Below, one piece after another: positions 1 through 64,000 of a stretch of 64,000 nt of DNA (within the stretch, counting starts at the first letter, position 1; every line of letters begins with the position of its first letter). The notes under the pieces are model-generated. The model was given only the letters and a program-made list of their open reading frames with translations. It did no database searches and was not told the DNA's origin. The stretch is from Acidobacteriaceae bacterium (lineage in GTDB: Bacteria; Acidobacteriota; Terriglobia; Terriglobales; Acidobacteriaceae). Location of the stretch: positions 186,001 to 250,000 of the forward strand of contig JAOAPC010000011.1 in the NCBI GenBank assembly GCA_025462735.1, given 5' to 3'. The position numbers and the translations under genes were made by a program.

Positions 1-509
1 CCGAAACCTATTACGAGTACGCCCGCGGAAGCCTGGTGCTTTTTGCTACTTCTACCTCCACATTGGACTTACAGAAGGGATTGCAGGTTCTGCTTGATCC
101 GTCGGTACAGAGAATCGCCATCGCCGATCCCACACATGCGCCGTATGGCCAGGCGGCGGTTGCAGCGCTCAAATCGCAAGGCCTCTACGACAGAGTCTCG
201 CGAAAGATTGTCGTCGGCGAGAATGTTGCTCAGGCGGCTTCCTTTGTCATCTCAGGTGCTGCAAACATTGGAATTGTCGCGCTGTCGCTCGCGCTGCAAC
301 CAGCGTCTCGTTCTCAAAGCCGTTTCACCGAAATTCCTGCGAATGGATATCCGCCGATCCAGCAAGCTTGCATTGTGCTGAAGTCTTCAAAGCAGCAGAA
401 CATGGCGCGCCAATTCGAGGCCTATATTCAGGGACCTGAGGCCTCCAAGATATTGCAGAGATATGGTTTCCAAGTCCCGGCCGCGCGAGCAGTGCGGCCA
501 TTACAGTAA
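1..509 (+). CDS. modA: Molybdate ABC transporter substrate-binding protein, C-terminal part
   Basis: The reading frame is open from base 3, so the N-terminus and signal peptide lie outside the window; about 168 residues are visible. The visible part has the ModA-type second lobe, with 'ADPTHAPYG' followed by a helix, a hydrophobic 'AANIGIVALS' strand, and the usual C-terminal 'ILQRYGF' motif. ModA proteins bind periplasmic molybdate or tungstate and deliver it to the ModBC importer. No modB or modC follows here, so any permease gene must be elsewhere or upstream. The molybdopterin-dependent sulfite oxidase encoded near 11-12 kb would be a consumer of molybdate. Family assignment is fairly sure; substrate is by family. 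Confidence 0.85.
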   Translation, partial: ETYYEYARGSLVLFATSTSTLDLQKGLQVLLDPSVQRIAIADPTHAPYGQAAVAALKSQGLYDRVSRKIVVGENVAQAASFVISGAANIGIVALSLALQPASRSQSRFTEIPANGYPPIQQACIVLKSSKQQNMARQFEAYIQGPEASKILQRYGFQVPAARAVRPLQ

Positions 510-655
510 TCTCCTCGCTGCATTACCAGAAACCCTCGACGAAATTTCTGCCGGGTTTTCGGACTTCTTTCCCATAACAATCCCGGCATCTGCTTCATTC
601 TTCGTTTTGGCCCTCCTCATGCACTCCATTTGCTGGAGCACAGAAAGGGAAAACA

Positions 656-820
656 ATGACCAGCAGCCCACAGGATGAACGCTGGAAAGAATTGTGCGAA
701 GCCATTGTTGAGGAACCGGATTCAAAAAGGCTGATGGAATTAGTAGAGAAATTAAATCGTGTCTTGGACGAAAGAGAGAAAGAGTTAAAAAGGAAAATCG
801 AAGCGTCAGGCTACCAATGA
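656..820 (+). CDS. Small conserved-looking protein (54 aa)
   Basis: This short gene has a purine-rich ribosome site (GAAAGGGA) a few bases before its ATG. It encodes a highly charged, mostly helical protein with a tryptophan near residue 10, an 'EEPDSKRL' turn, and a coiled-coil-like Glu/Lys-rich C-terminus. The pattern W-x-x-L ... E-x-D-x-KRL-x-x-LVE-x-L also occurs in the small protein at 59148-59366, so the two look like paralogues. The function is unknown. It stands alone between the ModA gene and the convergent response regulator. Confidence 0.55.
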   Translation: MTSSPQDERWKELCEAIVEEPDSKRLMELVEKLNRVLDEREKELKRKIEASGYQ

Positions 821-848
821 TGTTCAGAGGATGATGATTCGGAAATGA

Positions 849-1481
849 TTACAGCCAGCCTTTCGTCCTGGCGATGCGCGACGCTTCCACTCGGTTCGCC
901 GCGCCCAATTTACTCATCGCCTCCGAAAGGTAGTTGCGAACGGTGCCTTCGGAAAGGTTCAGTTTACCGGCTATATCAATGCTCGCCATTCCGTCTCCGG
1001 CCAGCCGCAACACCTGGCGTTCGCGGTCGGTTAGGGGATCGGCTTCCACCCATGCCTCTGCGGCAAGTTCCGGATCAATCACCCGCAGCCCGCTTTGCAC
1101 ACGGCGAACGGCATCCGCTAATTTATCCGCCGCCATGTCCTTCAAAAGATAACCGGACGCGCCGGCCTCGAGCGCGCGACGCAAATATCCTGCACGCGCA
1201 AATGTTGTGAGAATGATGGTCTTAGTAGAGGACCGCTTCCGTTTCAGTTCAGCGGCAACATCCAATCCGCTCATTTCGGGCATTTCAATATCAGTGAGGA
1301 AAATATCGGGCTTGTGAGTGAGCACCGCATTCAGCGCCTCTGTCCCATTGCGCGCACGAGAGACCACGGTGATGTCGCCCTCAATCTCTAGTAATGTGGC
1401 CAAGGCCCCGAGCACCATCCCCTGATCTTCCGCGATGGTGACGCGGATCATCTTGTGCCCGGTCTTAGTTGCAGAGTTCAA
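849..1481 (-). CDS. NarL/FixJ-type response regulator (DesR-like)
   Basis: The protein has an N-terminal receiver domain (about residues 12-125; phosphoacceptor Asp64 in 'LTDIEMP', Lys in 'LLKDMA') and a C-terminal LuxR-type helix-turn-helix ('LTDRERQVLRLAGDGM' onward). It would be phosphorylated by the kinase encoded just upstream and bind DNA as a dimer. The ATG chosen overlaps the kinase stop codon as ATGA, which suggests translational coupling. An internal ATG at residue 11 is an alternative start. It is the last gene of the ABC exporter/two-component operon, so the exporter genes are the obvious target. This order resembles DesK/DesR and related cell-envelope stress systems. Confidence 0.93.
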   Translation of the reverse strand: MNSATKTGHKMIRVTIAEDQGMVLGALATLLEIEGDITVVSRARNGTEALNAVLTHKPDIFLTDIEMPEMSGLDVAAELKRKRSSTKTIILTTFARAGYLRRALEAGASGYLLKDMAADKLADAVRRVQSGLRVIDPELAAEAWVEADPLTDRERQVLRLAGDGMASIDIAGKLNLSEGTVRNYLSEAMSKLGAANRVEASRIARTKGWL

Positions 1482-2566
1482 CTCTTGGCGTCCGTCAGCG
1501 CAGTAAGGGGAAATTCAAATTTCAGCTTCGTACCGGCAGAAGTCTCTTGGCCGAAGGTTCCACCCAGCGCTTCAACCCGCTCGCGCATTCCGCGCAACCC
1601 ATTGCCTTCGCTGTAGGGACCACCGCACCCATCGTCCTGGACTTCGAGCACACAATTGCCGTTGTTTCGCGCCAGGCGTAGCGAGCAATGCCGTGCCCGC
1701 GAATGACGGACGACATTTGTCACTGCCTCTCGCATGATCAGTGCGGCCACGCTTTCCTGCGCCGGCGTTAGTGGTACCTCGCTGGATTCTGCGCAGACTG
1801 CTACTCCGGCGCTTTCCAGCGTCGATTGCGCACGTTGCAACTCCTCACTCAGTTTGTAGCTGTTGTACCCGCGGAGCGTGTTGCGAATCTCCGCCATGGC
1901 TTCACGGGAGACTTTCTCAATATCCGCGATTTCGCTCTTGGCCTTCATGGGATCTTTTTCGAGCAGTTTCCCTGCAAGAGTGGACTTCACGGCGATCAGC
2001 GTCAGGGTGTGACCCAATACGTCATGCAGATCGCGAGCAATGCGTTCGCGTTCCGCGACCTTCGCAAGGTGCTCGATCTCCTCATGCGCCATCCGCAACT
2101 TGTGGTCAGCGCGATTGCGTGCCGCAAAGTGAGTATTGGATAAGCCCACGCCCAGGGCCACGACCAGCGAGGTGACCGAAAATCCGTTCGCCGGATGGAA
2201 TATCGCCGCGTGTATCACTACTGCTAAGGCCAGAACGCTTAACGCGATCAACGCCGATTTTGCCCGCTCGAAAACCCACGGAATGAACGAAGCTGTAAAA
2301 ATAATGAAAACTGAAGATCCTGTGTTTACATTTGCAAACCCGAGTCCCATTGCCGCCATGCAAAACAACAGCACGTATTTCAGCCGGGACCCGACCCAAA
2401 ACATGCCGAAATATAGGGCCAGGAAAACTAGCACCTCTGCATTTGTCAGCATCAGCGATCGCCACGAGGCGTGCTCGGCAACTGGCTGGACGTAAAAGAA
2501 CACCAGGAAGATGAGCCATGCGAATGGCGCCAAGCCATGGTCGCGATTTTTGGGAAGAAGTCTCAC
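1478..2566 (-). CDS. Sensor histidine kinase, HisKA_3 type (DesK-like)
   Basis: The first 150 residues form five or six hydrophobic segments with no obvious periplasmic domain. They are followed by a HisKA_3 dimerisation domain with phosphoacceptor His181 ('ARDLHDVLGHT') and an HATPase domain with an N-box ('IMREAVTNVVRHSRA') and a glycine-rich 'DDGCGG' and 'GLRGMRERV'. Such DesK-type kinases sense membrane state through the transmembrane part. The start is a GTG whose bases overlap the stop codon of the small membrane protein gene upstream (GTGA). The gene ends in an ATGA overlap with the response regulator. Confidence 0.93.
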   Translation of the reverse strand: MRLLPKNRDHGLAPFAWLIFLVFFYVQPVAEHASWRSLMLTNAEVLVFLALYFGMFWVGSRLKYVLLFCMAAMGLGFANVNTGSSVFIIFTASFIPWVFERAKSALIALSVLALAVVIHAAIFHPANGFSVTSLVVALGVGLSNTHFAARNRADHKLRMAHEEIEHLAKVAERERIARDLHDVLGHTLTLIAVKSTLAGKLLEKDPMKAKSEIADIEKVSREAMAEIRNTLRGYNSYKLSEELQRAQSTLESAGVAVCAESSEVPLTPAQESVAALIMREAVTNVVRHSRARHCSLRLARNNGNCVLEVQDDGCGGPYSEGNGLRGMRERVEALGGTFGQETSAGTKLKFEFPLTALTDAKS

Positions 2567-2733
2567 CTTTTCCGTCTATATTCTACGCTGGCGGTTACAG
2601 CGGAATGCAGGGCAACCATCGCCACCACGATCGAAATGGGCACGACTACTGCCAGCAAATCCAGCCGTTGGTCCACAGCCAGCACCAGCACGGCGGCGAA
2701 AACGAACAAATATGTGGGCCAATTCGATTTCAT
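2563..2733 (-). CDS. Small membrane protein within the ABC/two-component operon (56 aa)
   Basis: Reading the minus strand between the permease and the kinase reveals a compact gene. It has a GGAGA ribosome site six bases before the ATG, ten bases after the permease stop codon. Its TGA stop overlaps the kinase GTG start. The protein has two hydrophobic stretches (about residues 8-20 and 27-45) separated by a short polar loop ('DQRLD') and ends in a basic tail ('EYRRKR'). Both gene boundaries are spaced as in a co-translated operon. I recognise no family. It may be an accessory subunit of the exporter or a link between exporter and kinase, which is inference from position. Confidence 0.7.
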   Translation of the reverse strand: MKSNWPTYLFVFAAVLVLAVDQRLDLLAVVVPISIVVAMVALHSAVTASVEYRRKR

Positions 2734-2743
2734 GATTTCTCCT

Positions 2744-3547
2744 TCAGCCGTTGGCCTTCTGGTCGCGCTGGTGCCCGGCCCACGCGATACCCAGGCAAAT
2801 CATGGCGAACCCAATTAGCGCCTCCCAGTGGGTTCTAGCAGGCGTTCCGTTTCCCGCTCCGACCAGGCGAAGTGCCAACTGCGACAAATGGTATGAAGGC
2901 AGGAAAATCGCGATCTTCTGAATGAACTTGGGCAAGAACATGATCGGGACCCACAATCCCGAACAGAATGACATCGGAAGGTGGAACACATTAATGAACG
3001 CCGGCGCCGAAGTCGGCCCGGCGAAATATCCGATCGCGAGTCCCATTGCGCAGAAGGGAAGCGATCCGGCTACCAGCGTTAGCAACAGTTTTACCGAGAC
3101 CATCGCGGACAAGTGAACTCCACCAAAAACGCTACCCAGAATCAGGAGCAGCAGAACATCCGCGGTGCTGAAGATCATGCTCATGACGACCTTGGCCAGA
3201 AAATAAGCGAATGGCGGCATGGGTGTTGCCTTCTTCATTTGCAGCCATCCGAACCCGCGCTCCGATGCGAGGCCAGCTGCAGTCCCAAACAGCGACGCAC
3301 CCATTACCCCGAAGGTGCCGTAGGCTGGGATCAAATATGTCGACGTTCCGATTCCGCCAATCATCTGCCGGCCCATGATGAGTCCGAATAGCACGTAGAA
3401 CATGACCGGAAACACGAGCGTAGAAACCGAGTACATGGGAAGACGAAGAGATTTCAAAAACTCATACTTCGTCTCCTTCAAGCAAATGCTGATTACGTTC
3501 GGTCGCATCGGAAGACTGACAGCCGGTCTAACTGCAGTGGTCGCCAT
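2744..3547 (-). CDS. ABC-2 type exporter permease
   Basis: This 267-residue protein has about six transmembrane helices and the layout of ABC2_membrane permeases: a cytoplasmic N-terminus, a first helix near 'TLVFPVMFYVLFGLIMG', and a late 'PLSYHLSQLALRLVGAG'-like loop near 'LPSYHL'. It would pair with the ATPase encoded ten bases upstream to form a drug, lipid or peptide exporter. The clustered two-component genes suggest induction by envelope stress or by the exported compound. The substrate cannot be read from the sequence. Confidence 0.9.
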   Translation of the reverse strand: MATTAVRPAVSLPMRPNVISICLKETKYEFLKSLRLPMYSVSTLVFPVMFYVLFGLIMGRQMIGGIGTSTYLIPAYGTFGVMGASLFGTAAGLASERGFGWLQMKKATPMPPFAYFLAKVVMSMIFSTADVLLLLILGSVFGGVHLSAMVSVKLLLTLVAGSLPFCAMGLAIGYFAGPTSAPAFINVFHLPMSFCSGLWVPIMFLPKFIQKIAIFLPSYHLSQLALRLVGAGNGTPARTHWEALIGFAMICLGIAWAGHQRDQKANG

Positions 3548-3557
3548 TGGATTCTCC

Positions 3558-4487
3558 TCAGTTGGCTTTTTCTTGCGTTAGCGCCAGGAAAGCTTCTTCG
3601 AGGCCAGCGCCAGTTACCTCGATACCGGAGATTTCGAGGTCGCGTCCTAGAAGCTCTCGCAAAACGCTCTCTGGCCGCGAAGTATGAATCACCATCGCGC
3701 CGCGGTCATCTTGAGCATCCACAACCCCGGGCAGAGCTTTGACCACCGTGGCCGTGAGCCGCGTGGAGCAGCGAATTTTCTTGCCCGCAGTGCGAGCCTT
3801 GATCGCCGCCGGTGTGCCTTCCGCAATGATCGAGCCCTTGTTGATTACCACCACTCGATCGGCCAACGCATCAGCCTCTTCCAGATAATGTGTAGTCAGC
3901 ACAATGGTCTTGCCGCGTCCTAACAACTGGCGGATCTCATCCCAGAGCAGGTGACGCGCTTCCACGTCCAATCCCACTGTAGGTTCATCCAGGAAGAGCA
4001 GATCGGGATCACCGCAGATTGCCAAGGCGAACAGTACCCGCTGTTTCTGACCGCCGGAAAGATCGCCAAACTTGCGTTCGCGGAGGTCTTCAATCCCAGC
4101 GGCCGCCAATGTCTGCGCCATCGGCAGCGGTCGCGCATAGTAAGAAGAGAACAGGTCGATATGCTCCCGAACCCGCAGCGTCTCCGGTACTCGTCCCACC
4201 TGCAGCATGGCACCGACGCGCAAATGAGTTGCAAGGACTGTCGGATCTCCGCCGAAGACTGACACTCTGCCGGAAGTTGGCCGGGCAAGACCCAGTAATA
4301 ACTTGATCGCCGTTGTCTTTCCCGCGCCGTTAGGTCCAAGCACCGCCGTCAACCGTCCCGCTCGCACTGCCAGATCGAAATTCTTCAGCGCCCGCACAGC
4401 TCCGTAGTTTTTGCTGACTTTACTCATCAAGGCCGCGGTGAACGGTGCGGACCGCGGTGTCGCGGGCACCGTTTGTAGTGTCGCCAT
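3558..4487 (-). CDS. ABC exporter ATP-binding protein
   Basis: The protein has a canonical ABC ATPase core: Walker A 'GPNGAGKTT', Q-loop 'MLQVG', signature 'LSGGQKQRV', Walker B 'LLFLDEPTVGLD' and an H-loop 'TTHYLEEADAL', followed by a C-terminal domain of about 70 residues. It is close to the daunorubicin-resistance DrrA class. I chose the ATG at 4487 because an AAAGGA site lies seven bases before it; in-frame starts up to 4541 would add 18 residues. It is the first gene of a minus-strand operon with the permease, the small membrane protein, the kinase and the response regulator. It is transcribed divergently from the phosphatase. Confidence 0.92.
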   Translation of the reverse strand: MATLQTVPATPRSAPFTAALMSKVSKNYGAVRALKNFDLAVRAGRLTAVLGPNGAGKTTAIKLLLGLARPTSGRVSVFGGDPTVLATHLRVGAMLQVGRVPETLRVREHIDLFSSYYARPLPMAQTLAAAGIEDLRERKFGDLSGGQKQRVLFALAICGDPDLLFLDEPTVGLDVEARHLLWDEIRQLLGRGKTIVLTTHYLEEADALADRVVVINKGSIIAEGTPAAIKARTAGKKIRCSTRLTATVVKALPGVVDAQDDRGAMVIHTSRPESVLRELLGRDLEISGIEVTGAGLEEAFLALTQEKAN

Positions 4488-4626
4488 GCGCATTTCCTTT
4501 CCCATCGCACACTCATCATGCGAGAATTGCTTCCGCCCCACCAGTGCAGATCATCACTGCTTACACGTGACAAATGTCAGTCCTGTGCGGTCGCGTATAA
4601 TTGCAAGCTTTCGGAGCCATCCGCCG

Positions 4627-5385
4627 ATGAAAACCCGTCCTGGCGTGGAGCTGGCCAGTCTCACTGACGTCGGCTGCAACCGGGAAAATAACGAGGATGC
4701 TTCCGGGTACTGGGAGCCCGAAGATGACGCCTCCTTCGCGGTTCTTGGCAGGCTGGCAATCGTGGCCGATGGCATGGGCGGGCACGAGGGCGGGCAAGTC
4801 GCCAGCCGCATGGCAGTTGAGGTTTTTGCAGAAGCCTATGCCGCATCTGCCGAGCGGGACTCGCAAAAGCGCCTGCTCGACGCCTTAGCAGAAGCGCATC
4901 ACCGTATTCAACGCAAGGCGGGTGAGGACCCTCGCCTCAGCGCCATGGGCACAACCTGCACCGCATTTGCTCTAATAAATTCCCGGCTCTATTTCGTTCA
5001 TGTCGGGGACAGCCGCCTTTACCTGTTGAGAGAAGGGAAGCTTCGGCCTCTTACCCGCGATCACACCTTAATTGCTCGCCTGATCGAGAGCGGCGCCATT
5101 CGGCCTGAGGAAGAGGAAAATCACCCACAAAAGCACGTCTTGACGTCAGCCCTGGGCGTGCCAGACGATATCGAAATCGACTTTCCTCCCGAACCGGTAG
5201 CGATTCAAGCGAACGACGTTTTGCTGATCTGCACGGATGGACTCTGGGGTCAAATGAACCTGAGCGAGATGCAGCACGTGATAGCTTCGCAGTCGCCCAA
5301 AAATGCCTGCCGCGCCCTCATCCAGCTTGCGAAAGACCGAGGGGGACCTGACAACATTACTGTTCAACTCCTCCGCGTCTTGTGA
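4627..5385 (+). CDS. PP2C-family serine/threonine protein phosphatase
   Basis: This 252-residue protein is a complete bacterial PPM/PP2C catalytic domain with no extra regions. It shows 'RENNED' at the first metal site, 'VADGMGGHEGG', 'GTTCTAF', 'HVGDSRLYLLR', 'LTRDHTL', 'CTDGLW' and the terminal 'GGPDNITV'. These supply the aspartates that bind the catalytic Mg/Mn ions. It is like PrpC/PstP, which dephosphorylate Hanks-type kinase targets, but no Ser/Thr kinase is encoded nearby. The ATG at 4627 begins at the conserved domain edge; an upstream in-frame ATG would add 72 residues with no family support and would overlap the divergent ABC gene. Confidence 0.93.
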   Translation: MKTRPGVELASLTDVGCNRENNEDASGYWEPEDDASFAVLGRLAIVADGMGGHEGGQVASRMAVEVFAEAYAASAERDSQKRLLDALAEAHHRIQRKAGEDPRLSAMGTTCTAFALINSRLYFVHVGDSRLYLLREGKLRPLTRDHTLIARLIESGAIRPEEEENHPQKHVLTSALGVPDDIEIDFPPEPVAIQANDVLLICTDGLWGQMNLSEMQHVIASQSPKNACRALIQLAKDRGGPDNITVQLLRVL

Positions 5386-5410
5386 GCTCCAGCAGCATTA
5401 TCTTTCCACT

Positions 5411-5430
5411 GACTGCAAAACTTTGCAGTC
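5411..5430. promoter_or_regulatory. 20-bp near-perfect palindrome between phosphatase and Rrf2 genes
   Basis: The sequence gactgcaaaactttgcagtc has two 9-base arms that are exact reverse complements around a central AC. It lies 25 bases after the phosphatase stop and about 140 bases before the Rrf2 start. There is no T-run after it, so it is a poor intrinsic terminator. It could be an operator for the sulfur module or a transcript-end hairpin. The role is unproven. Confidence 0.45.
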
Positions 5431-5567
5431 CGCCGCCGCCGCCAAAGTCGTAGTCAGTGTCTAAGAATTGAAAACAAAGCTACTTACATTCGCGAGCAGA
5501 ATGGCAACGGCCTTGCTATCCCCTTCATGTCTATCAACAAGATAGGGTTTGTAGTATAGTGAGGGCC

Positions 5568-6068
5568 ATGAAGATTTCTCAGAAGGGGCTTTACGCGTTG
5601 CAGGCCATGATGATGCTGGCCCGCCACTACAATCAGGGCGCAATTCGCATCCGCGACGTCGCCTATGAAGAAGAGCTTCCGGAAAAATTCCTCGAGCTGA
5701 TCCTGCTAGAGCTCAAGAACGCGCGCATCTTGGAGAGTGTTCGCGGCGCCAAGGGGGGATATCAGTTGCGGCGCCCCCCTTCGGAGATTCGCCTCAGTGA
5801 AATTATCCGATTGATTGATGGCCCGCTTGCGCCCTTTGGCGATGCCGAGCAGCTGCGCAGCTTGATCGATCATGACGCCGCGCACCGCGCCCTTTATCAG
5901 GTTTTTCTGGACGTTCGTGACGCCGCCGCCAAAATCCTTGAGAGCACTTCGATCGCCGACATCGCTAACCCTTCGCCATCTCCACGCCAAAAGGGACGCC
6001 GGAAAAAGAACGAAGCGAGCATTTTGCCCATGGTGGTGCACGGGAACATTAGCCGAGCTGAAAAATGA
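5568..6068 (+). CDS. Rrf2-family transcriptional regulator
   Basis: The protein begins with the Rrf2 winged-helix pattern 'MKISQKGLYALQAMMMLA' and continues with 'LPEKFLELILLELKNARILESVRGAKGGYQL'-type recognition-helix and wing features. It contains no cysteine at all, so unlike IscR or NsrR it cannot hold an iron-sulfur cluster. This is closer to CymR, which senses sulfur status through cysteine synthase. It is the first gene of the sulfonate-uptake operon and its stop codon overlaps the next ATG (ATGA), so it probably autoregulates the module. The start at 5568 sits at the conserved N-terminus; a GTG three codons earlier is possible. A small inverted repeat (ctatc-aacaa-gatag, 5531-5545) lies just upstream. 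Confidence 0.9.
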   Translation: MKISQKGLYALQAMMMLARHYNQGAIRIRDVAYEEELPEKFLELILLELKNARILESVRGAKGGYQLRRPPSEIRLSEIIRLIDGPLAPFGDAEQLRSLIDHDAAHRALYQVFLDVRDAAAKILESTSIADIANPSPSPRQKGRRKKNEASILPMVVHGNISRAEK

Positions 6069-7078
6069 AAATTAAGACATTCGCTTTATTCTGCATCGTG
6101 CTCGGGCTGCCAGTTACGCTAAATGCGCAGGCCACGGTAGTGCGCGTGGGAGCATTCCCCAATATCACTCATCCGCAGGCAATGATCGGCAAGTCTAACG
6201 ACTGGTTCGGAAAAGCTCTGGGGCCGGACGTAAAAATTGAGTGGAAAAGTTTTAACGCCGGACCTTCAGCCATTGAGGCGCTCTTCGCAGGCGCAATCGA
6301 TATGACCTATGTTGGTCCGAATCCAGCTATCAATGGTTATGTGCGTTCGAATGGCGAAGCGCTGCGTTTGATCGCGGGCGCGACTAGCGGAGGCGCTGCC
6401 CTTGTCGTGCGGAGCGATTCGGGAATCAACACGCCAAAGGATTTTCACGGAAAGCGCATAGCCTCCCCGCAACAGGGCAACACTCAAGACGTAGCTCTCC
6501 GCGCCTGGCTGAAGTCGCAAGGTCTGCAAACCCGCGACAAAGGCGGCGATGTCGACGTGATGCCGATCGCGAATCCCGATCAACTCACATTGTTCTTGAA
6601 GAAGGAGATCGACGCGGCATGGGCTCCCGAGCCCTGGGCCTCTCGTCTTGTACACGAAGCCAACGGACGAATTTTCCTTGACGAGCGCACACTGTGGCCG
6701 AATGGACAGTTCCTCACGACCGGGTTGGTCGTCAGTACTAAATTCCTCAAGGCGCATCCGGATCTGGTCAAAAAATGGCTGCGGGCGCATGTTGAACTCA
6801 CGGATTGGATCAATGGCCATATTCCGGAGGCCAAGCAGATTCTGAACCAGCAAATTCAGAAAGAAACCGGAAAAGCGCTCGGCGCGGAAGTTTTGGACGA
6901 TTCCTTCAGCCGCCTGCAAGTCACTTACGATCCACTTCGGGGACCACTTCTGCGAGCCGCGCAATCGGCATTCGATGCCGGTTTTCTGGGCCGGCAGATG
7001 CCCGATCTGTCACACCTGTACGACCTGATCCTGCTAAATCAAGTTCTGACCGAGGAAGGGAAGAGGCCGATCCAATGA
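6065..7078 (+). CDS. Sulfonate/taurine-type ABC transporter substrate-binding protein
   Basis: The protein has a signal peptide (hydrophobic residues 5-20, cleavage near 'LNAQA') and the SsuA/TauA/NrtA-type periplasmic binding fold: 'RVGAFPNITHPQAMIG', 'FNAGPSAIEALFAGAIDMTYVGPNPAINGY', and 'GKRIASPQQGNTQDVALRAW'-like second-lobe features. This family binds aliphatic sulfonates, taurine, nitrate or thiamine precursors. The sulfite oxidase pair downstream favours a sulfonate. The gene is coupled by ATGA overlaps to the regulator before it and the ATPase after it. Confidence 0.88.
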   Translation: MKIKTFALFCIVLGLPVTLNAQATVVRVGAFPNITHPQAMIGKSNDWFGKALGPDVKIEWKSFNAGPSAIEALFAGAIDMTYVGPNPAINGYVRSNGEALRLIAGATSGGAALVVRSDSGINTPKDFHGKRIASPQQGNTQDVALRAWLKSQGLQTRDKGGDVDVMPIANPDQLTLFLKKEIDAAWAPEPWASRLVHEANGRIFLDERTLWPNGQFLTTGLVVSTKFLKAHPDLVKKWLRAHVELTDWINGHIPEAKQILNQQIQKETGKALGAEVLDDSFSRLQVTYDPLRGPLLRAAQSAFDAGFLGRQMPDLSHLYDLILLNQVLTEEGKRPIQ

Positions 7079-7992
7079 CTTACCCACTCCGCAAGCCTGG
7101 GCAAGCTACCCTTTCCGACCATCGTGCTGCGCATCGGCCTTTTGCCTCACATAAGGTGGATTTCGCGGCGGCTGCGGTTCTCGAAAGATCACCTGGAATT
7201 CCCAAGTTATCGGTGCGAGACGTTTCCCTAAGCTACGCCACCAACTCCGGCCCGCGGCTGACCGCACTGAAGAATATCAATCTGCAAGTCCAGCCGGGAG
7301 AGTTTCTCTGCGTTGTGGGGCCATCTGGTTGCGGGAAGTCCACGCTGCTGCACCTCATCGCCGGCCTTCATCAGCAAACCTCTGGCGAAGTGTTGGTGGA
7401 TAACGCCCCCGTGCAGGGCCCGGGCACAGATCGAATTCTTATCTTTCAGGAACTCGGCCTCTTCCCATGGCTTACGGTCGCTCAGAACGTGGAGTTCGGA
7501 ATGCGAATGAAGGGAGTTTCGAAGTCCGACCGTCAGGCCCGGGTCCGCGACTACCTGCGACTGGTTCATCTCCAGCAATTTAGCGACAGCTATACTCACC
7601 AGCTCTCCGGCGGCATGCGGCAGCGTGTAGCGTTGGCGCGGGCGCTTGCAACTGAACCTGACGTGCTTCTGATGGACGAACCTTTTGCCGCGCTGGATGC
7701 CCAGACCCGCGACATGCTGCACGACGAACTGGAACGCATCTGGGCGGAGACCGGACGCACAATCATCTTCGTAACTCATAACGTTCGTGAAGCCGTGCGT
7801 CTGGGAGATCGCATTGTCCTGCTGACCTTCCGTCCCGGCCAGGTAAAGCGCGAATACGAAGTTGACCTGCAGCGGCCCCGCCATTTGGAAGATGTACGCG
7901 TAGCCGGCAAGGCACGTGAAATTCTGGATGACCTGCGCGAAGAAATCAACAAATCTCTGGAAGAGGAGTACGGACTTGAAGCGAACGCTTAG
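7075..7992 (+). CDS. Sulfonate/taurine-type ABC transporter ATP-binding protein
   Basis: This 305-residue ATPase has Walker A 'GPSGCGKST', Q-loop 'IFQELGLFPW', signature 'LSGGMRQRV', Walker B 'VLLMDEPFAALD' and H-loop 'FVTHNVREA', which places it in the SsuB/TauB/NrtD group. The ATG at 7075 overlaps the preceding stop codon and is far better than upstream in-frame starts, which would run antisense-like through the binding-protein gene. About 40 residues before the conserved domain are not typical and have no recognisable motif. It energises the permease encoded immediately downstream. Confidence 0.9.
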   Translation: MTYPLRKPGQATLSDHRAAHRPFASHKVDFAAAAVLERSPGIPKLSVRDVSLSYATNSGPRLTALKNINLQVQPGEFLCVVGPSGCGKSTLLHLIAGLHQQTSGEVLVDNAPVQGPGTDRILIFQELGLFPWLTVAQNVEFGMRMKGVSKSDRQARVRDYLRLVHLQQFSDSYTHQLSGGMRQRVALARALATEPDVLLMDEPFAALDAQTRDMLHDELERIWAETGRTIIFVTHNVREAVRLGDRIVLLTFRPGQVKREYEVDLQRPRHLEDVRVAGKAREILDDLREEINKSLEEEYGLEANA

Positions 7993-8734
7993 ATACATCC
8001 TCTTCTATTCTGCCCTGATCGGCGTCTGGGCGCTGCTGGCAAAATTGCACGTGTGGCCGCCTTATATTTTTCCAACGCCCTGGGGCGTCGCTGAAACATT
8101 ATGGGCAGGTTTCGCCGATCACAGTTTCTGGATCGCAATTGGCGTCAGCATGAAGCGTATGCTGATCGGCTATGGGATTTCGGTCGTGCTGGGTTTGATC
8201 CTGGGCCTGGGTGTAGCCAGCAACAAGTTTCTTGAGGATACCGTCGGCGGGCTTTTGGTCAGCCTTCAAAGCCTTCCAAGCATTTGTTGGCTGCCGATTG
8301 CCGTGTTGTGGTTTGGTTTGACCGAGAAAGCGATTCTGTTTGTCGTCATCATGGGGTCGTTGCTATCGGTGACTATCAGCATGGAGACCGGCCGCAAGCA
8401 GCTGCCGAAAATTTACAGCATGGCCGGGCGTAACCTGGGCGCGCGTGGACTGCGGTTGTTCCTGCATGTAACCTTGCCCGCCAGCTTGCCATATATCGTT
8501 ACTGGCTTGAAACAGGGCTGGGCATTTGCCTGGCGCTCGCTCATTTCAGGGGAAATGATCTTTGTAAGTCTTGGCTTAGGCCAATTGCTGATGATGGGAC
8601 GCGACTTGAACGATATGAGCCAGGTCGTCGCCGTAATGATTCTCATCATTGCGCTTGGCTATCTTGTCGACGGTCTGATCTTCAAAACTATTGAAAGCCG
8701 CCTCCAGCAGCGCTGGGGTTTGGCAACTGCATAG
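7976..8734 (+). CDS. Sulfonate/taurine-type ABC transporter permease
   Basis: This permease has about six transmembrane helices and the EAA loop 'LGARGLRLFLHVTLPASLPYI' region that contacts the ATPase. The N-terminal motif 'WPPYIFPTPWGVAETL' is typical of SsuC/TauC. I chose the TTG at 7976, preceded by a GAAGAGGAG ribosome site, because upstream in-frame ATG codons lie inside the ATPase reading frame and add an unlikely basic stretch. It overlaps the ATPase gene by 17 bases. Together with the two preceding genes it forms a complete importer. Confidence 0.88.
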   Translation: MKRTLRYILFYSALIGVWALLAKLHVWPPYIFPTPWGVAETLWAGFADHSFWIAIGVSMKRMLIGYGISVVLGLILGLGVASNKFLEDTVGGLLVSLQSLPSICWLPIAVLWFGLTEKAILFVVIMGSLLSVTISMETGRKQLPKIYSMAGRNLGARGLRLFLHVTLPASLPYIVTGLKQGWAFAWRSLISGEMIFVSLGLGQLLMMGRDLNDMSQVVAVMILIIALGYLVDGLIFKTIESRLQQRWGLATA

Positions 8735-8785
8735 ATTGGCAACTGCATAACAGTTTGTCGTGAGAGTTTTTTTACCCGTAATGTC

Positions 8786-8798
8786 TACTAAGTTAGTA
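8786..8798. promoter_or_regulatory. Perfect 13-bp palindrome upstream of the porin gene
   Basis: The site tactaa-g-ttagta is a perfect inverted repeat 64 bases before the porin ATG. It is followed by a related 'atactaggtaac' sequence. It is a candidate operator, perhaps for the Rrf2 regulator of this module, but no experimentally known consensus is matched. Confidence 0.4.
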
Positions 8799-8861
8799 AG
8801 GATACTAGGTAACGGCTATTTTGCGGGAATGACCCGCGTCCAAAAGGAGAGTACCGGTCAC

Positions 8862-10610
8862 ATGAGGCATAGCTTTCGTTGGTTGGGGATTTTCATCATC
8901 GCACTTCCGCTGAGCACATCGCTCTTGGCGCAGACTACTACCACCACGCCACCGAAGAAGAAGCGTGTCAAAACGGCCGCTGCTGCTCCTGCCGCTTCAC
9001 AGCAGGACGTGCAAACTCTTCGCGATCTGGTACTGGCGCAGCAAAAACAGCTGGAGGCCCAGAACCAGCAGGTGCATCAATTGCAGGACCAACTGCACGA
9101 GGTGTTGGACGCAGTTCAGCAGTCCAACGCGACTACGCAGAAACTGCAGGGCGGCGCCGAGCAGGCACAGGCTACCGCTGCTCAGGCTCAGCAGTCCGCG
9201 ACAGACGCGCAACATGCAGCCGCAGCGGCAACATCAGCCGCGGTTTCTGCCACCTCCGCTACGAGTCTGCTTGAGAAGCAATCGAAAGCAGAGCAGACCA
9301 AACTCGAGGCGTTCCAAAATGTTCTTGGTCGCTTTCGCTTATCTGGTGACATCCGCATGCGCGGCGAGAACTTCACCCAAACCGGCACTCAGGACCGCAA
9401 CCGCGCACGTGTCCGCATTCGGTTAGGGCTCGACGGACAGCTCAACGAAGATTTCGTCGGCAGCATCGCCTTGGCGACCGGCTCGCTCGGAGACCCCACC
9501 ACCACAAATGAAACACTAACGAACGCTTTTGATCGTAAGACGTTTTCTTTAGACCGAGGCTACATCACCTATAGTCCGGTAGCGCATTCCTGGCTGTCGC
9601 TCACCGGAGGAAAGTTTCCTTATTTGTGGCAGCGCACTTCGGTGACGGGCGACCCAGACCTGAACCCCGAAGGCTTCGACCAGAAGATTTCGTTCAATTA
9701 CAAAGGCTTCGTTCAGAACTTCACGCTGCAGGCCATGGAACTGCTCTATAACGAGAGCTCCACTGGACAGGACTCATACGTTCTCGGTGCGCAGGCACAA
9801 GCCCGCCTGAAGGCCGGTCCATGGACAGCAACCGCCTCCGTTTTGAATCAGCATTGGAACCGTCCGGACGCCCTGCTCCAGGCCACCGCATTTGAAGTGG
9901 GCGCTACCACAACAGGATCCTCCACTGTCGGTTCCCTCCCCGTGCCTGGGGAAGGCCAGGGCTGCTCGACCAATGGCAATTTGCCCAAATTTGCGCCGTG
10001 CGCATTGGCTCCGAACGGGATGACTAATGCCACCTTTATCGATGCTTCAGGCAAGCCGCATTTTTATTCGGGCTTTGATCTGCTGGACTTCATTGTCAAC
10101 AACCAGATCCAGACAGGGGCGAACAAGTTCCCGATTAATTTGATTCTCGAATACGAACAGAACCTGGATGCGGCAACACATCCTCTTTCAGCTGGAAAGG
10201 GCAATCCGGTTATGACGGACCTCGGTAGCCAGAACAAGACATACAGCGGCGACTTCAGCGTAGGCCGTGCCGTGCGCAGAAACGATCTGTTGTTCGGATA
10301 CGCATGGCTGCGGCAGGAACAAGATGCTGTTCTTGCCTCCATCGCAGAGAGCGATCAGCGCGCGCCCACAAATATTCTTCAGAACCGCGTGTATGCGAAC
10401 TGGAAAGTGCGCTCCAATACTCTCGCCAGCTTTACCTGGTGGTACGGGCGGACGTTGAACACTAACTTGGAGAATAATGCCGCGCTGTTCAACAACTGGG
10501 GTGGATTCGTCAGCAATGCCGCTGTAGCCGGAAAGAGCACGATCTCGGCGCCTGGGCAGCAGGAGCCCTGGCTAAATCGTTTCCAGTTTGACCTGATCTA
10601 CACTTATTAA
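8862..10610 (+). CDS. Putative outer-membrane porin with N-terminal coiled coil
   Basis: The protein has a signal peptide ending near 'LLAQ', a Thr/Pro/Lys-rich segment, and a long Gln/Ala-rich coiled coil (about residues 45-145). A beta-barrel of roughly 400 residues follows, with 'LSGDIRMRGENF' at its start and alternating aromatic strands up to the terminal '...FDLIYTY' aromatic end. This matches the 'putative porin' families found with substrate-specific importers. The coiled coil may anchor or trimerise the porin in the periplasm. The ATG at 8862 was chosen because the signal peptide starts there; an AAAGGAGAG site lies 12-20 bases before. It is probably the outer-membrane entry for the sulfonate importer, by position. 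Confidence 0.8.
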   Translation: MRHSFRWLGIFIIALPLSTSLLAQTTTTTPPKKKRVKTAAAAPAASQQDVQTLRDLVLAQQKQLEAQNQQVHQLQDQLHEVLDAVQQSNATTQKLQGGAEQAQATAAQAQQSATDAQHAAAAATSAAVSATSATSLLEKQSKAEQTKLEAFQNVLGRFRLSGDIRMRGENFTQTGTQDRNRARVRIRLGLDGQLNEDFVGSIALATGSLGDPTTTNETLTNAFDRKTFSLDRGYITYSPVAHSWLSLTGGKFPYLWQRTSVTGDPDLNPEGFDQKISFNYKGFVQNFTLQAMELLYNESSTGQDSYVLGAQAQARLKAGPWTATASVLNQHWNRPDALLQATAFEVGATTTGSSTVGSLPVPGEGQGCSTNGNLPKFAPCALAPNGMTNATFIDASGKPHFYSGFDLLDFIVNNQIQTGANKFPINLILEYEQNLDAATHPLSAGKGNPVMTDLGSQNKTYSGDFSVGRAVRRNDLLFGYAWLRQEQDAVLASIAESDQRAPTNILQNRVYANWKVRSNTLASFTWWYGRTLNTNLENNAALFNNWGGFVSNAAVAGKSTISAPGQQEPWLNRFQFDLIYTY

Positions 10611-10641
10611 TGAGTCGGACGCGTCGTGAATGGAGGATTTT

Positions 10642-11052
10642 ATGCACCGCAATATTAGCGTAGCTGCAACAGCGTTGTTGCTATTCTCAATGAGCGCGTT
10701 TGCTCAACAGACGTCAGCGCCGGATGAAGGCAAGCAGGAGTCGACCAAAATTACCGTGCGCGGATGCCTGCGAAGTGAGCGCGGGAATTACATACTGATC
10801 GCAGACAGGACTGGCACAATCTATGCCCTGCAGGGGGTGGGCAACAAACTCGACCGCTTCCTGCGCAAAGAAGTGGAGGTCACGGGCGAAAGCAAGCCGG
10901 GAAGCGTTAAGACAGGAATAAGACCGGAAAAAGAGGGCAGCAATCCCAGCGACACGGTTCACGGCGTCGATGGCGTGCCGTTAGAGGTGAAAGATATCAA
11001 CAGCGATATCCGAATCGTTGCCAAGCACTGTAAGGCCGCAGACCAACAATAA
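10642..11052 (+). CDS. Small secreted OB-fold-like protein (DUF5818-like)
   Basis: A GGAGG ribosome site five bases before the ATG fixes the start at 10642. The 136-residue product has a signal peptide ending near 'AFAQQ'. Its core has the pattern 'VRGCLRSERGNYILIADRTGTIYAL ... EVEVTGE', which resembles small BOF/DUF5818-like OB-fold proteins common in Acidobacteriota. A second Cys near the C-terminus could pair with the one in 'RGCL'. It lies between the porin and sulfite oxidase genes in the same direction and probably belongs to the module. Its biochemical role is unknown. Confidence 0.7.
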   Translation: MHRNISVAATALLLFSMSAFAQQTSAPDEGKQESTKITVRGCLRSERGNYILIADRTGTIYALQGVGNKLDRFLRKEVEVTGESKPGSVKTGIRPEKEGSNPSDTVHGVDGVPLEVKDINSDIRIVAKHCKAADQQ

Positions 11053-11141
11053 CAGCCGTGCGATTGCTCTCGCGCACCATCTTTCGATCGCGAGTCGAAC
11101 CCGGGCGCGCCCCGGAGTAGCCTAATTTGAACGGAGCAAGT

Positions 11142-12323
11142 ATGAACTCGCGCCGCCATTTTTTGAAAGACGCGTCCCTGGCGGTTACTGCCGCAATAGC
11201 GACGCGTCCTTTATTGGGCTGGGCTGCGAACCAGGCGGCTTCCAAGCAGAGCGCGCCGGTCGTGCCGGGAGCGGACGGCATGATCATCAGGTCTTTGCGC
11301 TTTCTCGACCTGGAGATGCCGCCCGAGTTTGCGAATTCCTGGCTCACGCCAGTGCCGCACTTTTATATTCGCAATCACATGTTCGAGCCTGCCAAGGTAG
11401 ATGCCGCACAGTGGAAAGTAAGTATCGGCGGCGAGGTTGAGAAGCCCCTCACCTTGGGATTGAGTGACTTAATGCGACTCGATCAGCACTCGGTCACCAA
11501 CACTCTGGAGTGCGCGGGCAACGGCCGTGCATTTCAGAATCCTAAAGTACCTGGAATCCAATGGCAGCGTGGCGCGGTAGGCAACGCTCGTTTCTCCGGG
11601 CCGCGCGTTGCTGATGTATTGCAGCGGGCCGGTGTGAAGCCTTCCGGCAAGCACGTCATGTTTCGCGGGCTGGATGAAGTTCCCGGGAATGTGCCGCCAT
11701 TTGTGCGAAGCATTCCCATCGAGAAGGCGTTAGATACCGACACTCTGATTGCTACCCACACGAACGGCGCTCCGCTCACGTCTCATCATGGGTTTCCGGC
11801 GCGCGCGTTGGTCCCAGGATGGATCGGTGCAGCTTCTTGCAAATGGCTGACTGAAATTAAAATTCTTGAAAAGGAATACGAAGGCAATTTCATGAAGCCC
11901 GGTTACAGATACCCCAATCAGCCGGTTGCGCCCGGAGCAGCGGTCAATCCGGACGACACGCATCCGCTCACCGCTCTGACGGTGAAGTCCATCATCGGGG
12001 GGCCGAATGACGGTTCAAAATTAAGAGTGGGTCCAGTTCACGTTTACGGCGCGGCCTGGGCTGGCGAAGCCGACATCGTGAAGGTCGAAGTCTCTACCGA
12101 TGCGGGCGAGACTTGGAAGCCGGCCATGTTAGGCAAGGAGCGGGCGCATTATGCCTGGCGCTTGTGGAGCTATCCGTGGAAGCCGGCGGAGAGTAGTCAA
12201 TACACAATCCTGTCGCGGGCCACGGACAGCCAGGGTCGCGTCCAGCCTGATACCGCCGCGTGGAATCCGAGCGGATATCTGTATAACGCCATTGACCGGG
12301 TGAGCGTCTATGTCCAAGCTTAA
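11142..12323 (+). CDS. Periplasmic molybdopterin sulfite oxidase (SorA-like)
   Basis: The N-terminus 'SRRHFLKDASLAVTAA' is a Tat signal, so the folded, cofactor-loaded enzyme is exported. The oxidoreductase molybdopterin-binding domain shows 'TLECAGNGR' with the Mo-ligating Cys124, 'HHGFPARALVPGW', and a C-terminal Mo-co dimerisation domain (from about 'PLTALTVKSII'). Sulfite oxidases of this type convert sulfite to sulfate and pass electrons to a cytochrome c. The start at 11142 has a GGAG site five bases upstream. The cytochrome gene overlaps its 3' end by 14 bases, matching the SorAB arrangement. YedY-type activity on other sulfoxides cannot be excluded, but the context favours sulfite. 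Confidence 0.88.
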   Translation: MNSRRHFLKDASLAVTAAIATRPLLGWAANQAASKQSAPVVPGADGMIIRSLRFLDLEMPPEFANSWLTPVPHFYIRNHMFEPAKVDAAQWKVSIGGEVEKPLTLGLSDLMRLDQHSVTNTLECAGNGRAFQNPKVPGIQWQRGAVGNARFSGPRVADVLQRAGVKPSGKHVMFRGLDEVPGNVPPFVRSIPIEKALDTDTLIATHTNGAPLTSHHGFPARALVPGWIGAASCKWLTEIKILEKEYEGNFMKPGYRYPNQPVAPGAAVNPDDTHPLTALTVKSIIGGPNDGSKLRVGPVHVYGAAWAGEADIVKVEVSTDAGETWKPAMLGKERAHYAWRLWSYPWKPAESSQYTILSRATDSQGRVQPDTAAWNPSGYLYNAIDRVSVYVQA

Positions 12324-12639
12324 GCTGCTCGCCTTGTGCGTCTTCGCCTTTTGCCTGGGAGTCTTCGCCTCGGAACAGCCGTCTGGCGTCCCCGAACTGC
12401 CTCCGGGAGCAATACAGAACAAAGCGCGTACAGCGTGCACCACTTGTCACGATGCGCACATCATTGTGCAGCAGAGGCTGAGCAAAGCGGCGTGGGGAAA
12501 AGAAGTGGACAAGATGATCAAGTGGGGAGCGATCGTAAATCCGTCTGATCGCGACGCACTGGTTGAGTATTTCAGTACAAACTTTGCGCCCGACAAACCC
12601 GCCTACGTGGCCCAACGCTCGGCTCCGAGCAAGCGCTGA
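12310..12639 (+). CDS. Periplasmic c-type cytochrome, electron acceptor of sulfite oxidase (SorB-like)
   Basis: This 109-residue protein has a signal peptide, a single haem-c motif CTTCH (Cys43, Cys46, His47) and a likely Met ligand downstream ('DKMIKW'). Its gene overlaps the sulfite oxidase gene. The pair would pass two electrons from sulfite, one at a time, to the respiratory chain. The size and single haem fit SorB. A weak basic C-terminus follows the haem domain. Confidence 0.85.
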   Translation: MSKLKLLALCVFAFCLGVFASEQPSGVPELPPGAIQNKARTACTTCHDAHIIVQQRLSKAAWGKEVDKMIKWGAIVNPSDRDALVEYFSTNFAPDKPAYVAQRSAPSKR

Positions 12640-12747
12640 GCGTTCCTTCAGTGCATGTCATTATCTTGCTTGCGGTAAGGTCGCGAGTCTTGGCTCTCAT
12701 ATCCGCTGATTCTCAATTATGATCAAGCTGAGTTCCAGGAGGGAAAC

Positions 12748-13710
12748 TTGGCCGTTCTCGTTGTTGGAGGCGCTGGATACATCGGCAGCCACGCGGCTCA
12801 CGTTCTCCGCCGCAAAGGCTACGATGTCATCATTTACGACAATCTTTGTACCGGCCACAAAGAGTTGGCGGAGGGATTTGAGCTGATCGTTGGCGACATC
12901 GCAGACACTGCGAAAATCGCCAAGGTGCTCACGCGCTGCGATTCGGTTATGCACTTCGCGGCCCACGCCTATGTGGGCGAGTCGGTGCAGAATCCAAAGA
13001 AATACTTTCACAACAACGTGACCGCCGCGCTGACGCTGCTCGACACGGTCATGGAATCGCGCGTGCGGAAATTTATTTTCTCTTCCACATGCGCTGTTTA
13101 TGGCAATCCCGTGAAGGTGCCGATCACAGAAAGCAATCCGCGCCAGCCGGTGAATCCCTACGGCGCGACCAAGTTGGCATTTGAGAACGCTCTAGAGGCT
13201 TACGGTCGAGCTTACGCACTCCGCTTTGTTTCTTTCCGGTATTTCAACGCTGCCGGGGCGGATGAGAGCGGAAAGATCGGCGAAAGTCATGACCCGGAGA
13301 CGCACCTGATCCCGCTTATCTTTCAAGCCGCCCAGGGCAAGCGTGCTGCACTCGATATTTTTGGCGACGATTACCCCACAGCCGATGGAACCTGCATTCG
13401 CGACTACATCCACGTCACCGATCTCGCCGAAGCGCACGTGGCCGGGCTCGAATATCTCGCGAAAGGCGAGTCGGCAGCGATGAATCTCGGAACTGGCGAG
13501 GGCTGTTCCGTGAAGGACGTGGTCGCAGCGGTGGAACGCATCAGCGGAAGCAAGGTGCCAACCCACATCGCCGAGCGTCGTATGGGCGACCCACCTGAAC
13601 TTGTGGCTGATCCTTCACTTGCGGAGAAACTGCTGAAGTGGAAAGCCAAGCGCTCACTCGACGAGATTATTTCGACCGCATGGAAGTGGGCACAAAAACG
13701 AACGTCTTAA
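12748..13710 (+). CDS. galE: UDP-glucose 4-epimerase
   Basis: The 320-residue protein has the NAD-binding 'GGAGYIGSH' at its N-terminus, the catalytic serine region 'SSTCAVYG', the Tyr-x3-Lys pair in 'NPYGATK', 'RYFNAAGA', and the C-terminal 'LNLGTG'-like and 'RRMGDPPEL' motifs. It interconverts UDP-glucose and UDP-galactose for polysaccharide synthesis. The start is a TTG with a strong AGGAGGG site a few bases upstream. It stands alone on the plus strand. Confidence 0.95.
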   Translation: MAVLVVGGAGYIGSHAAHVLRRKGYDVIIYDNLCTGHKELAEGFELIVGDIADTAKIAKVLTRCDSVMHFAAHAYVGESVQNPKKYFHNNVTAALTLLDTVMESRVRKFIFSSTCAVYGNPVKVPITESNPRQPVNPYGATKLAFENALEAYGRAYALRFVSFRYFNAAGADESGKIGESHDPETHLIPLIFQAAQGKRAALDIFGDDYPTADGTCIRDYIHVTDLAEAHVAGLEYLAKGESAAMNLGTGEGCSVKDVVAAVERISGSKVPTHIAERRMGDPPELVADPSLAEKLLKWKAKRSLDEIISTAWKWAQKRTS

Positions 13711-13857
13711 TAAAGCAGGTACGATTGAGACGCGGCGAAGCCGCCGCGCCTTGTCATCTCTGAAAGAGTACGTGTCCTTTGCGGTTACCCCAGCCAAACA
13801 GCACGTGAAAACTCCTCGAATTTACTGCATAATCAGGCCGGCAACATCAGCCGCACT

Positions 13858-15678
13858 GTGCAGATATCTGAATTGGAATTCGAGCAACTGCTTCGGCAAG
13901 TTCGGGAGTTGACGGCCCGCGTCCATCGCCTCGAGGAGCGTTTGGGTGTTCAAGCCTCGACACTTAGTTCCCAGCAACGCTCCGAGTCTTATGTGGAACC
14001 GCCGCCCGCTCCGCCAGCGCGGGCCACGCCGCCCTCACAACCACCGCCACGGCAAATCCAGCCTGCGCTCTTGCATGTGTCGCAAGGATCCAGCGATCTC
14101 GAATCCCGCATTGGATCTCACTGGCTCAACCGGGTTGGCATTGCGGCGGTGCTCATCGGTGTCTCCTTCTTTCTGGATTATGCGTTCGAAAACAATTGGA
14201 TCGGTCCTTCGGCGCGGGTTGTTATTGGTCTGTTCGCCGGCATCGCCGTGGTTCTCTGGAGCGAGCGTTTTCGCAAACGCGGATACGACATTTTTTCGTA
14301 TTCGCTAAAGGCCGTCGGCATTGGCGTTCTCTATCTTTCCCTTTGGGCATCCTTTCAGGTTTACCACCTGCTGCCTTCGAATCTGGTCTTCGCGGCGATG
14401 ATTGTGGTTACCGCGTCTACCTGCGCCCTGGCAATCGCGCAAAACGCGGAAGTCCTCGCCATCTTTGCCATTGCCGGGGGATTCGCTACTCCCGGGCTGC
14501 TCTCCGCCGGGGAGAACCACGAGATCGTTCTATTTTCTTACCTCGCCTTGCTTGATCTCGGACTTCTCGCGCTCACAATGATGAAACCCTGGCGGCGCAT
14601 CTCTGTCCTGGGATTCATCGGTACCCTCATTTATTACGTCGGCTGGTATGGAGAGTTCTACGACCGCACTCAACTCACTTCGACTCTGATTTTCGCCAGT
14701 CTGTTCTTTGCACTTTTCGCCGCCGCGCCGTTTCTGATTTTGCGGCAGAATAGCGGCCGCAGTATTCCCCTGGCCTTGGCCTTTGCCAACTGCGTCACGT
14801 ATTTCCTGCAAGGCTACGTGATGCTCAACGCCATCAGCTCTACCGAGACGGCCTGGTTTGCACTTCTGCTGGCCACGGTTTATCTGCTGCTGGTCCGCAT
14901 CAAGGTGGGGGCATCCGATGCCATCGCCGAGAATAGCCTGCGGTTGATGCACCTGGCTTTGGCGATCGGTCTGATCACGATTGCCATCCCTATTCGCCTC
15001 GAAGCTCACGCCATCACTATTGGCTGGCTTGTAGAGTCGGCAGCGTTGCTCTGGGTTGCCGGGCGGCTGAAATCTGATCTGCTGAATGCGTTCGCGCTCG
15101 CAGCTCTGGCCCTCGGCCTCGTGCGCTTGCTTTTCATCGATAGTTTCGAACCCTTGACTCTCCTTTTCAATAGCCGCATGGCCGTGTACGCCGTTGCCAT
15201 CGCGGTGCTGGGCTACGCTGCATTTCAGAACGCAGGACACGAAAACGAAAAGCGGAGAATCGCCGCTGCCGTGGCCCTCATCGCGCTGAACGTGGTTGCG
15301 CTGCGAGGCCTGAGCTTGGAAGTCACCGATTACTACGCACGCCAGATGCCGATCACGTTCGGAAATTATTGGAGCCCGGCAGCTTTATTGCAAAGGCGCT
15401 CTGTCCTTATCGCGAGAGATTTTACCTACTCCGCTTTGTGGATGGCGTATGGCGCACTGCTTATGATCATTGGATTCTGGCGCGCTTCCGCATTCGTGCG
15501 CTGGCAGGCGCTGGTGCTCATTGCGCTGACGACGCTCAAAGTTTTTGTCTACGACACCTCTGAGCTTGATCGCATTTACCGCATTCTGAGTTTTGTGGTT
15601 CTCGGTATTCTGCTGCTCGCGATTTCCTTCGCCTATCAGCGCAATTGGCTGAAGCTTCCGTCCACGAAAACGTCTTAG
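13858..15678 (+). CDS. DUF2339 polytopic membrane protein
   Basis: The protein starts at a GTG with a short coiled coil (residues 4-30) and a Pro-rich linker. It continues with the DUF2339 signature 'ESRIGSHWLNRVGIAAVLIG' region and more than twelve hydrophobic helices spread over 500 residues. Members are widespread and uncharacterised inner-membrane proteins. The gene is convergent with ftsK, with only ten bases between their stop codons. Confidence 0.85.
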   Translation: MQISELEFEQLLRQVRELTARVHRLEERLGVQASTLSSQQRSESYVEPPPAPPARATPPSQPPPRQIQPALLHVSQGSSDLESRIGSHWLNRVGIAAVLIGVSFFLDYAFENNWIGPSARVVIGLFAGIAVVLWSERFRKRGYDIFSYSLKAVGIGVLYLSLWASFQVYHLLPSNLVFAAMIVVTASTCALAIAQNAEVLAIFAIAGGFATPGLLSAGENHEIVLFSYLALLDLGLLALTMMKPWRRISVLGFIGTLIYYVGWYGEFYDRTQLTSTLIFASLFFALFAAAPFLILRQNSGRSIPLALAFANCVTYFLQGYVMLNAISSTETAWFALLLATVYLLLVRIKVGASDAIAENSLRLMHLALAIGLITIAIPIRLEAHAITIGWLVESAALLWVAGRLKSDLLNAFALAALALGLVRLLFIDSFEPLTLLFNSRMAVYAVAIAVLGYAAFQNAGHENEKRRIAAAVALIALNVVALRGLSLEVTDYYARQMPITFGNYWSPAALLQRRSVLIARDFTYSALWMAYGALLMIIGFWRASAFVRWQALVLIALTTLKVFVYDTSELDRIYRILSFVVLGILLLAISFAYQRNWLKLPSTKTS

Positions 15679-15688
15679 GGACAGGCCG

Positions 15689-18055
15689 CTACCGCATCGA
15701 TTCTTCGACTTCGGAAATCCAGCTCGGACGTTTCAGAACTTCACGTGGCTTGGGACCATCGGCCGCGCCTACTATCCCGTCGCGTTCCATCAAATCGATC
15801 AAGTGCGCCGCCCGGCCATAGCCAATTCGCAGGCGCCGCTGCAGCAGGGAAGTGGAAGCCTTCCCGAACTCAATCACCAGGCGCACCGCATCTTCAAACA
15901 GAGGATCGTGCTCGCCACTGCCTCCGCCTTCCTCGTCGCCACCCGCCGCAACCCCTTCACGCTGTTCTTTCGGAGCTTCGAGGAATTTCTGGTCGTATTC
16001 CGCCGTGCCCTGCGTTCTCCAGAATTCCACCACGGAGGCTATTTCTTTCTCAGTGACAAAAGGAGCGTGCAAGCGGTGCAATCTCGCCGAGCCCGATGGC
16101 AGGTAAAGCATGTCGCCGCGCCCGAGTAGTGCCTCCGCCCCATTGGCGTCGAGAATGGTCCGCGAATCGACTTTCGTCGCTACACGGAATGAAATACGCG
16201 CCGGGAAATTTGCTTTGATCAATCCTGTGATCACATCCACCGACGGGCGCTGCGTCGCCAGCACCAAATGAATTCCGACTGCACGCGCCATTTGCGCCAA
16301 GCGTGTAATTGACTCTTCCACGTTCCCGCCGTCGAGCATCATCAGGTCCGCGAGTTCATCAATGATGATGACAATGTACGGAATCGGCCGGTCTTCGCCC
16401 GAATCGCCGAACAAGCTCGGCGTGTCGGCATCATCGAACAAGCGGTTGTATTGCTCGAGGTTGCGCACGCCCTTTTCAGCAAGAAGTTTCAGCCGACGTT
16501 CCATTTCGCGGACCGCATTTCGCAGCGCATTCGCCGCCAGCTTGGGCTCAGTGATGATCGGCGTATACAAATGGGGAACGCCCTCGTAGTTGCCCAGCTC
16601 CAGTCGCTTCGGGTCGACCAGAATTAATCGAACCTGATCAGGCGTTGCCTTGTAGAGAATCGACATGATCATGGCATTGATGGCCACACTTTTGCCCGCG
16701 CCGGTCGAGCCAGCAATGAGAAGGTGCGGCATGCCGGACAATTCGGCGGTTACAATTCGCCCGTTGATATCTTTGCCCAACGCCAATGTCAGCTTTGACC
16801 TCGAACCAATGAACTCTGACGACTCGATATTTTCCCGCAGCCAAATAATTTCGCGCTCACGGTTGGGTACCTGAATTCCCACGGTGCTCTTGCCCGCCAT
16901 GCGCTCGATAAGAATGCTTTCGGCCTTCAGTGCCAGGCACAGATCATCTGTCAGGCCGGTAATGCGGCTGTACTTGATTCCGGCCTCAGGTTTGAATTCG
17001 AAAGTTGTGACCACTGGCCCGGGATTGATCTGCGTGATCTGCCCGTGCACATCGAACTCGGCATATTTCTCAGTGAGTACTTGCGCCAGCAACTTGAGTT
17101 CGTCGGCATCGACCGTCTGTTGTTCGTCAGCACGATGAAGCAGGCTGCTCGGCGGCAGCTTGTACCCGCCTGCAGTCACTCGCGGCATCGTGGTCTTGGC
17201 TTTCGTGGAACTATCCGCGCGCTCGGTAACTTCGACTGTGGGCTCCGGTGGCGGATTCTGATTAGTTGGCCGGGCCTGGTCCTCGTGCTCCTCGGCGAAC
17301 CGCTCAATTCCGGTGCGGCGTGGCTCTGAGCGCTGATGCTCGCCGGGCGCAGTAACGGCTCGCGCCTGAAGCATTTGAGTTTGGATCGCAGGTTTCGCTG
17401 CCCGGCGCTTCTCCAATTCCTTTTGCAATTGTTTGCGAATGCGCTCTTGTTGCCAATCTTTCCATCGGTCATGCAATGCAACCGCGAAGGAGAAACGCGT
17501 CGCCGCCCACACCCGTGCCTGAGAAAACGAAAATGCCGTGCAGAAATAAAGCGCGACCGCCAGCATGCTGGTCGAAACGATGTATGCTCCGGCAAGATTG
17601 AAATAATGAATGAGCGTATCGCCGAGAACTCGCCCCACCAGACCTTCGAGCGGCACCGCACCCAGCCAACGCAGGTCCCCCGGCAACAGCGCCAGCAGCG
17701 CCGGTACGAACATCAGCAGCCATAATCCGCCGAGCAGCTTCGCCGTGGGAGAAACCACCTTGCGGGAGCGGAACCAGCGAATCCCCATCGCGATCGCAAT
17801 CACCGGCAGCAGAAACGCGCTGATCCCGAAACATTGCAGCAACACGTCCGCGCCGTAGGCACCTACAATGCCAATCCAGTTTCGCGCGACCCGTGACCCA
17901 GTCAGGACCGAGGCGCTATTCAGCGAAGGATCAAGCGGAGAATAAGAAGCCAGGGCAAGGAAGAGGAGGAGCGCGGAGACACATAGCAGGAACCCGAGCA
18001 GTTCGTTCAGCCGCCGGTTGTTCGTCGGATTAAAAATTCGAGCAATGACTTTCAT
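15689..18055 (-). CDS. ftsK: DNA translocase FtsK/SpoIIIE
   Basis: The 788-residue protein has four or five N-terminal transmembrane helices, a charged linker of about 150 residues, a RecA-like motor with Walker A 'GSTGAGKS' and Walker B 'IVIIIDELADL', and a C-terminal gamma winged helix ('EFGKASTSLLQRRLRIGYGRA' region) that reads KOPS-like sites. It pumps chromosome ends at the division septum. The linker is short compared with E. coli FtsK and similar to SpoIIIE. The ATG at 18055 is at the conserved N-terminus; an in-frame start at 18139 would run through a dispersed hairpin repeat. Confidence 0.93.
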   Translation of the reverse strand: MKVIARIFNPTNNRRLNELLGFLLCVSALLLFLALASYSPLDPSLNSASVLTGSRVARNWIGIVGAYGADVLLQCFGISAFLLPVIAIAMGIRWFRSRKVVSPTAKLLGGLWLLMFVPALLALLPGDLRWLGAVPLEGLVGRVLGDTLIHYFNLAGAYIVSTSMLAVALYFCTAFSFSQARVWAATRFSFAVALHDRWKDWQQERIRKQLQKELEKRRAAKPAIQTQMLQARAVTAPGEHQRSEPRRTGIERFAEEHEDQARPTNQNPPPEPTVEVTERADSSTKAKTTMPRVTAGGYKLPPSSLLHRADEQQTVDADELKLLAQVLTEKYAEFDVHGQITQINPGPVVTTFEFKPEAGIKYSRITGLTDDLCLALKAESILIERMAGKSTVGIQVPNREREIIWLRENIESSEFIGSRSKLTLALGKDINGRIVTAELSGMPHLLIAGSTGAGKSVAINAMIMSILYKATPDQVRLILVDPKRLELGNYEGVPHLYTPIITEPKLAANALRNAVREMERRLKLLAEKGVRNLEQYNRLFDDADTPSLFGDSGEDRPIPYIVIIIDELADLMMLDGGNVEESITRLAQMARAVGIHLVLATQRPSVDVITGLIKANFPARISFRVATKVDSRTILDANGAEALLGRGDMLYLPSGSARLHRLHAPFVTEKEIASVVEFWRTQGTAEYDQKFLEAPKEQREGVAAGGDEEGGGSGEHDPLFEDAVRLVIEFGKASTSLLQRRLRIGYGRAAHLIDLMERDGIVGAADGPKPREVLKRPSWISEVEESMR

Positions 18056-18089
18056 AGGCAGCACAGGCCGTGTGGCAAAGCTCGTGTGG

Positions 18090-18109
18090 CGCGGACACTC
18101 TTGTCCGCG
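18090..18109. repeat. Short hairpin repeat upstream of ftsK
   Basis: The sequence consists of two exact 8-base arms (cgcggaca / tgtccgcg) around the loop ctct. It sits about 35 bases before the ftsK start. Its base composition and form resemble dispersed intergenic repeats rather than an operator. There is no T-run. Confidence 0.45.
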
Positions 18110-18292
18110 AAGAGTCCACCACGAACCGTTTTCCGACACTCCTACCTAAACGCGATTTACACCAGAGCCAGACAATTATCCCAAGAAGCTGTCAAGCCGA
18201 CAATGAAGACTTTGAGTCACTCCAGATTTGATGCAATCGGAGCCGGTCTTAGCCTAGCGGCGCAGTCGACTCAGGCGTGTGGACCGAGAATT

Positions 18293-19504
18293 TTATGGCC
18301 TAATCGTAACCATTACCACCCCATGGCTCTCTACCGGCGCCGAAAATTTCCCGGTAAATTTTCCCAAGTCCTTGTGCGCCCAGAGATCTCTCACAGCGGC
18401 ACTGAGGTGATTCGGATATCCCATCTGTTCCCAAGTAACGGTGATCTCCTGCGATGAGCTCCCACGGTTAAGCAGGATGACGGCGCGGCTGCCGTCCTGC
18501 ATTTGCTTTCCCCAAACTTCCAGGTCGCCATCTTTCCAAACGCGCCGCCCTTCGCGGCCGAGGGGATCTTGATCCACCGCAATTACCTCTTTATTGGTGA
18601 GGATGTCGCGAATTTCCGGAGTCATGCTCCGCAAATCATTTCCTGCGATCAATGGCGCAGTAAGGATCGCCCACAAGGTGAAATGCGAGCGGTATTCCGT
18701 CGTGGTCATTCCGCCATTGCCCACTTCGAGCATGTCGGGATCATTCCAATGTCCCGGTCCTGCGTAAGAGCCGATACCAACTTGCTGGTCCACAATGTCG
18801 AGCATTCCATTCGAGCAACACGTACCGTCGCCCCATTTCTGCTGACCTGCCCAGCGATCCTGAATATCGCCGGTCGTTCGCCACAAATTTCCGCCCACTT
18901 CTTTGCCCCAAAGCCACGGCTGATTCTTGCCCCACTCGCAGATGCTCAGCACTATAGCTCGGCCGCTCGCATCAAGTGCAGCGCGGATGTTCGCATAGGA
19001 AGCCTTCGCGTCCTGCGTCGTCGTATTGCACCAATCGTATTTGAGATAGTCCACGCCCCATGACGCATACATCAACGCATCCTGATACTCATGTCCGAGT
19101 CCGCCCGGACGCCCGGCGCACGTCTTCGATCCGGCATCGGAATAAATTCCAAACTTCAGCCCGACCGAATGCACGTAATCTGCAACTGTCTTTATGCCGT
19201 TAGGAAAACGCTGCGGGTCTGCCACAATGTTTGCATTCTTATCGCGCGACACCTGCCAGCAATCGTCAATCACTACATATTGATATCCGGCATCCTTCAT
19301 GCCGGACTTCACCATTGCGTCCGACATGCCGCGGACCAGTTCGTCGCTCACATTGCAGGCGAATTTGTTCCAGGTGTTCCATCCCATGGGCGGAGTTAAA
19401 GCCAGGTCTGCGGATACTGGATTCTGCTGGGCTAAAGCCACGGTAGGGAACTGGAAGGGGAATGTAAGTGCCAGGGCCACTAAAAAAAGCAATTGCTTTG
19501 TCAT
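18293..19504 (-). CDS. Secreted alpha-galactosidase, glycoside hydrolase family 27
   Basis: A signal peptide ('...TVALAQQ') precedes a GH27 barrel with 'TPPMGWNTWN' at its N-terminus, 'VIDDCWQ', the nucleophile Asp157 in 'YLKYDWCN', 'SICEWG', and the acid/base Asp near 213 in 'WRTTGDI'. A beta-sandwich C-terminal domain follows. Total length (403) matches single-module GH27 enzymes. It would remove alpha-galactosyl groups from plant oligosaccharides such as galactomannan or raffinose sugars. It is a single gene on the minus strand downstream of treY. Confidence 0.92.
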   Translation of the reverse strand: MTKQLLFLVALALTFPFQFPTVALAQQNPVSADLALTPPMGWNTWNKFACNVSDELVRGMSDAMVKSGMKDAGYQYVVIDDCWQVSRDKNANIVADPQRFPNGIKTVADYVHSVGLKFGIYSDAGSKTCAGRPGGLGHEYQDALMYASWGVDYLKYDWCNTTTQDAKASYANIRAALDASGRAIVLSICEWGKNQPWLWGKEVGGNLWRTTGDIQDRWAGQQKWGDGTCCSNGMLDIVDQQVGIGSYAGPGHWNDPDMLEVGNGGMTTTEYRSHFTLWAILTAPLIAGNDLRSMTPEIRDILTNKEVIAVDQDPLGREGRRVWKDGDLEVWGKQMQDGSRAVILLNRGSSSQEITVTWEQMGYPNHLSAAVRDLWAHKDLGKFTGKFSAPVESHGVVMVTIRP

Positions 19505-19549
19505 GATTCGCCTCAGAAGAAGCGATCATCATACCTCAGGCGCGCGCGA

Positions 19550-22444
19550 TCATTTGAGCGAGGCCGATTCCTCTGAGACCACTAGTGCAACCGGAAAGTT
19601 CTGGAAGAGATGTTTTCCGAAAAACGCGCCCTGTTCATCTGTCGTCAGGGATTCGCCGTTCAGCAAGTTGCGAAAGTTAATCCCGCATCCGGGCGGAAGG
19701 TCAATTTTTGTATCTTGCCAAATGTCCTGACCGACGGGCATACGCGGCTCGCCCTGAAGCAACTGGGCGGACAGGCGCGGTACCGCGACAAGCAGTGTTT
19801 GGGCTTCGTGTCGACGCGCAAATGCAAACAAGTGCTTCGCGCGTTCGCCCGTCGCCTCGATTGGGATATAGTCGCCGTGCTGAAACAGCTCCGGAAGCTG
19901 CTTTCGCAAGTTGAGCGTCTTCCAAAGCACGTACAGCTTTATCCGCCCGTCGTCCATGTTGTCCGCAAGTTCGCGGACAAATGCTCTAACCTGATCAACG
20001 TTCTTATCCGGAAGCTCGCACAACTGCTGCAACGCCAGCTGTCGAGCTTGGTAATTTACCGCACGGCGGTTATCCGGATCGACGAGGTTGAACTCCCAAA
20101 GTTCGTTTCCCTGATAAGTGTCGGGAACTCCAGGCACGGTCAGCTTGATCAGCGTCTGTGCGATGCTGTTTAATATTCCAAAGTGTGAAATTTTTCGCTG
20201 AAACGGTACAAAGTCGTTGCGGAAGTTTTGCGATTCGAGAACGCCATTCACAAATTGTGTAACCGTGCACTCATACGCCTCATGCTGATTTGCCCAGCTC
20301 GTCTTGTCTTCGGCCTCACGGATTGCTTTAACCATGTAATCGCGCATTCTCTCGATAAAACTTTCAGGAGGATTCTGCGCCTCGTCGCCGGCGGGCCACG
20401 CTCCAATTAGGGTTTGATAAAAAAGATATTCATCATTTGACGTCGGTCCTTCGACCCCGTCGCAAAGACTTTTCTGGTTGCTGTTCATCTCGCGCCATGC
20501 CCGCACCTTCCGGTGCCACTCCAGCGGAATTTCAGAGAGCACATTTATGCGCGCGCGCACATCTTCCGAACGTTTGGAGTCGTGTGTGGAAGTCGCGACC
20601 ATTTCGTCCGGCCAGCTTCGGCTTCGCTGCACGATCTCGCGATGGAATTCCTCCGGCGCAACCCCAAACCGTAGCGGATCTCCCCCAACGTCATTAAGGG
20701 ACGCCAGCCGGTGGTAGCGGTAGAAGCTGGTATCTTCGACGCCCTTCGCCATCAACGCGCTGGTGTACTGCTGGAACTTCATCGCAAAATGGATCACGGA
20801 CCGCTGATAAAACTGCGGGTGCCCTTCGCCCTGGCTGGTTAGCAGTACTTCGCGGATGAAGTCGTACACCGAAGATTCCGCCGCTGTGCTCTTTTCCTTT
20901 GCACAGTCCACAGCTTCGTCAATGTATGCCCGATCGCTTTCTGACAATCCCTCCTCGGTTATATACGTCCGGTAGACCGGAAAGCACGCGACAATCTCCG
21001 CCAGCGCATCGCGGAGGCTTTTGAGAGTGAAGTCGCACGTGTGCCGGTCTGCAAGCGCAATTCGGCTGAGATGATTTGCCAGAACATTCAGCTCACTGTT
21101 CAGCGACCGATCCATCACCAGCTTCTTGCATTCGTAGACCAACTCTTTGAAATTGGCATGACGGCCGATGAACGCGCGATAGATCCGGTCCAATTTGCGC
21201 TCGCTCTGCGGATCAACGAACAATCCGTTTACTAGATTTGAGAAGCTATAACCGGTGGTTCCGTGAATTGGCCACTCGTCGGATAATTTCTCATCCCCAG
21301 TGAGGATTTTTTCCGCAACCACGTAGCAGGACTTGGGCTTGTGCTCTTCGCCCTCTGCCGAATCGGAGCCGAGTTGCAAGCGCTCAAAATATTGCTTCGG
21401 ATTGTAAAGACCATCGGGATGATCTATGCGCAATCCGTCGAGCTTTCCTTCCCGAAGCAATTGCAGAATGAACTCGTGGGTCTGGTTGAAGACGATCTCA
21501 TTCTCCTGGCGCAGACCCGCGAGATCGTTGACATCAAAAAAGCGCCGATAGTTGATGTCATCGGCGGCCACTCGCCAGTAGGCAAGCCGGTAGGCCTGCG
21601 TTTTAATAAGCTCATGAAGCGCATCGAACGAACTGCTGTCGCCGGGAGTGCCGTTGACCTTCTCGACATTCCTGTCGAGGAATTCCACGACCTCCGTCGA
21701 CTTCGCGCATAGCGCCGCCAGCCTGCGCTTATGAATTTCTTTATCGCGCAAACGTTCCGCGCGTTTTTCTGGCGCAGTTTCTTCGCGGCCTGGCAAATGA
21801 TTGAAAGCCGAGATTAAGCTTTGCAACTCCAGCAGATTTTCATTGTCTGCCCCAAGCTGTTGCTGCAAAACTTCAAGCTCATAGCCCAGAATCCGCGGAT
21901 ATTCGCGGGGATTGACCGGAAAGCGGTGCTGGAAATAGACGATGCTGAATTCGCCTTTCTCTTTATCAAAAGTCAGCTTCAATTCCCCGCGGTCGAGCAC
22001 AGTTCCATACTGATCTCCCAGCACCGGGACCAGCACTTTTCCCTGTAATTCGTCTTTAAGGGGATACCAATCGATGTCGAAAAAGTCGGCGTAGGTCGAA
22101 GCCTCCCCGTTCTCCAACACTTCCAGCCACCACGCATTGTCGGCGCCCAAGATTCCCATGTGATTGGGAACCACGTCGAGGATTTGTCCCATTCCATGTT
22201 CGTGCAGCGTCGCCACAAAACGTTCGTAATCTTCGGGGGTGCCAATCTCTGGATTGAGATGGTGGTGGTCAATGATGTCGTACCCGTGCGTGCTGCCGGG
22301 ACGCGCTCGCAAGTAAGGCGATGCATAGCAATGCGAAATGCCGAGTTCGGCCAGGTATGGAACCAGCTCCGCAGCTTGCGAAAATGTGAAGTCGCTATTG
22401 AATTGCAGGCGATATGTGGAAAGTGGGATTGAGCGTGCTCTCAT
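19550..22444 (-). CDS. treY: Maltooligosyl trehalose synthase
   Basis: This is a GH13 enzyme of 964 residues that isomerises the reducing-end alpha-1,4 bond of maltodextrin to alpha,alpha-1,1. It shows the TreY N-terminus 'STYRLQFNSDFTF', 'DVVPNHMG', the nucleophile region 'DGLRIDHPDGLYNP', 'VVAEKIL' and 'TSTHDSKRSEDVRARI'. The size is above the usual 720-900. The start at 22444 makes an ATGA overlap with the treZ stop. It is the third gene of a treX-treZ-treY operon. Confidence 0.95.
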   Translation of the reverse strand: MRARSIPLSTYRLQFNSDFTFSQAAELVPYLAELGISHCYASPYLRARPGSTHGYDIIDHHHLNPEIGTPEDYERFVATLHEHGMGQILDVVPNHMGILGADNAWWLEVLENGEASTYADFFDIDWYPLKDELQGKVLVPVLGDQYGTVLDRGELKLTFDKEKGEFSIVYFQHRFPVNPREYPRILGYELEVLQQQLGADNENLLELQSLISAFNHLPGREETAPEKRAERLRDKEIHKRRLAALCAKSTEVVEFLDRNVEKVNGTPGDSSSFDALHELIKTQAYRLAYWRVAADDINYRRFFDVNDLAGLRQENEIVFNQTHEFILQLLREGKLDGLRIDHPDGLYNPKQYFERLQLGSDSAEGEEHKPKSCYVVAEKILTGDEKLSDEWPIHGTTGYSFSNLVNGLFVDPQSERKLDRIYRAFIGRHANFKELVYECKKLVMDRSLNSELNVLANHLSRIALADRHTCDFTLKSLRDALAEIVACFPVYRTYITEEGLSESDRAYIDEAVDCAKEKSTAAESSVYDFIREVLLTSQGEGHPQFYQRSVIHFAMKFQQYTSALMAKGVEDTSFYRYHRLASLNDVGGDPLRFGVAPEEFHREIVQRSRSWPDEMVATSTHDSKRSEDVRARINVLSEIPLEWHRKVRAWREMNSNQKSLCDGVEGPTSNDEYLFYQTLIGAWPAGDEAQNPPESFIERMRDYMVKAIREAEDKTSWANQHEAYECTVTQFVNGVLESQNFRNDFVPFQRKISHFGILNSIAQTLIKLTVPGVPDTYQGNELWEFNLVDPDNRRAVNYQARQLALQQLCELPDKNVDQVRAFVRELADNMDDGRIKLYVLWKTLNLRKQLPELFQHGDYIPIEATGERAKHLFAFARRHEAQTLLVAVPRLSAQLLQGEPRMPVGQDIWQDTKIDLPPGCGINFRNLLNGESLTTDEQGAFFGKHLFQNFPVALVVSEESASLK

Positions 22445-24261
22445 GCATTCAGGAACCATGCCGCTGCCAGCGGAGGTATCTCCTTCCACGCTGGGTCATG
22501 CTCTTCGACCGTCGTATAAAGCAGTGCGCCGTCGGGCCGGTTTCGAAGAGCAAGGGCAGTAGCGCCAAAATTTGCGATCAATTGTAAGCTGCCCGATTTC
22601 GACAATGGCCACTGGACATCCAGGGCATAAGGCGCAAGGACCTCAAACTTCGCGCGCCCCGGCGCGATATCTTTGATGAGCGGAACGATCTTCTCGCGCC
22701 GGCAAGTCAGCAGCGTTCGATAGAAATGCAGCCAATTACGATGGGGTTCCTGCTTCAGCGATTCCCAGTCAAGCTTCGACCGCAAAAATGTTTCTTTGCT
22801 GTTCGGATCGGGAATTTGCTGTTGGGCCTGAGGAGAATTGAACTGCTCGAATCGCGCGAATTCGCTGCGTCGGCCCTCTGTCACTTTCGACGCAAGCTCC
22901 GGCCCGAAATCACAGAAGAACAGAAATGGAGTTGTTGCTCCAAATTCTTCGCCCATGAACAGCAGCGGCGGCGAAGGTGCGAGCAGCAAAATAGCCATCG
23001 CCAACCTTAGCGCCTTCGCGTCCGCAAGCTGTGTGATCCGCTCTCCCAGAGCACGGTTTCCCACCTGATCATGATTTTGCAAAAACGATACGAAGCAAGT
23101 CGATGGAAGATCGCGACTAGGCTCGCCGCGCTTTGCCCCGTCGCGGAAAGCGGATCCTTCGCCTTGATAGCTGAATCCTTCTGCGAGACACCGACCCAAG
23201 TGCCATGCCGGATTCTTCGCGTAGTCCGAGTAATAGCCGTCCTTCTCACCCGTGACCAGCACATGCAGCGCATGATGAATATCGTCATTCCACTGAGCGT
23301 TGTAGCACGAAGATCCCACCCGCGCCTCGCGGCACAGGTAATGAGCCGAATTGTTGTCATTCTCTAAAACAAGATGAACGTGATGCTCGGCGCCGAACTT
23401 TGTGCGAACGGTGTCGGCCAACTCGGTGAGAATGTCCGGTCGCGAATCATCAGCGATGGCGTGCACTGCGTCGAAGCGCAGACCGTCGAAGTGGTATTCC
23501 TCCAGCCAGTACAGCGCGTTGTGAATGAAAAAATCGCGCACTGTCCGGCTGCACGGACCGTCAAAGTTGATCGCCTGTCCCCATGGAGTACGGTGACGGT
23601 CGGTAAAGAACTGCGGCGCATACAATCCGAGATAGTTACCTTCGGGGCCGAAGTGGTTATAGACCACGTCAACAAAAACCATCAAATTTTTTGCATGAGC
23701 CGTATCCACAAAATGCTTCAGCTCTTCCGGCATTCCATAACAGCGCGCCGGTGCATACGGTAGGACGCCGTCATAGCCCCAATTGCGCTCACCGGGAAAG
23801 CTCGCCAGCGGCATGAGTTCAACTGCGGTCACTCCTAGGTCAGCCAGATAATCTAGTTTGTCTTCAGCTCCGGCAAAAGTTCCCTGCGGAGAAAAGGTTC
23901 CAACATGCAGTTCGTAAATGACCACTTCGTCCCACGGCCGGCCGCGCCAGTTTGAATCTTGCCAGTCGAAAGCAAGCGGATCGATTACTTCACTCGTCCC
24001 ATGCACGCCGAGGGGCTGAAACCGGGAGGCAGGGTCAGGCACTACCTGCTGATCGTCGATCTTGAATCCATAATGCGCGCCGGCGCTAGCTTGGGTCACA
24101 AGTTCAAACCAGCCTTCGTCAAGGCGCGACATCGGCAAACTGCGTTCAAGGTCGCTTAATTCAACTGAGACGGACGAAGCCTTCGGCGCGCACAGCCGGA
24201 ACCGCACAGTATCGTCATCGAGGCACTCTGCGCCAAATGGCATCTCGTGCTTGCGCTTCAT
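22441..24261 (-). CDS. treZ: Maltooligosyl trehalose trehalohydrolase
   Basis: The protein has an N-terminal CBM48-like domain ('HEMPFGAEC'), a GH13 barrel with '[12 protein letters not shown]', the nucleophile Asp in '[10 protein letters not shown]' and acid Glu in 'LVLENDNNS', and '[12 protein letters not shown]'. It releases free trehalose from the product of TreY. Both ends overlap neighbours by ATGA, which supports one polycistronic message. Confidence 0.95.
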
Positions 24262-26444
24262 GCTTCCGGGGAACGTCTCCGTTCGCTTCCACGTACGCGG
24301 TTCGCAGCGCGTTCTACCAGCAAAGCTAAAGACCGAGGCTGCAAAGGATAGGAATCACCGCCGCGATAAAAGGTGCTCGCGTTGCGCGAAGTTTGGCAGG
24401 AGGTATCAAGCAGAACAAACCAGCCCATACCCGAAGGCGGATTTATCAGGTTAAACGGAATTTCCTCGTGGTGCGCATTCATAAGGAGCAGGAAATTATC
24501 GTCGCGAATCCGTTGCCCGCGCTCATCCACATCATCAACGGCCTCGCCGGAAAGTGTGACGCCCAGGCAGCGCGCGAACTCCTGGTTCCACTCGTCGTCT
24601 GTCATTTCTTTGCCATCGGGATCCAGCCAGAGGATGTCTTTGATACCCGCCCCTCGAATGTTGCGGCCCTGGAAAAAATTCCGCCGGCGGAACACCGGAT
24701 GATCGTTTCGCAGCGCGATTACCCGCTGCACAAACGCGAGCAGCTCCTGGTCAATGTGGTCGGGATTCCAATCCAGCCAGCTGGTCTCGTTGTCCTGGCA
24801 ATAGGCATTGTTATTCCCATTTTGCGTGTGGCCGAGCTCGTCTCCCGCCAGGAACATGGGAACACCCTGCGACAGCAACAGAGTTGCTACGAAATTACGT
24901 TTCTGGCGAGCCCGAATTTGGTTGACTTCGGGGTCGTCGGTTGGGCCCTCGACGCCGCAATTCCAGCTCCGGTTGTTGTCCGTGCCGTCACGGTTCTCTT
25001 CGCCATTGGCTTCATTGTGCTTGGAGTTGTAGCTGATCAGGTCTTGAAGAGTGAAGCCGTCATGGGCGGTTACAAAATTTATGCTGGCATAGGGCTTGCG
25101 TCCGCTGCGCGCGTAAAGGTCGCTCGATCCGGTTATGCGATAAGCGAGCTCTCCAATCAGCCCGCCATCGCCCTTCCAGTAGGAGCGCACTGCGTCGCGA
25201 TATTTATCATTCCACTCCGCCCATCCAACAGGGAATTTGCCTACCTGGTATCCGCCTTCGCCCAAATCCCACGGTTCCGCGATGAGTTTCACCTGCGACA
25301 GCACAGGGTCCTGATGAATGATGTCGAGAAACGCGCCAAGGCGGTCCACTTCATGTAACTCGCGCGCGAGCGTCGCGGCCAAATCAAAGCGGAAGCCGTC
25401 CACGTGCATCTCCAGCACCCAATAGCGCAAGCTGTCCATGATGAGTTGCAGCACTCGCGGATGCTGCATGTTGAGCGTATTACCGGTTCCGGTGTAGTCG
25501 GTGTAATAGCGCGGGTTGTCGGCGACCAAACGGTAATAGGCGTTATTGTCGATCCCCCGAAACGACAACGTCGGCCCCATGTGATTGCCTTCCGCCGTGT
25601 GGTTGTAAACTACGTCAAGAATCACTTCGATTCCTGCCGAGTGCAGGGTCTTTACCATTGTCTTGAATTCATTAATGCCGTCGCTTGCGCAATAACGAGG
25701 CTCGGGAGCAAAAAATCCAATCGAGTTGTAGCCCCAATAATTGCGCAGACCTCTTTCAATGAGCTGCCGGTCGTCAACGAAAGTGTGCACCGGCATGAGT
25801 TCCACGGCTGTGATCCCGAGCCCCTTCAAATGATCAATGACAGGCGAGGTTGCGAGTCCCGCGTACGTCCCGCGCAACGGTGGCGGCACATCCGGATGTT
25901 GAATTGTGAAGCCCCTCACGTGGGTCTCGTAGATCACCGTGCGATGCCATGGCGTTCGCGGCGGAGTATCCGCTCCCCATGTAAACGCCGGATCAATCAC
26001 AATTCCTTTCAGCATTCCGGGAGCGCTGTCACGGCGATCGAAGGAGAGGTCTTCGTTGCGATGGCCGATCCGATAACCAAAGAGCGAGTCGTGCCACTTC
26101 ATGCCATTTTGAATTTGCCTGGCATACGGATCCAGCAAGAGCTTGTTCCGGTTAAACCGCAGCCCTTTCGCCGGATCATAAGGCCCATGCACGCGGTATC
26201 CGTAAACGAAACCGGGCCGCGCCTCGGGCAAATAGCAATGCCACACCTGGTCGGTTTGCTCCGCCATGGAAACCCGATAGGTCTCCCGACGGCCCGAAGG
26301 ATCGAAAAGGCACAGCTCTACTTTTTCAGCTCGCTCGGAGAATAACGCGAAGTTCACACCTTCGCCGTCCCAGGTTGCTCCTAGGGGATAGGGCTTGCCG
26401 GGCCAAACCATCAGCCCGCTTTGCTTGCTGGGTGTGCGGATCAC
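24258..26444 (-). CDS. treX: Glycogen debranching enzyme (GlgX/TreX)
   Basis: This 728-residue enzyme has an N-terminal CBM48 domain ('[20 protein letters not shown]' region), a GH13 barrel with '[15 protein letters not shown]', nucleophile in '[13 protein letters not shown]', acid in 'LIAEPWDLG' and '[15 protein letters not shown]'. It cuts alpha-1,6 branches to supply linear maltodextrins to TreY. Placement first in the treX-treZ-treY operon makes TreX the natural name. The start at 26444 is a GTG without a clear ribosome site; an ATG eleven codons later is possible. Confidence 0.93.
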
Positions 26445-26689
26445 GAGAGAAGTGGCAAATCCTTCAGAATCGGCGGCACTACCGATCAGATGTCGGCGGG
26501 GCTACGCGCGCCAGGGCTCCTCGGCCAAATTCAGCTCTCGCTCATTCACTGGGCCAGAGAGAGCTTCACTTAGGCCTGAGTTATTGGTATCACGAAAGAC
26601 GTATATAGGACTGTACAGTTCATGCTGTAGAAAACTATTGCAGTTGCGGCATTGAGGCTGAAAATGAGACACGGTGATTTAGGTAAACA

Positions 26690-26712
26690 GGGCACCGGTC
26701 TGACCGGCGCCC
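26690..26712 (-). terminator. Probable terminator after the alpha/beta hydrolase gene
   Basis: Two 10-base arms (gggcgccggt / accggtgccc on the minus strand, one G-T pair) flank a three-base loop. They lie 28 bases past the hydrolase stop and are followed on that strand by tgtttacc. The stem is strong and the T-tract weak. The remaining 245 bases up to the treX start hold only its promoter region. Confidence 0.6.
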
Positions 26713-26739
26713 TTCGTCGCGACAGCAAGAGCTACTTGA

Positions 26740-27621
26740 TTAAGCGACTGCTTCCTTCGGTGCAGGTGATTCAGCACGCCCGGGCTGCCCTTTCCCAAGA
26801 AAGTTCACCAGCTCAGTATTGACCTCATCCGCGTGCGTCCAGTTGATGGCGTGCGGGCCATCTTTCACCACGACGAGCCGTGCGCCTTTGATCAGCTTGG
26901 CAGTCCGTGCTCCCGCAGCGTTCAGAGGGACAATGCGGTCCGCGTCGCCATGGAGCACCAGCGTCGGAATGTCGATGCGGGCGACGTCCTGACGAAAATC
27001 CTCATACCACGTCGGAACGCATGCCAGGCTGGCCGTTGCCGAAGCGCCGGCAGCAACGTTCCAGCTTGCCCGTAAGGCCTGTTCACTAATGCGCTTCCCC
27101 AGAAAAACGTCGGCGTTGTAAAAATTCTTAAAGAACTCGGTGAAGAACGCGTAGCGATCTGCTGCCACCGCCTTTGCTATTCCGTCGAATACGCTCCGGT
27201 CGACTCCCTCAGGGTTGTCTGCAGTCTTCACCAGGAACGGCGGCACGGAGCTGATAAATACCGCCTTGCTCACGCCTTGCGATCCATACTTGCCTAGATA
27301 TCGCGCCACCTCGCCTCCGCCCATCGAAAAGCCGACGAGCGTGAAGTCACGCAACTTGAGGTGGGTCACGACCTGTTGCAGATCCTGCGCAAAAGTATCG
27401 TAGTTATAACCTTCAGTTGGCTGGCTCGAGTTGCCGAAGCCCCTACGGTCATAGGTGATCACCCTGTGTCCCGAATTCAGCAGGACCGGCAGTTGTTTCT
27501 CCCACGAGGCTCCGCTGAGAGGGTATCCATGGATCAGGACAACCGGTTTGCCCGAACCGTGGTCCTCATAATAGAGATCGATGTTGCCCGAATTCTCTTT
27601 TCCTACAGTAATGAACGGCAT
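26740..27621 (-). CDS. Alpha/beta hydrolase (haloperoxidase/esterase type)
   Basis: The 293-residue protein has the oxyanion-hole motif 'LIHGYPLSG', the nucleophile Ser99 in 'GFSMGGGEV', the acid in 'LHGDADRIVP', and a late catalytic His in 'DGPHAINW'. This matches cofactor-free non-haem chloroperoxidases and aryl esterases. Such enzymes hydrolyse small esters or lactones and, in vitro, perhydrolyse short acids. There is no signal peptide. It is monocistronic. Confidence 0.88.
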   Translation of the reverse strand: MPFITVGKENSGNIDLYYEDHGSGKPVVLIHGYPLSGASWEKQLPVLLNSGHRVITYDRRGFGNSSQPTEGYNYDTFAQDLQQVVTHLKLRDFTLVGFSMGGGEVARYLGKYGSQGVSKAVFISSVPPFLVKTADNPEGVDRSVFDGIAKAVAADRYAFFTEFFKNFYNADVFLGKRISEQALRASWNVAAGASATASLACVPTWYEDFRQDVARIDIPTLVLHGDADRIVPLNAAGARTAKLIKGARLVVVKDGPHAINWTHADEVNTELVNFLGKGQPGRAESPAPKEAVA

Positions 27622-27806
27622 GCGAATTCTCCTTCCTTCCTCTTAATTAAATATCGACCGGCCTTGGGATTAACTAAATGGCTGACGTGTGCTTCTCTTT
27701 CCCTAAAAGATGAATCTGATGTTCGTATGGATGCGTATTTTGTGTGCCCTGACCTGGCTGGATTTCACTCAGGTACAGCAATCCACGTTGGATCTTCTGT
27801 GTTTGC

Positions 27807-28280
27807 CTAAGCGCTTCGAGAATCTTCGGTTCGGCGGGAACTTGCATGCGCCAGCAGGCGTTCAATTTTCTCGAAAAGTATTTGCTGGTGCTCCGACTTT
27901 GAAACAACGGCCGTGCATCCCGCGGCAATTGCCTCTGATTCCAAAGACGGTGTTTTGAAACCAGTAAACATCAATACCGGGATTGAAGGACTGGTGCGCT
28001 TCAGTTCGCGCGCGACCTCAAATCCATTCATTCCCGGCAGTGAGAGATCCAACAAGATCAGGTCGGGTCGCAGTTGCTGGGACAGCTCGATGGCATCAAC
28101 GCCATCTGCTGCCTCTCCGCACACCTTCCAGTCGGGGTTCTGTTCCAGGCAAGTTCGCAACGACCGGCGTACGAATGAGCTATCGTCGACGATGAGAATT
28201 GAATAGGACAAACGAGGGCCTTTGTCCTCAAGAGGCTGCTGGTCGGAGGCCAATCTGTATAGGTCGGCGGACGGCGACAA
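27807..28280 (-). CDS. Single-domain response regulator
   Basis: A CheY-type receiver domain covers residues 27-145, with acidic pocket 'VDDS', phosphoacceptor Asp78 in 'LLDLSLPGMNG', Thr in 'LMFTG' and Lys in 'VVSKSE'. There is no output domain. The start is uncertain: the upstream TTG used here gives a 25-residue non-conserved leader, and a TTG at 28211 begins right at the domain. It is divergent from the Crp/Fnr-type gene and no kinase is adjacent. Confidence 0.8.
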   Translation of the reverse strand: MSPSADLYRLASDQQPLEDKGPRLSYSILIVDDSSFVRRSLRTCLEQNPDWKVCGEAADGVDAIELSQQLRPDLILLDLSLPGMNGFEVARELKRTSPSIPVLMFTGFKTPSLESEAIAAGCTAVVSKSEHQQILFEKIERLLAHASSRRTEDSRSA

Positions 28281-28525
28281 GGGAAGGACTTTCTTACGCT
28301 ACTCTTTCCGGTCCGCGAAACAAATACAGTGGTTGCTGTACGATAGCGCACATTATTAAGTTCGAAGTCGAACACTTTTGTGGGCGGCAACTCGTGATTT
28401 ATCACTTATACGGTTTTAAAAGTAGTAAACTGTAAATGTCTCCTCTAGCATATTTCCGCCGCGCCCTCTGGGCGACGGTTCCTTGCAAAATCAGACCTGG
28501 CCGACCGCCAAGCCAAGGAGCCGTC

Positions 28526-29284
28526 ATGGCAAGAAGCACACGTCCATCCGCTACTCGTAAACCGCCGACAAACGACGGCAACGGCAACCACATTCACAAT
28601 GAGATCCTGCTGGGGCTTTCCGACGGAGAAAGCAAAGCCCTGTTTTCTAAGTTGGAATTCGTTCGGCTGAAAGTCCACCACCTGTTGCATGAGCCCGGCG
28701 ACGCTTTGAAATCTGTGTATTTCTGCAATACCGGGATGATTTCCATCCTCAGCGTTTTCCCCGACGGCAAGAGTGTCGAGGTCGGCCTGGTTGGCAAAGA
28801 GGGCTTTGTGGGTCTCCCGCTGCTCGTGGGTTTTCGGACGACTCCCACGCGGGCGATATCACAAATCGATGCTACGGCTTTCCGCGTGGATGCCGACGCT
28901 CTGGTCGCGCTTTTGCCTAAGTGTCCCAATCTAGAGCGAAGCCTGCAGCAGTATTCGCAAATCTTCGCCATGCAGGTCACTCAAATTGCAGCCTGCAACC
29001 GGCTTCATGAAGTGCACGAGCGCCTGGCGCGCTGGTTGCTGATGTGCGCCGACCGCATCACGTCGAATGAGTTGCCATTGACCCAGGAGTTTTTGGGTCA
29101 GATGTTAGGTACCCGCCGTTCCAGCGTAACCGTGGCGGCCGGAATCTTGCAGAAAGCTGGGATCATTTCCTACAGCCGCGGTGATGTAAAGATCGTTGAC
29201 CGGCCAAAGTTGGAAGAGACAACTTGCGAGTGCTACGGACTCATGGAGCGACAACTCGGCCAATGGCAGAACGGTTCAAAGTAA
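28526..29284 (+). CDS. Crp/Fnr-family transcriptional regulator
   Basis: The 252-residue protein has a cyclic-nucleotide-binding-like beta-roll (about residues 35-145; 'SVEVGLVGKEGFVGLPLLVG') and a C-terminal winged helix ('LTQEFLGQMLGTRRSSVTVAAGIL' region). The Arg-x-Ser phosphate-binding signature of cAMP-binding members is not evident, and there is no cysteine cluster of the FNR type at the N-terminus, so the ligand is unknown. An AAGGAG site five bases before the ATG fixes the start. Confidence 0.9.
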   Translation: MARSTRPSATRKPPTNDGNGNHIHNEILLGLSDGESKALFSKLEFVRLKVHHLLHEPGDALKSVYFCNTGMISILSVFPDGKSVEVGLVGKEGFVGLPLLVGFRTTPTRAISQIDATAFRVDADALVALLPKCPNLERSLQQYSQIFAMQVTQIAACNRLHEVHERLARWLLMCADRITSNELPLTQEFLGQMLGTRRSSVTVAAGILQKAGIISYSRGDVKIVDRPKLEETTCECYGLMERQLGQWQNGSK

Positions 29285-29422
29285 CTCAATTGTGCGCCAG
29301 CCGACACTTGCGAGTTCGCGAGCGGGCCGACACGCCGTCCCGCGTCCGAGGACACTGGTTCGAGTAGTTTGATTTTTTGACAGCCTTCGATTTCAGGAAG
29401 GCCCCGCCCGGAGTAACTCGCT

Positions 29423-29998
29423 ATGGGAACCTCACTTAAACGTTCGGCTCAATCAAATTTAACCGGACTTCCAGATGTATCGACCGCCCAACCGGTCCTC
29501 CAAAGCTGGAGAGAGATAGCCTCGGAGTTGGATCGCAGCGTGAGGACCGTGCAGCGCTGGGAGCGAACACTCCAGCTTCCGGTCCACCGGGTAGGTAAGG
29601 GACCTCGTTGTCCGGTATTTGCATTCAAAGACGAACTACATCTTTGGTTGCGGACAAACGCGGACGGCGTCACTGATGAATCCCGCAAGGTTCTGTCGTT
29701 CGGTACACGAAAGGTTCCTCGCGGAGTTTCCCGAGTTACGGAAACTAGAATCGCGAAGCCAATGGCAGGGAAGCCTGAACCAGGAATTCTGAAGTCGCTC
29801 AACGCGTTCTTTGCCCTCGAGGGTGTGCGCCACATGCCTCGGAATTGCGCTCACTGTAACGCTCCCACAGAGTTTTTGGTTGGACAGTTCTGGCTTTACG
29901 GGACCGAGAAGACATGGCAGCTCTCTGTGCCATTTTGTCCTACCTGCGATGCGGAGATACGTTCACTCCTGCCGTCGCCATCAACACACATCACATAA
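29423..29998 (+). CDS. HTH protein with C-terminal zinc-ribbon-like cysteines
   Basis: The N-terminal part (about residues 27-60) is an excisionase/MerR-like helix-turn-helix, 'SWREIASELDRSVRTVQRWE', followed by 'LPVHRVGKGPRCPVFAF'-type wing residues. This unit is very common at the start of acidobacterial regulators. A basic linker leads to a C-terminal domain with two CxxC pairs (Cys142/145 and Cys172/175), which would bind zinc. The two parts suggest a DNA-binding protein with a metal-stabilised partner or sensing domain. No function is known. Confidence 0.75.
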   Translation: MGTSLKRSAQSNLTGLPDVSTAQPVLQSWREIASELDRSVRTVQRWERTLQLPVHRVGKGPRCPVFAFKDELHLWLRTNADGVTDESRKVLSFGTRKVPRGVSRVTETRIAKPMAGKPEPGILKSLNAFFALEGVRHMPRNCAHCNAPTEFLVGQFWLYGTEKTWQLSVPFCPTCDAEIRSLLPSPSTHIT

Positions 29999-30086
29999 TT
30001 GCTGTGGCTTTCTGAAAGAGAAGAAGCGAGGCAGGATTGCTGCTAAAGCGGCGATTGTGTCGGTCTAAACTTCACTGCAGAAACTG

Positions 30087-30115
30087 AAAAGGCGATCTCC
30101 GAAGAGATCGCCTTT
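30087..30115 (-). terminator. Intrinsic terminator of the cold-shock gene
   Basis: A 12-base-pair stem built on ggcgatctc/gagatcgcc plus flanking A/T pairs closes a TTCG tetraloop on the minus strand. It is followed by TTTTCAGTTT, 18 bases after the csp stop codon. This is a standard rho-independent terminator for the minus-strand gene. Confidence 0.85.
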
Positions 30116-30132
30116 CGCAAGATTCGCCCGGC

Positions 30133-30336
30133 TTATAGCGCCTGGACGTTTTCAGCCTGCCAGCCCTTCGGACCCTTCGTTACGTCAAACTGCACCGTCT
30201 GGCCCTCCTGCAGGCTCTTAAAGCCGCCCGCTTGGATCGCTGAGAAGTGCACAAATACATCTTCGCCATTCTGACGGCTGATAAAGCCGTAGCCTTTGGC
30301 GTCGTTGAACCACTTTACTGTTCCTTGTTCTGCCAT
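30133..30336 (-). CDS. Cold-shock protein (CspA family)
   Basis: This 67-residue beta-barrel protein has both RNA-binding motifs: 'KGYGFISRQ' (RNP1) and 'DVFVHFS' (RNP2), with 'GTVKWFND' at the start. It binds single-stranded RNA and DNA and melts secondary structure. It lies close to an RRM protein and a DEAD-box helicase, which act in the same process. A strong terminator follows, so it is monocistronic. Confidence 0.96.
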
Positions 30337-30883
30337 GTTGTTACGTGTTCCTTTTCAAATTGATTTACGCTGGAAAGAGTCGGAAGAAAACTTGCGCAGG
30401 TTACTGGCTGTTGAAGCAAGAACTGCTCACTACCGATTCGGTTCTAACGCACACGGGCATCCTACTCGGAATTGGTGCAATTTGCAAGCTTTTTTGCAAA
30501 GTCGGCCACCCCTGGGTGATAGCATGTGGACACTCCCTGGTTATTCGGGCCTGATAAGTAGTTGCCACGGCGCCAGTAATGCGCAGGGAACTATGGAGCA
30601 GCGCCACTCGTCCGCCCTCAGCACAACGCTCCCAAAACAGCGTATACTCAAATTGCTTGACCCCGAAGATGCGCGGTGAGCCTGCGCCTTCGTGATTGAG
30701 AGATTGCGAGGCGCTTCTTGCACCGGCGGTCATTCCTGAACATTTCACTCCACGGTTCCATCGAACGCGCTTGCACCCAAAGGCGTGCAGCTTGACGCGG
30801 CTTGTGACGGTCATTGCGACGCGACAACCAGAGTGGCGATCACTTCGCTACTCCACAACCAGTCCAAATGACGGGAGCTCATT
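30337..30883. other. Intergenic region upstream of csp and of the small basic protein gene
   Basis: These 547 bases separate two divergent transcripts. The part nearest csp probably holds its promoter and 5' leader, which in this family is often long and structured. I find no convincing coding sequence or RNA gene here. Confidence 0.5.
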
Positions 30884-31048
30884 ATGTCCGCGATAAATGG
30901 TGACAAGTCGAGATTTAACCGGGTGCGCAAACAAAACATTGCTCGCCGGAAACGAACCCGAGAGCTGCTAAATTTAGAGGTCGCACAACTGAAATCGGGA
31001 AGTGCGACAAGCAGTGCAAAAGGTGCCAAAGGGAAGGTGGCCGCATGA
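30884..31048 (+). CDS. Small basic protein (54 aa), first gene of the RRM operon
   Basis: An ATG with a GGGAG site upstream opens a 54-residue, strongly basic protein. It has an Arg/Lys-rich centre ('RKQNIARRKRTREL') and a Ser/Ala/Lys tail. Its stop overlaps the next ATG as ATGA, which is good evidence that it is translated. It could bind RNA or ribosomes, given its charge and the RRM gene two positions downstream. No family is recognised. Confidence 0.65.
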   Translation: MSAINGDKSRFNRVRKQNIARRKRTRELLNLEVAQLKSGSATSSAKGAKGKVAA

Positions 31049-31650
31049 CCACTACCACATTTACTCCTCCGTTCTCGGCACCGATTCCAAACCCCCTTAA
31101 AAAGAAACGCGTGCTTTTGGTTGACACTTCTGCCGCCAAGCGCGACTTGCGGGCCGAGGTCATGCGAAAGCTAGGCATGGATGTCGACTGTGCTGCCGAT
31201 ATCGCAGAAGCTCGCTCCTGGTGGCGGGCCGACTTATACGACCTGGTCTTGATCAATGTGGACAAGGGAGCAGGGCATCGAGACAAGTTCTGTGACGACA
31301 TTCGCAGTGCCACCCCTCGCCAGCAGCTTGCTTTCTTCGTCGGCAAACCCGAGTACCTCGCAACTCTCCCGAGTCTGGATGGAGATACTGTGATACCGGT
31401 TCACCACGATGAGGTTCTGATGGGGGACGTGAAGACAGCCCTTTCCGTCGATCTTGCAGATTTGTCGCAGCGCTGGGGAATCATGGAGGCATCGCGCCGG
31501 ATTTCCGCGGTCCGCTCCGCATCCAACGCGCGTACCAGGGCGATGCGCGACCGGCCGTCTCCGCCGCGTGATCTCGAAATGCGGCATGGTAAGCGCCCCG
31601 TGGACGAGCCGCCAAGTTTAGATGATCTACTAAGAGAGGAAATGCAATGA
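31045..31650 (+). CDS. Degenerate receiver-domain protein
   Basis: Residues 21-140 follow the receiver fold ('KKRVLLVDTSAAKRDLRAEV ... YDLVLINVDKG'), but key residues are changed. The second acidic-pocket Asp is Thr28, and the phosphoacceptor is Asn71. It therefore cannot be phosphorylated in the normal way and is a pseudo-receiver. The C-terminal 60 residues are basic and Pro/Arg-rich. It is sandwiched by ATGA overlaps between a tiny basic protein and an RRM protein, so the three are made together. It may act as a protein-binding scaffold in RNA regulation (inference). Confidence 0.75.
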   Translation: MTTTTFTPPFSAPIPNPLKKKRVLLVDTSAAKRDLRAEVMRKLGMDVDCAADIAEARSWWRADLYDLVLINVDKGAGHRDKFCDDIRSATPRQQLAFFVGKPEYLATLPSLDGDTVIPVHHDEVLMGDVKTALSVDLADLSQRWGIMEASRRISAVRSASNARTRAMRDRPSPPRDLEMRHGKRPVDEPPSLDDLLREEMQ

Positions 31651-31994
31651 AGAACCTTTATGTGGGCAATTTGCCCCACAGCACAACCGAAGCTGAACTA
31701 CGCGGCGTTTTCGAGGCGCATGGTGCAGTCGAAAAAGTCAGCCTGGTGACGGACCGAGAGACCGGACGCTCGCGGGGTTTCGCGTTTGTGGAAATGACCA
31801 ATCCGAGCGAAGCCGACAAGGCTATCGCGGCCTTGAACGGAACGGAGCTGGGTGGCCGCGCGTTAACCATCAACGAGGCCAAACCGAAGACCGACCGTCC
31901 CAAGACCGGACAGCGTTTCGGTGGCGGGGGCGGCGGCCGTGGACGCGATGACTACCGTGGCCATGCACGTCAGCCACGCGAACCGCGCTGGTAG
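31647..31994 (+). CDS. RRM-type RNA-binding protein
   Basis: A single RNA recognition motif fills residues 1-80, with RNP2 'NLYVGNLP' and RNP1 'RGFAFVEM'. A Gly/Arg-rich tail ('GGGGGGRGRDDYRG') follows. Bacterial proteins of this type resemble the cyanobacterial Rbp family and are often induced by cold. It is translationally coupled to the pseudo-receiver gene. Confidence 0.93.
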   Translation: MKNLYVGNLPHSTTEAELRGVFEAHGAVEKVSLVTDRETGRSRGFAFVEMTNPSEADKAIAALNGTELGGRALTINEAKPKTDRPKTGQRFGGGGGGRGRDDYRGHARQPREPRW

Positions 31995-32079
31995 GCGGTT
32001 TCCAGTAAATTAGAATTCTCGAGGCCGGTCGCTAGATCATCGGCTTGCGATCAACAACCAACACATTGGGAGATGAGGT

Positions 32080-32310
32080 ATGCCACGGGGCCGATCAACT
32101 TTTACGAAGCGTCAGAAGGAACAAACACGACAGCAAAAACAGCGGGAAAAAGCTGAGCGCAGAACCCAGCGAAAACAAGAAAAACCCATTGAAAGCAATG
32201 TGGATGAAATGGCTGAATTGCGCGAACACGCCGCTGCCCAGGCGGCACTGTTCAACATTGGCGTAGAGGATGAAGAACCCAACGCCGATCAAAACGAATC
32301 CGAGCGGTAA
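32080..32310 (+). CDS. Small highly charged protein (76 aa)
   Basis: The product starts with a very basic Lys/Gln/Arg coil ('RQKEQTRQQKQREKAERR') and ends in an acidic tail ('GVEDEEPNADQNESER'). A GAGG site precedes the ATG. It follows the RRM gene by 85 bases on the same strand. Such proteins are frequent in this phylum next to RNA-binding genes, but the function is unknown. Confidence 0.6.
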   Translation: MPRGRSTFTKRQKEQTRQQKQREKAERRTQRKQEKPIESNVDEMAELREHAAAQAALFNIGVEDEEPNADQNESER

Positions 32311-32384
32311 ATATTGACCGCCAGTTGCCTTACGATTATTCAAGTCGCCGAAGGCTTTAAACCGCGGCGACTTGATTTCGGATT

Positions 32385-33578
32385 CTAGACAAATACCTCG
32401 CCAGGTAATGCTGTTAAAGTCCGCGATGCCAGGGTGTTTTCGACGAAGCGCCTCGGTTGCTCTGTCGCGGCGTCAATCTGCTTGCGTTCGATCCGCAGCT
32501 TAAGCGTGCGCTCGATCTGACGGAGTTCCAGAACTTCCGCGCCAGCCACTAGGGTTGAAGCGCGTCCCTGAAACCCAGCTCGTCCCGTGCGTCCGACACG
32601 ATGGATGAAATCCTCCGCCATCTTGGGCACGTCATAGTTGATGACGTGGGCTACGTCGTCCACGTGCAATCCGCGAGAAGCGATGTCCGTCGCCACCAGA
32701 ACCTGGTAACGTCCTTCCTGGAACCCACTCAGAGCGCCGTTGCGTTGCGATTGCGAACGATCGCCATGAATCATTGCCGCGTTGAAACCGTCGCGCATCA
32801 GTTCCTTCGCAATGCGTTCCGTACCGCGCTTGGTTCGGCTAAAGATCAGAGTTTGCCCTTTTTCCGCATAAAGCAGTTGCCGGAGTAGGTCCATCTTCTG
32901 TCCCGGCCGGACTTCGTAAGCGTTGAGCTGTACGCTCTCCGCCGGCTTGAGCACCGATCCTAATGCCACGCGCACCGGATCACGCATGTAGTCGTAGACC
33001 AGTCCAGCAACAGACTGCTCCAGCGTAGCTGAGAAGCACAGTGTCTGTCTGCGCTGGGGAAGCGTCGCAATAATGCGCCGGATCGCAGGCAGAAATCCCA
33101 TGTCCAGCATGCGATCGGCTTCGTCGAGCACCAGAATTTTGACGTGCTGCAGGTCTGCGAACTTGCGGGTCATCAGGTCCTGTAACCGTCCTGGGGTTGC
33201 AATCACCAAGCCGGCGCCGGAACGCAGATTGCGGATTTGTGTCTGTTCCGACACTCCGCCAATGATCAGCGCTGCCTTGTGCATGGTTTTCGTGCGCAGC
33301 CGTTCGTAAACCTCGTGGACTTGCATTGCGAGTTCACGGGTTGGGAGCAATACCAGAGCGGCAGTCTGATGGGCTGGTTCCCGGTTCAGCATTTCGATGA
33401 GTGGAATCAGAAACGCCAGGGTCTTGCCGGTGCCGGTTTGGGCAGTGCCGATGACGTCCCGGCCTTCGAGAGCAGGAGGAATCGCACCCTCCTGGATAGG
33501 TGTGAGGTTAATGAATTGAGCTGCGGCCAATTTCTTCTGCAGCGCAGAAGATATGGGCAGTTCGGTAAATGTTGTCAT
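32385..33578 (-). CDS. DEAD-box ATP-dependent RNA helicase (RhlE-like)
   Basis: The protein has the full motif set: Q-motif region 'FINLTPIQEGAIPP', Walker A 'AQTGTGKT', 'PTRELAMQ', 'TPGRL', 'VLDEADRML', 'SATLE', 'ATDIASRGLHVDDV' and 'HRVGRTGR'. At about 397 residues it is a minimal helicase with a short C-terminal extension, as in RhlE. It probably remodels rRNA or mRNA at low temperature, in keeping with the neighbouring cold-shock and RRM genes. The ATG at 33578 matches the conserved N-terminus; a GTG 13 codons upstream is possible. Confidence 0.94.
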   Translation of the reverse strand: MTTFTELPISSALQKKLAAAQFINLTPIQEGAIPPALEGRDVIGTAQTGTGKTLAFLIPLIEMLNREPAHQTAALVLLPTRELAMQVHEVYERLRTKTMHKAALIIGGVSEQTQIRNLRSGAGLVIATPGRLQDLMTRKFADLQHVKILVLDEADRMLDMGFLPAIRRIIATLPQRRQTLCFSATLEQSVAGLVYDYMRDPVRVALGSVLKPAESVQLNAYEVRPGQKMDLLRQLLYAEKGQTLIFSRTKRGTERIAKELMRDGFNAAMIHGDRSQSQRNGALSGFQEGRYQVLVATDIASRGLHVDDVAHVINYDVPKMAEDFIHRVGRTGRAGFQGRASTLVAGAEVLELRQIERTLKLRIERKQIDAATEQPRRFVENTLASRTLTALPGEVFV

Positions 33579-34036
33579 TCGATTTGTTTCTTTCTCGAGA
33601 GCTGGTTTGTTACACACTCTGACACACGTCGGAAGTGTGTCCAGCCGCTCACATTTTAATTTTTAGTATTGGCGCCAACTAAACGGCGGGCAGGAAATGC
33701 GGAGATGAATCTGATCCAACGAGGGACCACCGCGTGACGAGCAAACCGTGACAAATAGCGTCCAAAAACAGTATACCACGTGCTGTTTACCAGATAGATA
33801 TGACATAGCTGGTTCGGACCGCACCCCGGTAACTGTCGTGGGAGGTTAACTTAAGCGATGAACACTGCCTCCAGCCACAAAAGCGCTATATCTCACCTCT
33901 GAGATGGTCCTCCGTGATCTCTGTGTCCTCATGTAGTTAAAGTTCTTGGTAGTTCCCATTCGCAAACATGGAGGGGAAGCCGAAAGCTTGAACGGGATTT
34001 CATTTGTTAGGTCCGCGGACAAGATTGACGCTGGTA
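33579..34036. other. Intergenic region upstream of the helicase gene
   Basis: These 458 bases hold the helicase promoter and leader on the minus strand, and the downstream flank of the basic protein gene. I see no supported gene, and open frames here look random. Confidence 0.45.
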
Positions 34037-34519
34037 TTAGTCTTCGTCCAGGTATTCTTGCGGCACATCGTCTTCGGATACCTCACGGGTACGCACTCCC
34101 TTTTCGTCCCGTCTGTCGGCCTCTTCGACTCCGGACACTACTCCTGCCTCAAATGCGTTCCCCTCCTCGAGCAGTTCATCCACACTCTCCGAGTCGGCGC
34201 TTTCCACGTCGGACAAACCTTGCAGATCTCCCGATTGCTCGCCTGAGCGCCATCCTGGCGACGTGCTCGAAAACGCCGGGCCGCTTCGTCCTCGGGTTTT
34301 TACCCGCGTCTGCTTATTACTCACACGCGCGGTCGTCCCACTCGTTGCTTTTTTAGAGCTTTTCTTTTTCGCCGCAGTTTTCTTCGGAGCAGATGCTTTC
34401 TTTGCTGATTTCTTCGCAGCTCTAGTTTTCTGCCTGCGCCTCGCTGTCGGCTTCACCGTCTTGCCGACAGCCTTCTTCGATCTCGTAGATTTCTTTTTGT
34501 TTTTCTTCTTGGTAGCCAT
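34037..34519 (-). CDS. Histone-H1-like basic protein with acidic C-terminal domain
   Basis: The first 75 residues are Lys/Ala/Ser-rich with repeated 'AKK' and 'KKSSKK' blocks, like bacterial histone-H1 homologues and Lys-rich DNA-compacting proteins. From about residue 80 the composition flips to acidic ('SADSESVDELLEEGNAFEAG', 'SEDDVPQEYLDED'), giving a two-faced molecule. The basic half should bind DNA or RNA; the acidic half may bind a partner or mask the charge. The strand opposite encodes hydrophobic residues only because it is antisense to Lys codons. Confidence 0.75.
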   Translation of the reverse strand: MATKKKNKKKSTRSKKAVGKTVKPTARRRQKTRAAKKSAKKASAPKKTAAKKKSSKKATSGTTARVSNKQTRVKTRGRSGPAFSSTSPGWRSGEQSGDLQGLSDVESADSESVDELLEEGNAFEAGVVSGVEEADRRDEKGVRTREVSEDDVPQEYLDED

Positions 34520-34598
34520 TGGCGCAGTCTAGCACCGCGGCAGGTGGCGAGCAAAAGCGTGCCGTGCGGCCGGTGGTCCGGCGGCTATTGTGATCCTG

Positions 34599-35146
34599 CT
34601 ACCGGGGGGAGGGGTTTTTTTGGCGCACTCCTTGCTCCTCCGCAATTACGTAGATGAAATCTGCGGGTAAATCGTGAAGAATTTCAGTCTTGCCACTCGG
34701 CCAGAAGATCTCGACCGAAGTCATTATGTTGTCGGATCGCAGCCCGAAGTGCAGGCGTAGATCGTTCTGTGAAAGATAGCTGCCGCCGCTGCGGACCTCA
34801 TTCATTTGCTTGAAGCTGCGCGAAGTAACAGTTACACGAGCTCCGATCGCCGCACGATTGCTCTTGGTTCCAATCAGGCGACAAAATACCCGATGGTTGG
34901 TATTGGCACTGCGGTTTACGAGTAGGCTCGGAGTCTCTCCTATATTCAAAAGGACGACATCCATGTTGCCGTCATTGTTGATATCGCCGAATGCTGCCCC
35001 GCGACGCGACTCGAGCGGCAGCGTGTCCAATCCGGCCGCACCGGATACATCGACAAATGTGCCGTTCTGACGGTTCTGGAACAGTTGAAGAGGCTCGCGG
35101 TAGCGCGGTTCTCATCAGTTTGGCTCCCGGTCAATATTCCCTCCAT
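34599..35146 (-). pseudogene. Remnant of a secreted FG-GAP/UnbV (CRTAC1-like) protein
   Basis: The last 143 residues of an ASPIC/UnbV protein are intact: 'RRGAAFGDINNDGNMDVV' is an FG-GAP calcium loop and 'SVEIFWPSGKTEIL' belongs to the UnbV domain. Upstream in the same frame the family motif 'YREPLQLFQNRQNGTFVDVSG' is readable, but it is preceded by two stop codons (TGA TGA). Traces of the 'NGHV' region occur in other frames. The N-terminal several hundred residues and signal peptide are missing, so this is a decayed gene end. Confidence 0.65.
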
Positions 35147-35402
35147 CTTGGAGTGCGGGATAACCACACGGGGCCATTTGGGACTGCTGAACTTCCAGTT
35201 GACATTGAAAACAAGTAGGTATGAGGTCCGTGATCAAAACCCAATCCGGATCGCTGCTGCGTTCCCGCTCAAATAGCTGCTAGCGGCGTACCCACCGAGA
35301 GTAATTCGGCTTCCGAATCTTTCACTCTGCTGCACTTCCGTCGAGTAAGGTACACCTGGTCTTGCCGCTTTCTTTCGGCGGCCGTGCACCGGAAATTTCA
35401 TT

Positions 35403-35810
35403 TCACAGCTGCACGCTGCCTTTCAACACGGCCGGGCCGGTTGGCGTAGTTGCAGCCGGATTGTCTTCAGCCGTGATGAAAATATCAAACGCCGGGTAGG
35501 GGGTAGTCCCCTCAAAACTGCCTTTGAGGTCGGGGTTTACTTTGAGTTGTCCATGATTTTCTGGTTCCTTGCCTCTGCCTTGGATCCAAACCACATAAAC
35601 CTGCTTGGGTGGAGTCAGCTTTGTCGGAGACGCCAAATGGTTGACTTCTAGTTTGACCTGGAGGTTCCCGTTTCGGTCATGTTTCAACTCAGCCTTCCCC
35701 TCGGCGGCGGGTACGGATGGATCAGCCGTAAGCTGAATGTCCCTCGCCTGCGCGAGTCCGGTCAGGGCTAACAGGGTTGCAATGTATATAGCTCGAATTG
35801 CGGGTTTCAT
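35403..35810 (-). CDS. Secreted protein of unknown function (135 aa)
   Basis: A signal peptide ends near 'LAQARD'. The mature part is a probable beta-sandwich with 'LTPPKQVYVVWIQGRGKEP', a motif resembling the periplasmic domains found after anti-sigma factor transmembrane helices, and a closing 'FDIFITAEDN' strand. It is a single gene with no clear partners. No enzyme motif is visible. Confidence 0.7.
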   Translation of the reverse strand: MKPAIRAIYIATLLALTGLAQARDIQLTADPSVPAAEGKAELKHDRNGNLQVKLEVNHLASPTKLTPPKQVYVVWIQGRGKEPENHGQLKVNPDLKGSFEGTTPYPAFDIFITAEDNPAATTPTGPAVLKGSVQL

Positions 35811-36002
35811 AAGTTCCTCTTCTCGGTTCTTGCTGAAGTGTTTGATGGTGGATGCCCCGCGAGCTTTGGCTACATCAAGAAATGATTACAGCAACACACA
35901 GACAGGGTGTGCACGCCTTAGTACATACTTTGAATTTACTGCTGTTCCGCCAATGAGGATCGAGGGAGGATGTTCGAGACGTACCGAGCTACAGAAAATG
36001 CT

Positions 36003-36812
36003 TCACGACTTTTTCTGTTCGTACATTTTGCGATCTGCCCCGTCCAGCATCTCGTCGAGCGTGTCCCCTTCTTGCCATTCCGCAACGCCAATGCTCATGC
36101 TAATCCGAAAATCCTTAAGATTACCTGCTTCGTTCCAGTCCGCTACTCTGGCGTTGATCCGTTGAATTACTTTTTGTGCTCCGGCTGCAGTCGAATCCGA
36201 AAGAAGGATCAGAAACTCGTCTCCGCCATAGCGCACCACGGCGTCCGATCCTCGGATCGAAGCTTTCAGAATTCCGGCAATCTCCGCCAGCACGAAGTCG
36301 CCCGTGAGGTGGCCAAAGCGGGTGTTGATCTTCTTAAAGTTGTCTGTGTCGATCATCAGAAAGCTCAGCGCGGCCTTCCGACGACTTGCCTGATTGATGA
36401 ATCGGCCCGCGATCTCATCCAAGCCACGGCGGTTATATATCTCGGTAAGTGGATCGGTGAACGATTGCTGCTCGATTACCTGCTTTTGCAGAGTGCTTGA
36501 GATCAGCTGCTCTCGCAGACGACGAACTTCAAAACGCTTGGTTACCAAATACGTATTCAGGAGTGCGAGCAGCACAAACAGCCCAATGACAAGTGGACGC
36601 GAAACAGTAATTTCGAAGTGGACCGTGTCTTCGCTAAACGCCGCACGGAAAAGAATGGCAAACAGCCCTGTACTGACCAGAATGCCGGCAAGCGAAATAA
36701 TGGCCCAAAGCTCCCAATCCCGCTTCTCCAGCCCTGAGAGTTGCTGGCTGACGCGTGCTAGAGCAGCTTCACTTTGATCCAACATGAGATGCTTTGGGTG
36801 TTTAGAGTTCAT
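36003..36812 (-). CDS. Membrane-anchored diguanylate cyclase
   Basis: Two transmembrane helices (about 34-55 and 72-92) flank a short periplasmic loop and lead through a coil to a GGDEF domain with an intact active site 'YGGDEF' (196-200) and an RxxD inhibitory site (Arg187-Asp190). It should make c-di-GMP from GTP and be feedback-inhibited. A small sensory loop suggests control by partners or membrane state. It precedes the HD-GYP/YfiR/kinase operon, on the same strand but 157 bases downstream of it. Confidence 0.93.
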   Translation of the reverse strand: MNSKHPKHLMLDQSEAALARVSQQLSGLEKRDWELWAIISLAGILVSTGLFAILFRAAFSEDTVHFEITVSRPLVIGLFVLLALLNTYLVTKRFEVRRLREQLISSTLQKQVIEQQSFTDPLTEIYNRRGLDEIAGRFINQASRRKAALSFLMIDTDNFKKINTRFGHLTGDFVLAEIAGILKASIRGSDAVVRYGGDEFLILLSDSTAAGAQKVIQRINARVADWNEAGNLKDFRISMSIGVAEWQEGDTLDEMLDGADRKMYEQKKS

Positions 36813-36969
36813 GCGTCCGTCATTTACTGCGTATTGCTAAAGAAGCATCACGACTGAGGTAGTGTGAGCACTCGATTTGCTCGATAACCCGATTTTGTTC
36901 ACAACATTACTGCTAAACTCGCTTAATCGTAGTGTGCTCGCCAAGAGACAATGTGTTTAATGCGCACGT

Positions 36970-37386
36970 CTAGCTACTCCGTGCCGCGTCAGCCCGACTT
37001 CCGGGAAGGTCTTTAAGCTTTTCCTTCTTCAGAAGACGCTCAAGCTCCTGCTCGAGTGCCAGCGGATTAATTGGTTTTGACAGATAGCCGTCAAAACCCG
37101 AGGTCAGTATCTTCTCCTGGTCCCCCCGCATGGCGTACGCAGTAACGGCCAACACGGGCAACGATCTGAAGCTTGGATTCTTTCGAATCCTTTCTATCGT
37201 CCCAAATCCATCTAACACCGGCATGCTAAGGTCGAGCAGTAAAATATCGGGCCGTGTCTTCGCGATTTGATCCAGGGCTTCCTCGCCGTTGCACGCTTCC
37301 GTCACGGCGTAGCCACGAATTTCAAGGAGCTCACGGAGGAGTTCACGATTCACGGCGTTGTCTTCTGCGATAAGAACGGTTTTCAT
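36970..37386 (-). CDS. CheY-like response regulator
   Basis: A single receiver domain with acidic pocket 'AEDN', phosphoacceptor Asp52 in '[12 protein letters not shown]', Thr in 'VTAYA' and Lys in 'YLSKPIN' is followed by a short basic tail. The ATG overlaps the stop codon of the hybrid kinase gene, so it is the likely terminal receiver of that kinase. With no output domain, it must act by protein binding. Confidence 0.92.
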
Positions 37387-39725
37387 TTTTGGCCTGCAGC
37401 CCTAGCCCGCTTGCCGAGTTTGAGCACTTTGTTAATTTCATCAATTAGTTGCTCCTGCCAGGGACCACTCTTCGAGAACAGCGCCTGAGTTTCGCGGCTG
37501 AGCAGGGCGACTTCCTCGGAGTCTAGGGTCTTTGCTGTCATGACAAAGATAGGCAGGTCACGCAGCGCATCGTTTTCGCGTATGTGACGAATAACCTGAA
37601 AACCGTCCATTTCCGGCATTAACAGGTCAAGCAGAACGGCTCCCACCAACTTTGAGGAGAGGATCTCCAGTGCTCTCCCGCCGGTTTGGACACACTGAGT
37701 TTCGTATCCAACCGACCGGAGTGTCTCCGCCAAGACCTCCAGCGTCCTGACATCATCATCCACGATCAGAATGGCAGAGTCATCATCAGTATGTCGTGGT
37801 ACATACTTGCAAATAGTTTCCAAAAGCAAAGGCTTGCGGATTGGTTTAACTAAATAATCCGTCGCACCCAGGGCGAAGCCCACCTGTTTCTGGTCGATGA
37901 TGGACAGAATGATGATGGGAATGTTGGCCGTCTCAGGCTGCTTCCGTAATGCAACCAAGGTTTCAAAACCATTGCCATTCGCCATCAGCACGTCCAAAAT
38001 AATTGCGTCGGGACGTAACTGTTTTGCCTTTTCCAGGGCTTCGGCACCGGACTCGGCAATGATTAACCGATATAGCGGAGTCAGGTAGCTGGTCAGCAGC
38101 TCACGAGCGGGCAACTCGTCGTCGACCACCAAAATAAGCGGGCTGCTCGGCGCTCCACCGGTGGCTATTGCACCAACGGTTGAGAGATTGGCGAGCTGCA
38201 CCTTGGGACTAGTCTTTGCCAAGGGAAGAGTGACGCTAAACCGACTGCCCTTTCCCAGTTCGCTTTCCAGTGAGATTTTTCCTCCCTGTTGCTCGACGAG
38301 ACGCTTGGTAATGGCAAGCCCCAGGCCGGTTCCTTCCTGGGTGCTCCCCTTGCTTACTTCAACTTGCCGGAACTCCTCGAAAACAAGCTTCTGATCTTCC
38401 GGTCTAATACCGATGCCGGTGTCGGCGACAGAGACGCAGACCGCGCCGCCATTCTCATGGCACTCGATATCGATTCGACCGTCTTTGGGCGTGAATTTCA
38501 CAGCATTACTCAGCAGGTTGTACAGAATCTGCTTAAATCGCACCCGATCAGCAAAAACGCCGAGATCGCTTTCGATCTTCTCCTGGACTGTGATGTGTTT
38601 TGCCATGGCTAACGGTCGAATGGTGGAAAGCACCTCAGGCAAAGCCTCCCCGATTTGGAAAGCTTCACAATGAAATTCAAGCTGGCCGGCTTCAATCTTT
38701 GAGAGGTCCAGAATGTCATTGATTAACTGCAACAGATGAGCCGAGCCTTGCTTTATATGGTGGACGAAGCGATTCTGCTTGTCATTGAGTGGACCCGCGG
38801 TTTGTTCTGCCAAGAGGTCTGAAAAGCCCACAATGGCGTTTAGGGGTGTCCGCAGCTCATGGCTCATGCTGGCCAAAAACTTGCTTTTCAGTTGGGTTGC
38901 GCGTTCGACTTCGCGATTGCGAAGGTCGAGTTCTTTGTTGGCAACGGCGAGCTGAGTCGTGCGTTCCAGGACCCGCTGTTCTAATTCATCTCGAGCTTGG
39001 CGCAGCGCAGTGTCACGTTCTTGAATCTGTCCCAACATCTCGTTGAACGATTCAATCAAGGTCGACACTTCATCACGATTTCCCGTTGCCGCCGCTCGGA
39101 TCGAATAGTCTTTCTCGTGGGAGACGACACGTACAGTCTCCGCCAACTGCACCACGGGTGCGGAAATAACCCGCTGAGATATTCTTGAAATCAGTAATGC
39201 AACGATGAGCGAGAGAACCAATACGGCGACAGCGATCAACGCATAACTTTTGAGGCGATCATTGATCGCTTGCAGATCCGACACTATATAAACAAAGCCC
39301 GTCAATTTGCCTTGGAAGATGATTGCCTGGGCTAATACGATCCGTCCTTTCTCGAACCAGTGAGCTTGCGTCTGCCCGACAGGAACCGCTGGAATTGGCA
39401 AAGCTTTTCCACTGTTTTCCCGCCAATAGCCGGCGAAAAGTTGGCCATCTGGCGTATAAATCGCGCCGTAGATAACGTGTGGAGACGCATTCAGCGCAGA
39501 CAGTGTGTTTCCGGCAGCACGTGGATCGTTAAATACGAGTGCTGAAACCGTGTTCGATCCTAGGATCTGGGCCTCAGTAGACAAATTGTCAACGATGCCG
39601 GCTCGAAACGTGTAGAGGTCGTATGCAAAAAAGGCGATGCATGCCAACAGCAAGGCGGCCCCACTCACCAGCATGTTCATGCCGGTGAGTTTCTTGGAGA
39701 TCGAATAGTGTTGGAATTTGAGCAT
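37383..39725 (-). CDS. Hybrid histidine kinase with CHASE8-like sensor and two receivers
   Basis: Layout: transmembrane helix (20-37); periplasmic domain (about 40-158) resembling the CHASE8 sensor of YfiN ('[19 protein letters not shown]', '[13 protein letters not shown]'); second helix (161-180); HAMP; HisKA with His289 in '[12 protein letters not shown]'; HATPase with 'DTGIGI' and 'GTGLGLAI'; then receivers at about 535-650 and 665-775. In Pseudomonas and E. coli the CHASE8 domain of YfiN is held in check by YfiR. The gene just upstream here encodes a YfiR-like protein, so the kinase probably replaces the cyclase as the regulated partner (inference). An ATG five codons upstream is possible. 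Confidence 0.92.
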
Positions 39726-39729
39726 CGAC

Positions 39730-40362
39730 TCAATCTCCAACCGCGGAATTCTTTCTGACCGTCGTCGCCACCTTAAGCAATTCCGAACTTAGCGTCAGGC
39801 CAGCGTGTTGGGTTGCCGCCAGATTGACTTCGAATCGAACTCTCTTCCCCTCCGGGACAAACTGGATCATGCCGCCAAGCTGAACGAACTGGGGCATATC
39901 GCTGACCGTCAAAATTGCTTTCTTGTCCAATTCGGCGACAATCTTCTTAAGACGGCTGCCCTCGGTGGAACCCAGAAAAATAATGTGGCAATCATCCGAC
40001 TCCTGAGGGCTCGAAATCCGCTTGGCGACTATGCTCTTACCGCCTATGGTTTCTCCGGCAAGCGTGTTATCCAGGCTTGGCCCGAAGGGATCTTGCCCGA
40101 GTACGCAGACAGTAAAATGGCCGCTTTTGGGTGCTGTCGTGATCTGAGCAGGCCACTCGACGAATCGGCCAAAGTTATAAAGGTAGGCAGCTTTAACGTC
40201 GTAGTCAGTAGGTTTCGCGTTTTGCGCGTGTAAAGCAGGAACGCTAAGCAGTCCCCATGCCAAAACTACTACTGTGATCCAGGGATGAAGCCCAAGGCTA
40301 GGCGAAATCGCGTGAACCTGCGGAGTGAGACGGCGAGCGTCTGCGCCATAAAGTTTTTCCAT
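39730..40362 (-). CDS. YfiR-like periplasmic protein (DUF4154)
   Basis: The protein has a signal region ending near 'VPALHAQ' and the DUF4154 pattern '[19 protein letters not shown]', '[12 protein letters not shown]', 'GKSIVAKRI', '[11 protein letters not shown]' and '[19 protein letters not shown]'. The two cysteines in 'FTVCVLG' and 'DDCHIIF' match the conserved structural disulfide of YfiR. YfiR represses YfiN by binding its periplasmic domain. The start at 40362 lies five bases after the receptor stop. The next gene encodes a kinase with a YfiN-type sensor. Confidence 0.9.
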
Positions 40363-40367
40363 GAGTA

Positions 40368-42491
40368 TCAATCCGCAGCCCGCCGCCACGTTATCTCCGC
40401 GTAAGCACTTCTTTCGACACGCACAGAACCGAACTCGGCATGACGAGGTTGGAACAAGTTTTGTCCCGTCACGGAGAGGTCAAACTTCTTTGCAAAGTGC
40501 CAACCCAGCCGGGCGTCTGCCGTTTGATAAGCCTTTACCGACAACGCCGGCAACGCACCCACGTAACGGTAAGTAGGATCAAACTCAAACCCTTTGGGAA
40601 GACTGAACAGAATCTGGGCAGTTGCCAAATTGTGTGGGCTTGATTCTTCGTATGAGGAGACATAACTGGTCTTCGACTTAGTGGGTTTGTCCTCCAGATT
40701 CAGGCTCACATAGGAATATGTGGCCTTAACATCCATCCACCGGGTCGCTTTCCAGTCCGGGGAGATTTCACCCCCGTTGCTCGATCCCATGACGCCGTTG
40801 AGGGCCCGTAGTGAATAGAGAGTGTACGGTGGAGGAGGCGAGGACACAGTCGAGATGGAGATGTCCCCATAACTCGCGAGGTCGTTGTATTTGTTATGAA
40901 ACACTGCAATATCGACATAAAAGTTGCGAGTCACGAGTTTGCGGTACCCGGCTTCATAGCCGAGCAGCGTTTCCGACACGAACTTGTGGTTATCGCAAAT
41001 ACAAAAAAACGTCGGCGGGTTTGCCGACGCCAGCCCGCTAAATTGCATGTCCTCGTCAATACGGGAAGGCGTTCGTACCGCGCGGGTCACGGCGGCCCAT
41101 AACGTCTGATGAGAGGTTGGTGTCCACAAAAGCCGCGCGCCAGGTTCGGTTTCCCACCCGGTGTATACGTTGTGTTCAAACTTCGACCCCAACGTCAACC
41201 AGAGTTTATTTTGCAAAATCGCAATCTGGTCCTGCACGAACGCGCTGTAAATATTGTCGTCTTTATGATGCGGCAGAAAGTTGAGGGAAGCGACAGTCTG
41301 GATAAAGTCGCTGGGACTCCACCGCGCTCCAACTCCCCAGATAACTTCATTTCGCTGCTTGAAGACGAAGTGGTGGATCAAGTCGACGTCGAAAGTGTTG
41401 CGAGTCTCCCCCAGCTGGGGCCCCAGACGGTAGGTCCGGTCATAGTACGCCTGAACTTGGAGGTCAGACGTATTGCTGAGATCACGCCGCCAACGCCCCA
41501 AGAAATTTCCCCCAGATACGTGCTGCGTTCCGTCTACGCTGAGTTCAGCGGGTGGCGAGTAATAACCGATCTCCACCTGCTGTCCGATCCGGCCCTTATA
41601 GAGGTCGCCCTGGACGGTCAGCGTGTCGCGATCATTCAGTCTTGAGTCCGTTCGAAAACCCGCTTGCCCGAGTTGCCAGGCGTCGTAGTTATTACGGTCG
41701 GAGTGGAATTCTGGCGTGCGGCCGAAACCCATCCCGTACGCACGATAATCGAGGCCTTTGAAGCTGCTGCCATAGCGAACCGCATCTCTGCTTTGTTCGA
41801 TATTGCCACTGCCCGCCGATGCGTCGATTCCGTGGGTATGCTGAGCGCTCTTGGTAATAATATTGATGACGCCATTGACTGCGTTCGATCCCCAGATTGT
41901 TCCTCCGGGTCCTCGAATTACTTCGATACGCTCAACATCGTCGAGCAACACATTCTGTACGTCCCAGTAGACGCCAGCATAGAGCGGTGTATAGACGCTC
42001 CGACCGTCGATCAATACCAACACTGATTTTGAGAAACCGTTTCCTAGTCCGCGGATATTAACAGACCACTGATTGGAACTGATTCGTGCCACTTGCACTC
42101 CCGGTACCAGACGAAGTACTTCAGGGATACTCGTGGCGCCGGAACGGCGGATGTCTTCCTGAGTTAGAACGTCAACTGCCGCCGGCGTTTTCCAAATCTC
42201 TTCGGGCTCCTTGGATGCCGTTGTCACCTCAACATTAGCGAGATCTGCGAGGCTTAGTTGCTTGAGGGCGTTTGCTTCACCTTCCTGCGGATCGGCAAAG
42301 CTAGGATTGACTAATCCGACGAGCACAAACAAGGCGATCAGAGCAGCGTGCTGCACAAACGTCACCGCCGACCATCCATCGCTCGAAGCTGAGGCTTCAG
42401 CGGTGTGCTTCGAAATAGCAGCGGAGCATATTTGTTTGCTCATGTCTGATCTCATGTTCTGGAAAGAGTCCCGAAAGAATCCTTTCCTCAT
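40368..42491 (-). CDS. TonB-dependent outer-membrane receptor
   Basis: A hydrophobic signal ('LIALFVLVGLVNPSFA') leads into a plug domain ('SLADLANVEVTTASKEPEEIW', 'VDVLTQEDIRRSGATSIPEV', 'RGLGNGFSKSVLVLIDGRS', 'VERIEVIRGPGGTIWGSNAVNGVINIITK') and a 22-strand barrel of about 500 residues. The ligand is unknown; the plug is close to receptors annotated for vitamin B12 or siderophores. The start taken overlaps the HD-GYP stop (ATGA); the ATG at 42443 gives a more usual signal peptide. Its presence between HD-GYP and YfiR genes is unusual and suggests a signalling role. Confidence 0.92.
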   Translation of the reverse strand: MRKGFFRDSFQNMRSDMSKQICSAAISKHTAEASASSDGWSAVTFVQHAALIALFVLVGLVNPSFADPQEGEANALKQLSLADLANVEVTTASKEPEEIWKTPAAVDVLTQEDIRRSGATSIPEVLRLVPGVQVARISSNQWSVNIRGLGNGFSKSVLVLIDGRSVYTPLYAGVYWDVQNVLLDDVERIEVIRGPGGTIWGSNAVNGVINIITKSAQHTHGIDASAGSGNIEQSRDAVRYGSSFKGLDYRAYGMGFGRTPEFHSDRNNYDAWQLGQAGFRTDSRLNDRDTLTVQGDLYKGRIGQQVEIGYYSPPAELSVDGTQHVSGGNFLGRWRRDLSNTSDLQVQAYYDRTYRLGPQLGETRNTFDVDLIHHFVFKQRNEVIWGVGARWSPSDFIQTVASLNFLPHHKDDNIYSAFVQDQIAILQNKLWLTLGSKFEHNVYTGWETEPGARLLWTPTSHQTLWAAVTRAVRTPSRIDEDMQFSGLASANPPTFFCICDNHKFVSETLLGYEAGYRKLVTRNFYVDIAVFHNKYNDLASYGDISISTVSSPPPPYTLYSLRALNGVMGSSNGGEISPDWKATRWMDVKATYSYVSLNLEDKPTKSKTSYVSSYEESSPHNLATAQILFSLPKGFEFDPTYRYVGALPALSVKAYQTADARLGWHFAKKFDLSVTGQNLFQPRHAEFGSVRVERSAYAEITWRRAAD

Positions 42492-43504
42492 CTGTTCCCA
42501 CCTGCAGCCGCGCTGCGAGATAAGAAACGCGTATTATTGCTCTTAACCAGGCCCTCGAACTCGTCGAAAATGTGCCGGTCCCACCATCCCTTGCCTACTT
42601 CTTGCTTCATCATTTCCAGTGCGTCGGTGATAGAGAGGGCGGTCTTGTAGGGTCTTACCGTGGTAAGCGCGTCGTACACATCCACGACCTGCAAAACTCT
42701 GGCTGTAATCGGTATGGCTTCGCCCGCAAGGCCATCCGGATATCCTGAGCCATCGCACTTTTCATGATGGTGTCGAATGATGGGCAGGACCGAGCGAAAA
42801 GATTTCAAAGGCGCACAGATGCGTTCCCCGACCACCGGATGCTCTCGCATAAGTTTCCATTCGTCCGGCGTCAGGCCACTTGGTTTCAAAATTATGGAGT
42901 CGGGTATCGCGATCTTCCCTATGTCGTGGACCACGCCGGCCCGCCGGAGAGCCGTAATCTGGTCTTCCGGAAGCCCTAGATGTTCGCCCAGAGAGGCCGA
43001 ATACTCCGACAAGCGCTCACAATGACCGTGGGTGTACGGATCCTTGCCTTCGATACTTCGTGCCAGACTAAACAGAACAGACTCGGCGCACTCCAATTCG
43101 TCAGTACGCTGTTTGAGCTTCAAAAGGGACCGGACGCGCGCCAGCAGCTCGGTGCGATCAACCGGGCGAGTAAGAAAATCATCTGCTCCGGCTCGAATGC
43201 CCTCTATGCGGTTCTCTTTGTCAGAAAGGCCAGTGACGAGGATGACAGGTATCAGGTACGTGTCGGGATTGGCCTTGATCTTCTCACATACCTCGAAGCC
43301 GCTCAGTTGAGGCATCATTACGTCAAGAAGCACCAAATCTGTAGCCACTCGGCCTAGCTGGTCGAGGGCCTCAACTCCGTCGGACGCGGTAATGACGTTG
43401 AAGCCTTGAGCAGTAAGAAGCTCACTAAACAATTCCCGATTTGACGCTTGATCGTCAGCGACGAGAATGGTTCCGGTAACTGGATGATTTGAATGGGACA
43501 ACAC
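42488..43504 (-). CDS. Response regulator with HD-GYP phosphodiesterase output
   Basis: A receiver domain (phosphoacceptor Asp61 in 'VLLDVMMPQLSG') is joined by a helix to an HD-GYP domain with the metal-binding 'HDIGK' (His193-Asp194) and 'HHEKCDGSGYPDGL' (246-259). This is the RpfG architecture: phosphorylation controls hydrolysis of c-di-GMP. All motif residues are present, so it should be active. It is the first gene of a five-gene overlapping operon with the receptor, YfiR, hybrid kinase and CheY-like protein. Confidence 0.94.
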   Translation of the reverse strand: MLSHSNHPVTGTILVADDQASNRELFSELLTAQGFNVITASDGVEALDQLGRVATDLVLLDVMMPQLSGFEVCEKIKANPDTYLIPVILVTGLSDKENRIEGIRAGADDFLTRPVDRTELLARVRSLLKLKQRTDELECAESVLFSLARSIEGKDPYTHGHCERLSEYSASLGEHLGLPEDQITALRRAGVVHDIGKIAIPDSIILKPSGLTPDEWKLMREHPVVGERICAPLKSFRSVLPIIRHHHEKCDGSGYPDGLAGEAIPITARVLQVVDVYDALTTVRPYKTALSITDALEMMKQEVGKGWWDRHIFDEFEGLVKSNNTRFLSRSAAAGGNR

Positions 43505-43605
43505 ACTTCACCTTCTGATTTCGTGTTGGTGAAGCAGCGTCGCACAACCAAAGTGGGCTTGGTAGATTACGTAAGTTTACGGGCAGGATTTTAGTGAACT
43601 GGCAG

Positions 43606-44286
43606 CTACGGATTTTCTACTTGACTGATGAATTTCCGGATTGCTTCGTGGGCTTCATTGGTCAATTTAGCGAACTCGATTCCTTGCCGGGTCTCATTCC
43701 CCCATTTAACTGTGCCGTTGGCGTCAATCACCACGCCGGAAGTGGGCAATCGGAATGATACGCGGACCTTATCGCCGGGTGAGAGGTGTCCGGCTTCCAC
43801 TTGAATCCCGCCCTGGCTAAGGTTCCAAGTTCTGCCTTGGCTGGCTTTGGCCCCCACTTTGCAAGTTACTTCCGTTTGCAACGGCACGCGAGCGTATCGG
43901 CGTCGGTTCTCTACCATTGTTCCGCGGACAGCGCGAAATAAGATGGCCAACTTGCGTTTGTCTATCGGTTTTTGAAGAAAAAACGTGGCTCCAGTCGCAA
44001 AGGCTTGCTGCATTGTGTCTCGCTCATCCCGCGCAGTAACAATGACAATTGGCGTCAACCTGTTCCAAGACGATGTGCGAACTTCTTTCGCCAGCGCGAA
44101 GCCGTTTAGATTCGGCATCTCCAAATCAAGGAAGATTCCATCAAACTTCTCCTGGTTAACCAGAACGGCTGCTTCCTGACTGTCACTAAGCGGGCGAACC
44201 TCTGCTTCAAGCGATCGAAGAACCTCAGTCATTAGTTCCAGGCTCGCGGGATCGTCTTCGACGACCAGAACTTTTAGTGACAACAT
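43606..44286 (-). CDS. Receiver-PilZ protein
   Basis: The 226-residue protein has a receiver domain (Asp54 in 'FLDLEMPNLNG') and a PilZ domain with both c-di-GMP-binding motifs, 'RRYAR' (RxxxR) and 'NLSQGG' (NxSxxG). It can therefore read both a phosphorelay and c-di-GMP. A GGAGGAAAC site just before the ATG at 44286 fixes the start. It lies between the HD-GYP operon and a glycosyltransferase operon, a place suited to link them. Confidence 0.92.
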   Translation of the reverse strand: MLSLKVLVVEDDPASLELMTEVLRSLEAEVRPLSDSQEAAVLVNQEKFDGIFLDLEMPNLNGFALAKEVRTSSWNRLTPIVIVTARDERDTMQQAFATGATFFLQKPIDKRKLAILFRAVRGTMVENRRRYARVPLQTEVTCKVGAKASQGRTWNLSQGGIQVEAGHLSPGDKVRVSFRLPTSGVVIDANGTVKWGNETRQGIEFAKLTNEAHEAIRKFISQVENP

Positions 44287-44708
44287 CTTGTTTCCTCCGA
44301 GGCATGCGGCAAAGGGGTTTGCTGAATTGTCACTAAACCGAGCGCAGAATATCAAGAGGCCATTTGTTGGCTCGTGGCTCGATCAGAAGTTCTGACGACG
44401 TTATGGATGGGTGCTGATGCCGCAGACTTAACCCACAGCAAGGCGGCACCTCACAATTCGAAGGCGAGGGAAAGACAAACAACCTGGACTGCCCACTGCA
44501 TTATCGATCTTGGTTCTTATCTTCTCATGCCAGCGCTTACCCGCCGCTTCAGCCGTAATGCGGCTCATTACTCCAGGCGCTGGTTGCCGCTCTAAGGGTC
44601 CGGGGCCTACGTTCCGGCCCTTTTCGTTTTAGTGTTTTCTATTTCCTGGCTTCCATTATGCGTAACTCCTGAAAGTGACTCTGTCCAGAGTCTCCACGAG
44701 AGCCGAAC
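44287..44708. other. Intergenic region with a plus-strand terminator and no plus-strand gene
   Basis: These 422 bases hold the promoter of the receiver-PilZ gene (minus strand) and the downstream flank of the glycosyltransferase gene. No protein frame is convincing. The terminator described next points along the plus strand, so a small RNA ending near 44630 is possible. Confidence 0.4.
44594..44630 (+). terminator. Intrinsic-terminator-like hairpin without an obvious upstream gene
   Basis: The arms aaggg-t-ccgg and ccgg-cccttt form a GC-rich stem with one bulged T and a 10-base loop, followed by TTTTCGTTTT on the plus strand. On the minus strand the tail is only CTTAGAG. It could be a shared terminator for the minus-strand glycosyltransferase operon or the end of an unrecognised plus-strand RNA. 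Confidence 0.55.
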
Positions 44709-46127
44709 CTACTCCTGCTGCGTCACGGCTGACTGAAGTCCGCCACGTTGAAGCACTCCCCAGGCGATATCGCCACGCAAGTACTGCCACATACCCTGCA
44801 GGCGCCACACCATCTGTAACTGCCGATATGGAAAATGCTCAAGAAAGCAATAGCTAACCAGCCGAGTTACATCCTGCCAATCGTTATACCGCTTGTAAGT
44901 CAGTTCTTCCAAAACGACAGAACCGATGGAAATCACAGTTGCGAATGCATAACCAAACATCAGGAACTGCACAAAAAATTCACGGCTCAGGACGCCCGCA
45001 CAAGCCGCCAATATGATGGTAAGGATTCCGCCCACTTCGATGACTGGGGCCAATAGCTCAAAAAGCCAAAGGTATGGCAGGGCGAACCATCCAATGCGTC
45101 CATAACGTAATCGGAATAGCATGTCTCTTTGTGGCCAGAGCACATCTAACAAACCCTTCTGCCATCGCGATCTCTGTGTGCGAAGTGATGCCAGATCAGA
45201 GGGAGCTTCAGTCCAGCACACCGGGTCCGGGACAAAGCAAATCTCGTACTTTTCTCCTCTGTCGCGCATGTAACGATGCAAACGTGTAACCAGATCAATG
45301 TCTTCCCCGATAGCATGAGAGCGGTAGCCACCTATAGCTCGCACCAAGTCCGTCCTGAAAACACCAAAGGCGCCGGAAATTATCAGAAGCATGTTTTTGC
45401 CCGCCCATGCCTCTCGTCCAATCAGGAAAGCGCGCAAATATTCAATCACCTGTAGGATCTCGATGCTCTTTCTGGGCAGACGGACGCGGCGCATTCTTCC
45501 GCCTTCGAGCTCCGAGCCGTTCAACACACGAACTATCCCACCCACAGCGATTACACGCTTCGGATCAGCCAATACCGGCGTCATAATCCGCAAGAGGGAA
45601 TCGCGTTCCAGAACTGAATCTGCATCAACTATGCAAATATAAGGCGACGTTACCGCGTTTAGTCCGGCATTGATCGCATCTGCCTTGCTGCCACCCGAAT
45701 CCTTGTCGATGACCAGGAGATTCGGGGCCAGGTCGCTTCGATAGAGTTGCCGCACTGGCGCGCTCAAAACTGCCGGAACGTACACTGCTTTCACCGGACG
45801 GAGCCGGAATTCCTGTTGCAGCAACTCAAGAGTCCTGTCCGATGACCCGTCATTGATGACAATCAATTCGAGTTCCGAATAATCCAGGTTGAGCAGATTC
45901 CTAACGGCGATGCAGACGGACTTCTCCTCATTGCGAGCAGGCATCAGAATGGTGATTGGGGGAGTCAACGGTGAAAGCTTGATCCAATCAGCATGAAGCC
46001 CTTTAATCCGATGTTGGTGACGAATGCTGGTGTGCAGTGCAGCCATCAGCATAATTAGATATGCCGTGTTGCAGCACATGTAATAGTAGAAGAGTGCCAG
46101 GTTAGAGAATTCTAGAAAGTGAATCAT
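44709..46127 (-). CDS. Membrane glycosyltransferase, family 2 (processive type)
   Basis: The protein has N-terminal hydrophobic segments (about 10-32), a GT-A domain with 'PARNEEKS', 'VINDGSSDRT', the UDP-binding 'DAD' (168-170), the catalytic base motif 'GEDID' (274-278) and the processivity motif 'QRSRW' (318-322), and three or four C-terminal helices. This is the layout of PgaC, hyaluronan synthase and BcsA-like enzymes, so it polymerises and exports a polysaccharide. It lacks its own PilZ domain; the neighbouring receiver-PilZ protein could supply c-di-GMP control (inference). The start overlaps the HEAT gene by ATGA. Confidence 0.92.
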   Translation of the reverse strand: MIHFLEFSNLALFYYYMCCNTAYLIMLMAALHTSIRHQHRIKGLHADWIKLSPLTPPITILMPARNEEKSVCIAVRNLLNLDYSELELIVINDGSSDRTLELLQQEFRLRPVKAVYVPAVLSAPVRQLYRSDLAPNLLVIDKDSGGSKADAINAGLNAVTSPYICIVDADSVLERDSLLRIMTPVLADPKRVIAVGGIVRVLNGSELEGGRMRRVRLPRKSIEILQVIEYLRAFLIGREAWAGKNMLLIISGAFGVFRTDLVRAIGGYRSHAIGEDIDLVTRLHRYMRDRGEKYEICFVPDPVCWTEAPSDLASLRTQRSRWQKGLLDVLWPQRDMLFRLRYGRIGWFALPYLWLFELLAPVIEVGGILTIILAACAGVLSREFFVQFLMFGYAFATVISIGSVVLEELTYKRYNDWQDVTRLVSYCFLEHFPYRQLQMVWRLQGMWQYLRGDIAWGVLQRGGLQSAVTQQE

Positions 46128-47335
46128 ACTGCCGATGCCGCTTTAGCGGATGCGTGTAATTTAGGCATCGAGATTGCAGTCGGTAGCTCCCTCGCAGTGA
46201 GAATTTCAAGCAGAGTGTCCTTCGCGCCGCTCGGGGGAAGCTGCATGAGTTTGGCCTGGACTGTTCCGATTATTCCGGCGTTATCGAGGACCGTCAGATA
46301 CGCGTCGACTCCGTACCGATCTTTCGTGGCCACGACTTTTTCGAATACGGCGGCATGGTCGGAGTCAATTTTCAAGAGAGCCTCTGCAGCGCGCACTCGA
46401 ACCAGCCGCTTTGAATCGGTGAGTCCAAGCAAAAGAACCGGAATCGCAGACGGGTTGCGGAGTTCTCCGAGACTCACAATGGCGCGCAGTCTCACAAACC
46501 AGATAGGATCTTGCGCGAGTTGGCGGAGAGAATCGAGCGCCATGTGGGGCGCGGATTGCGATAAGGCTCGTGCGGCGGCGGCTCGGAGTTCCGGCAATTC
46601 GTCGTCGACGAACTGCAATAAATCTGTTTCCAGCACTAGGGTCGCAACTTCGCCCAATACGCGGGCTAATACTTCCCGAACGGGCCCCTGGGCGTGTTGC
46701 AAATGAGAAATCAAGATCTGCGGGCGCTCGGCACAGCACTGGATCAATGCGCTTTGCACGGGAAGCGCGGGAACGGTCAGGCCCGATTCCGAGATCCAGT
46801 CGAGAATCCCCTTTGCAGCTTCGGGACATGCCATTCGCTCCAAACCACGCAGGGCAGCCAAGCGTGTCTCCAGGTCGCGATCGCGGAGAGCTTCCGTCAA
46901 GGCCGGAATGGCCTCTGGCGCTCGGGTGCGGCCTAGCGCCAACAACGCCTCACGGCGTCGCCATCCCTGATGCCGCCTGGCTTCAAAAGTACATTTCGCG
47001 ACCAGGCCACTGGTCCTCAGAAATTTCAAGATTTGGGCCGATTCCGCGTTGCCCGCGATTTCAAAGGCGTCAAGAGCCATGCTCTCCACGATCTGACAGT
47101 CACGCGGGTTATTGCGCCAGGCATCAAAGGGAATCTCTCCACCAATCAGCGCATCCCATTGTTGGCGGATCTCTGTGACACGTGCGTCCCGCTTGGCAAA
47201 ATACCAGCGACGATAAGCTCGCCGGAGCATAATGAACCCGAGCAGGATTATGTCAGCGGCGACCGCGGCGAGAATGGCCTTGAGCACGAAGGCTGCGGGA
47301 CCAAGTCTCTGAAATTTTTCAAAATCGAATGCCAT
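46124..47335 (-). CDS. Membrane-anchored HEAT-repeat protein
   Basis: One transmembrane helix (about 16-36) is followed by a basic region and roughly eight HEAT-like helical repeats, such as 'REALLALGRTRAPEAIPALTEAL', 'LRAIVSLGELRNPSAIPVLLLGL' and 'VRVRAAEALLKID'. These form a scaffold for protein contacts. It is encoded between a YaiO-like outer-membrane protein and the glycosyltransferase with overlaps on both sides. It may therefore tether the synthase to export parts. Confidence 0.85.
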   Translation of the reverse strand: MAFDFEKFQRLGPAAFVLKAILAAVAADIILLGFIMLRRAYRRWYFAKRDARVTEIRQQWDALIGGEIPFDAWRNNPRDCQIVESMALDAFEIAGNAESAQILKFLRTSGLVAKCTFEARRHQGWRRREALLALGRTRAPEAIPALTEALRDRDLETRLAALRGLERMACPEAAKGILDWISESGLTVPALPVQSALIQCCAERPQILISHLQHAQGPVREVLARVLGEVATLVLETDLLQFVDDELPELRAAAARALSQSAPHMALDSLRQLAQDPIWFVRLRAIVSLGELRNPSAIPVLLLGLTDSKRLVRVRAAEALLKIDSDHAAVFEKVVATKDRYGVDAYLTVLDNAGIIGTVQAKLMQLPPSGAKDTLLEILTARELPTAISMPKLHASAKAASAV

Positions 47336-48575
47336 ACGTAAATCCGAAACTCATTTCGCTCCGGCCGTCATTTCGCTGCTGATATCCGGCAAAGCCGTTT
47401 ACATCCTGCGCCGCTGCGAGCTGGAAGCGCATGCCTCCGCCATACGTATGTGAAGAAAAGCGCCCGATCTGATCCAGTTGAGAGTAGTTTTCTGTTCCGG
47501 TGGCGAAGAAAATGTTGCCGCCGAGTTGCCGGTTTTCGAAGCGCTTAATTGGAAAACCAATCTTGCTTAGTCCTGCGGGACGCCATTCCGTTCCGCTACC
47601 GGTGAATTGGCTGCGCGCCCCCGTTACCTTCAGTGACCAAGTACAGTCTCGCGGAAAATAAGCAATTGTTGTCTGATTCAGAGTCAATACCCGGGCGGTG
47701 GAGTACCAATACCAGTGCTGCTCATAATTTGCTTCCAGACCGCGCCAAAGCCCTCCCTGTGCGAATCTCCACCCATGGTCATACGCAAAGAAGGCTTCAT
47801 TTCTCGGAATCACTCCACTATCGTGGGCAACAGCCCCGCCCATCGTCAGAGATCCCCATTTCACCAACTTACCGGTTACGCTTGCGTTCACCTTTTGCGC
47901 ATCCACCCCTGCCCAGTGATAAAAGCTCCCACCAACAACGGTCTGCCAGTGGTCGCTCCACCGTGAGATGAAAGCGGCGCCTTGCTCTTGGTTCGCACCC
48001 GTGAAGCTAAATAAATCCGTGTTTGTTTTCAGGATTAACCGGTGACTGGGTCCTGACCGCAGCGAGGCGATACTGGTTAGGGCTTCTTGATTGTGGGGAT
48101 CGGAAACGAGGACTTCTTCGAATTCCGCTTTCGCTGTCGCGCGTTCATTAAGTGCGCGCAATGCCCTGCCCCGAGCCAAATGCAAATCTGCGCGCTTCGA
48201 ATCTAGTTGCAGTGCCCGGTCCAACGCACTTAGCGCATCTTGCGTTCGATTCTCACGCGTATACACGGCGGCTAGACCCATCCACTCATCTGGATCATTG
48301 GGAACCACGGCGATGATCTGGAGGTATTCGTGCTCGGCCTCGTCAAGCTTGCCCGACCAGGTCAGAACGCGTGCGCGCCAAGAGCGCACATCCGTATCGT
48401 CCGGCGAGCGCGCCACCTGCCCATCGACAATACGCATCGCTGCATCCCAGTCCTGCTTTTCGACGTACTTACGAATTTCTTCCTGCCATGTCGGAGGTGT
48501 CGTTTGTCCGAAGGAACGAGGACAGAAAATACCGATGCCGATCAGGAGTCCGACATTCATAATGCGCATCTTTCG
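47319..48575 (-). CDS. TPR protein with YaiO-like outer-membrane barrel
   Basis: After a signal peptide ending near 'SFGQ', residues 20-150 hold three or four TPR units ('AEHEYLQIIAVVPNDPDEWMGLAAVYTRE', 'ALDRALQLDSKRADLHLARGRAL'). The C-terminal 250 residues are a beta-barrel like YaiO, ending in the aromatic 'FGFTYGIRF'. This resembles the split of PgaA into periplasmic TPR and outer-membrane pore, so it is the likely exit for the polymer made by the glycosyltransferase. The start among several close ATG codons is uncertain. It is the first gene of the operon. Confidence 0.85.
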   Translation of the reverse strand, partial: RKMRIMNVGLLIGIGIFCPRSFGQTTPPTWQEEIRKYVEKQDWDAAMRIVDGQVARSPDDTDVRSWRARVLTWSGKLDEAEHEYLQIIAVVPNDPDEWMGLAAVYTRENRTQDALSALDRALQLDSKRADLHLARGRALRALNERATAKAEFEEVLVSDPHNQEALTSIASLRSGPSHRLILKTNTDLFSFTGANQEQGAAFISRWSDHWQTVVGGSFYHWAGVDAQKVNASVTGKLVKWGSLTMGGAVAHDSGVIPRNEAFFAYDHGWRFAQGGLWRGLEANYEQHWYWYSTARVLTLNQTTIAYFPRDCTWSLKVTGARSQFTGSGTEWRPAGLSKIGFPIKRFENRQLGGNIFFATGTENYSQLDQIGRFSSHTYGGGMRFQLAAAQDVNGFAGYQQRNDGRSEMSFGFTYGIRF

Positions 48576-48937
48576 CATGCATTCACACAAGATGGGTGAT
48601 TAGGGTGAGAGCTCGTCTAAGTTTGCCCCCTAAATGGGCAGACAATGATGAATATGGAAAGCCCTCAGTTACCCAGGTAACGAGACCCGCCCAGGTTAGG
48701 AAGGTTTGCCAAGAGATAAGAGCGGCTTGTATCCCGAGGTTACTATGCGAAACGAAGAGATGACATTGCCCTTGGCAGCGGCCGGTCCTGCTCTGATTCA
48801 ACAGCGACCGCAATACGAGAGCGGCGACTTCGCTCTAATTTTATTTTGCGTTCCATGGCTAAAGTGCTTGGAGCCTTTACCTTCGAGCCTGTTGGAATAA
48901 AGAAGTCAGGTTTGTCTGAGCCTGACAAAGGGATAAC
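48576..48937. other. Intergenic region upstream of the YaiO-like gene
   Basis: These 362 bases contain the promoter side of the exopolysaccharide operon and the left flank of an integrase remnant. I see no gene. Confidence 0.4.
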
Positions 48938-49246
48938 GTGAACTCGTTGCTATTTGCGTTAGAATTGCCGTTCCTTCCCCTCACAGAACTCAAACTGGGC
49001 GTAGCCGTGAACTACGATCGCACGAGCGAGGCAGCAACGATCGTGAACCAAAAGACAGGGAATTTGAAGCTCGTACAGAAACTGCTTGGGCACTCCAACC
49101 TGAGCACAACGGCCGATGTTTATACTCATACATCCGCCGGCGCAAATCGAAGCGCCGCGCTCGCTTTAGAAGAGGCGATCTTTGGCGATCTGTTCCAAGT
49201 TGTTCCACGTTTTGGAACATGGAACAAGAACGCGGCTCCAAACTAG
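48938..49246 (+). pseudogene. Tyrosine recombinase (integrase) C-terminal remnant
   Basis: From about 49020 the frame encodes the end of a tyrosine recombinase: 'TGNLKLVQKLLGHSNLSTTADVYTH' includes the second-histidine region 'LLGHS' and the catalytic Tyr in 'VYTH'. The two catalytic arginines and the N-terminal DNA-binding domain are absent, and the residues before 'VNQKTG' are not recognisable. It ends 74 bases from an initiator tRNA gene, a common place for integrative elements, so it is probably the scar of one. Confidence 0.7.
49191..49226. repeat. Doubled inverted repeat at the end of the integrase remnant
   Basis: Two copies of tgttcca (49191-49197, 49201-49207) face two copies of tggaaca (49213-49219, 49220-49226) across a five-base loop. 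This could fold into a 14-pair stem with a 3-base bulge. It overlaps the last codons of the recombinase remnant. It may be a recombinase arm site or a terminator; no T-run follows. Confidence 0.5.
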
Positions 49247-49320
49247 GGAATCCATGCACACGGCTCAGCTCGCAACTTTAAGAATCCGGGAGACTTGCAG
49301 AAGGGAAGTACGAAGGGATT

Positions 49321-49397
<77 letters not shown>

Positions 49398-49532
49398 ACT
49401 TGATGATAGCAACCGTGCTATGCAGCGTCAAACTGATGCACCATAAATTATCGAGGCGCGCCTCTCGCTGCAGCGCGATACGCGTTGCTTTCCACCTACC
49501 GAGCCCGATGCCCAATTCAGTTCGGCAAACTC

Positions 49533-50084
49533 TCACTGCTTCAGCTTTGGACGTTCACAAGCATCCACAATCTTCGACGGATCAATGGCGGCATTGTCCT
49601 CTTGTTCTTGGAGAATGCGTCCATCTTTGCCGATCAGGAAGTTCACCCGGCGTGCGGCTTTGTATTTATCCGAGTAGATGCCGTACTTGTGGGTCGCCTC
49701 TCCGCCCCAATCGCTCAGTAGCGGGAAGGTGACCCCAATGGAATCGGCAAAAGCTTTATTAGCGAAGGGGCTATCCATGCTCACACCCAGGACCTGGGTG
49801 TCGGTAGCTTCCAGTTTTTTCAAATTCTGCTGGAAGTTTTTCATTTGCTGGGTTCAACCACCGGTAAAAGCGAAGATATAAAACGCGAGCACTACCTGCT
49901 GTTTTCCGCGATACTCGCTTAGTGTGACATCCTTCAGGTCGTGCCCATCGAAATACTGCATTTTGAAATCAGGGGCGAGGTCGCCAACTTTCGGCATGGA
50001 TCCGGTCTCCTTATTATTTGCGCCTGCAAGTGGATAAGAAAGAACTGCGCACATCAGTACCACGGTGAAGAACAACCGTTTCAT
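49533..50084 (-). CDS. Secreted peroxiredoxin with in-frame TGA at the peroxidatic position (probable selenoprotein)
   Basis: Two adjoining minus-strand frames are the same frame interrupted by one TGA (49856-49854). Read through, they give a 183-residue AhpC/TSA (Bcp-like) peroxiredoxin. It has a signal peptide ('[13 protein letters not shown]'), 'VGDLAPDF', '[15 protein letters not shown]', then 'FAFTGG-U-TQQMKNF', '[14 protein letters not shown]', 'FPLLSDWGG' and '[11 protein letters not shown]'. The TGA stands exactly where the family has its peroxidatic Cys (TGGC-T). Everything else is intact, so selenocysteine at residue 77 is the best reading; a nonsense mutation or sequencing error is the alternative. 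A hairpin starts 17 bases after the TGA. A Cys near the C-terminus ('VDACERP') could be the resolving residue. No sel genes are in the window. Confidence 0.8.
49808..49836 (-). promoter_or_regulatory. Candidate SECIS hairpin within the peroxiredoxin gene
   Basis: On the mRNA, cuuccag and cuggaag form a perfect 7-base-pair stem around a 15-base loop. The stem begins at base 21 counted from the U of the UGA. Bacterial SECIS elements lie just after the UGA inside the coding region, so position fits. The usual GG in the apical loop is not seen, so the match is partial. Confidence 0.45.
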
Positions 50085-50368
50085 AGGTGGAGTCCTCGAT
50101 GAGGCGAGTCTATCTCTGAAACTCGAGCTCGGTCAACGAAGAGACGAATTAATTACATCTCCAAAAATGGCACGCCGCCGAGAATGGACCAATAAATCAA
50201 AAAAAGGATGGGTAAAAACTCGGCGGTTGGCGCATGAACGACGAGAGTATAGCCGAAAGTTGTGGAAATTTTCAGTCTCTAGCAAACGCTTCGACAAAAT
50301 TCGTCCCGGGTGTTCACTTCGTGGCAATTGCGCTATCAGCCTGAAAGCATTAAGTTCAGCTTTACACC

Positions 50369-52135
50369 ATGAGCATTCAGACCCTGAATGATATTTTCTT
50401 CGCGATCGCAGCCCGCGACCAGCCACGCTGCATGCTGCGCAAAACCGCGAACGGTTGGGAGCCCATATCAGCGCGGGAGTTCGCCGCCAAAGTCTCTGCG
50501 GTGTCGGGGGCATTGCGATCGTGGGGCATTGCTCGGGGAGACCGCGTCGCTGTTCTGAGCGAAAACCGCCACGAGTGGCCGGTTGCTGATTTCGCCGCGA
50601 TGCTGGTGGGTGGAGTCGTTGTTCCTATTTATACGACCCTCACCGCAGAGCAGACCGCATATATCTTGAGAGATTCAGGAGCCCGCGCCATCTTCGTTTC
50701 GTCGCAGAAACATTTGGACAAAGTTCTGTCGATCCTGCAAATGACTTGCGTGGAGAAAATCGCGGTCATGGACGACGTAAGCGATCCACGCGCGATCAAC
50801 ATGTCCGAACTAATGCACTCGCCCGGTGACCGGAAACTAGACGCTGTCAGCCACAGCGCTCAGCCCGACCAACTCGCCACCATCATCTATACCTCGGGCA
50901 CAACCGGAACGCCGAAGGGAGTGATGCTTACTCACGGCAACATGGCGGCGAACATCACTTACTCGCTGCGTGAGTTTGGCTTCGGCATCGGCATGTGCTG
51001 CGTTTCGTTTTTGCCGCTCTCGCACGTGACCGCGCGCTCGGTCGATCTGGGCTTGCTTTATAGCGGTGTAACCCTGGCCCACCTCCGGCAAATCGACCAG
51101 CTTCCGCAAGCTCTGCGTGAGGTTCGTCCTAACATTCTTCTGAGTGTGCCGCGCGTCTACGAAAAAGTTCATACGCAAGTCGAACTGAACGCGGCTAAGT
51201 TTCCCAAGAAACAGATTTACCGCTGGGCGCTGGCCGTTGGCCGCGCTCATCGAGAAGAAATTCTCGCGGGCAAAAGCCCTGATTCCATGACATGGAAGCT
51301 TGCGAACAAACTCGTCTTTTCCAAAGTGCGCGCCGGGATTGGCGGTCGAGTAGAGTTTTTCGTCTCCGGCGGGGCGCCACTCGGGCGCGAATTGGCTGAA
51401 TGGTATGCGGATATCGGCATCCGGATTCATGAAGGTTACGGCCTTACCGAAACTTCTCCGGTGATCGCTGTGAACACGCCCGGCGCGCATCGGGTCGGCA
51501 GTGTTGGCAAGCCGCTGGGCAATGTGCAGGTGCGCATTGCCGACGATGGCGAAATTCTGGTGCGCGGACCCTCGGTTTTTCATGCCTATTGGAATAAGCC
51601 AGAGGAAACACGCGATGCGTTCGTCGATGACTGGTTCAAGACCGGTGACATCGGCCGCATTGACGAAGATGGCTTCTTATATGTGACCGACCGCAAGAAA
51701 GACCTGCTGAAGACCTCCGGCGGCAAGTTCATCGCGCCACAGCCGATCGAGAGTTCTTTCAAACATCATCCATGGATCGCCGAGGCAATCGTCATTGGAG
51801 ACAAGCGGAAATTTCCTGCCGTACTCATCATCCCGAATTTCGCCGCTGTCGAAGCCTATGCGCGAACGGAGGGTCTGGCATTTTCATCGCGCCAGGAGCT
51901 GATCGCCATTCCCGAAATCCACGCGCGCTATGCGGACATTGTGCGGTCCACTAATGAGGATTTGGCGCAGTTCGAGAGGCTGAAAAAATTCCGGTTAATT
52001 CCCGAGGAGCTCTCATCTTCAAACGGTACTCTGACCGCCAGCCTGAAGATTCGCCGCCGCGCCATCGAGGAACACTTCAAAAAGCAGATTGAAGAGATCT
52101 ATTCTGAAGCTGATGCCTCGCGCGATTTACAATAA
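50369..52135 (+). CDS. Long-chain fatty acid-CoA ligase (AMP-forming)
   Basis: The 588-residue protein has the AMP-binding P-loop '[15 protein letters not shown]', 'YGLTETSPV', 'DWFKTGDIG' and '[17 protein letters not shown]', all typical of the FadD15/ACSL group. It activates fatty acids as adenylates and transfers them to CoA. thiG starts four bases after its stop, so the two may be co-transcribed although they have no shared pathway. Confidence 0.94.
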
Positions 52136-52139
52136 TCAC

Positions 52140-52913
52140 ATGTCTGATCCACTGATTATTGCTGGGCGTCAGTTTCAATCACGCCTCATCGTCGGCACAG
52201 GGAAGTACAAATCATTTCAAGAGACCGCACGGGCTCTCGCTGCCAGCGGCGCGGAAATTGTGACGGTCGCGGTGCGGCGGGTAAATCTCGATCGCAGCAA
52301 AGAGTCTCTGCTCGACCACATCGATCCGAAGAAATATTTTCTTCTTCCCAACACCGCTGGCTGCTACACCGCCGATGAAGCCATTCGCGCTGCGCGGCTG
52401 GGACGCGAGGTCGGCATTTCCGACTGGGTGAAGCTGGAAGTGATCGGCGATCAGGCCACGCTTTATCCCGATGTTCAGGCCACGCTCGAAGCGACTCGGA
52501 TACTGGTAAAGGAAGGCTTTACCGTTTTGCCATATACATCTGATGACCCGGTATTTGCCAAGCGTCTACTTGACGCCGGCGCGGCGACCATCATGCCTCT
52601 TGGCGCTCCAATCGGAAGCGGACTTGGAATTCAAAACCGCGCGAATATTCAGATTTTGCGAGAGATCGTTACCGGCGTGCCGCTGATCATCGATGCGGGG
52701 GTCGGCACTGCGTCCGATGCGACAGTTGCGATGGAACTGGGAGCCGATGCGGTGCTGATGAATACGGGAATCGCCAACGCACAAGATCCAGTGTTGATGG
52801 CCGAGGCCATGAAGCACGCGGTCGTCGCGGGCAGGGAAGCATATCTCGCCGGAAGGATGGAGAAAAAATTGTACGCAACTGCGAGTTCGCCTCTGGAAGG
52901 CGTAGTGCGGTAA
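52140..52913 (+). CDS. thiG: Thiazole synthase
   Basis: The 257-residue TIM-barrel shows '[11 protein letters not shown]', the double arginine in 'TVAVRRVN', the Schiff-base lysine region '[10 protein letters not shown]', '[12 protein letters not shown]' and '[10 protein letters not shown]'. It builds the thiazole phosphate half of thiamine from DXP, dehydroglycine and ThiS thiocarboxylate. No other thi gene is adjacent, which is unusual because thiG is normally next to thiS. The start at 52140 matches the family length; an upstream ATG overlaps the ligase. Confidence 0.95.
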
Positions 52914-52928
52914 CTCTCTTGGGATTGT

Positions 52929-55900
52929 TTAGTGAAAGTCGTGTGAAACGGTTTGCGCGTGGGTGATCTTAAGAGGAAGAACGCGCGCTGCTTTAACCGA
53001 AATTACTCCATCCTGATTTTGCAAAATACCTTCAATCAATAGAAATTGTTCGGTCGATAACAGCAACCGGTTCTGCTGGAATAAATCCGGAGTAATGATG
53101 GCATTGGAAACCCCGGTCTCATCTTCCAGGCTCAAAAATACAAAACCTTTAGCCGTGCCGGGACGCTGGCGAGCGATCACGCCGCCGGCAGTGCGGACCT
53201 TGCGTCCACTCGGCAGTTGGCTGAGTTCGATTGCTCGGCGCACGCCCATTTTTTCTATGAGTGCGCGGTGGTAAGACATGGGATGCGGTCCCACGGTCAT
53301 CCCAGTGCCACGGAAATCCGCCACCAGCCGCTCTTCGTCGTTCATCATTTGCAATGGCGATTTTCCGTCAGCTTCGGGAATTTGCTCCAGTAACGGCCCG
53401 GACGGATTCGCAGCAGCCGCGGCGCTCCACAAAGCATCGCGGCGATGAAAAACCGAGTTTCCAGTTTCAGGTTTCAAGTTTCGAGCAGTTGAATTTGAAA
53501 CCCGAAACTCGAAACTCGAAACTGCATTTAATGCTCCAATTTCCGCCAGTGTATTCAATTCATCTTTTCTCAGCTCCGGAACGCGTTGCACTAGATCATG
53601 AATGGAGAGGAACGGCATGTATTTTCGTTCTCTGGAGATGGCCTGCCCCGCGTCTTCACGCAGTCCGCGCACATAGCGAAGGCCAAGACGAAGCGCAATG
53701 TTTTTGCCAACGACCAAGGACGAACGACCAACGACGTACTCCTCTGAATGCTGAGTGCTGAATGCTGAGTGCTCCAACGTACACTTCCACTCCGACCGCA
53801 TAACATCGACGGGCAGCACTTTCAGCCCATGCCGCTGCGCGTCTTTCACAATGGTTGCCGGACTGTAAAATCCCATCGGCTGGTTGTTCAAAAGCGCCAC
53901 TGTGAATGCCGTCAGATAATGGCTCTTTAGATAAGCGCTGGCATAGGCGAGCAACGCAAAGCTGGCAGCATGGGATTCGGGAAATCCATAAAGCGCAAAT
54001 GAGGTGATTGAAAGAACAATCTGCTCCTGCGCTTCTTGCGAAATGCCATTGCGTTCCATGCCGGCGCGCAGCTTGGCTTCAATCTCATGCATACGTTTTT
54101 CTGAGCGCTTGAAACCCATGGCGCGGCGAAGTTCTTCGGCTTCACCGCCGGTGAATCCTGCAACTACCATCGCCATGCGTAACAGTTGTTCCTGAAAAAG
54201 TGGTACGCCCAAAGTTCGTTTGAGCACAGGCTCGAGCGACGGATGTGCATAGGTCACATCTTGCCTACCCTGCCGCCGCTCTAAATAAGGATTCACCATC
54301 TGCCCCACGATCGGACCTGGCCGAATGATTGCGACCTGCACTACCAGATCGTAAAAGCGCTTTGGTTGCAGCCGCGGCAGGCACGACATCTGCGCCCGGC
54401 TCTCGATCTGGAACATTCCTATGGTGTCCGCTTTTTGCAGCGTGGAATAAACTTCGGGATCATCCGCAGGCAAGTGCGCGAGGTCAACTTCTTCGTTATA
54501 GTGATCGCGAATGAGATTAAGAGAATCCTTAAGCACGGCCATCATGCCGAGGCCAAGCAGGTCCACTTTCACAATGCCTAAATCAGCGCAATCATCTTTG
54601 TCCCATTGCACGACCACCCGGCCTGGCATGGAAGCCGGTTCCAGCGGAACCACAGAATCAAGCTGCCCTTGGCAGATCACCATGCCCCCTGAGTGCTGGC
54701 CCAGGTGTCGCGGCAAATCTTGTATGGCTTCACACAGTTCAAAATATTTCCGGATGCGCGGATGCCGCAAATCGAGTCCGGCATCGCGAAAACGATGATC
54801 GAATGTATCGTTCTCGTCGCGATATTCCCAGTGCGCCACGGCTGCAGAAAGTTTGTCCAAAGTTTCGGGATCAAATCCAAGAACTTTGCCGATTTCGCGC
54901 GAGGCCATGCGGCTGCGATAAGTAATGACATTCGCAGTCATGGCTGCGCCGCGCTCACCATAGCGGCGATACAGATATTGAATGACGGTTTCGCGGTCGT
55001 CGCCGCTGGGAAGATCAAGGTCGATGTCCGGCCACTCGCCGCGTTGTTCGGAAAGAAAGCGTTCGAAAAGTAATTCCATGCGGACCGGATCAACCGCTGT
55101 AATGCCGAGCGAGTAGCAGACTGCACTGTTGGCGGCAGAGCCGCGCCCTTGCACTAAAATATTTTGCTCGCCACAGAAACGCACCAGATCCCAGACAATC
55201 AGAAAATATCCCGGCAACTTCAGTTTTTCGATTAACGCGAGCTCCCGCTCGATTTGACTGCGAGCTTTGTTTTTTAATTCTGCTGAGGCACCACCATAAC
55301 GGGATTGGAATCCTTCGCGGTCGCGTTCGCGCAAAAACGACATCATGCTTTCGCCTTCGGGCACGGGATACTTAGGAAATTCATAGCCCAGATCTTCCAG
55401 CGTGAATTCCAGCCGCGAGGAAAGCTCGACAGTATTTGCAACAGCCTCCGGCAGATCAGCGAAAAGCGCTTTCATCTCTTCAGACGATTTGAAATAACAT
55501 TCGGAGTTGCGCGCCAGCAGGCGACCGGCAGTATTTACGGTGCAATGGTTCTTAATCGCAGTGAAAACATCACAGAGCTCGCGGGCATGTCGGGTCGCAT
55601 AGCGCACGCCATTGGTGGCGAGTAATGGCAGATGAAGCGAACGGGCAATTTCTACCGCCGCACGATTTCGCAGTTCCTGCTCACGATGAAAATGCCGCTG
55701 CAATTCAACATAAACATTGTTCTGTCCAAAAATGTGGACCAGCCGCTCGACTGCGTGGATGGCTGCCTCCATCCCGCCATTCTTTAGGGCAACCGCGAGC
55801 GGCCCGTCATCTGCTCCCGTTAGGCAAATCAGCCCTTGGGAATATTCTTGAAGCTCATCTTCGAAAACTGCGCCTTCATCTTTTGCCGCGCGCAGCTTCA

Positions 55901-56306
55901 TTTTTGTGATTAAGCGGCAAAGGTTTTGATAGCCGGTGCGGGATGAAATCAGAAGCGGGAGGCGAAATTCACCACGGAGACACGGAGGCACAGAGAAAAC
56001 TTTTTCGCTTTTCTTGTTCAGATGGGGAATTTGTTGTTGCTGGATTTTCAATGAATTGTCAGAGTTTCTCTCCGTGTCTCCGTGTCTCTGTGGTGAAAAG
56101 TTACATGTGATCTCCGCCCCAATATGCGCCTTGATTCCAGCTTTGTTCGCAGCCATATGGAAACGAGCCGCGCCGTAAACGCCATCGCGGTCGAGCAAGG
56201 CCAGCGCCGGCATTTTCAGCTCAGCGCAGCGAGCGATCAAGCTTTCGGGCAGGGAAGAGCCCTCAAGAAAACTGAAAGCCGAGCGGGAGTGGAGTTCGAT
56301 GTACAT
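52929..56306 (-). CDS. dnaE2: Error-prone DNA polymerase III alpha subunit
   Basis: This C-family polymerase has an N-terminal PHP domain ('YIELHSRSAFSFLEGSS'), the catalytic 'WPDIDLDLPSGD', 'GRGSAANSAVCY' and 'GFPESHAASFALLAYASAYLK', and a C-terminal OB fold. At 1125 residues it is longer than the usual 1030-1080. The excess maps to three in-frame stretches that are translations of dispersed repeats (about residues 70-114, 844-867 and 927-951). None hits the catalytic palm. It does translesion synthesis with ImuA and ImuB, encoded upstream. The ATG at 56306 lies at the edge of an inverted repeat and lacks a clear ribosome site. Confidence 0.93.
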   Translation of the reverse strand: MYIELHSRSAFSFLEGSSLPESLIARCAELKMPALALLDRDGVYGAARFHMAANKAGIKAHIGAEITCNFSPQRHGDTERNSDNSLKIQQQQIPHLNKKSEKVFSVPPCLRGEFRLPLLISSRTGYQNLCRLITKMKLRAAKDEGAVFEDELQEYSQGLICLTGADDGPLAVALKNGGMEAAIHAVERLVHIFGQNNVYVELQRHFHREQELRNRAAVEIARSLHLPLLATNGVRYATRHARELCDVFTAIKNHCTVNTAGRLLARNSECYFKSSEEMKALFADLPEAVANTVELSSRLEFTLEDLGYEFPKYPVPEGESMMSFLRERDREGFQSRYGGASAELKNKARSQIERELALIEKLKLPGYFLIVWDLVRFCGEQNILVQGRGSAANSAVCYSLGITAVDPVRMELLFERFLSEQRGEWPDIDLDLPSGDDRETVIQYLYRRYGERGAAMTANVITYRSRMASREIGKVLGFDPETLDKLSAAVAHWEYRDENDTFDHRFRDAGLDLRHPRIRKYFELCEAIQDLPRHLGQHSGGMVICQGQLDSVVPLEPASMPGRVVVQWDKDDCADLGIVKVDLLGLGMMAVLKDSLNLIRDHYNEEVDLAHLPADDPEVYSTLQKADTIGMFQIESRAQMSCLPRLQPKRFYDLVVQVAIIRPGPIVGQMVNPYLERRQGRQDVTYAHPSLEPVLKRTLGVPLFQEQLLRMAMVVAGFTGGEAEELRRAMGFKRSEKRMHEIEAKLRAGMERNGISQEAQEQIVLSITSFALYGFPESHAASFALLAYASAYLKSHYLTAFTVALLNNQPMGFYSPATIVKDAQRHGLKVLPVDVMRSEWKCTLEHSAFSTQHSEEYVVGRSSLVVGKNIALRLGLRYVRGLREDAGQAISRERKYMPFLSIHDLVQRVPELRKDELNTLAEIGALNAVSSFEFRVSNSTARNLKPETGNSVFHRRDALWSAAAAANPSGPLLEQIPEADGKSPLQMMNDEERLVADFRGTGMTVGPHPMSYHRALIEKMGVRRAIELSQLPSGRKVRTAGGVIARQRPGTAKGFVFLSLEDETGVSNAIITPDLFQQNRLLLSTEQFLLIEGILQNQDGVISVKAARVLPLKITHAQTVSHDFH
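53453..53524. repeat. Dispersed repeat inside dnaE2 (gtttc-type)
   Basis: The stretch alternates units like cagtttc, ggtttcaag and gaaactc, and its two halves are imperfect reverse complements. It is read in the dnaE2 frame as 'FEFRVSNSTARNLKPETGN', which is unlike family sequence. Confidence 0.7.
53705..53774. repeat. Dispersed repeat inside dnaE2 (gctgagt-type)
   Basis: It contains tandem units of gaatgctgagtgct preceded by an acgaccaa-rich segment. In the dnaE2 frame it reads 'EHSAFSTQHSEEYVVGRSS', which interrupts the family pattern between 'SEWKCT' and 'ALRLGLRYVRG'. The same units recur at the imuB-dnaE2 junction. Confidence 0.7.
55966..56098. repeat. Large imperfect inverted repeat inside dnaE2 (cacggagac-type)
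   Basis: Arms of about 30 bases (55968-55998 and 56065-56098), each built from ccacggagacacggag-like units, face each other across about 66 bases. The whole 133 bases keep the dnaE2 frame open and add about 45 residues after 'GAEITC'. This looks like a small mobile palindromic element. Confidence 0.8.
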
Positions 56307-56378
56307 AGCAGTCAGCACTCAGCAATCAGCATTCAGCCAAAAAGCACCGGAGGAACTGATTGCTGACTGCTGAGTGCT
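56307..56378. repeat. Inverted repeat filling the imuB-dnaE2 gap
   Basis: The arms 56307-56329 and 56356-56378, made of agcactcagcaatcag-type units, match at about 21 of 23 positions as reverse complements. They reach from the imuB stop to the dnaE2 start, so the ribosome site of dnaE2 lies within the element. Confidence 0.75.
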
Positions 56379-57958
56379 TAGTCGTAACTTCCTTCCAGCA
56401 GCCATTCGCTCGTGAGTAAATCGTGAATCAAGCGGTACAGCACAATCCCAACTTGTTCCTGCACTGCGATGTCCCATTCATCTCGCACCCAGGCGTCTTG
56501 TTCCCACCAGTCTCCGGATGAACGCCACGGCCCGGCCGCCCACAGCACTTCGCCGGAAATCTGTCTTCGTTTTCGCGACATAACATGCGAAGGCCTGCCA
56601 TTTCGATGGCTCACCCTGACGGCAATCGGAGGTCGGAAAATTCTCATCCCCGTGATAATTTCCCCGGTCTGACGGTGGAGTGCCGGGCGTCCCCGCCCCG
56701 CTGAACCGGCGAGGCGCCTCTCGCTCCCTGATGTGGATTCGGATAGTGTGAAATGGCGTATTTCAAAAGCTTCACGCCGATGCGTATCCAGCAACGCAGG
56801 CGAACCAACTCGACCATTGCCAACAATTCCGTTAATCCTTGCCAGCGTGAGTTCAAGTTTTTCCGGTTCTGGCGAAGCCGGAATGAAGAATCCATTCTGT
56901 GCTGGGCGGGGCTTTGCAGGCTCAATCCGCAAGTGCACTTTTACTACCGGAGCGCCAGGAGGATTCGCTTTCAAATCCAACTGCAGTAGCTTGAGAAAAG
57001 TTTTGGGATCGAGCAGCGGTACTGGCAGGCGGATTGTTCGCTGAAAATGAGTAAGCGCCGCATCTGTTTCAGACCTTCCATTTTCAAGGTTCAATTCCAG
57101 CTTTAATTCCTGTGCGGCCAGCGCACGTCCTTGCAAACGGGCACATAGTTGCTCCAGCATCCGGTTCAATACAAATGCCAAAGGCTCAAGCAGCACAATG
57201 GGATATTCCAGTTCGATTACTTCTTCAAACACCAGCGGCGGATCACATGGGACCAACTGCCGCATACCCATTCCGCGCGCCTTCCTTTGAAGATCAAGAC
57301 CGTCTTGACCCAGCCGCTCAGTCAAAGCAATTTCCGGTAACGCGGCAAGATCACGAAATTTCCGCACACCCCAGCGCCGGAACGTTCCCAGAAATTCTTC
57401 GCTGTTTTTCGAGTCAGCATCACCAGCAAACAGCACCTCAACCGGCAAGCCGCCCAAAAATTCCGCTTCTTTTCCATCGGGTACTACGGTCACGCCGGCG
57501 AACCCATGTGCCGCAAGCAGGGCCGATTCCAGCGTGGAAGCTACCGCAACATTCGTTTCCATTCCTATTTCCGTGGCGTGGCGGGAGATCTCGCGCGCAA
57601 TTTTTGGCAAAGGACCAAAGAGTTTGTCGAGCCCGGAAAGATCCAGCAAAAGCGTATCCGGAGCAAAATCCTCTACTCGCGGTGAAAAAGATTGCGCGCA
57701 ATCGAGCAGCGCCTGATGCGCAGCCGATTCCTGCAGCTCCGAGCGATCGCGCAGTATCACTTCATCGCAGAGTTCGACTTGCAATTTCGTCATACCAGCT
57801 GAGATCCCCGCGCGGCGGGCATTTTCGTTGCCTTCCAGAATTTTTTCGAGCAGAGGTTTGCCTTCAACCACAGCTACGGCTTTGGATCGCAGATCAGGTT
57901 CAGCGCGAAGGATTGCCTCGACGGGAAAATCCGGAACGTAGATACATGCGAAAGGCAT
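56378..57958 (-). CDS. imuB: ImuB, inactive Y-family polymerase of the mutasome
   Basis: The 526-residue protein follows the Y-family layout: 'FACIYVPDFPVEAI' at the start, thumb and little-finger parts, and a C-terminal tail that binds the sliding clamp and DnaE2. The catalytic acids are not conserved: the first motif has 'YVPDF' and the middle motif 'LLLDLSGLDKLFG' lacks the SxDE pair, as in known ImuB. About residues 410-430 ('SGSERRLAGSAGRGRPALHRQ') come from a GC-rich repeat. It lies between imuA and dnaE2. Confidence 0.9.
   Translation of the reverse strand: MPFACIYVPDFPVEAILRAEPDLRSKAVAVVEGKPLLEKILEGNENARRAGISAGMTKLQVELCDEVILRDRSELQESAAHQALLDCAQSFSPRVEDFAPDTLLLDLSGLDKLFGPLPKIAREISRHATEIGMETNVAVASTLESALLAAHGFAGVTVVPDGKEAEFLGGLPVEVLFAGDADSKNSEEFLGTFRRWGVRKFRDLAALPEIALTERLGQDGLDLQRKARGMGMRQLVPCDPPLVFEEVIELEYPIVLLEPLAFVLNRMLEQLCARLQGRALAAQELKLELNLENGRSETDAALTHFQRTIRLPVPLLDPKTFLKLLQLDLKANPPGAPVVKVHLRIEPAKPRPAQNGFFIPASPEPEKLELTLARINGIVGNGRVGSPALLDTHRREAFEIRHFTLSESTSGSERRLAGSAGRGRPALHRQTGEIITGMRIFRPPIAVRVSHRNGRPSHVMSRKRRQISGEVLWAAGPWRSSGDWWEQDAWVRDEWDIAVQEQVGIVLYRLIHDLLTSEWLLEGSYD
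56669..56729. repeat. GC-rich repeat inside imuB
   Basis: The segment gtgccgggcgtccccgcc with flanking gcgaggcgcctct has the composition of dispersed GC-rich hairpin repeats and keeps the imuB frame open. It encodes a Gly/Arg-rich stretch not typical of the family. Confidence 0.5.
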
Positions 57959-58011
57959 AAAAACAGTCGTGGGTCATTCTTCGTTGGTCGTGAACAAACA
58001 GTTCAAAGCGC

Positions 58012-58075
58012 CACGGATTAAACAGATTCACGCGGATAAAAAGAGAGAACACCGTGATCCGTCAGATCTGTGGCT
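58012..58075. repeat. Dispersed repeat in the imuA-imuB gap
   Basis: The stretch ccacggattaaacagatt... followed by gtgatccgtcagatctgtgg forms an imperfect inverted repeat. It occupies half of the 129-base gap between the imuA stop and imuB start, where such operons normally have overlapping genes. Confidence 0.6.
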
Positions 58076-58087
58076 GGCGTCGGTTCT

Positions 58088-59026
58088 TCAGCCTGCCCGC
58101 ACTGCTTTCGTCACAAAAGCTGTTCTCACCGATCCTGCAGGCTTGCGCTCCATGCGCATGCGTGCCACTTCCACGTCGACTCGTATTTCTTGCAATAGCT
58201 GCGCGTGCGACGGTTTTGCTGACGGCTGATGGCTGGAGCCTGCCCTGAGCGAAGTCGAAGGGGCTGACAACTTTAAAACCACCGTGGCGCAGGTCTGCGC
58301 GCAAGCAAATTCGCTCATCACCAGCAGCGCTGTTTTCGTATGCTCCACCGCGCGCTGAAAACGGAACCAGGATGCCAGCGGAATGCGCCGCACAAACTTC
58401 TCTGGAATTCCCGCAAGGTCAAGCGCAATCAGCCCAAACCCGCCGCTTTGGAGGACCAAGTCTGTGGTCTTGAGGACTTGTTCAAGCCTGCGTTCGGATG
58501 TTTTGGTTTTTCTGTGAATGTCCGGTGTAACGGAGCCTGCCTTGAGCGAAGTCGATGGGTGCTCCCTCTGATCAAAATCTTTAACCACAGAGGACACAGA
58601 GTTACACAGAGGAGAATCCCCGCACCTTACCCACAACAATTTTCTGAAATCCACGCCTGCCGCCGCTCCAGATTCCGGATCGAAGCTGTCGCTCGCATCG
58701 AGCAGAACGCAGGTTTCATCCCGCTGGGTAGCCGCCGCAATTGCCGCCAGCAGCACGCTAGTTTTGCCCGAAGAAGCTGGCCCACAAATTTCAGATAAAC
58801 ATCCGCGGGGAAGCCCGCCAGTGATTGCGTCCACTTCAGCGATGCTGGTCGAGAGCATCTCCGGACGCGGCCGTACCTCCAGTCGCGATGCCGGGCGCAC
58901 GTCAATCAATCGCTTGGACGAAGCAAGGTGATTGAGAACGATGGTTTTTTTATCGGTGGGGCCTGCTGGCAAGTATGTTGAAGACAATGACTCGCCAGCG
59001 TTCCAGGAACAGGGAAGAAAAGACAT
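58088..59026 (-). CDS. imuA: ImuA, RecA-like mutasome protein
   Basis: The 312-residue protein has a RecA-type core: 'STSIAEVDAITGGLPRG', Walker A 'GPASSGKT' (82-89), 'CVLLDASDSFDP' and Walker B-like 'GLIALDLAGIP'. It is the first gene of the imuA-imuB-dnaE2 cassette, which does DNA-damage-induced mutagenesis under LexA. Three repeats are inserted in frame: residues about 137-149 ('LCNSVSSVVKD'), 156-165 ('PSTSLKAGS') and 255-264 ('PSTSLRAGS'). I found no convincing LexA box upstream. Confidence 0.85.
   Translation of the reverse strand: MSFLPCSWNAGESLSSTYLPAGPTDKKTIVLNHLASSKRLIDVRPASRLEVRPRPEMLSTSIAEVDAITGGLPRGCLSEICGPASSGKTSVLLAAIAAATQRDETCVLLDASDSFDPESGAAAGVDFRKLLWVRCGDSPLCNSVSSVVKDFDQREHPSTSLKAGSVTPDIHRKTKTSERRLEQVLKTTDLVLQSGGFGLIALDLAGIPEKFVRRIPLASWFRFQRAVEHTKTALLVMSEFACAQTCATVVLKLSAPSTSLRAGSSHQPSAKPSHAQLLQEIRVDVEVARMRMERKPAGSVRTAFVTKAVRAG
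58236..58262. repeat. gagcctgccctgagcgaag-type repeat, copy 1 (in imuA)
   Basis: This 27-base unit is nearly identical to the one at 58533-58559, with the same orientation and reading frame, and encodes 'STSLRAGS'. Confidence 0.8.
58533..58559. repeat. gagcctgccttgagcgaag-type repeat, copy 2 (in imuA)
   Basis: It differs from copy 1 at two positions and encodes 'STSLKAGS' in the imuA frame. The copies are 297 bases apart, so the frame is preserved between them. Confidence 0.8.
58580..58613. repeat. accacagaggacacagag-type repeat inside imuA
   Basis: This unit is related to the cacggagac element in dnaE2 (55966-56098) and lies 20 bases from the second gagcctgcc copy. In the imuA frame it encodes 'LCNSVSSVVKD'. 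Confidence 0.7.
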
Positions 59027-59147
59027 AGCAGACCTTAGGCAGAAAGATCAGGGCTGGTACTGCCTGGCACGAAACCAGTAGTTTCGCTTTTTATTCGCCT
59101 AGGGAATTCTGCTACCGGTTGGCCACCTTGTCAAGCCGGAAAATAGC

Positions 59148-59366
59148 TTAATGGCGGCGGGTAACCCTGGCTCGCTTGCTTGGTCGAATGACTGGCTCGG
59201 AAGCCATGTCATCAGAGTCGTCATGCCGTGGCATTTTTCGCAGTTCTTCCACCAATGCCAGACGCTTGTAGGGGTCCTTCTCCGTCATGGCATCTACGTA
59301 CAGCTGTAGCCAGGTTTTCGCGTTGCTGTTCATATCAATCGGATCAGGTATGGTATGGGACGCCAT
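59148..59366 (-). CDS. Small conserved-looking protein (about 72 aa)
   Basis: The product has 'WLQLYVDAMTEKDPYKRLALVEEL', which parallels the small protein at 656-820 (W, then E-x-D-x-KRL-x-LVE-x-L), and a basic tail ('KRARVTRRH'). Three starts are possible: 59534, 59366 and 59333. I chose 59366 because the upstream part has no family-like pattern. The function is unknown. Confidence 0.5.
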   Translation of the reverse strand: MASHTIPDPIDMNSNAKTWLQLYVDAMTEKDPYKRLALVEELRKMPRHDDSDDMASEPVIRPSKRARVTRRH

Positions 59367-59759
59367 AAAATTAGAACGTGCGATTTCGCAACCTTTGCAG
59401 CCGAATTGTGAGGTCGAGATTGACCTCGTATAACTCACTGATTCAGCAGTAGGATGCGATATATTAAAGTTATCCTTTAAATATTGATGCAAGTTGCAGG
59501 AAAAACGTCGCATCGGAACGTCTGCCGTCCTCATGATTCGCAGGTCGCTTTTTATGATCCACTTGGAAGCCCGCGTCGAATCTGTCGAATATCATCGAGG
59601 CAACAAATCGAGCTCTGGCGGGCATCTCTCTTATTTAAGAGGGCTGCACCACTTCCGGCTTTGACAGACGCAAGCTCCTGTTTTTAAATAGAGACAATCC
59701 GTGCTGTCCAGTGCGGATCGGTTCCATGGCTGTGTGCCTCGCCGATAGAACAATTTTCT
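59367..59759. other. Intergenic region before the Gld-type ABC operon
   Basis: These 393 bases lie between two divergent genes. They contain an in-frame upstream extension of the small gene (to 59534) that I do not trust, and the promoter of the ABC operon. Nothing else is recognised. Confidence 0.4.
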
Positions 59760-60749
59760 ATGATTAACGTAAAAGAGCTTACCAAGCGGTACGCCCATAC
59801 CACCGCCGTTGACCACATCTCGTTCGAGGTGGCGAAGGGCCAAATTGTTGGCTTTCTGGGGCCAAACGGCGCTGGGAAAACCACAACCATGCGCATGTTG
59901 ACCTGCTTCTTGCCGCCATCGTCGGGTACTGCGACCGTTGCTGGCTTTGACGTGCTCGAACAGCCAATGGAAGTCAAGAAGCGCATCGGCTACTTGCCGG
60001 AGACGCCGCCGCTCTATCCGGAGATGGAGACAGCCGAGTACCTGAAATTTGTCGGCCAGCTAAAAGGATTATCCGGGGCCGAACTTCAAAAACGCATTGA
60101 TTATGTTTGCGAGCGCTGTTCAGTCGCCGACGTCAGGAATAAATTGCTTGGCAAGCTTTCAAAAGGCTATCGTCAGCGGGTCGGTCTTGCGCAGGCCATT
60201 ATTCACAATCCCGATGTTCTGATTCTCGACGAACCTACAGCCGGTCTCGACCCCAAGCAGATCAATGAAACTCGTGATCTGATCAGGAGCCTGGCCGGCA
60301 GCCATACCATCATTCTCAGCACCCACATTCTGCCCGAAGTTGAGCAGACCTGCGAGCAAGTGGTCATCATCAACAAAGGCAAACTGGTTGCGACCGACTC
60401 GGTGCGCAACCTGCAGGCGCGGGCTCGGGGCGCAGAATCAATATTGCTGGAAGTGGGCGGCCGCAACGGCAATCTGGAAACCTCAACCGTGCAGCAGAAG
60501 CTGGAGCGAGTGTCCGGGGTGAGCCGGGTAGTGTGCAAGCACCAGGTTGATAGCCGGGCCTTCTTCGAGGTCGAGAGCCAAAAGGGACGCAAGGTGCGTG
60601 GCGACCTGGCGCGTGCCGTAGTCGAATCCGGATGGGACCTCAACGAACTTCGCCCCGCCGCCATGAGCTTGGAAGAAGTCTTTCTTCAGCTCACGGGACA
60701 AGACGCGCCTGCCGAGGGCACAGCGGCAAAAGGGGCACAACAACAATGA
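59760..60749 (+). CDS. ABC transporter ATPase (GldA/NatA-like)
   Basis: The 329-residue protein has Walker A 'GPNGAGKTT', 'GYLPETPPLYPEM' (Q-loop region), signature 'LSKGYRQRVG', Walker B 'LILDEPTAGLDP' and H-loop 'LSTHILPEVEQT'. A C-terminal domain of about 110 residues follows. This is the GldA type, which works with a GldF permease and GldG. In gliding Bacteroidota these support motility, but in other phyla the system is of unknown role. It is coupled by ATGA to the permease. Confidence 0.92.
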   Translation: MINVKELTKRYAHTTAVDHISFEVAKGQIVGFLGPNGAGKTTTMRMLTCFLPPSSGTATVAGFDVLEQPMEVKKRIGYLPETPPLYPEMETAEYLKFVGQLKGLSGAELQKRIDYVCERCSVADVRNKLLGKLSKGYRQRVGLAQAIIHNPDVLILDEPTAGLDPKQINETRDLIRSLAGSHTIILSTHILPEVEQTCEQVVIINKGKLVATDSVRNLQARARGAESILLEVGGRNGNLETSTVQQKLERVSGVSRVVCKHQVDSRAFFEVESQKGRKVRGDLARAVVESGWDLNELRPAAMSLEEVFLQLTGQDAPAEGTAAKGAQQQ

Positions 60750-61510
60750 GAAACGCATTGATCATTTGCCAAAAAGAACTGCGCAGCTATTTCAGTTCGC
60801 CGGTCGCATACGTTTTGCTGACTTTGTGGGGAGTGGTCTTCGGATATTTCTTCTGGGCGGCACTCGGCCACTTCCTGACGTACACCGTGGAAAGTCAGAT
60901 GAGCGGCCGAATGTATTCCATAAACCTCAATGAGCAAGTCATCCGGCCTCTCCTTCAGAATGTCGCCGTGATCGGATTGTTCTTCCTTCCCATGATCACG
61001 ATGCGCATTTTCGCGGAGGAGAAGCGCACCGGCACGATTGAGCTGCTTGTGACCTCACCGATTCGAGATTTAGAAATCATCATCGGAAAATGGCTGGCAG
61101 CAATGTTGCTCTATTGTTGTCTGCTTCTCTTTACCGTCATTCATTTCCTGTTCCTGTTCAAATACGGCAACCCGGATTGGAAACCTCTGGTCATCGCTTA
61201 CGTCGGCCTAGTGCTCGAGGCAGGCGCAATGCTGGCGATTGGGACGTTTATTTCCAGCCTTACAAAAAACCAGATTATCGCTGGCGCGACCACCTTCGCG
61301 GTCTTGATCTTGCTGTGGGTCTTGGCGTGGAGCGACTTCAGCAACGCAGGCTGGGCACACGTACTCGCCTATATGTCATTGGTGAACCATTCTGAGTCAT
61401 TCATGCGCGGCGTAGTTGATCTCAAAGACGGAATTTATTACACAACCCTAATTTTCCTTGGACTCTTTTTCACAGCGCGTTCCATGGAATCCCTGCGCTG
61501 GAGGTCGTAA
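60746..61510 (+). CDS. ABC transporter permease (GldF-like)
   Basis: The 254-residue protein has six helices and the GldF start 'RNALIICQKELRSYFSSPVAYVLL', with 'MRIFAEEKRTGTIELLVTSP' in the cytoplasmic loop. The ATG overlaps the ATPase stop. It is directly followed by the GldG-like gene with no gap. Confidence 0.92.
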   Translation: MRNALIICQKELRSYFSSPVAYVLLTLWGVVFGYFFWAALGHFLTYTVESQMSGRMYSINLNEQVIRPLLQNVAVIGLFFLPMITMRIFAEEKRTGTIELLVTSPIRDLEIIIGKWLAAMLLYCCLLLFTVIHFLFLFKYGNPDWKPLVIAYVGLVLEAGAMLAIGTFISSLTKNQIIAGATTFAVLILLWVLAWSDFSNAGWAHVLAYMSLVNHSESFMRGVVDLKDGIYYTTLIFLGLFFTARSMESLRWRS

Positions 61511-62875
61511 ATGGCAACTCAGTGGCTCAAGGCAAGACAGACGAAGTACGGGGCTTATGCTGCGACTTATATTCTGGTAGTGATCGCAGTCATTGTTGTC
61601 GCCAACGTGTTGGCAAACCGTTACAACAAGTCGTATGACACCACCTCCAACAAGCGCTACAGCCTTTCCGAGCAGACCGCCAAGATCGTAAAGGGATTGA
61701 GTCAGCCCGCGACGATTGTTTACTTCAGCCAGCCGCGTCATTTCCAAGAAGGCAAAGATATGCTTGATGAGTACGCGAATCTGTCCCCCAAAGTACATGT
61801 CGAGTACGTTGACGCTGACAAGGAACGCGAACGCACGTTGGCAGCAGGGATTAAGAACTACGGTACTGCTGTTGTCCAGATTGGCGCCAAGAGGGAAGAA
61901 GCCAAGAGTATGACCGAGGAAGGCATCACTGGCGCCTTCATCCGCGACCTCAAGAGCAATACCCGCACCGTCTGCTTTTTGACCGGAAGCGGCGAACACC
62001 AGATTGACGATAGCGACCGCGAAGGCTTTTCCCAGTTGAAACAATTTCTCGGCAAAGACAATTATGAAACGCGGACTGTCGATCTGCTGCAGAAGCCAGA
62101 AGTGCCAAGCGATTGCACTACGCTGGTGGTTGCCGGTCCCACCCGAAATTACGTGCAGCCCGAAGTTGACGCAATCAAAAAATACGTAGAAGAGGGTGGT
62201 CGCGCCTTTTTCATGCTCGATCCTCCGCTAAAGATCGGCCGTTCACAAATTGCCGACAACGACGCGCTCACGAGTCTGCTGCAGAGTTGGGGTGTGACCG
62301 TCGATAAGGATTTGATTCTTGATCTATCTGGGCTTGGCCCACAAGTGGCTCTCGTACGCAGCTACAGCTCTCAGCCGATCGTGGCGGAGATAAAACGGAC
62401 CGGTACCCGTACTGGATTTCCCCTGGCTCGCTCCATTGAGATAAAGAACGGCGCCAAGACAAATGTCGAGAAGCTATTTGATTCTTCCACAAGCAGTCTA
62501 GCAACGACGAATCTGAGCTCCGACCATGTGAATGTCCAGGATCCTAAGAACAAAAAGGGCCCGCTGACCATTGCCGCCGCCGGAACTTATAGCACGGGCC
62601 AACAGAATTCGCAGGGACGTTTCGTCGTGATAGGCAACTCAGGTTGGGCGACTAATGGCTTCATCGATTTCGACGGAAACGGTGATCTCGCATTGAATGC
62701 GGTGAACTGGCTGGCGTCCGACGAAGATTTGATCTCAATTCGACCGAAACAGCAGGAAGACCGTCGCATTTCCATGACGCAACGTCAGTTCAATGGTGTG
62801 GTGGTAACCAGCCAGTTTTTGCTTCCGCTGATCGTGGTCGTTGCCGGCTTCGGTGTGTGGTGGAAGCGGCGTTAA
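61511..62875 (+). CDS. GldG-like ABC-associated protein
   Basis: The protein has an N-terminal transmembrane helix (about 17-36), a 380-residue extracytoplasmic domain with 'NKRYSLSEQT', 'TVCFLTGSGEHQIDD', 'VAGPTRNYVQPEVDAI' and 'GGRAFFMLDPP', and a C-terminal anchor helix ending 'WWKRR'. This is the ABC_transp_aux/GldG layout. It starts on the base after the permease stop codon. Confidence 0.9.
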   Translation: MATQWLKARQTKYGAYAATYILVVIAVIVVANVLANRYNKSYDTTSNKRYSLSEQTAKIVKGLSQPATIVYFSQPRHFQEGKDMLDEYANLSPKVHVEYVDADKERERTLAAGIKNYGTAVVQIGAKREEAKSMTEEGITGAFIRDLKSNTRTVCFLTGSGEHQIDDSDREGFSQLKQFLGKDNYETRTVDLLQKPEVPSDCTTLVVAGPTRNYVQPEVDAIKKYVEEGGRAFFMLDPPLKIGRSQIADNDALTSLLQSWGVTVDKDLILDLSGLGPQVALVRSYSSQPIVAEIKRTGTRTGFPLARSIEIKNGAKTNVEKLFDSSTSSLATTNLSSDHVNVQDPKNKKGPLTIAAAGTYSTGQQNSQGRFVVIGNSGWATNGFIDFDGNGDLALNAVNWLASDEDLISIRPKQQEDRRISMTQRQFNGVVVTSQFLLPLIVVVAGFGVWWKRR

Positions 62876-62910
62876 CTCTAAGCCAGCCGCAAAGCGGCGG
62901 AACAGGAAAG

Positions 62911-62930
62911 CCCGGCACGGTAGTGCCGGG
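62911..62930. repeat. GC-rich hairpin between gldG-like and DUF4340 genes
   Basis: The exact arms cccggcac and gtgccggg flank ggta. It is followed by ttaagtg, so terminator function is weak. Its form is that of a dispersed intergenic repeat, and another GC-rich unit (gagtcccggaggggac) follows at about 62951. Confidence 0.5.
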
Positions 62931-63027
62931 TTAAGTGCGCCAGTGAAACGAGTCCCGGAGGGGACGGCACATAGATCAGATCGTGGGTCGTTTCCTGATT
63001 AGTCCAGTTGTCCAATTAGAAAAAAGC

Positions 63028-64000
63028 ATGAAAATTCATAATCTCACCATCGCCGCTCTAATCTTGTTCATACTCTCCGGGGTCCTCTACTGGTCTGGAC
63101 ACCACAAGCCCGCGGAAGACTCCGCCAAGATTTCGGCCGACAGTCCTCCGCCAATCCTGAAGCTTGACGTAAATTCCATTACCCAGCTTGCGGTAAAAAA
63201 GAAAGACGCGGAACCAGTCCTACTCACCAAATCCAGCTCCGGGGACTGGCAGATCACCGGGCCCAAGACCCTCCGCGCGGACCAGAGCGCAGTCACGGGC
63301 ATCGCTTCCACGCTGTCATCGTTGAACTCCGAGCGCGTAATCGAAGACAAGGCTTCAGATTTGCAGACATTCGGCTTAGACCAGCCGCCTCTGGAAGTTG
63401 ATCTCACTCAGAAGGACAACAAGACGCAAAAGTTAATGCTCGGCGGTGACACGCCTGCCGGCGGCGCGATTTATGCTATGCTCGCCGGTGATCCGCGCCT
63501 TTTCACAATTGCGAGCTATACCAAAACCAGCCTTGATAAAACGCTGAATGATCTGCGTGACAAGCGGCTTCTGCCCGTCAATGCTGACAAGATCAGCCGG
63601 ATTGAACTTGTCCGGAAAAATGGAAGCATTGAATTCGCCCGCAACAAGAACAAAGATGACTGGCAAATCCTGAAGCCGACGCCAATGCGTGCGGACGGCA
63701 CTCAGGTCGGCGATCTGGTACGCGACTTGACCAATGCAAAGATGGACATCAGCAGCTCGGACGCAAAGGATGCCGCATCGGAGTTCGCTCATGCTACTCC
63801 GGTGGCGACCGCGAAAGTGACGGACGAATCCGGGACGCAGGAACTTCACGTTCGGGCGAACAAAAGCAAAGACAGCTATTACGCGAAGTCGAGCGCCGTT
63901 GATGGCGCATTCAAAATTGATTCCGGTCTCGGCAAGACGCTCGCAAAAGGCCTTGAGGATTTCCGCAACAAAAAACTTTTCGACTTTGGCTATAACGATC
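63028..64000 (+). CDS. DUF4340 protein, N-terminal part
   Basis: The gene runs off the window after 324 codons. It has an N-terminal helix ('LTIAALILFILSGVLYWSG') and repeated beta-rich units such as 'ITQLAVKKKDAEPVLLTKSSSG', 'SDLQTFGLDQPPLEVDL' and 'RIELVRKNGSIEFARN', which define DUF4340. These genes commonly follow GldA/F/G-type sets, so the protein is likely a periplasmic partner of that transporter. Its function is unknown. Confidence 0.88.
   Translation, partial: MKIHNLTIAALILFILSGVLYWSGHHKPAEDSAKISADSPPPILKLDVNSITQLAVKKKDAEPVLLTKSSSGDWQITGPKTLRADQSAVTGIASTLSSLNSERVIEDKASDLQTFGLDQPPLEVDLTQKDNKTQKLMLGGDTPAGGAIYAMLAGDPRLFTIASYTKTSLDKTLNDLRDKRLLPVNADKISRIELVRKNGSIEFARNKNKDDWQILKPTPMRADGTQVGDLVRDLTNAKMDISSSDAKDAASEFAHATPVATAKVTDESGTQELHVRANKSKDSYYAKSSAVDGAFKIDSGLGKTLAKGLEDFRNKKLFDFGYND

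Follow-up and report, generated by a model that had tools for sequence, protein, structure and literature searches.

The best-known signalling by TonB-dependent receptors (TBDRs) runs via FecR-like anti-sigma factors, as in FecA-FecR-FecI, where a TBDR is the input of a trans-envelope chain. The YfiBNR system of P. aeruginosa, whose counterpart in Yersinia is HmsCDE, comprises the OmpA-type protein YfiB, the periplasmic protein YfiR and the inner-membrane protein YfiN, which carries CHASE8 and HAMP domains and a GGDEF output. In P. aeruginosa YfiR, the surface that binds YfiB takes in some of the residues predicted to contact YfiN (PMC4655355), and the Phe70 patch of CHASE8 was proposed as the YfiR site by Malone et al. 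(PMC3375315). Histidine kinases replacing the GGDEF domain of YfiN were described in 2012 by the same authors, in divergent YfiNR operons almost all of which lack yfiB; the legend of their Figure S5 includes an Acidobacteria YfiNR pair in the alignment, while TonB is absent from their main text (PMC3375315).

Sequence models for the three gene families discussed here are available in NCBIfam release 20, as a TBDR (NF053590, TOL_0244 family), a YfiR-like protein (NF053591) and a "YfiR-like protein-associated" kinase (NF053592); the entries give names and cut-offs, but no mechanism. Given these models and the variants published in 2012, the statement in the earlier note that no described system with exactly this make-up was known was too strong. 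A literature search found no publication on a TBDR-YfiR link. TOL_0244 of Thalassolituus oleivorans, namesake of the TBDR model, is sevenfold up on n-C28 versus Tween 80 and shows 40.3% similarity to OmpS of Alcanivorax dieselolei, the receptor of a relative cited as an alkane sensor, essential for alkane detection, and as a chemotaxis trigger; the text of that report does not mention YfiR (PMC6304351).

In the window, a stretch of 64,000 nucleotides from an Acidobacteriaceae bacterium, five genes form one copy of a widespread unit of receptor, periplasmic protein and sensor kinase (Table 1); their CHASE8, DUF4154, TBDR, HD-GYP and receiver domains all score above the Pfam cut-offs. They lie on the minus strand in the order and with the spacing of five bases or fewer first proposed: the HD-GYP and TBDR genes, as well as the kinase and REC genes, overlap by 4 bp, and ATG starts at 40362 (YfiR) and 39725 (kinase) leave gaps of 5 and 4 bp in the two remaining places. 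With the earlier GTG/TTG starts of the listed open reading frames these gaps would become overlaps of 22 and 11 bp; the YfiR gene could also begin with GTG at 40389. Two same-strand neighbours, a REC-PilZ gene upstream (101 bp from the HD-GYP gene) and a GGDEF gene downstream (157 bp from the receiver gene), are only putative members of the operon. A scan for promoters and terminators gave nothing beyond shuffled controls.

Table 1. Genes of the operon and two same-strand neighbours, with profile scores
Feature	Coordinates	Strand	Evidence
REC-PilZ protein, predicted c-di-GMP effector	43606..44355	-	REC 87 bits, PilZ 55.8 bits
REC-HD-GYP response regulator, predicted c-di-GMP phosphodiesterase	42488..43504	-	Pfam HD_5 140.9 bits, REC 98.3 bits
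TonB-dependent receptor (TBDR)	40368..42491	-	Pfam Plug 88.7 bits, barrel 83 bits
YfiR-like periplasmic protein	39730..40362	-	DUF4154 161.5 bits, cut-off 24.9
Hybrid histidine kinase TM-CHASE8-TM-HAMP-HisKA-HATPase-REC-REC	37383..39725	-	Pfam; CHASE8 52 bits, cut-off 27
Single-domain receiver	36970..37386	-	REC 98.3 bits
GGDEF protein, predicted diguanylate cyclase	36003..36812	-	GGDEF 140.6 bits

The profile search bore out the assignment of the periplasmic domain of the kinase to CHASE8, the score lying above the curated cut-off, and with it the view that a CHASE8 kinase stands in place of YfiN; the domain is followed by HisKA-HATPase-REC-REC and the protein has no GGDEF output. The kinase passes NF053592 at 217.2 bits (cut-off 194), while P. 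aeruginosa YfiN scores 102.6 bits. Inspection of the translations by eye found the H, N, G1 and G2 boxes intact, and the acceptor Asp and the Lys kept in both kinase receivers and in the single receiver. As in YfiN, a Phe occupies position 70 of CHASE8, and this aligned column is conserved in 103 of 105 kinases and in 9 of 9 GGDEF proteins. It was used instead of a loose AAVVF patch motif, which was discarded as a measure: only 30 of the 105 kinases match it, because the consensus here is NSxAALxF.

The YfiR-like protein belongs to a subfamily other than that of the P. aeruginosa protein: it passes NF053591 at 154.1 bits (cut-off 125) and fails the classical YfiR model NF053586 (39.5 bits, cut-off 85), against which P. 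aeruginosa YfiR scores 172.7 bits. By alignment and by eye, the Cys pair matching C71-C110 is kept, while the one matching C145-C152 is missing. A Phe aligns with F162 of PAO1, but this residue was rejected as a marker of CHASE8 partnership, being kept in 18 of 20 YfiR proteins without a detected CHASE8; it is kept in 4 of 9 YfiR proteins from loci with CHASE8 but no TBDR, a comparison in which four of the nine loci (L055, L067-L069) come from one genus (g28). Fusions of YfiR to TonB_C were found twice, one of them adjoining a TBDR; they lend weak support to a link with the receptor, because TonB_C domains are common in the window genome (18 places above cut-off).

At 615.2 bits, the TBDR falls narrowly below the cut-off (645) of NF053590, the next best NCBIfam family scoring 112 bits; a paralog in the same genome reaches 665.5 bits. 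Its AlphaFold model (mean pLDDT 82.8) has PirA, Cir, BtuB and PfeA as nearest solved folds. Pfam gave only a plug and a barrel, with no STN signalling domain, and no anti-sigma or ECF sigma genes were found among the scanned neighbours, which encode receiver, PilZ, GGDEF, glycosyltransferase, HEAT, TPR and UnbV_ASPIC proteins, along with one 135 aa open reading frame without a match. A FecA-type system was discarded for want of a detected STN domain; the operon also differs from such a system in having a kinase instead of anti-sigma and sigma factors. A VTTAS stretch ahead of the plug, picked by eye, could be a TonB box; a count of the pre-plug motif VTSxSK, present in 59 of 100 YfiR-linked versus 21 of 46 unlinked receptors, did not separate the two groups.

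Recurrence of the unit was evaluated from several starting points. In 247 genomes of the window's own phylum, 66 of the 76 YfiR domains above cut-off are followed by CHASE8 within 255 bp, in 50 of 52 genomes, while 24 of the 90 CHASE8 domains lack a YfiR immediately upstream. Sixty of these YfiR loci plus three from the window genome itself were mapped, 13 being left out: a TBDR is present in 53 of the 63, upstream, downstream or divergent; in nine the mapped stretch contains CHASE8 with no TBDR detected, and in five a TBDR without CHASE8. The domain models used for mapping were built from the window and locus seeds, so that weak domains can be missed. Starting instead from the 80 best relatives of the TBDR, a YfiR domain on the same strand, beginning no more than 100 bp ahead of where the TBDR match ends and no more than 700 bp beyond that point, was found in 58, and is followed by CHASE8 in 49 of these 58; 15 of the 80 lack YfiR, four of them with less than 600 bp of contig remaining.

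In Gammaproteobacteria, among the best 80 TBDR places of a longer list, reaching down to 151 bits, YfiR lies within 1 kb of 25 of 33 close TBDRs versus 2 of 47 distant ones, one of these two (G284) being a fragment at a contig end. Conversely, at least 27 of 73 YfiR places (out of 76) adjoin one of these 80. Matches below the family cut-off are counted among the places entered; at most four TBDR candidates were scored per genome, so that the TBDR lists are incomplete. On plasmids, a YfiR match adjoins the TBDR match in all six records where the latter reaches E <= 1e-30, and a Caballeronia record with a more distant TBDR shows the order TBDR-YfiR-EAL protein. Overall, the trio was found in loci of about a dozen major bacterial groups, as named in the records; Geomonas limicola (L187) and Thiocystis minor (L142) are among those that have it. 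The expectation that the gene order would recur elsewhere thus held for the core trio, but not for the full five-gene order: a REC-HD-GYP gene directly upstream of the TBDR is found, among the mapped loci, in the window only.

Divergence of the components was compared over 69 loci, and in a second run over a set thinned to 59. YfiR diverges in step with CHASE8 (rho 0.44) and with the TBDR barrel (rho 0.36), and CHASE8 with the barrel (rho 0.25), each with 0/1000 permutations. The corresponding values for the kinase core are -0.09 with YfiR (846/1000) and 0.12 with CHASE8 (34/1000), despite their sharing one chain. The plug follows YfiR less closely than the barrel does (0.21, 14/1000; thinned set 0.15, 69/1000), at a value equal to that of plug and kinase core (0.21, 7/1000). 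Since YfiR, CHASE8 and TBDR diverge together and the kinase core hardly takes part, these figures point to a fixed sensory unit with a swappable output.

Judged by its sequences, the operon looks like an inward route for external signals. We favour, with a probability of roughly 0.55, a three-layer chain in which the TBDR takes the place of YfiB, YfiR is the relay and the CHASE8 kinase the transmitter, with output to c-di-GMP. At the outer membrane, the TBDR would sense a ligand and perhaps take it up. In the resting state YfiR would sit on the CHASE8 domain and lock the kinase in one signalling state; the loaded TBDR would draw YfiR to its own periplasmic face and so free the kinase, whose two receivers would pass phosphate on to both response regulators, single REC and REC-HD-GYP. 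This would change c-di-GMP, which the REC-PilZ and GGDEF neighbours may serve too. The sequences themselves document the gene content, the unbroken motifs, the recurrence of the trio, the kept Phe of YfiN type and the joint divergence of TBDR, YfiR and CHASE8. Binding of YfiR to CHASE8, and its sign, are carried over by analogy from YfiBNR of P. aeruginosa; we infer the relay of an outer-membrane event to YfiR, the TBDR-YfiR contact, the identity of the phosphorylated receiver and the ligand. The earlier suggestion of a receptor in YfiB's place is sustained as to gene content, one TBDR subfamily being the usual neighbour and no YfiB or OmpA gene lying near, while the contact belongs to the inferred part. 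The idea of a nearby YfiB gene was dropped on the result of an OmpA model, built from 7 sequences including YfiB, without an independent YfiB control: it matched nothing in the first set of loci, to which the window region belongs, and in the second a single open reading frame about 3 kb off on the opposite strand.

The TBDR might instead be a plain transporter, never touching YfiR, which would bind the imported ligand and then act on the CHASE8 kinase; periplasmic binding proteins act on TorS or LuxQ in such a way. That YfiR tracks the barrel over the plug is more in keeping with a common ligand than with contact at the plug, and the VTTAS stretch, a possible TonB box, is kept. We nevertheless regard this arrangement as less likely: the pocket positions of YfiR are kept only in part (L190, T193, L200, S202 and L205 in the window for L166, I169, V176, P178 and L181 in PAO1), and the YfiR-TonB_C fusions would be left unexplained.

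Still less credit is given to a scheme in which kinase and YfiR respond to some other cue, such as redox state or stress on the envelope, with the TBDR under the control of the pathway and placed in the operon for co-expression. Response of P. aeruginosa YfiR to redox state without YfiB (PMC3375315), the kept C71-C110-type pair and the variable position of the TBDR gene would suit it, but no DNA-binding domain was detected by Pfam in the five proteins or in the REC-PilZ and GGDEF neighbours, the linkage concerns a single TBDR subfamily rather than TBDRs generally, as the best 80 gammaproteobacterial places indicate, and the divergence of the receptor parallels that of YfiR and CHASE8. As to chance neighbours in a generic operon with no functional coupling, the exact five-gene order, HD-GYP first, is indeed confined to the window among mapped loci; yet recurrence of the trio in so many bacterial groups makes this reading very improbable, and chance synteny of the trio itself is ruled out by the own-phylum, TBDR-anchored and Gammaproteobacteria scans, though the HD-GYP, PilZ and GGDEF genes may yet be neighbours of this kind.

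Beyond the favoured chain, we tentatively put forward, at somewhat less than even odds, that this TBDR subfamily is a second, FecR-independent class of transducing receptors working through soluble YfiR, which would shuttle between the receptor and a CHASE8 transmitter. TBDR-YfiR-CHASE8 would be an ancient fixed sensory unit present in many groups of bacteria, to which outputs such as kinases, GGDEF-EAL enzymes and phosphorelays were added, and classical YfiBNR would be derived from it by replacement of the receptor with a lipoprotein that binds peptidoglycan. If true, receptors would have a second common route, via a small periplasmic protein, to histidine kinases and at some loci also to c-di-GMP. 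YfiNR systems without YfiB would gain a possible partner in the outer membrane, and the signal perceived by YfiR would become easier to trace.

The proposed link to c-di-GMP hydrolysis has weaker support than the rest and is local. By eye, the HD-GYP protein keeps the HD and GYP motifs, its receiver having Arg in place of the conserved Lys (LTRP), and the GGDEF neighbour has GGDEF and RxxD motifs. At 20 of 75 kinase-type loci a c-di-GMP enzyme is encoded in the cluster, most frequently REC-PAS-GGDEF-EAL. The density of c-di-GMP genes is 3.53 per 100 kb near kinase loci versus 2.05 in outer parts of the same loci (n=20 and 11), a modest rise, and c-di-GMP is therefore not claimed as a general output. 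In two loci (L152 and L188) the kinase is itself fused to REC-PAS-GGDEF-EAL, and in L059 and a few others GGDEF is found in place of the kinase output.

Domain profile scanning found five minus-strand genes in the window operon, encoding a REC-HD-GYP protein, a TonB-dependent receptor (TBDR), a YfiR-like protein, a CHASE8-HAMP-HisKA-HATPase-REC-REC kinase and a single receiver. Overlaps and gaps between the genes are of 4-5 bp, if ATG starts are taken at 40362 and 39725, which confirms the gene order and near-zero spacing described in the earlier note. Judged from the neighboring genes, listed below, a c-di-GMP output is likely at this locus, as it is at some other loci, by fusion or adjacency. 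Of 75 loci with a CHASE8 kinase, just 20 show such an output; a receiver gene directly follows the kinase in 27 of these 75. The glycosyltransferase is a possible exopolysaccharide target of c-di-GMP: its best likeness, to poly-GlcNAc synthase, reaches 116.1 bits, far under the cut-off of 422.3.

Genes with potential c-di-GMP or exopolysaccharide functions in and around the operon
Gene	Coordinates	Strand	Position	Remarks
REC-HD-GYP	42488-43504	minus	within operon	own receiver LTRP: Arg at conserved Lys position (by eye)
REC-PilZ	43606-44355	minus, same as operon	101 bp upstream of operon	
Glycosyltransferase 2	44709-46127		upstream of REC-PilZ gene	distantly like poly-GlcNAc synthase
GGDEF		minus, same as operon	157 bp downstream of operon	

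The core of this arrangement is not unique to the genome, an outcome that the earlier note gave as a refutation: in 247 genomes of the phylum, 76 YfiR domains over the cut-off were found, spread over 52 genomes. For 66 of them a CHASE8 domain lies downstream in the same orientation, at most 255 bp away, and such pairs occur in 50 of the 52 genomes. Conversely, of the 90 CHASE8 domains that pass the cut-off, 24 lack such a YfiR. Mapping of 63 YfiR loci of the phylum showed both TBDR and CHASE8 adjacent in 32, CHASE8 next to YfiR with a more distant or divergent TBDR in 13, CHASE8 with no TBDR found in the stretch in 9, TBDR with no CHASE8 found in 5, CHASE8 upstream and TBDR downstream in 2, and YfiR-TonB_C fusions in 2. 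At one locus, L059, a CHASE8-HAMP-GGDEF-EAL protein, nearer to the classical output, occupies the place of the kinase. In the two genomes whose TBDRs are most similar to that of the window (51 and 47% identity), the gene upstream of the TBDR also encodes a receiver protein, REC in locus L056 and REC-REC in locus L048. Among the loci mapped, REC-HD-GYP lies directly upstream of the TBDR in the window only.

The genome itself contains three YfiR domains. The second copy lies in the order TBDR, YfiR, CHASE8 hybrid kinase, REC, REC-PAS-GGDEF-EAL (L006), and the third (L007:6443-7231, C18) is part of a fusion with a TonB C-terminal domain; neither TBDR nor kinase was found in the 12 kb around it. 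A TBDR gene adjoins the second such fusion (L075:7732-8598), unlike that in L007. Among 15 plug matches in this genome, the two adjoining YfiR score 931 and 838 bits against the profile of YfiR-linked receptors, versus 126 bits for the next best. The closest named relatives of the paralogous TBDR, among the matches listed, are from Acidobacteria, at 65-70% identity (L110-L113), and on this basis the phylum is taken to be Acidobacteriota.

Beyond the phylum, matches to the window TBDR with E <= 1e-30 occur in 6 of 72,556 plasmid records, from Sphingobium, Indioceanicola and Pseudoalteromonas, and YfiR adjoins the TBDR in all of them. In two Pseudoalteromonas plasmids (L107 and L108) the TBDR gene is split over two frames, and in L107, from strain HL-AS1, TBDR and YfiR are separated by an IS30 transposase gene. 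Two of five further plasmid records with YfiR were examined: the order is TBDR-YfiR-EAL protein in Caballeronia and the classical yfiR-tpbB-OmpA in Pseudomonas aeruginosa. When species genomes were scanned from the TBDR, 58 of the best 80 of at least 585 relatives had YfiR within 700 bp downstream and 7 more had it elsewhere in the locus; it was absent from the other 15, 4 of which have less than 600 bp of contig remaining. The 58 records, the majority of which are metagenome bins, name Acidobacteria, Proteobacteria, Desulfobacteraceae, Nitrospira, Nitrospinaceae, Verrucomicrobia, Deferribacteres, Anammoxibacter, Zixibacteriota, Krumholzibacteriia, Armatimonadota and Wallbacteria. CHASE8 follows YfiR in 49 of them, within 40 kinases, 2 fusions of kinase and REC-PAS-GGDEF-EAL, 4 GGDEF-EAL proteins and 3 cut proteins. 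Single open frames in L152:10773-15486 and L188:10781-15626 comprise a CHASE8 kinase, three receivers, PAS and GGDEF-EAL.

In 274 gammaproteobacterial genomes, 25 out of 33 TBDRs scoring over 400 bits have a same-strand YfiR match no more than 1 kb away, against 2 out of 47 scoring 250 bits or less, and a TBDR place lies beside at least 27 of 73 YfiR places, all among the matches listed. Over all loci, the OmpA model, representing YfiB, matched a single ORF, which lies on the strand opposite to a TBDR and about 3 kb away. In L141 (Geobacteraceae) the order is TBDR-YfiR-TBDR-YfiR-CHASE8 kinase, which would suit a single kinase receiving input from several receptors. Two Nitrosomonas loci (L168, L183) carry tandem TBDR and YfiR genes, with no CHASE8 found in those stretches, and the Methylomonas fluvii genome (of L138) has eight YfiR-like places.

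We favor, with a probability of about 0.55, a relay in which the TBDR would act as sensor, YfiR as shuttle and the CHASE8 kinase as transmitter. The main rival, which we regard as rather unlikely, is an import model, with YfiR as a ligand-binding adaptor. Pairwise divergence over 69 loci having all three components (1000 permutations per pair; second run thinned to 59 loci) gave rho 0.44 for YfiR and CHASE8 (reached in 0/1000 permutations; thinned 0.38, 0/1000), 0.36 for YfiR and TBDR barrel (0/1000; thinned 0.31, 1/1000) and 0.25 for CHASE8 and barrel (0/1000; thinned 0.20, 11/1000), plug and barrel within one TBDR, at 0.80, being the yardstick. Such correlations can arise from common ancestry inside an operon, with no contact needed, and the kinase core served as inner control: it does not track YfiR (rho -0.09 over 69 loci, -0.13 over the thinned 59), and tracks CHASE8 only weakly, although both are on one chain (0.12, 34/1000; thinned 0.10, 103/1000). 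A simple contact picture is weakened, because the plug correlates less with YfiR (0.21, 14/1000; thinned 0.15, 69/1000) and equally, at 0.21 (7/1000), with the kinase core. In P. aeruginosa, the YfiR surface binding YfiB is reported to overlap residues predicted to contact YfiN (PMC4655355), and a YfiR pocket to take up vitamin B6 or L-Trp weakly (PMC4887326); by analogy, receptor docking, as in the relay, and ligand binding, as in the import model, are both possible roles here.

Malone et al. (PMC3375315) proposed that YfiN Phe70, within an AAVVF patch, contacts the YfiR surface around F162. Of 105 CHASE8 kinases, 103 keep the Phe in the column aligned to Phe70, as do all 9 GGDEF proteins. 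The F162 position does not vary among the 21 YfiR aligned first, and 75 of 91 YfiR from loci with all three components have Phe there. So do 18 of 20 without detected CHASE8, but just 4 of 9 with CHASE8 and without TBDR, and the position is therefore not a marker for CHASE8 binding alone.

The view that no described system has this make-up may hold for the receptor link only: replacement of the YfiN output by a histidine kinase is already published (PMC3375315), and NCBIfam release 20 names all three families, the kinase model referring to YfiR-like proteins; no link between TBDR and YfiR was found among the openly licensed papers listed. The E. coli control matches the NCBIfam YfiR-like model below the cut-off. 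The window system is thus a variation on a known theme, with parts that existing sequence families already cover. TOL_0244, which gave the TBDR model its name, is reported in a proteome study as raised on n-C28 alkane and as resembling OmpS, a protein that the study cites as essential for detecting alkanes (PMC6304351); OmpS is also treated in PMC9788540 and PMC5174103.
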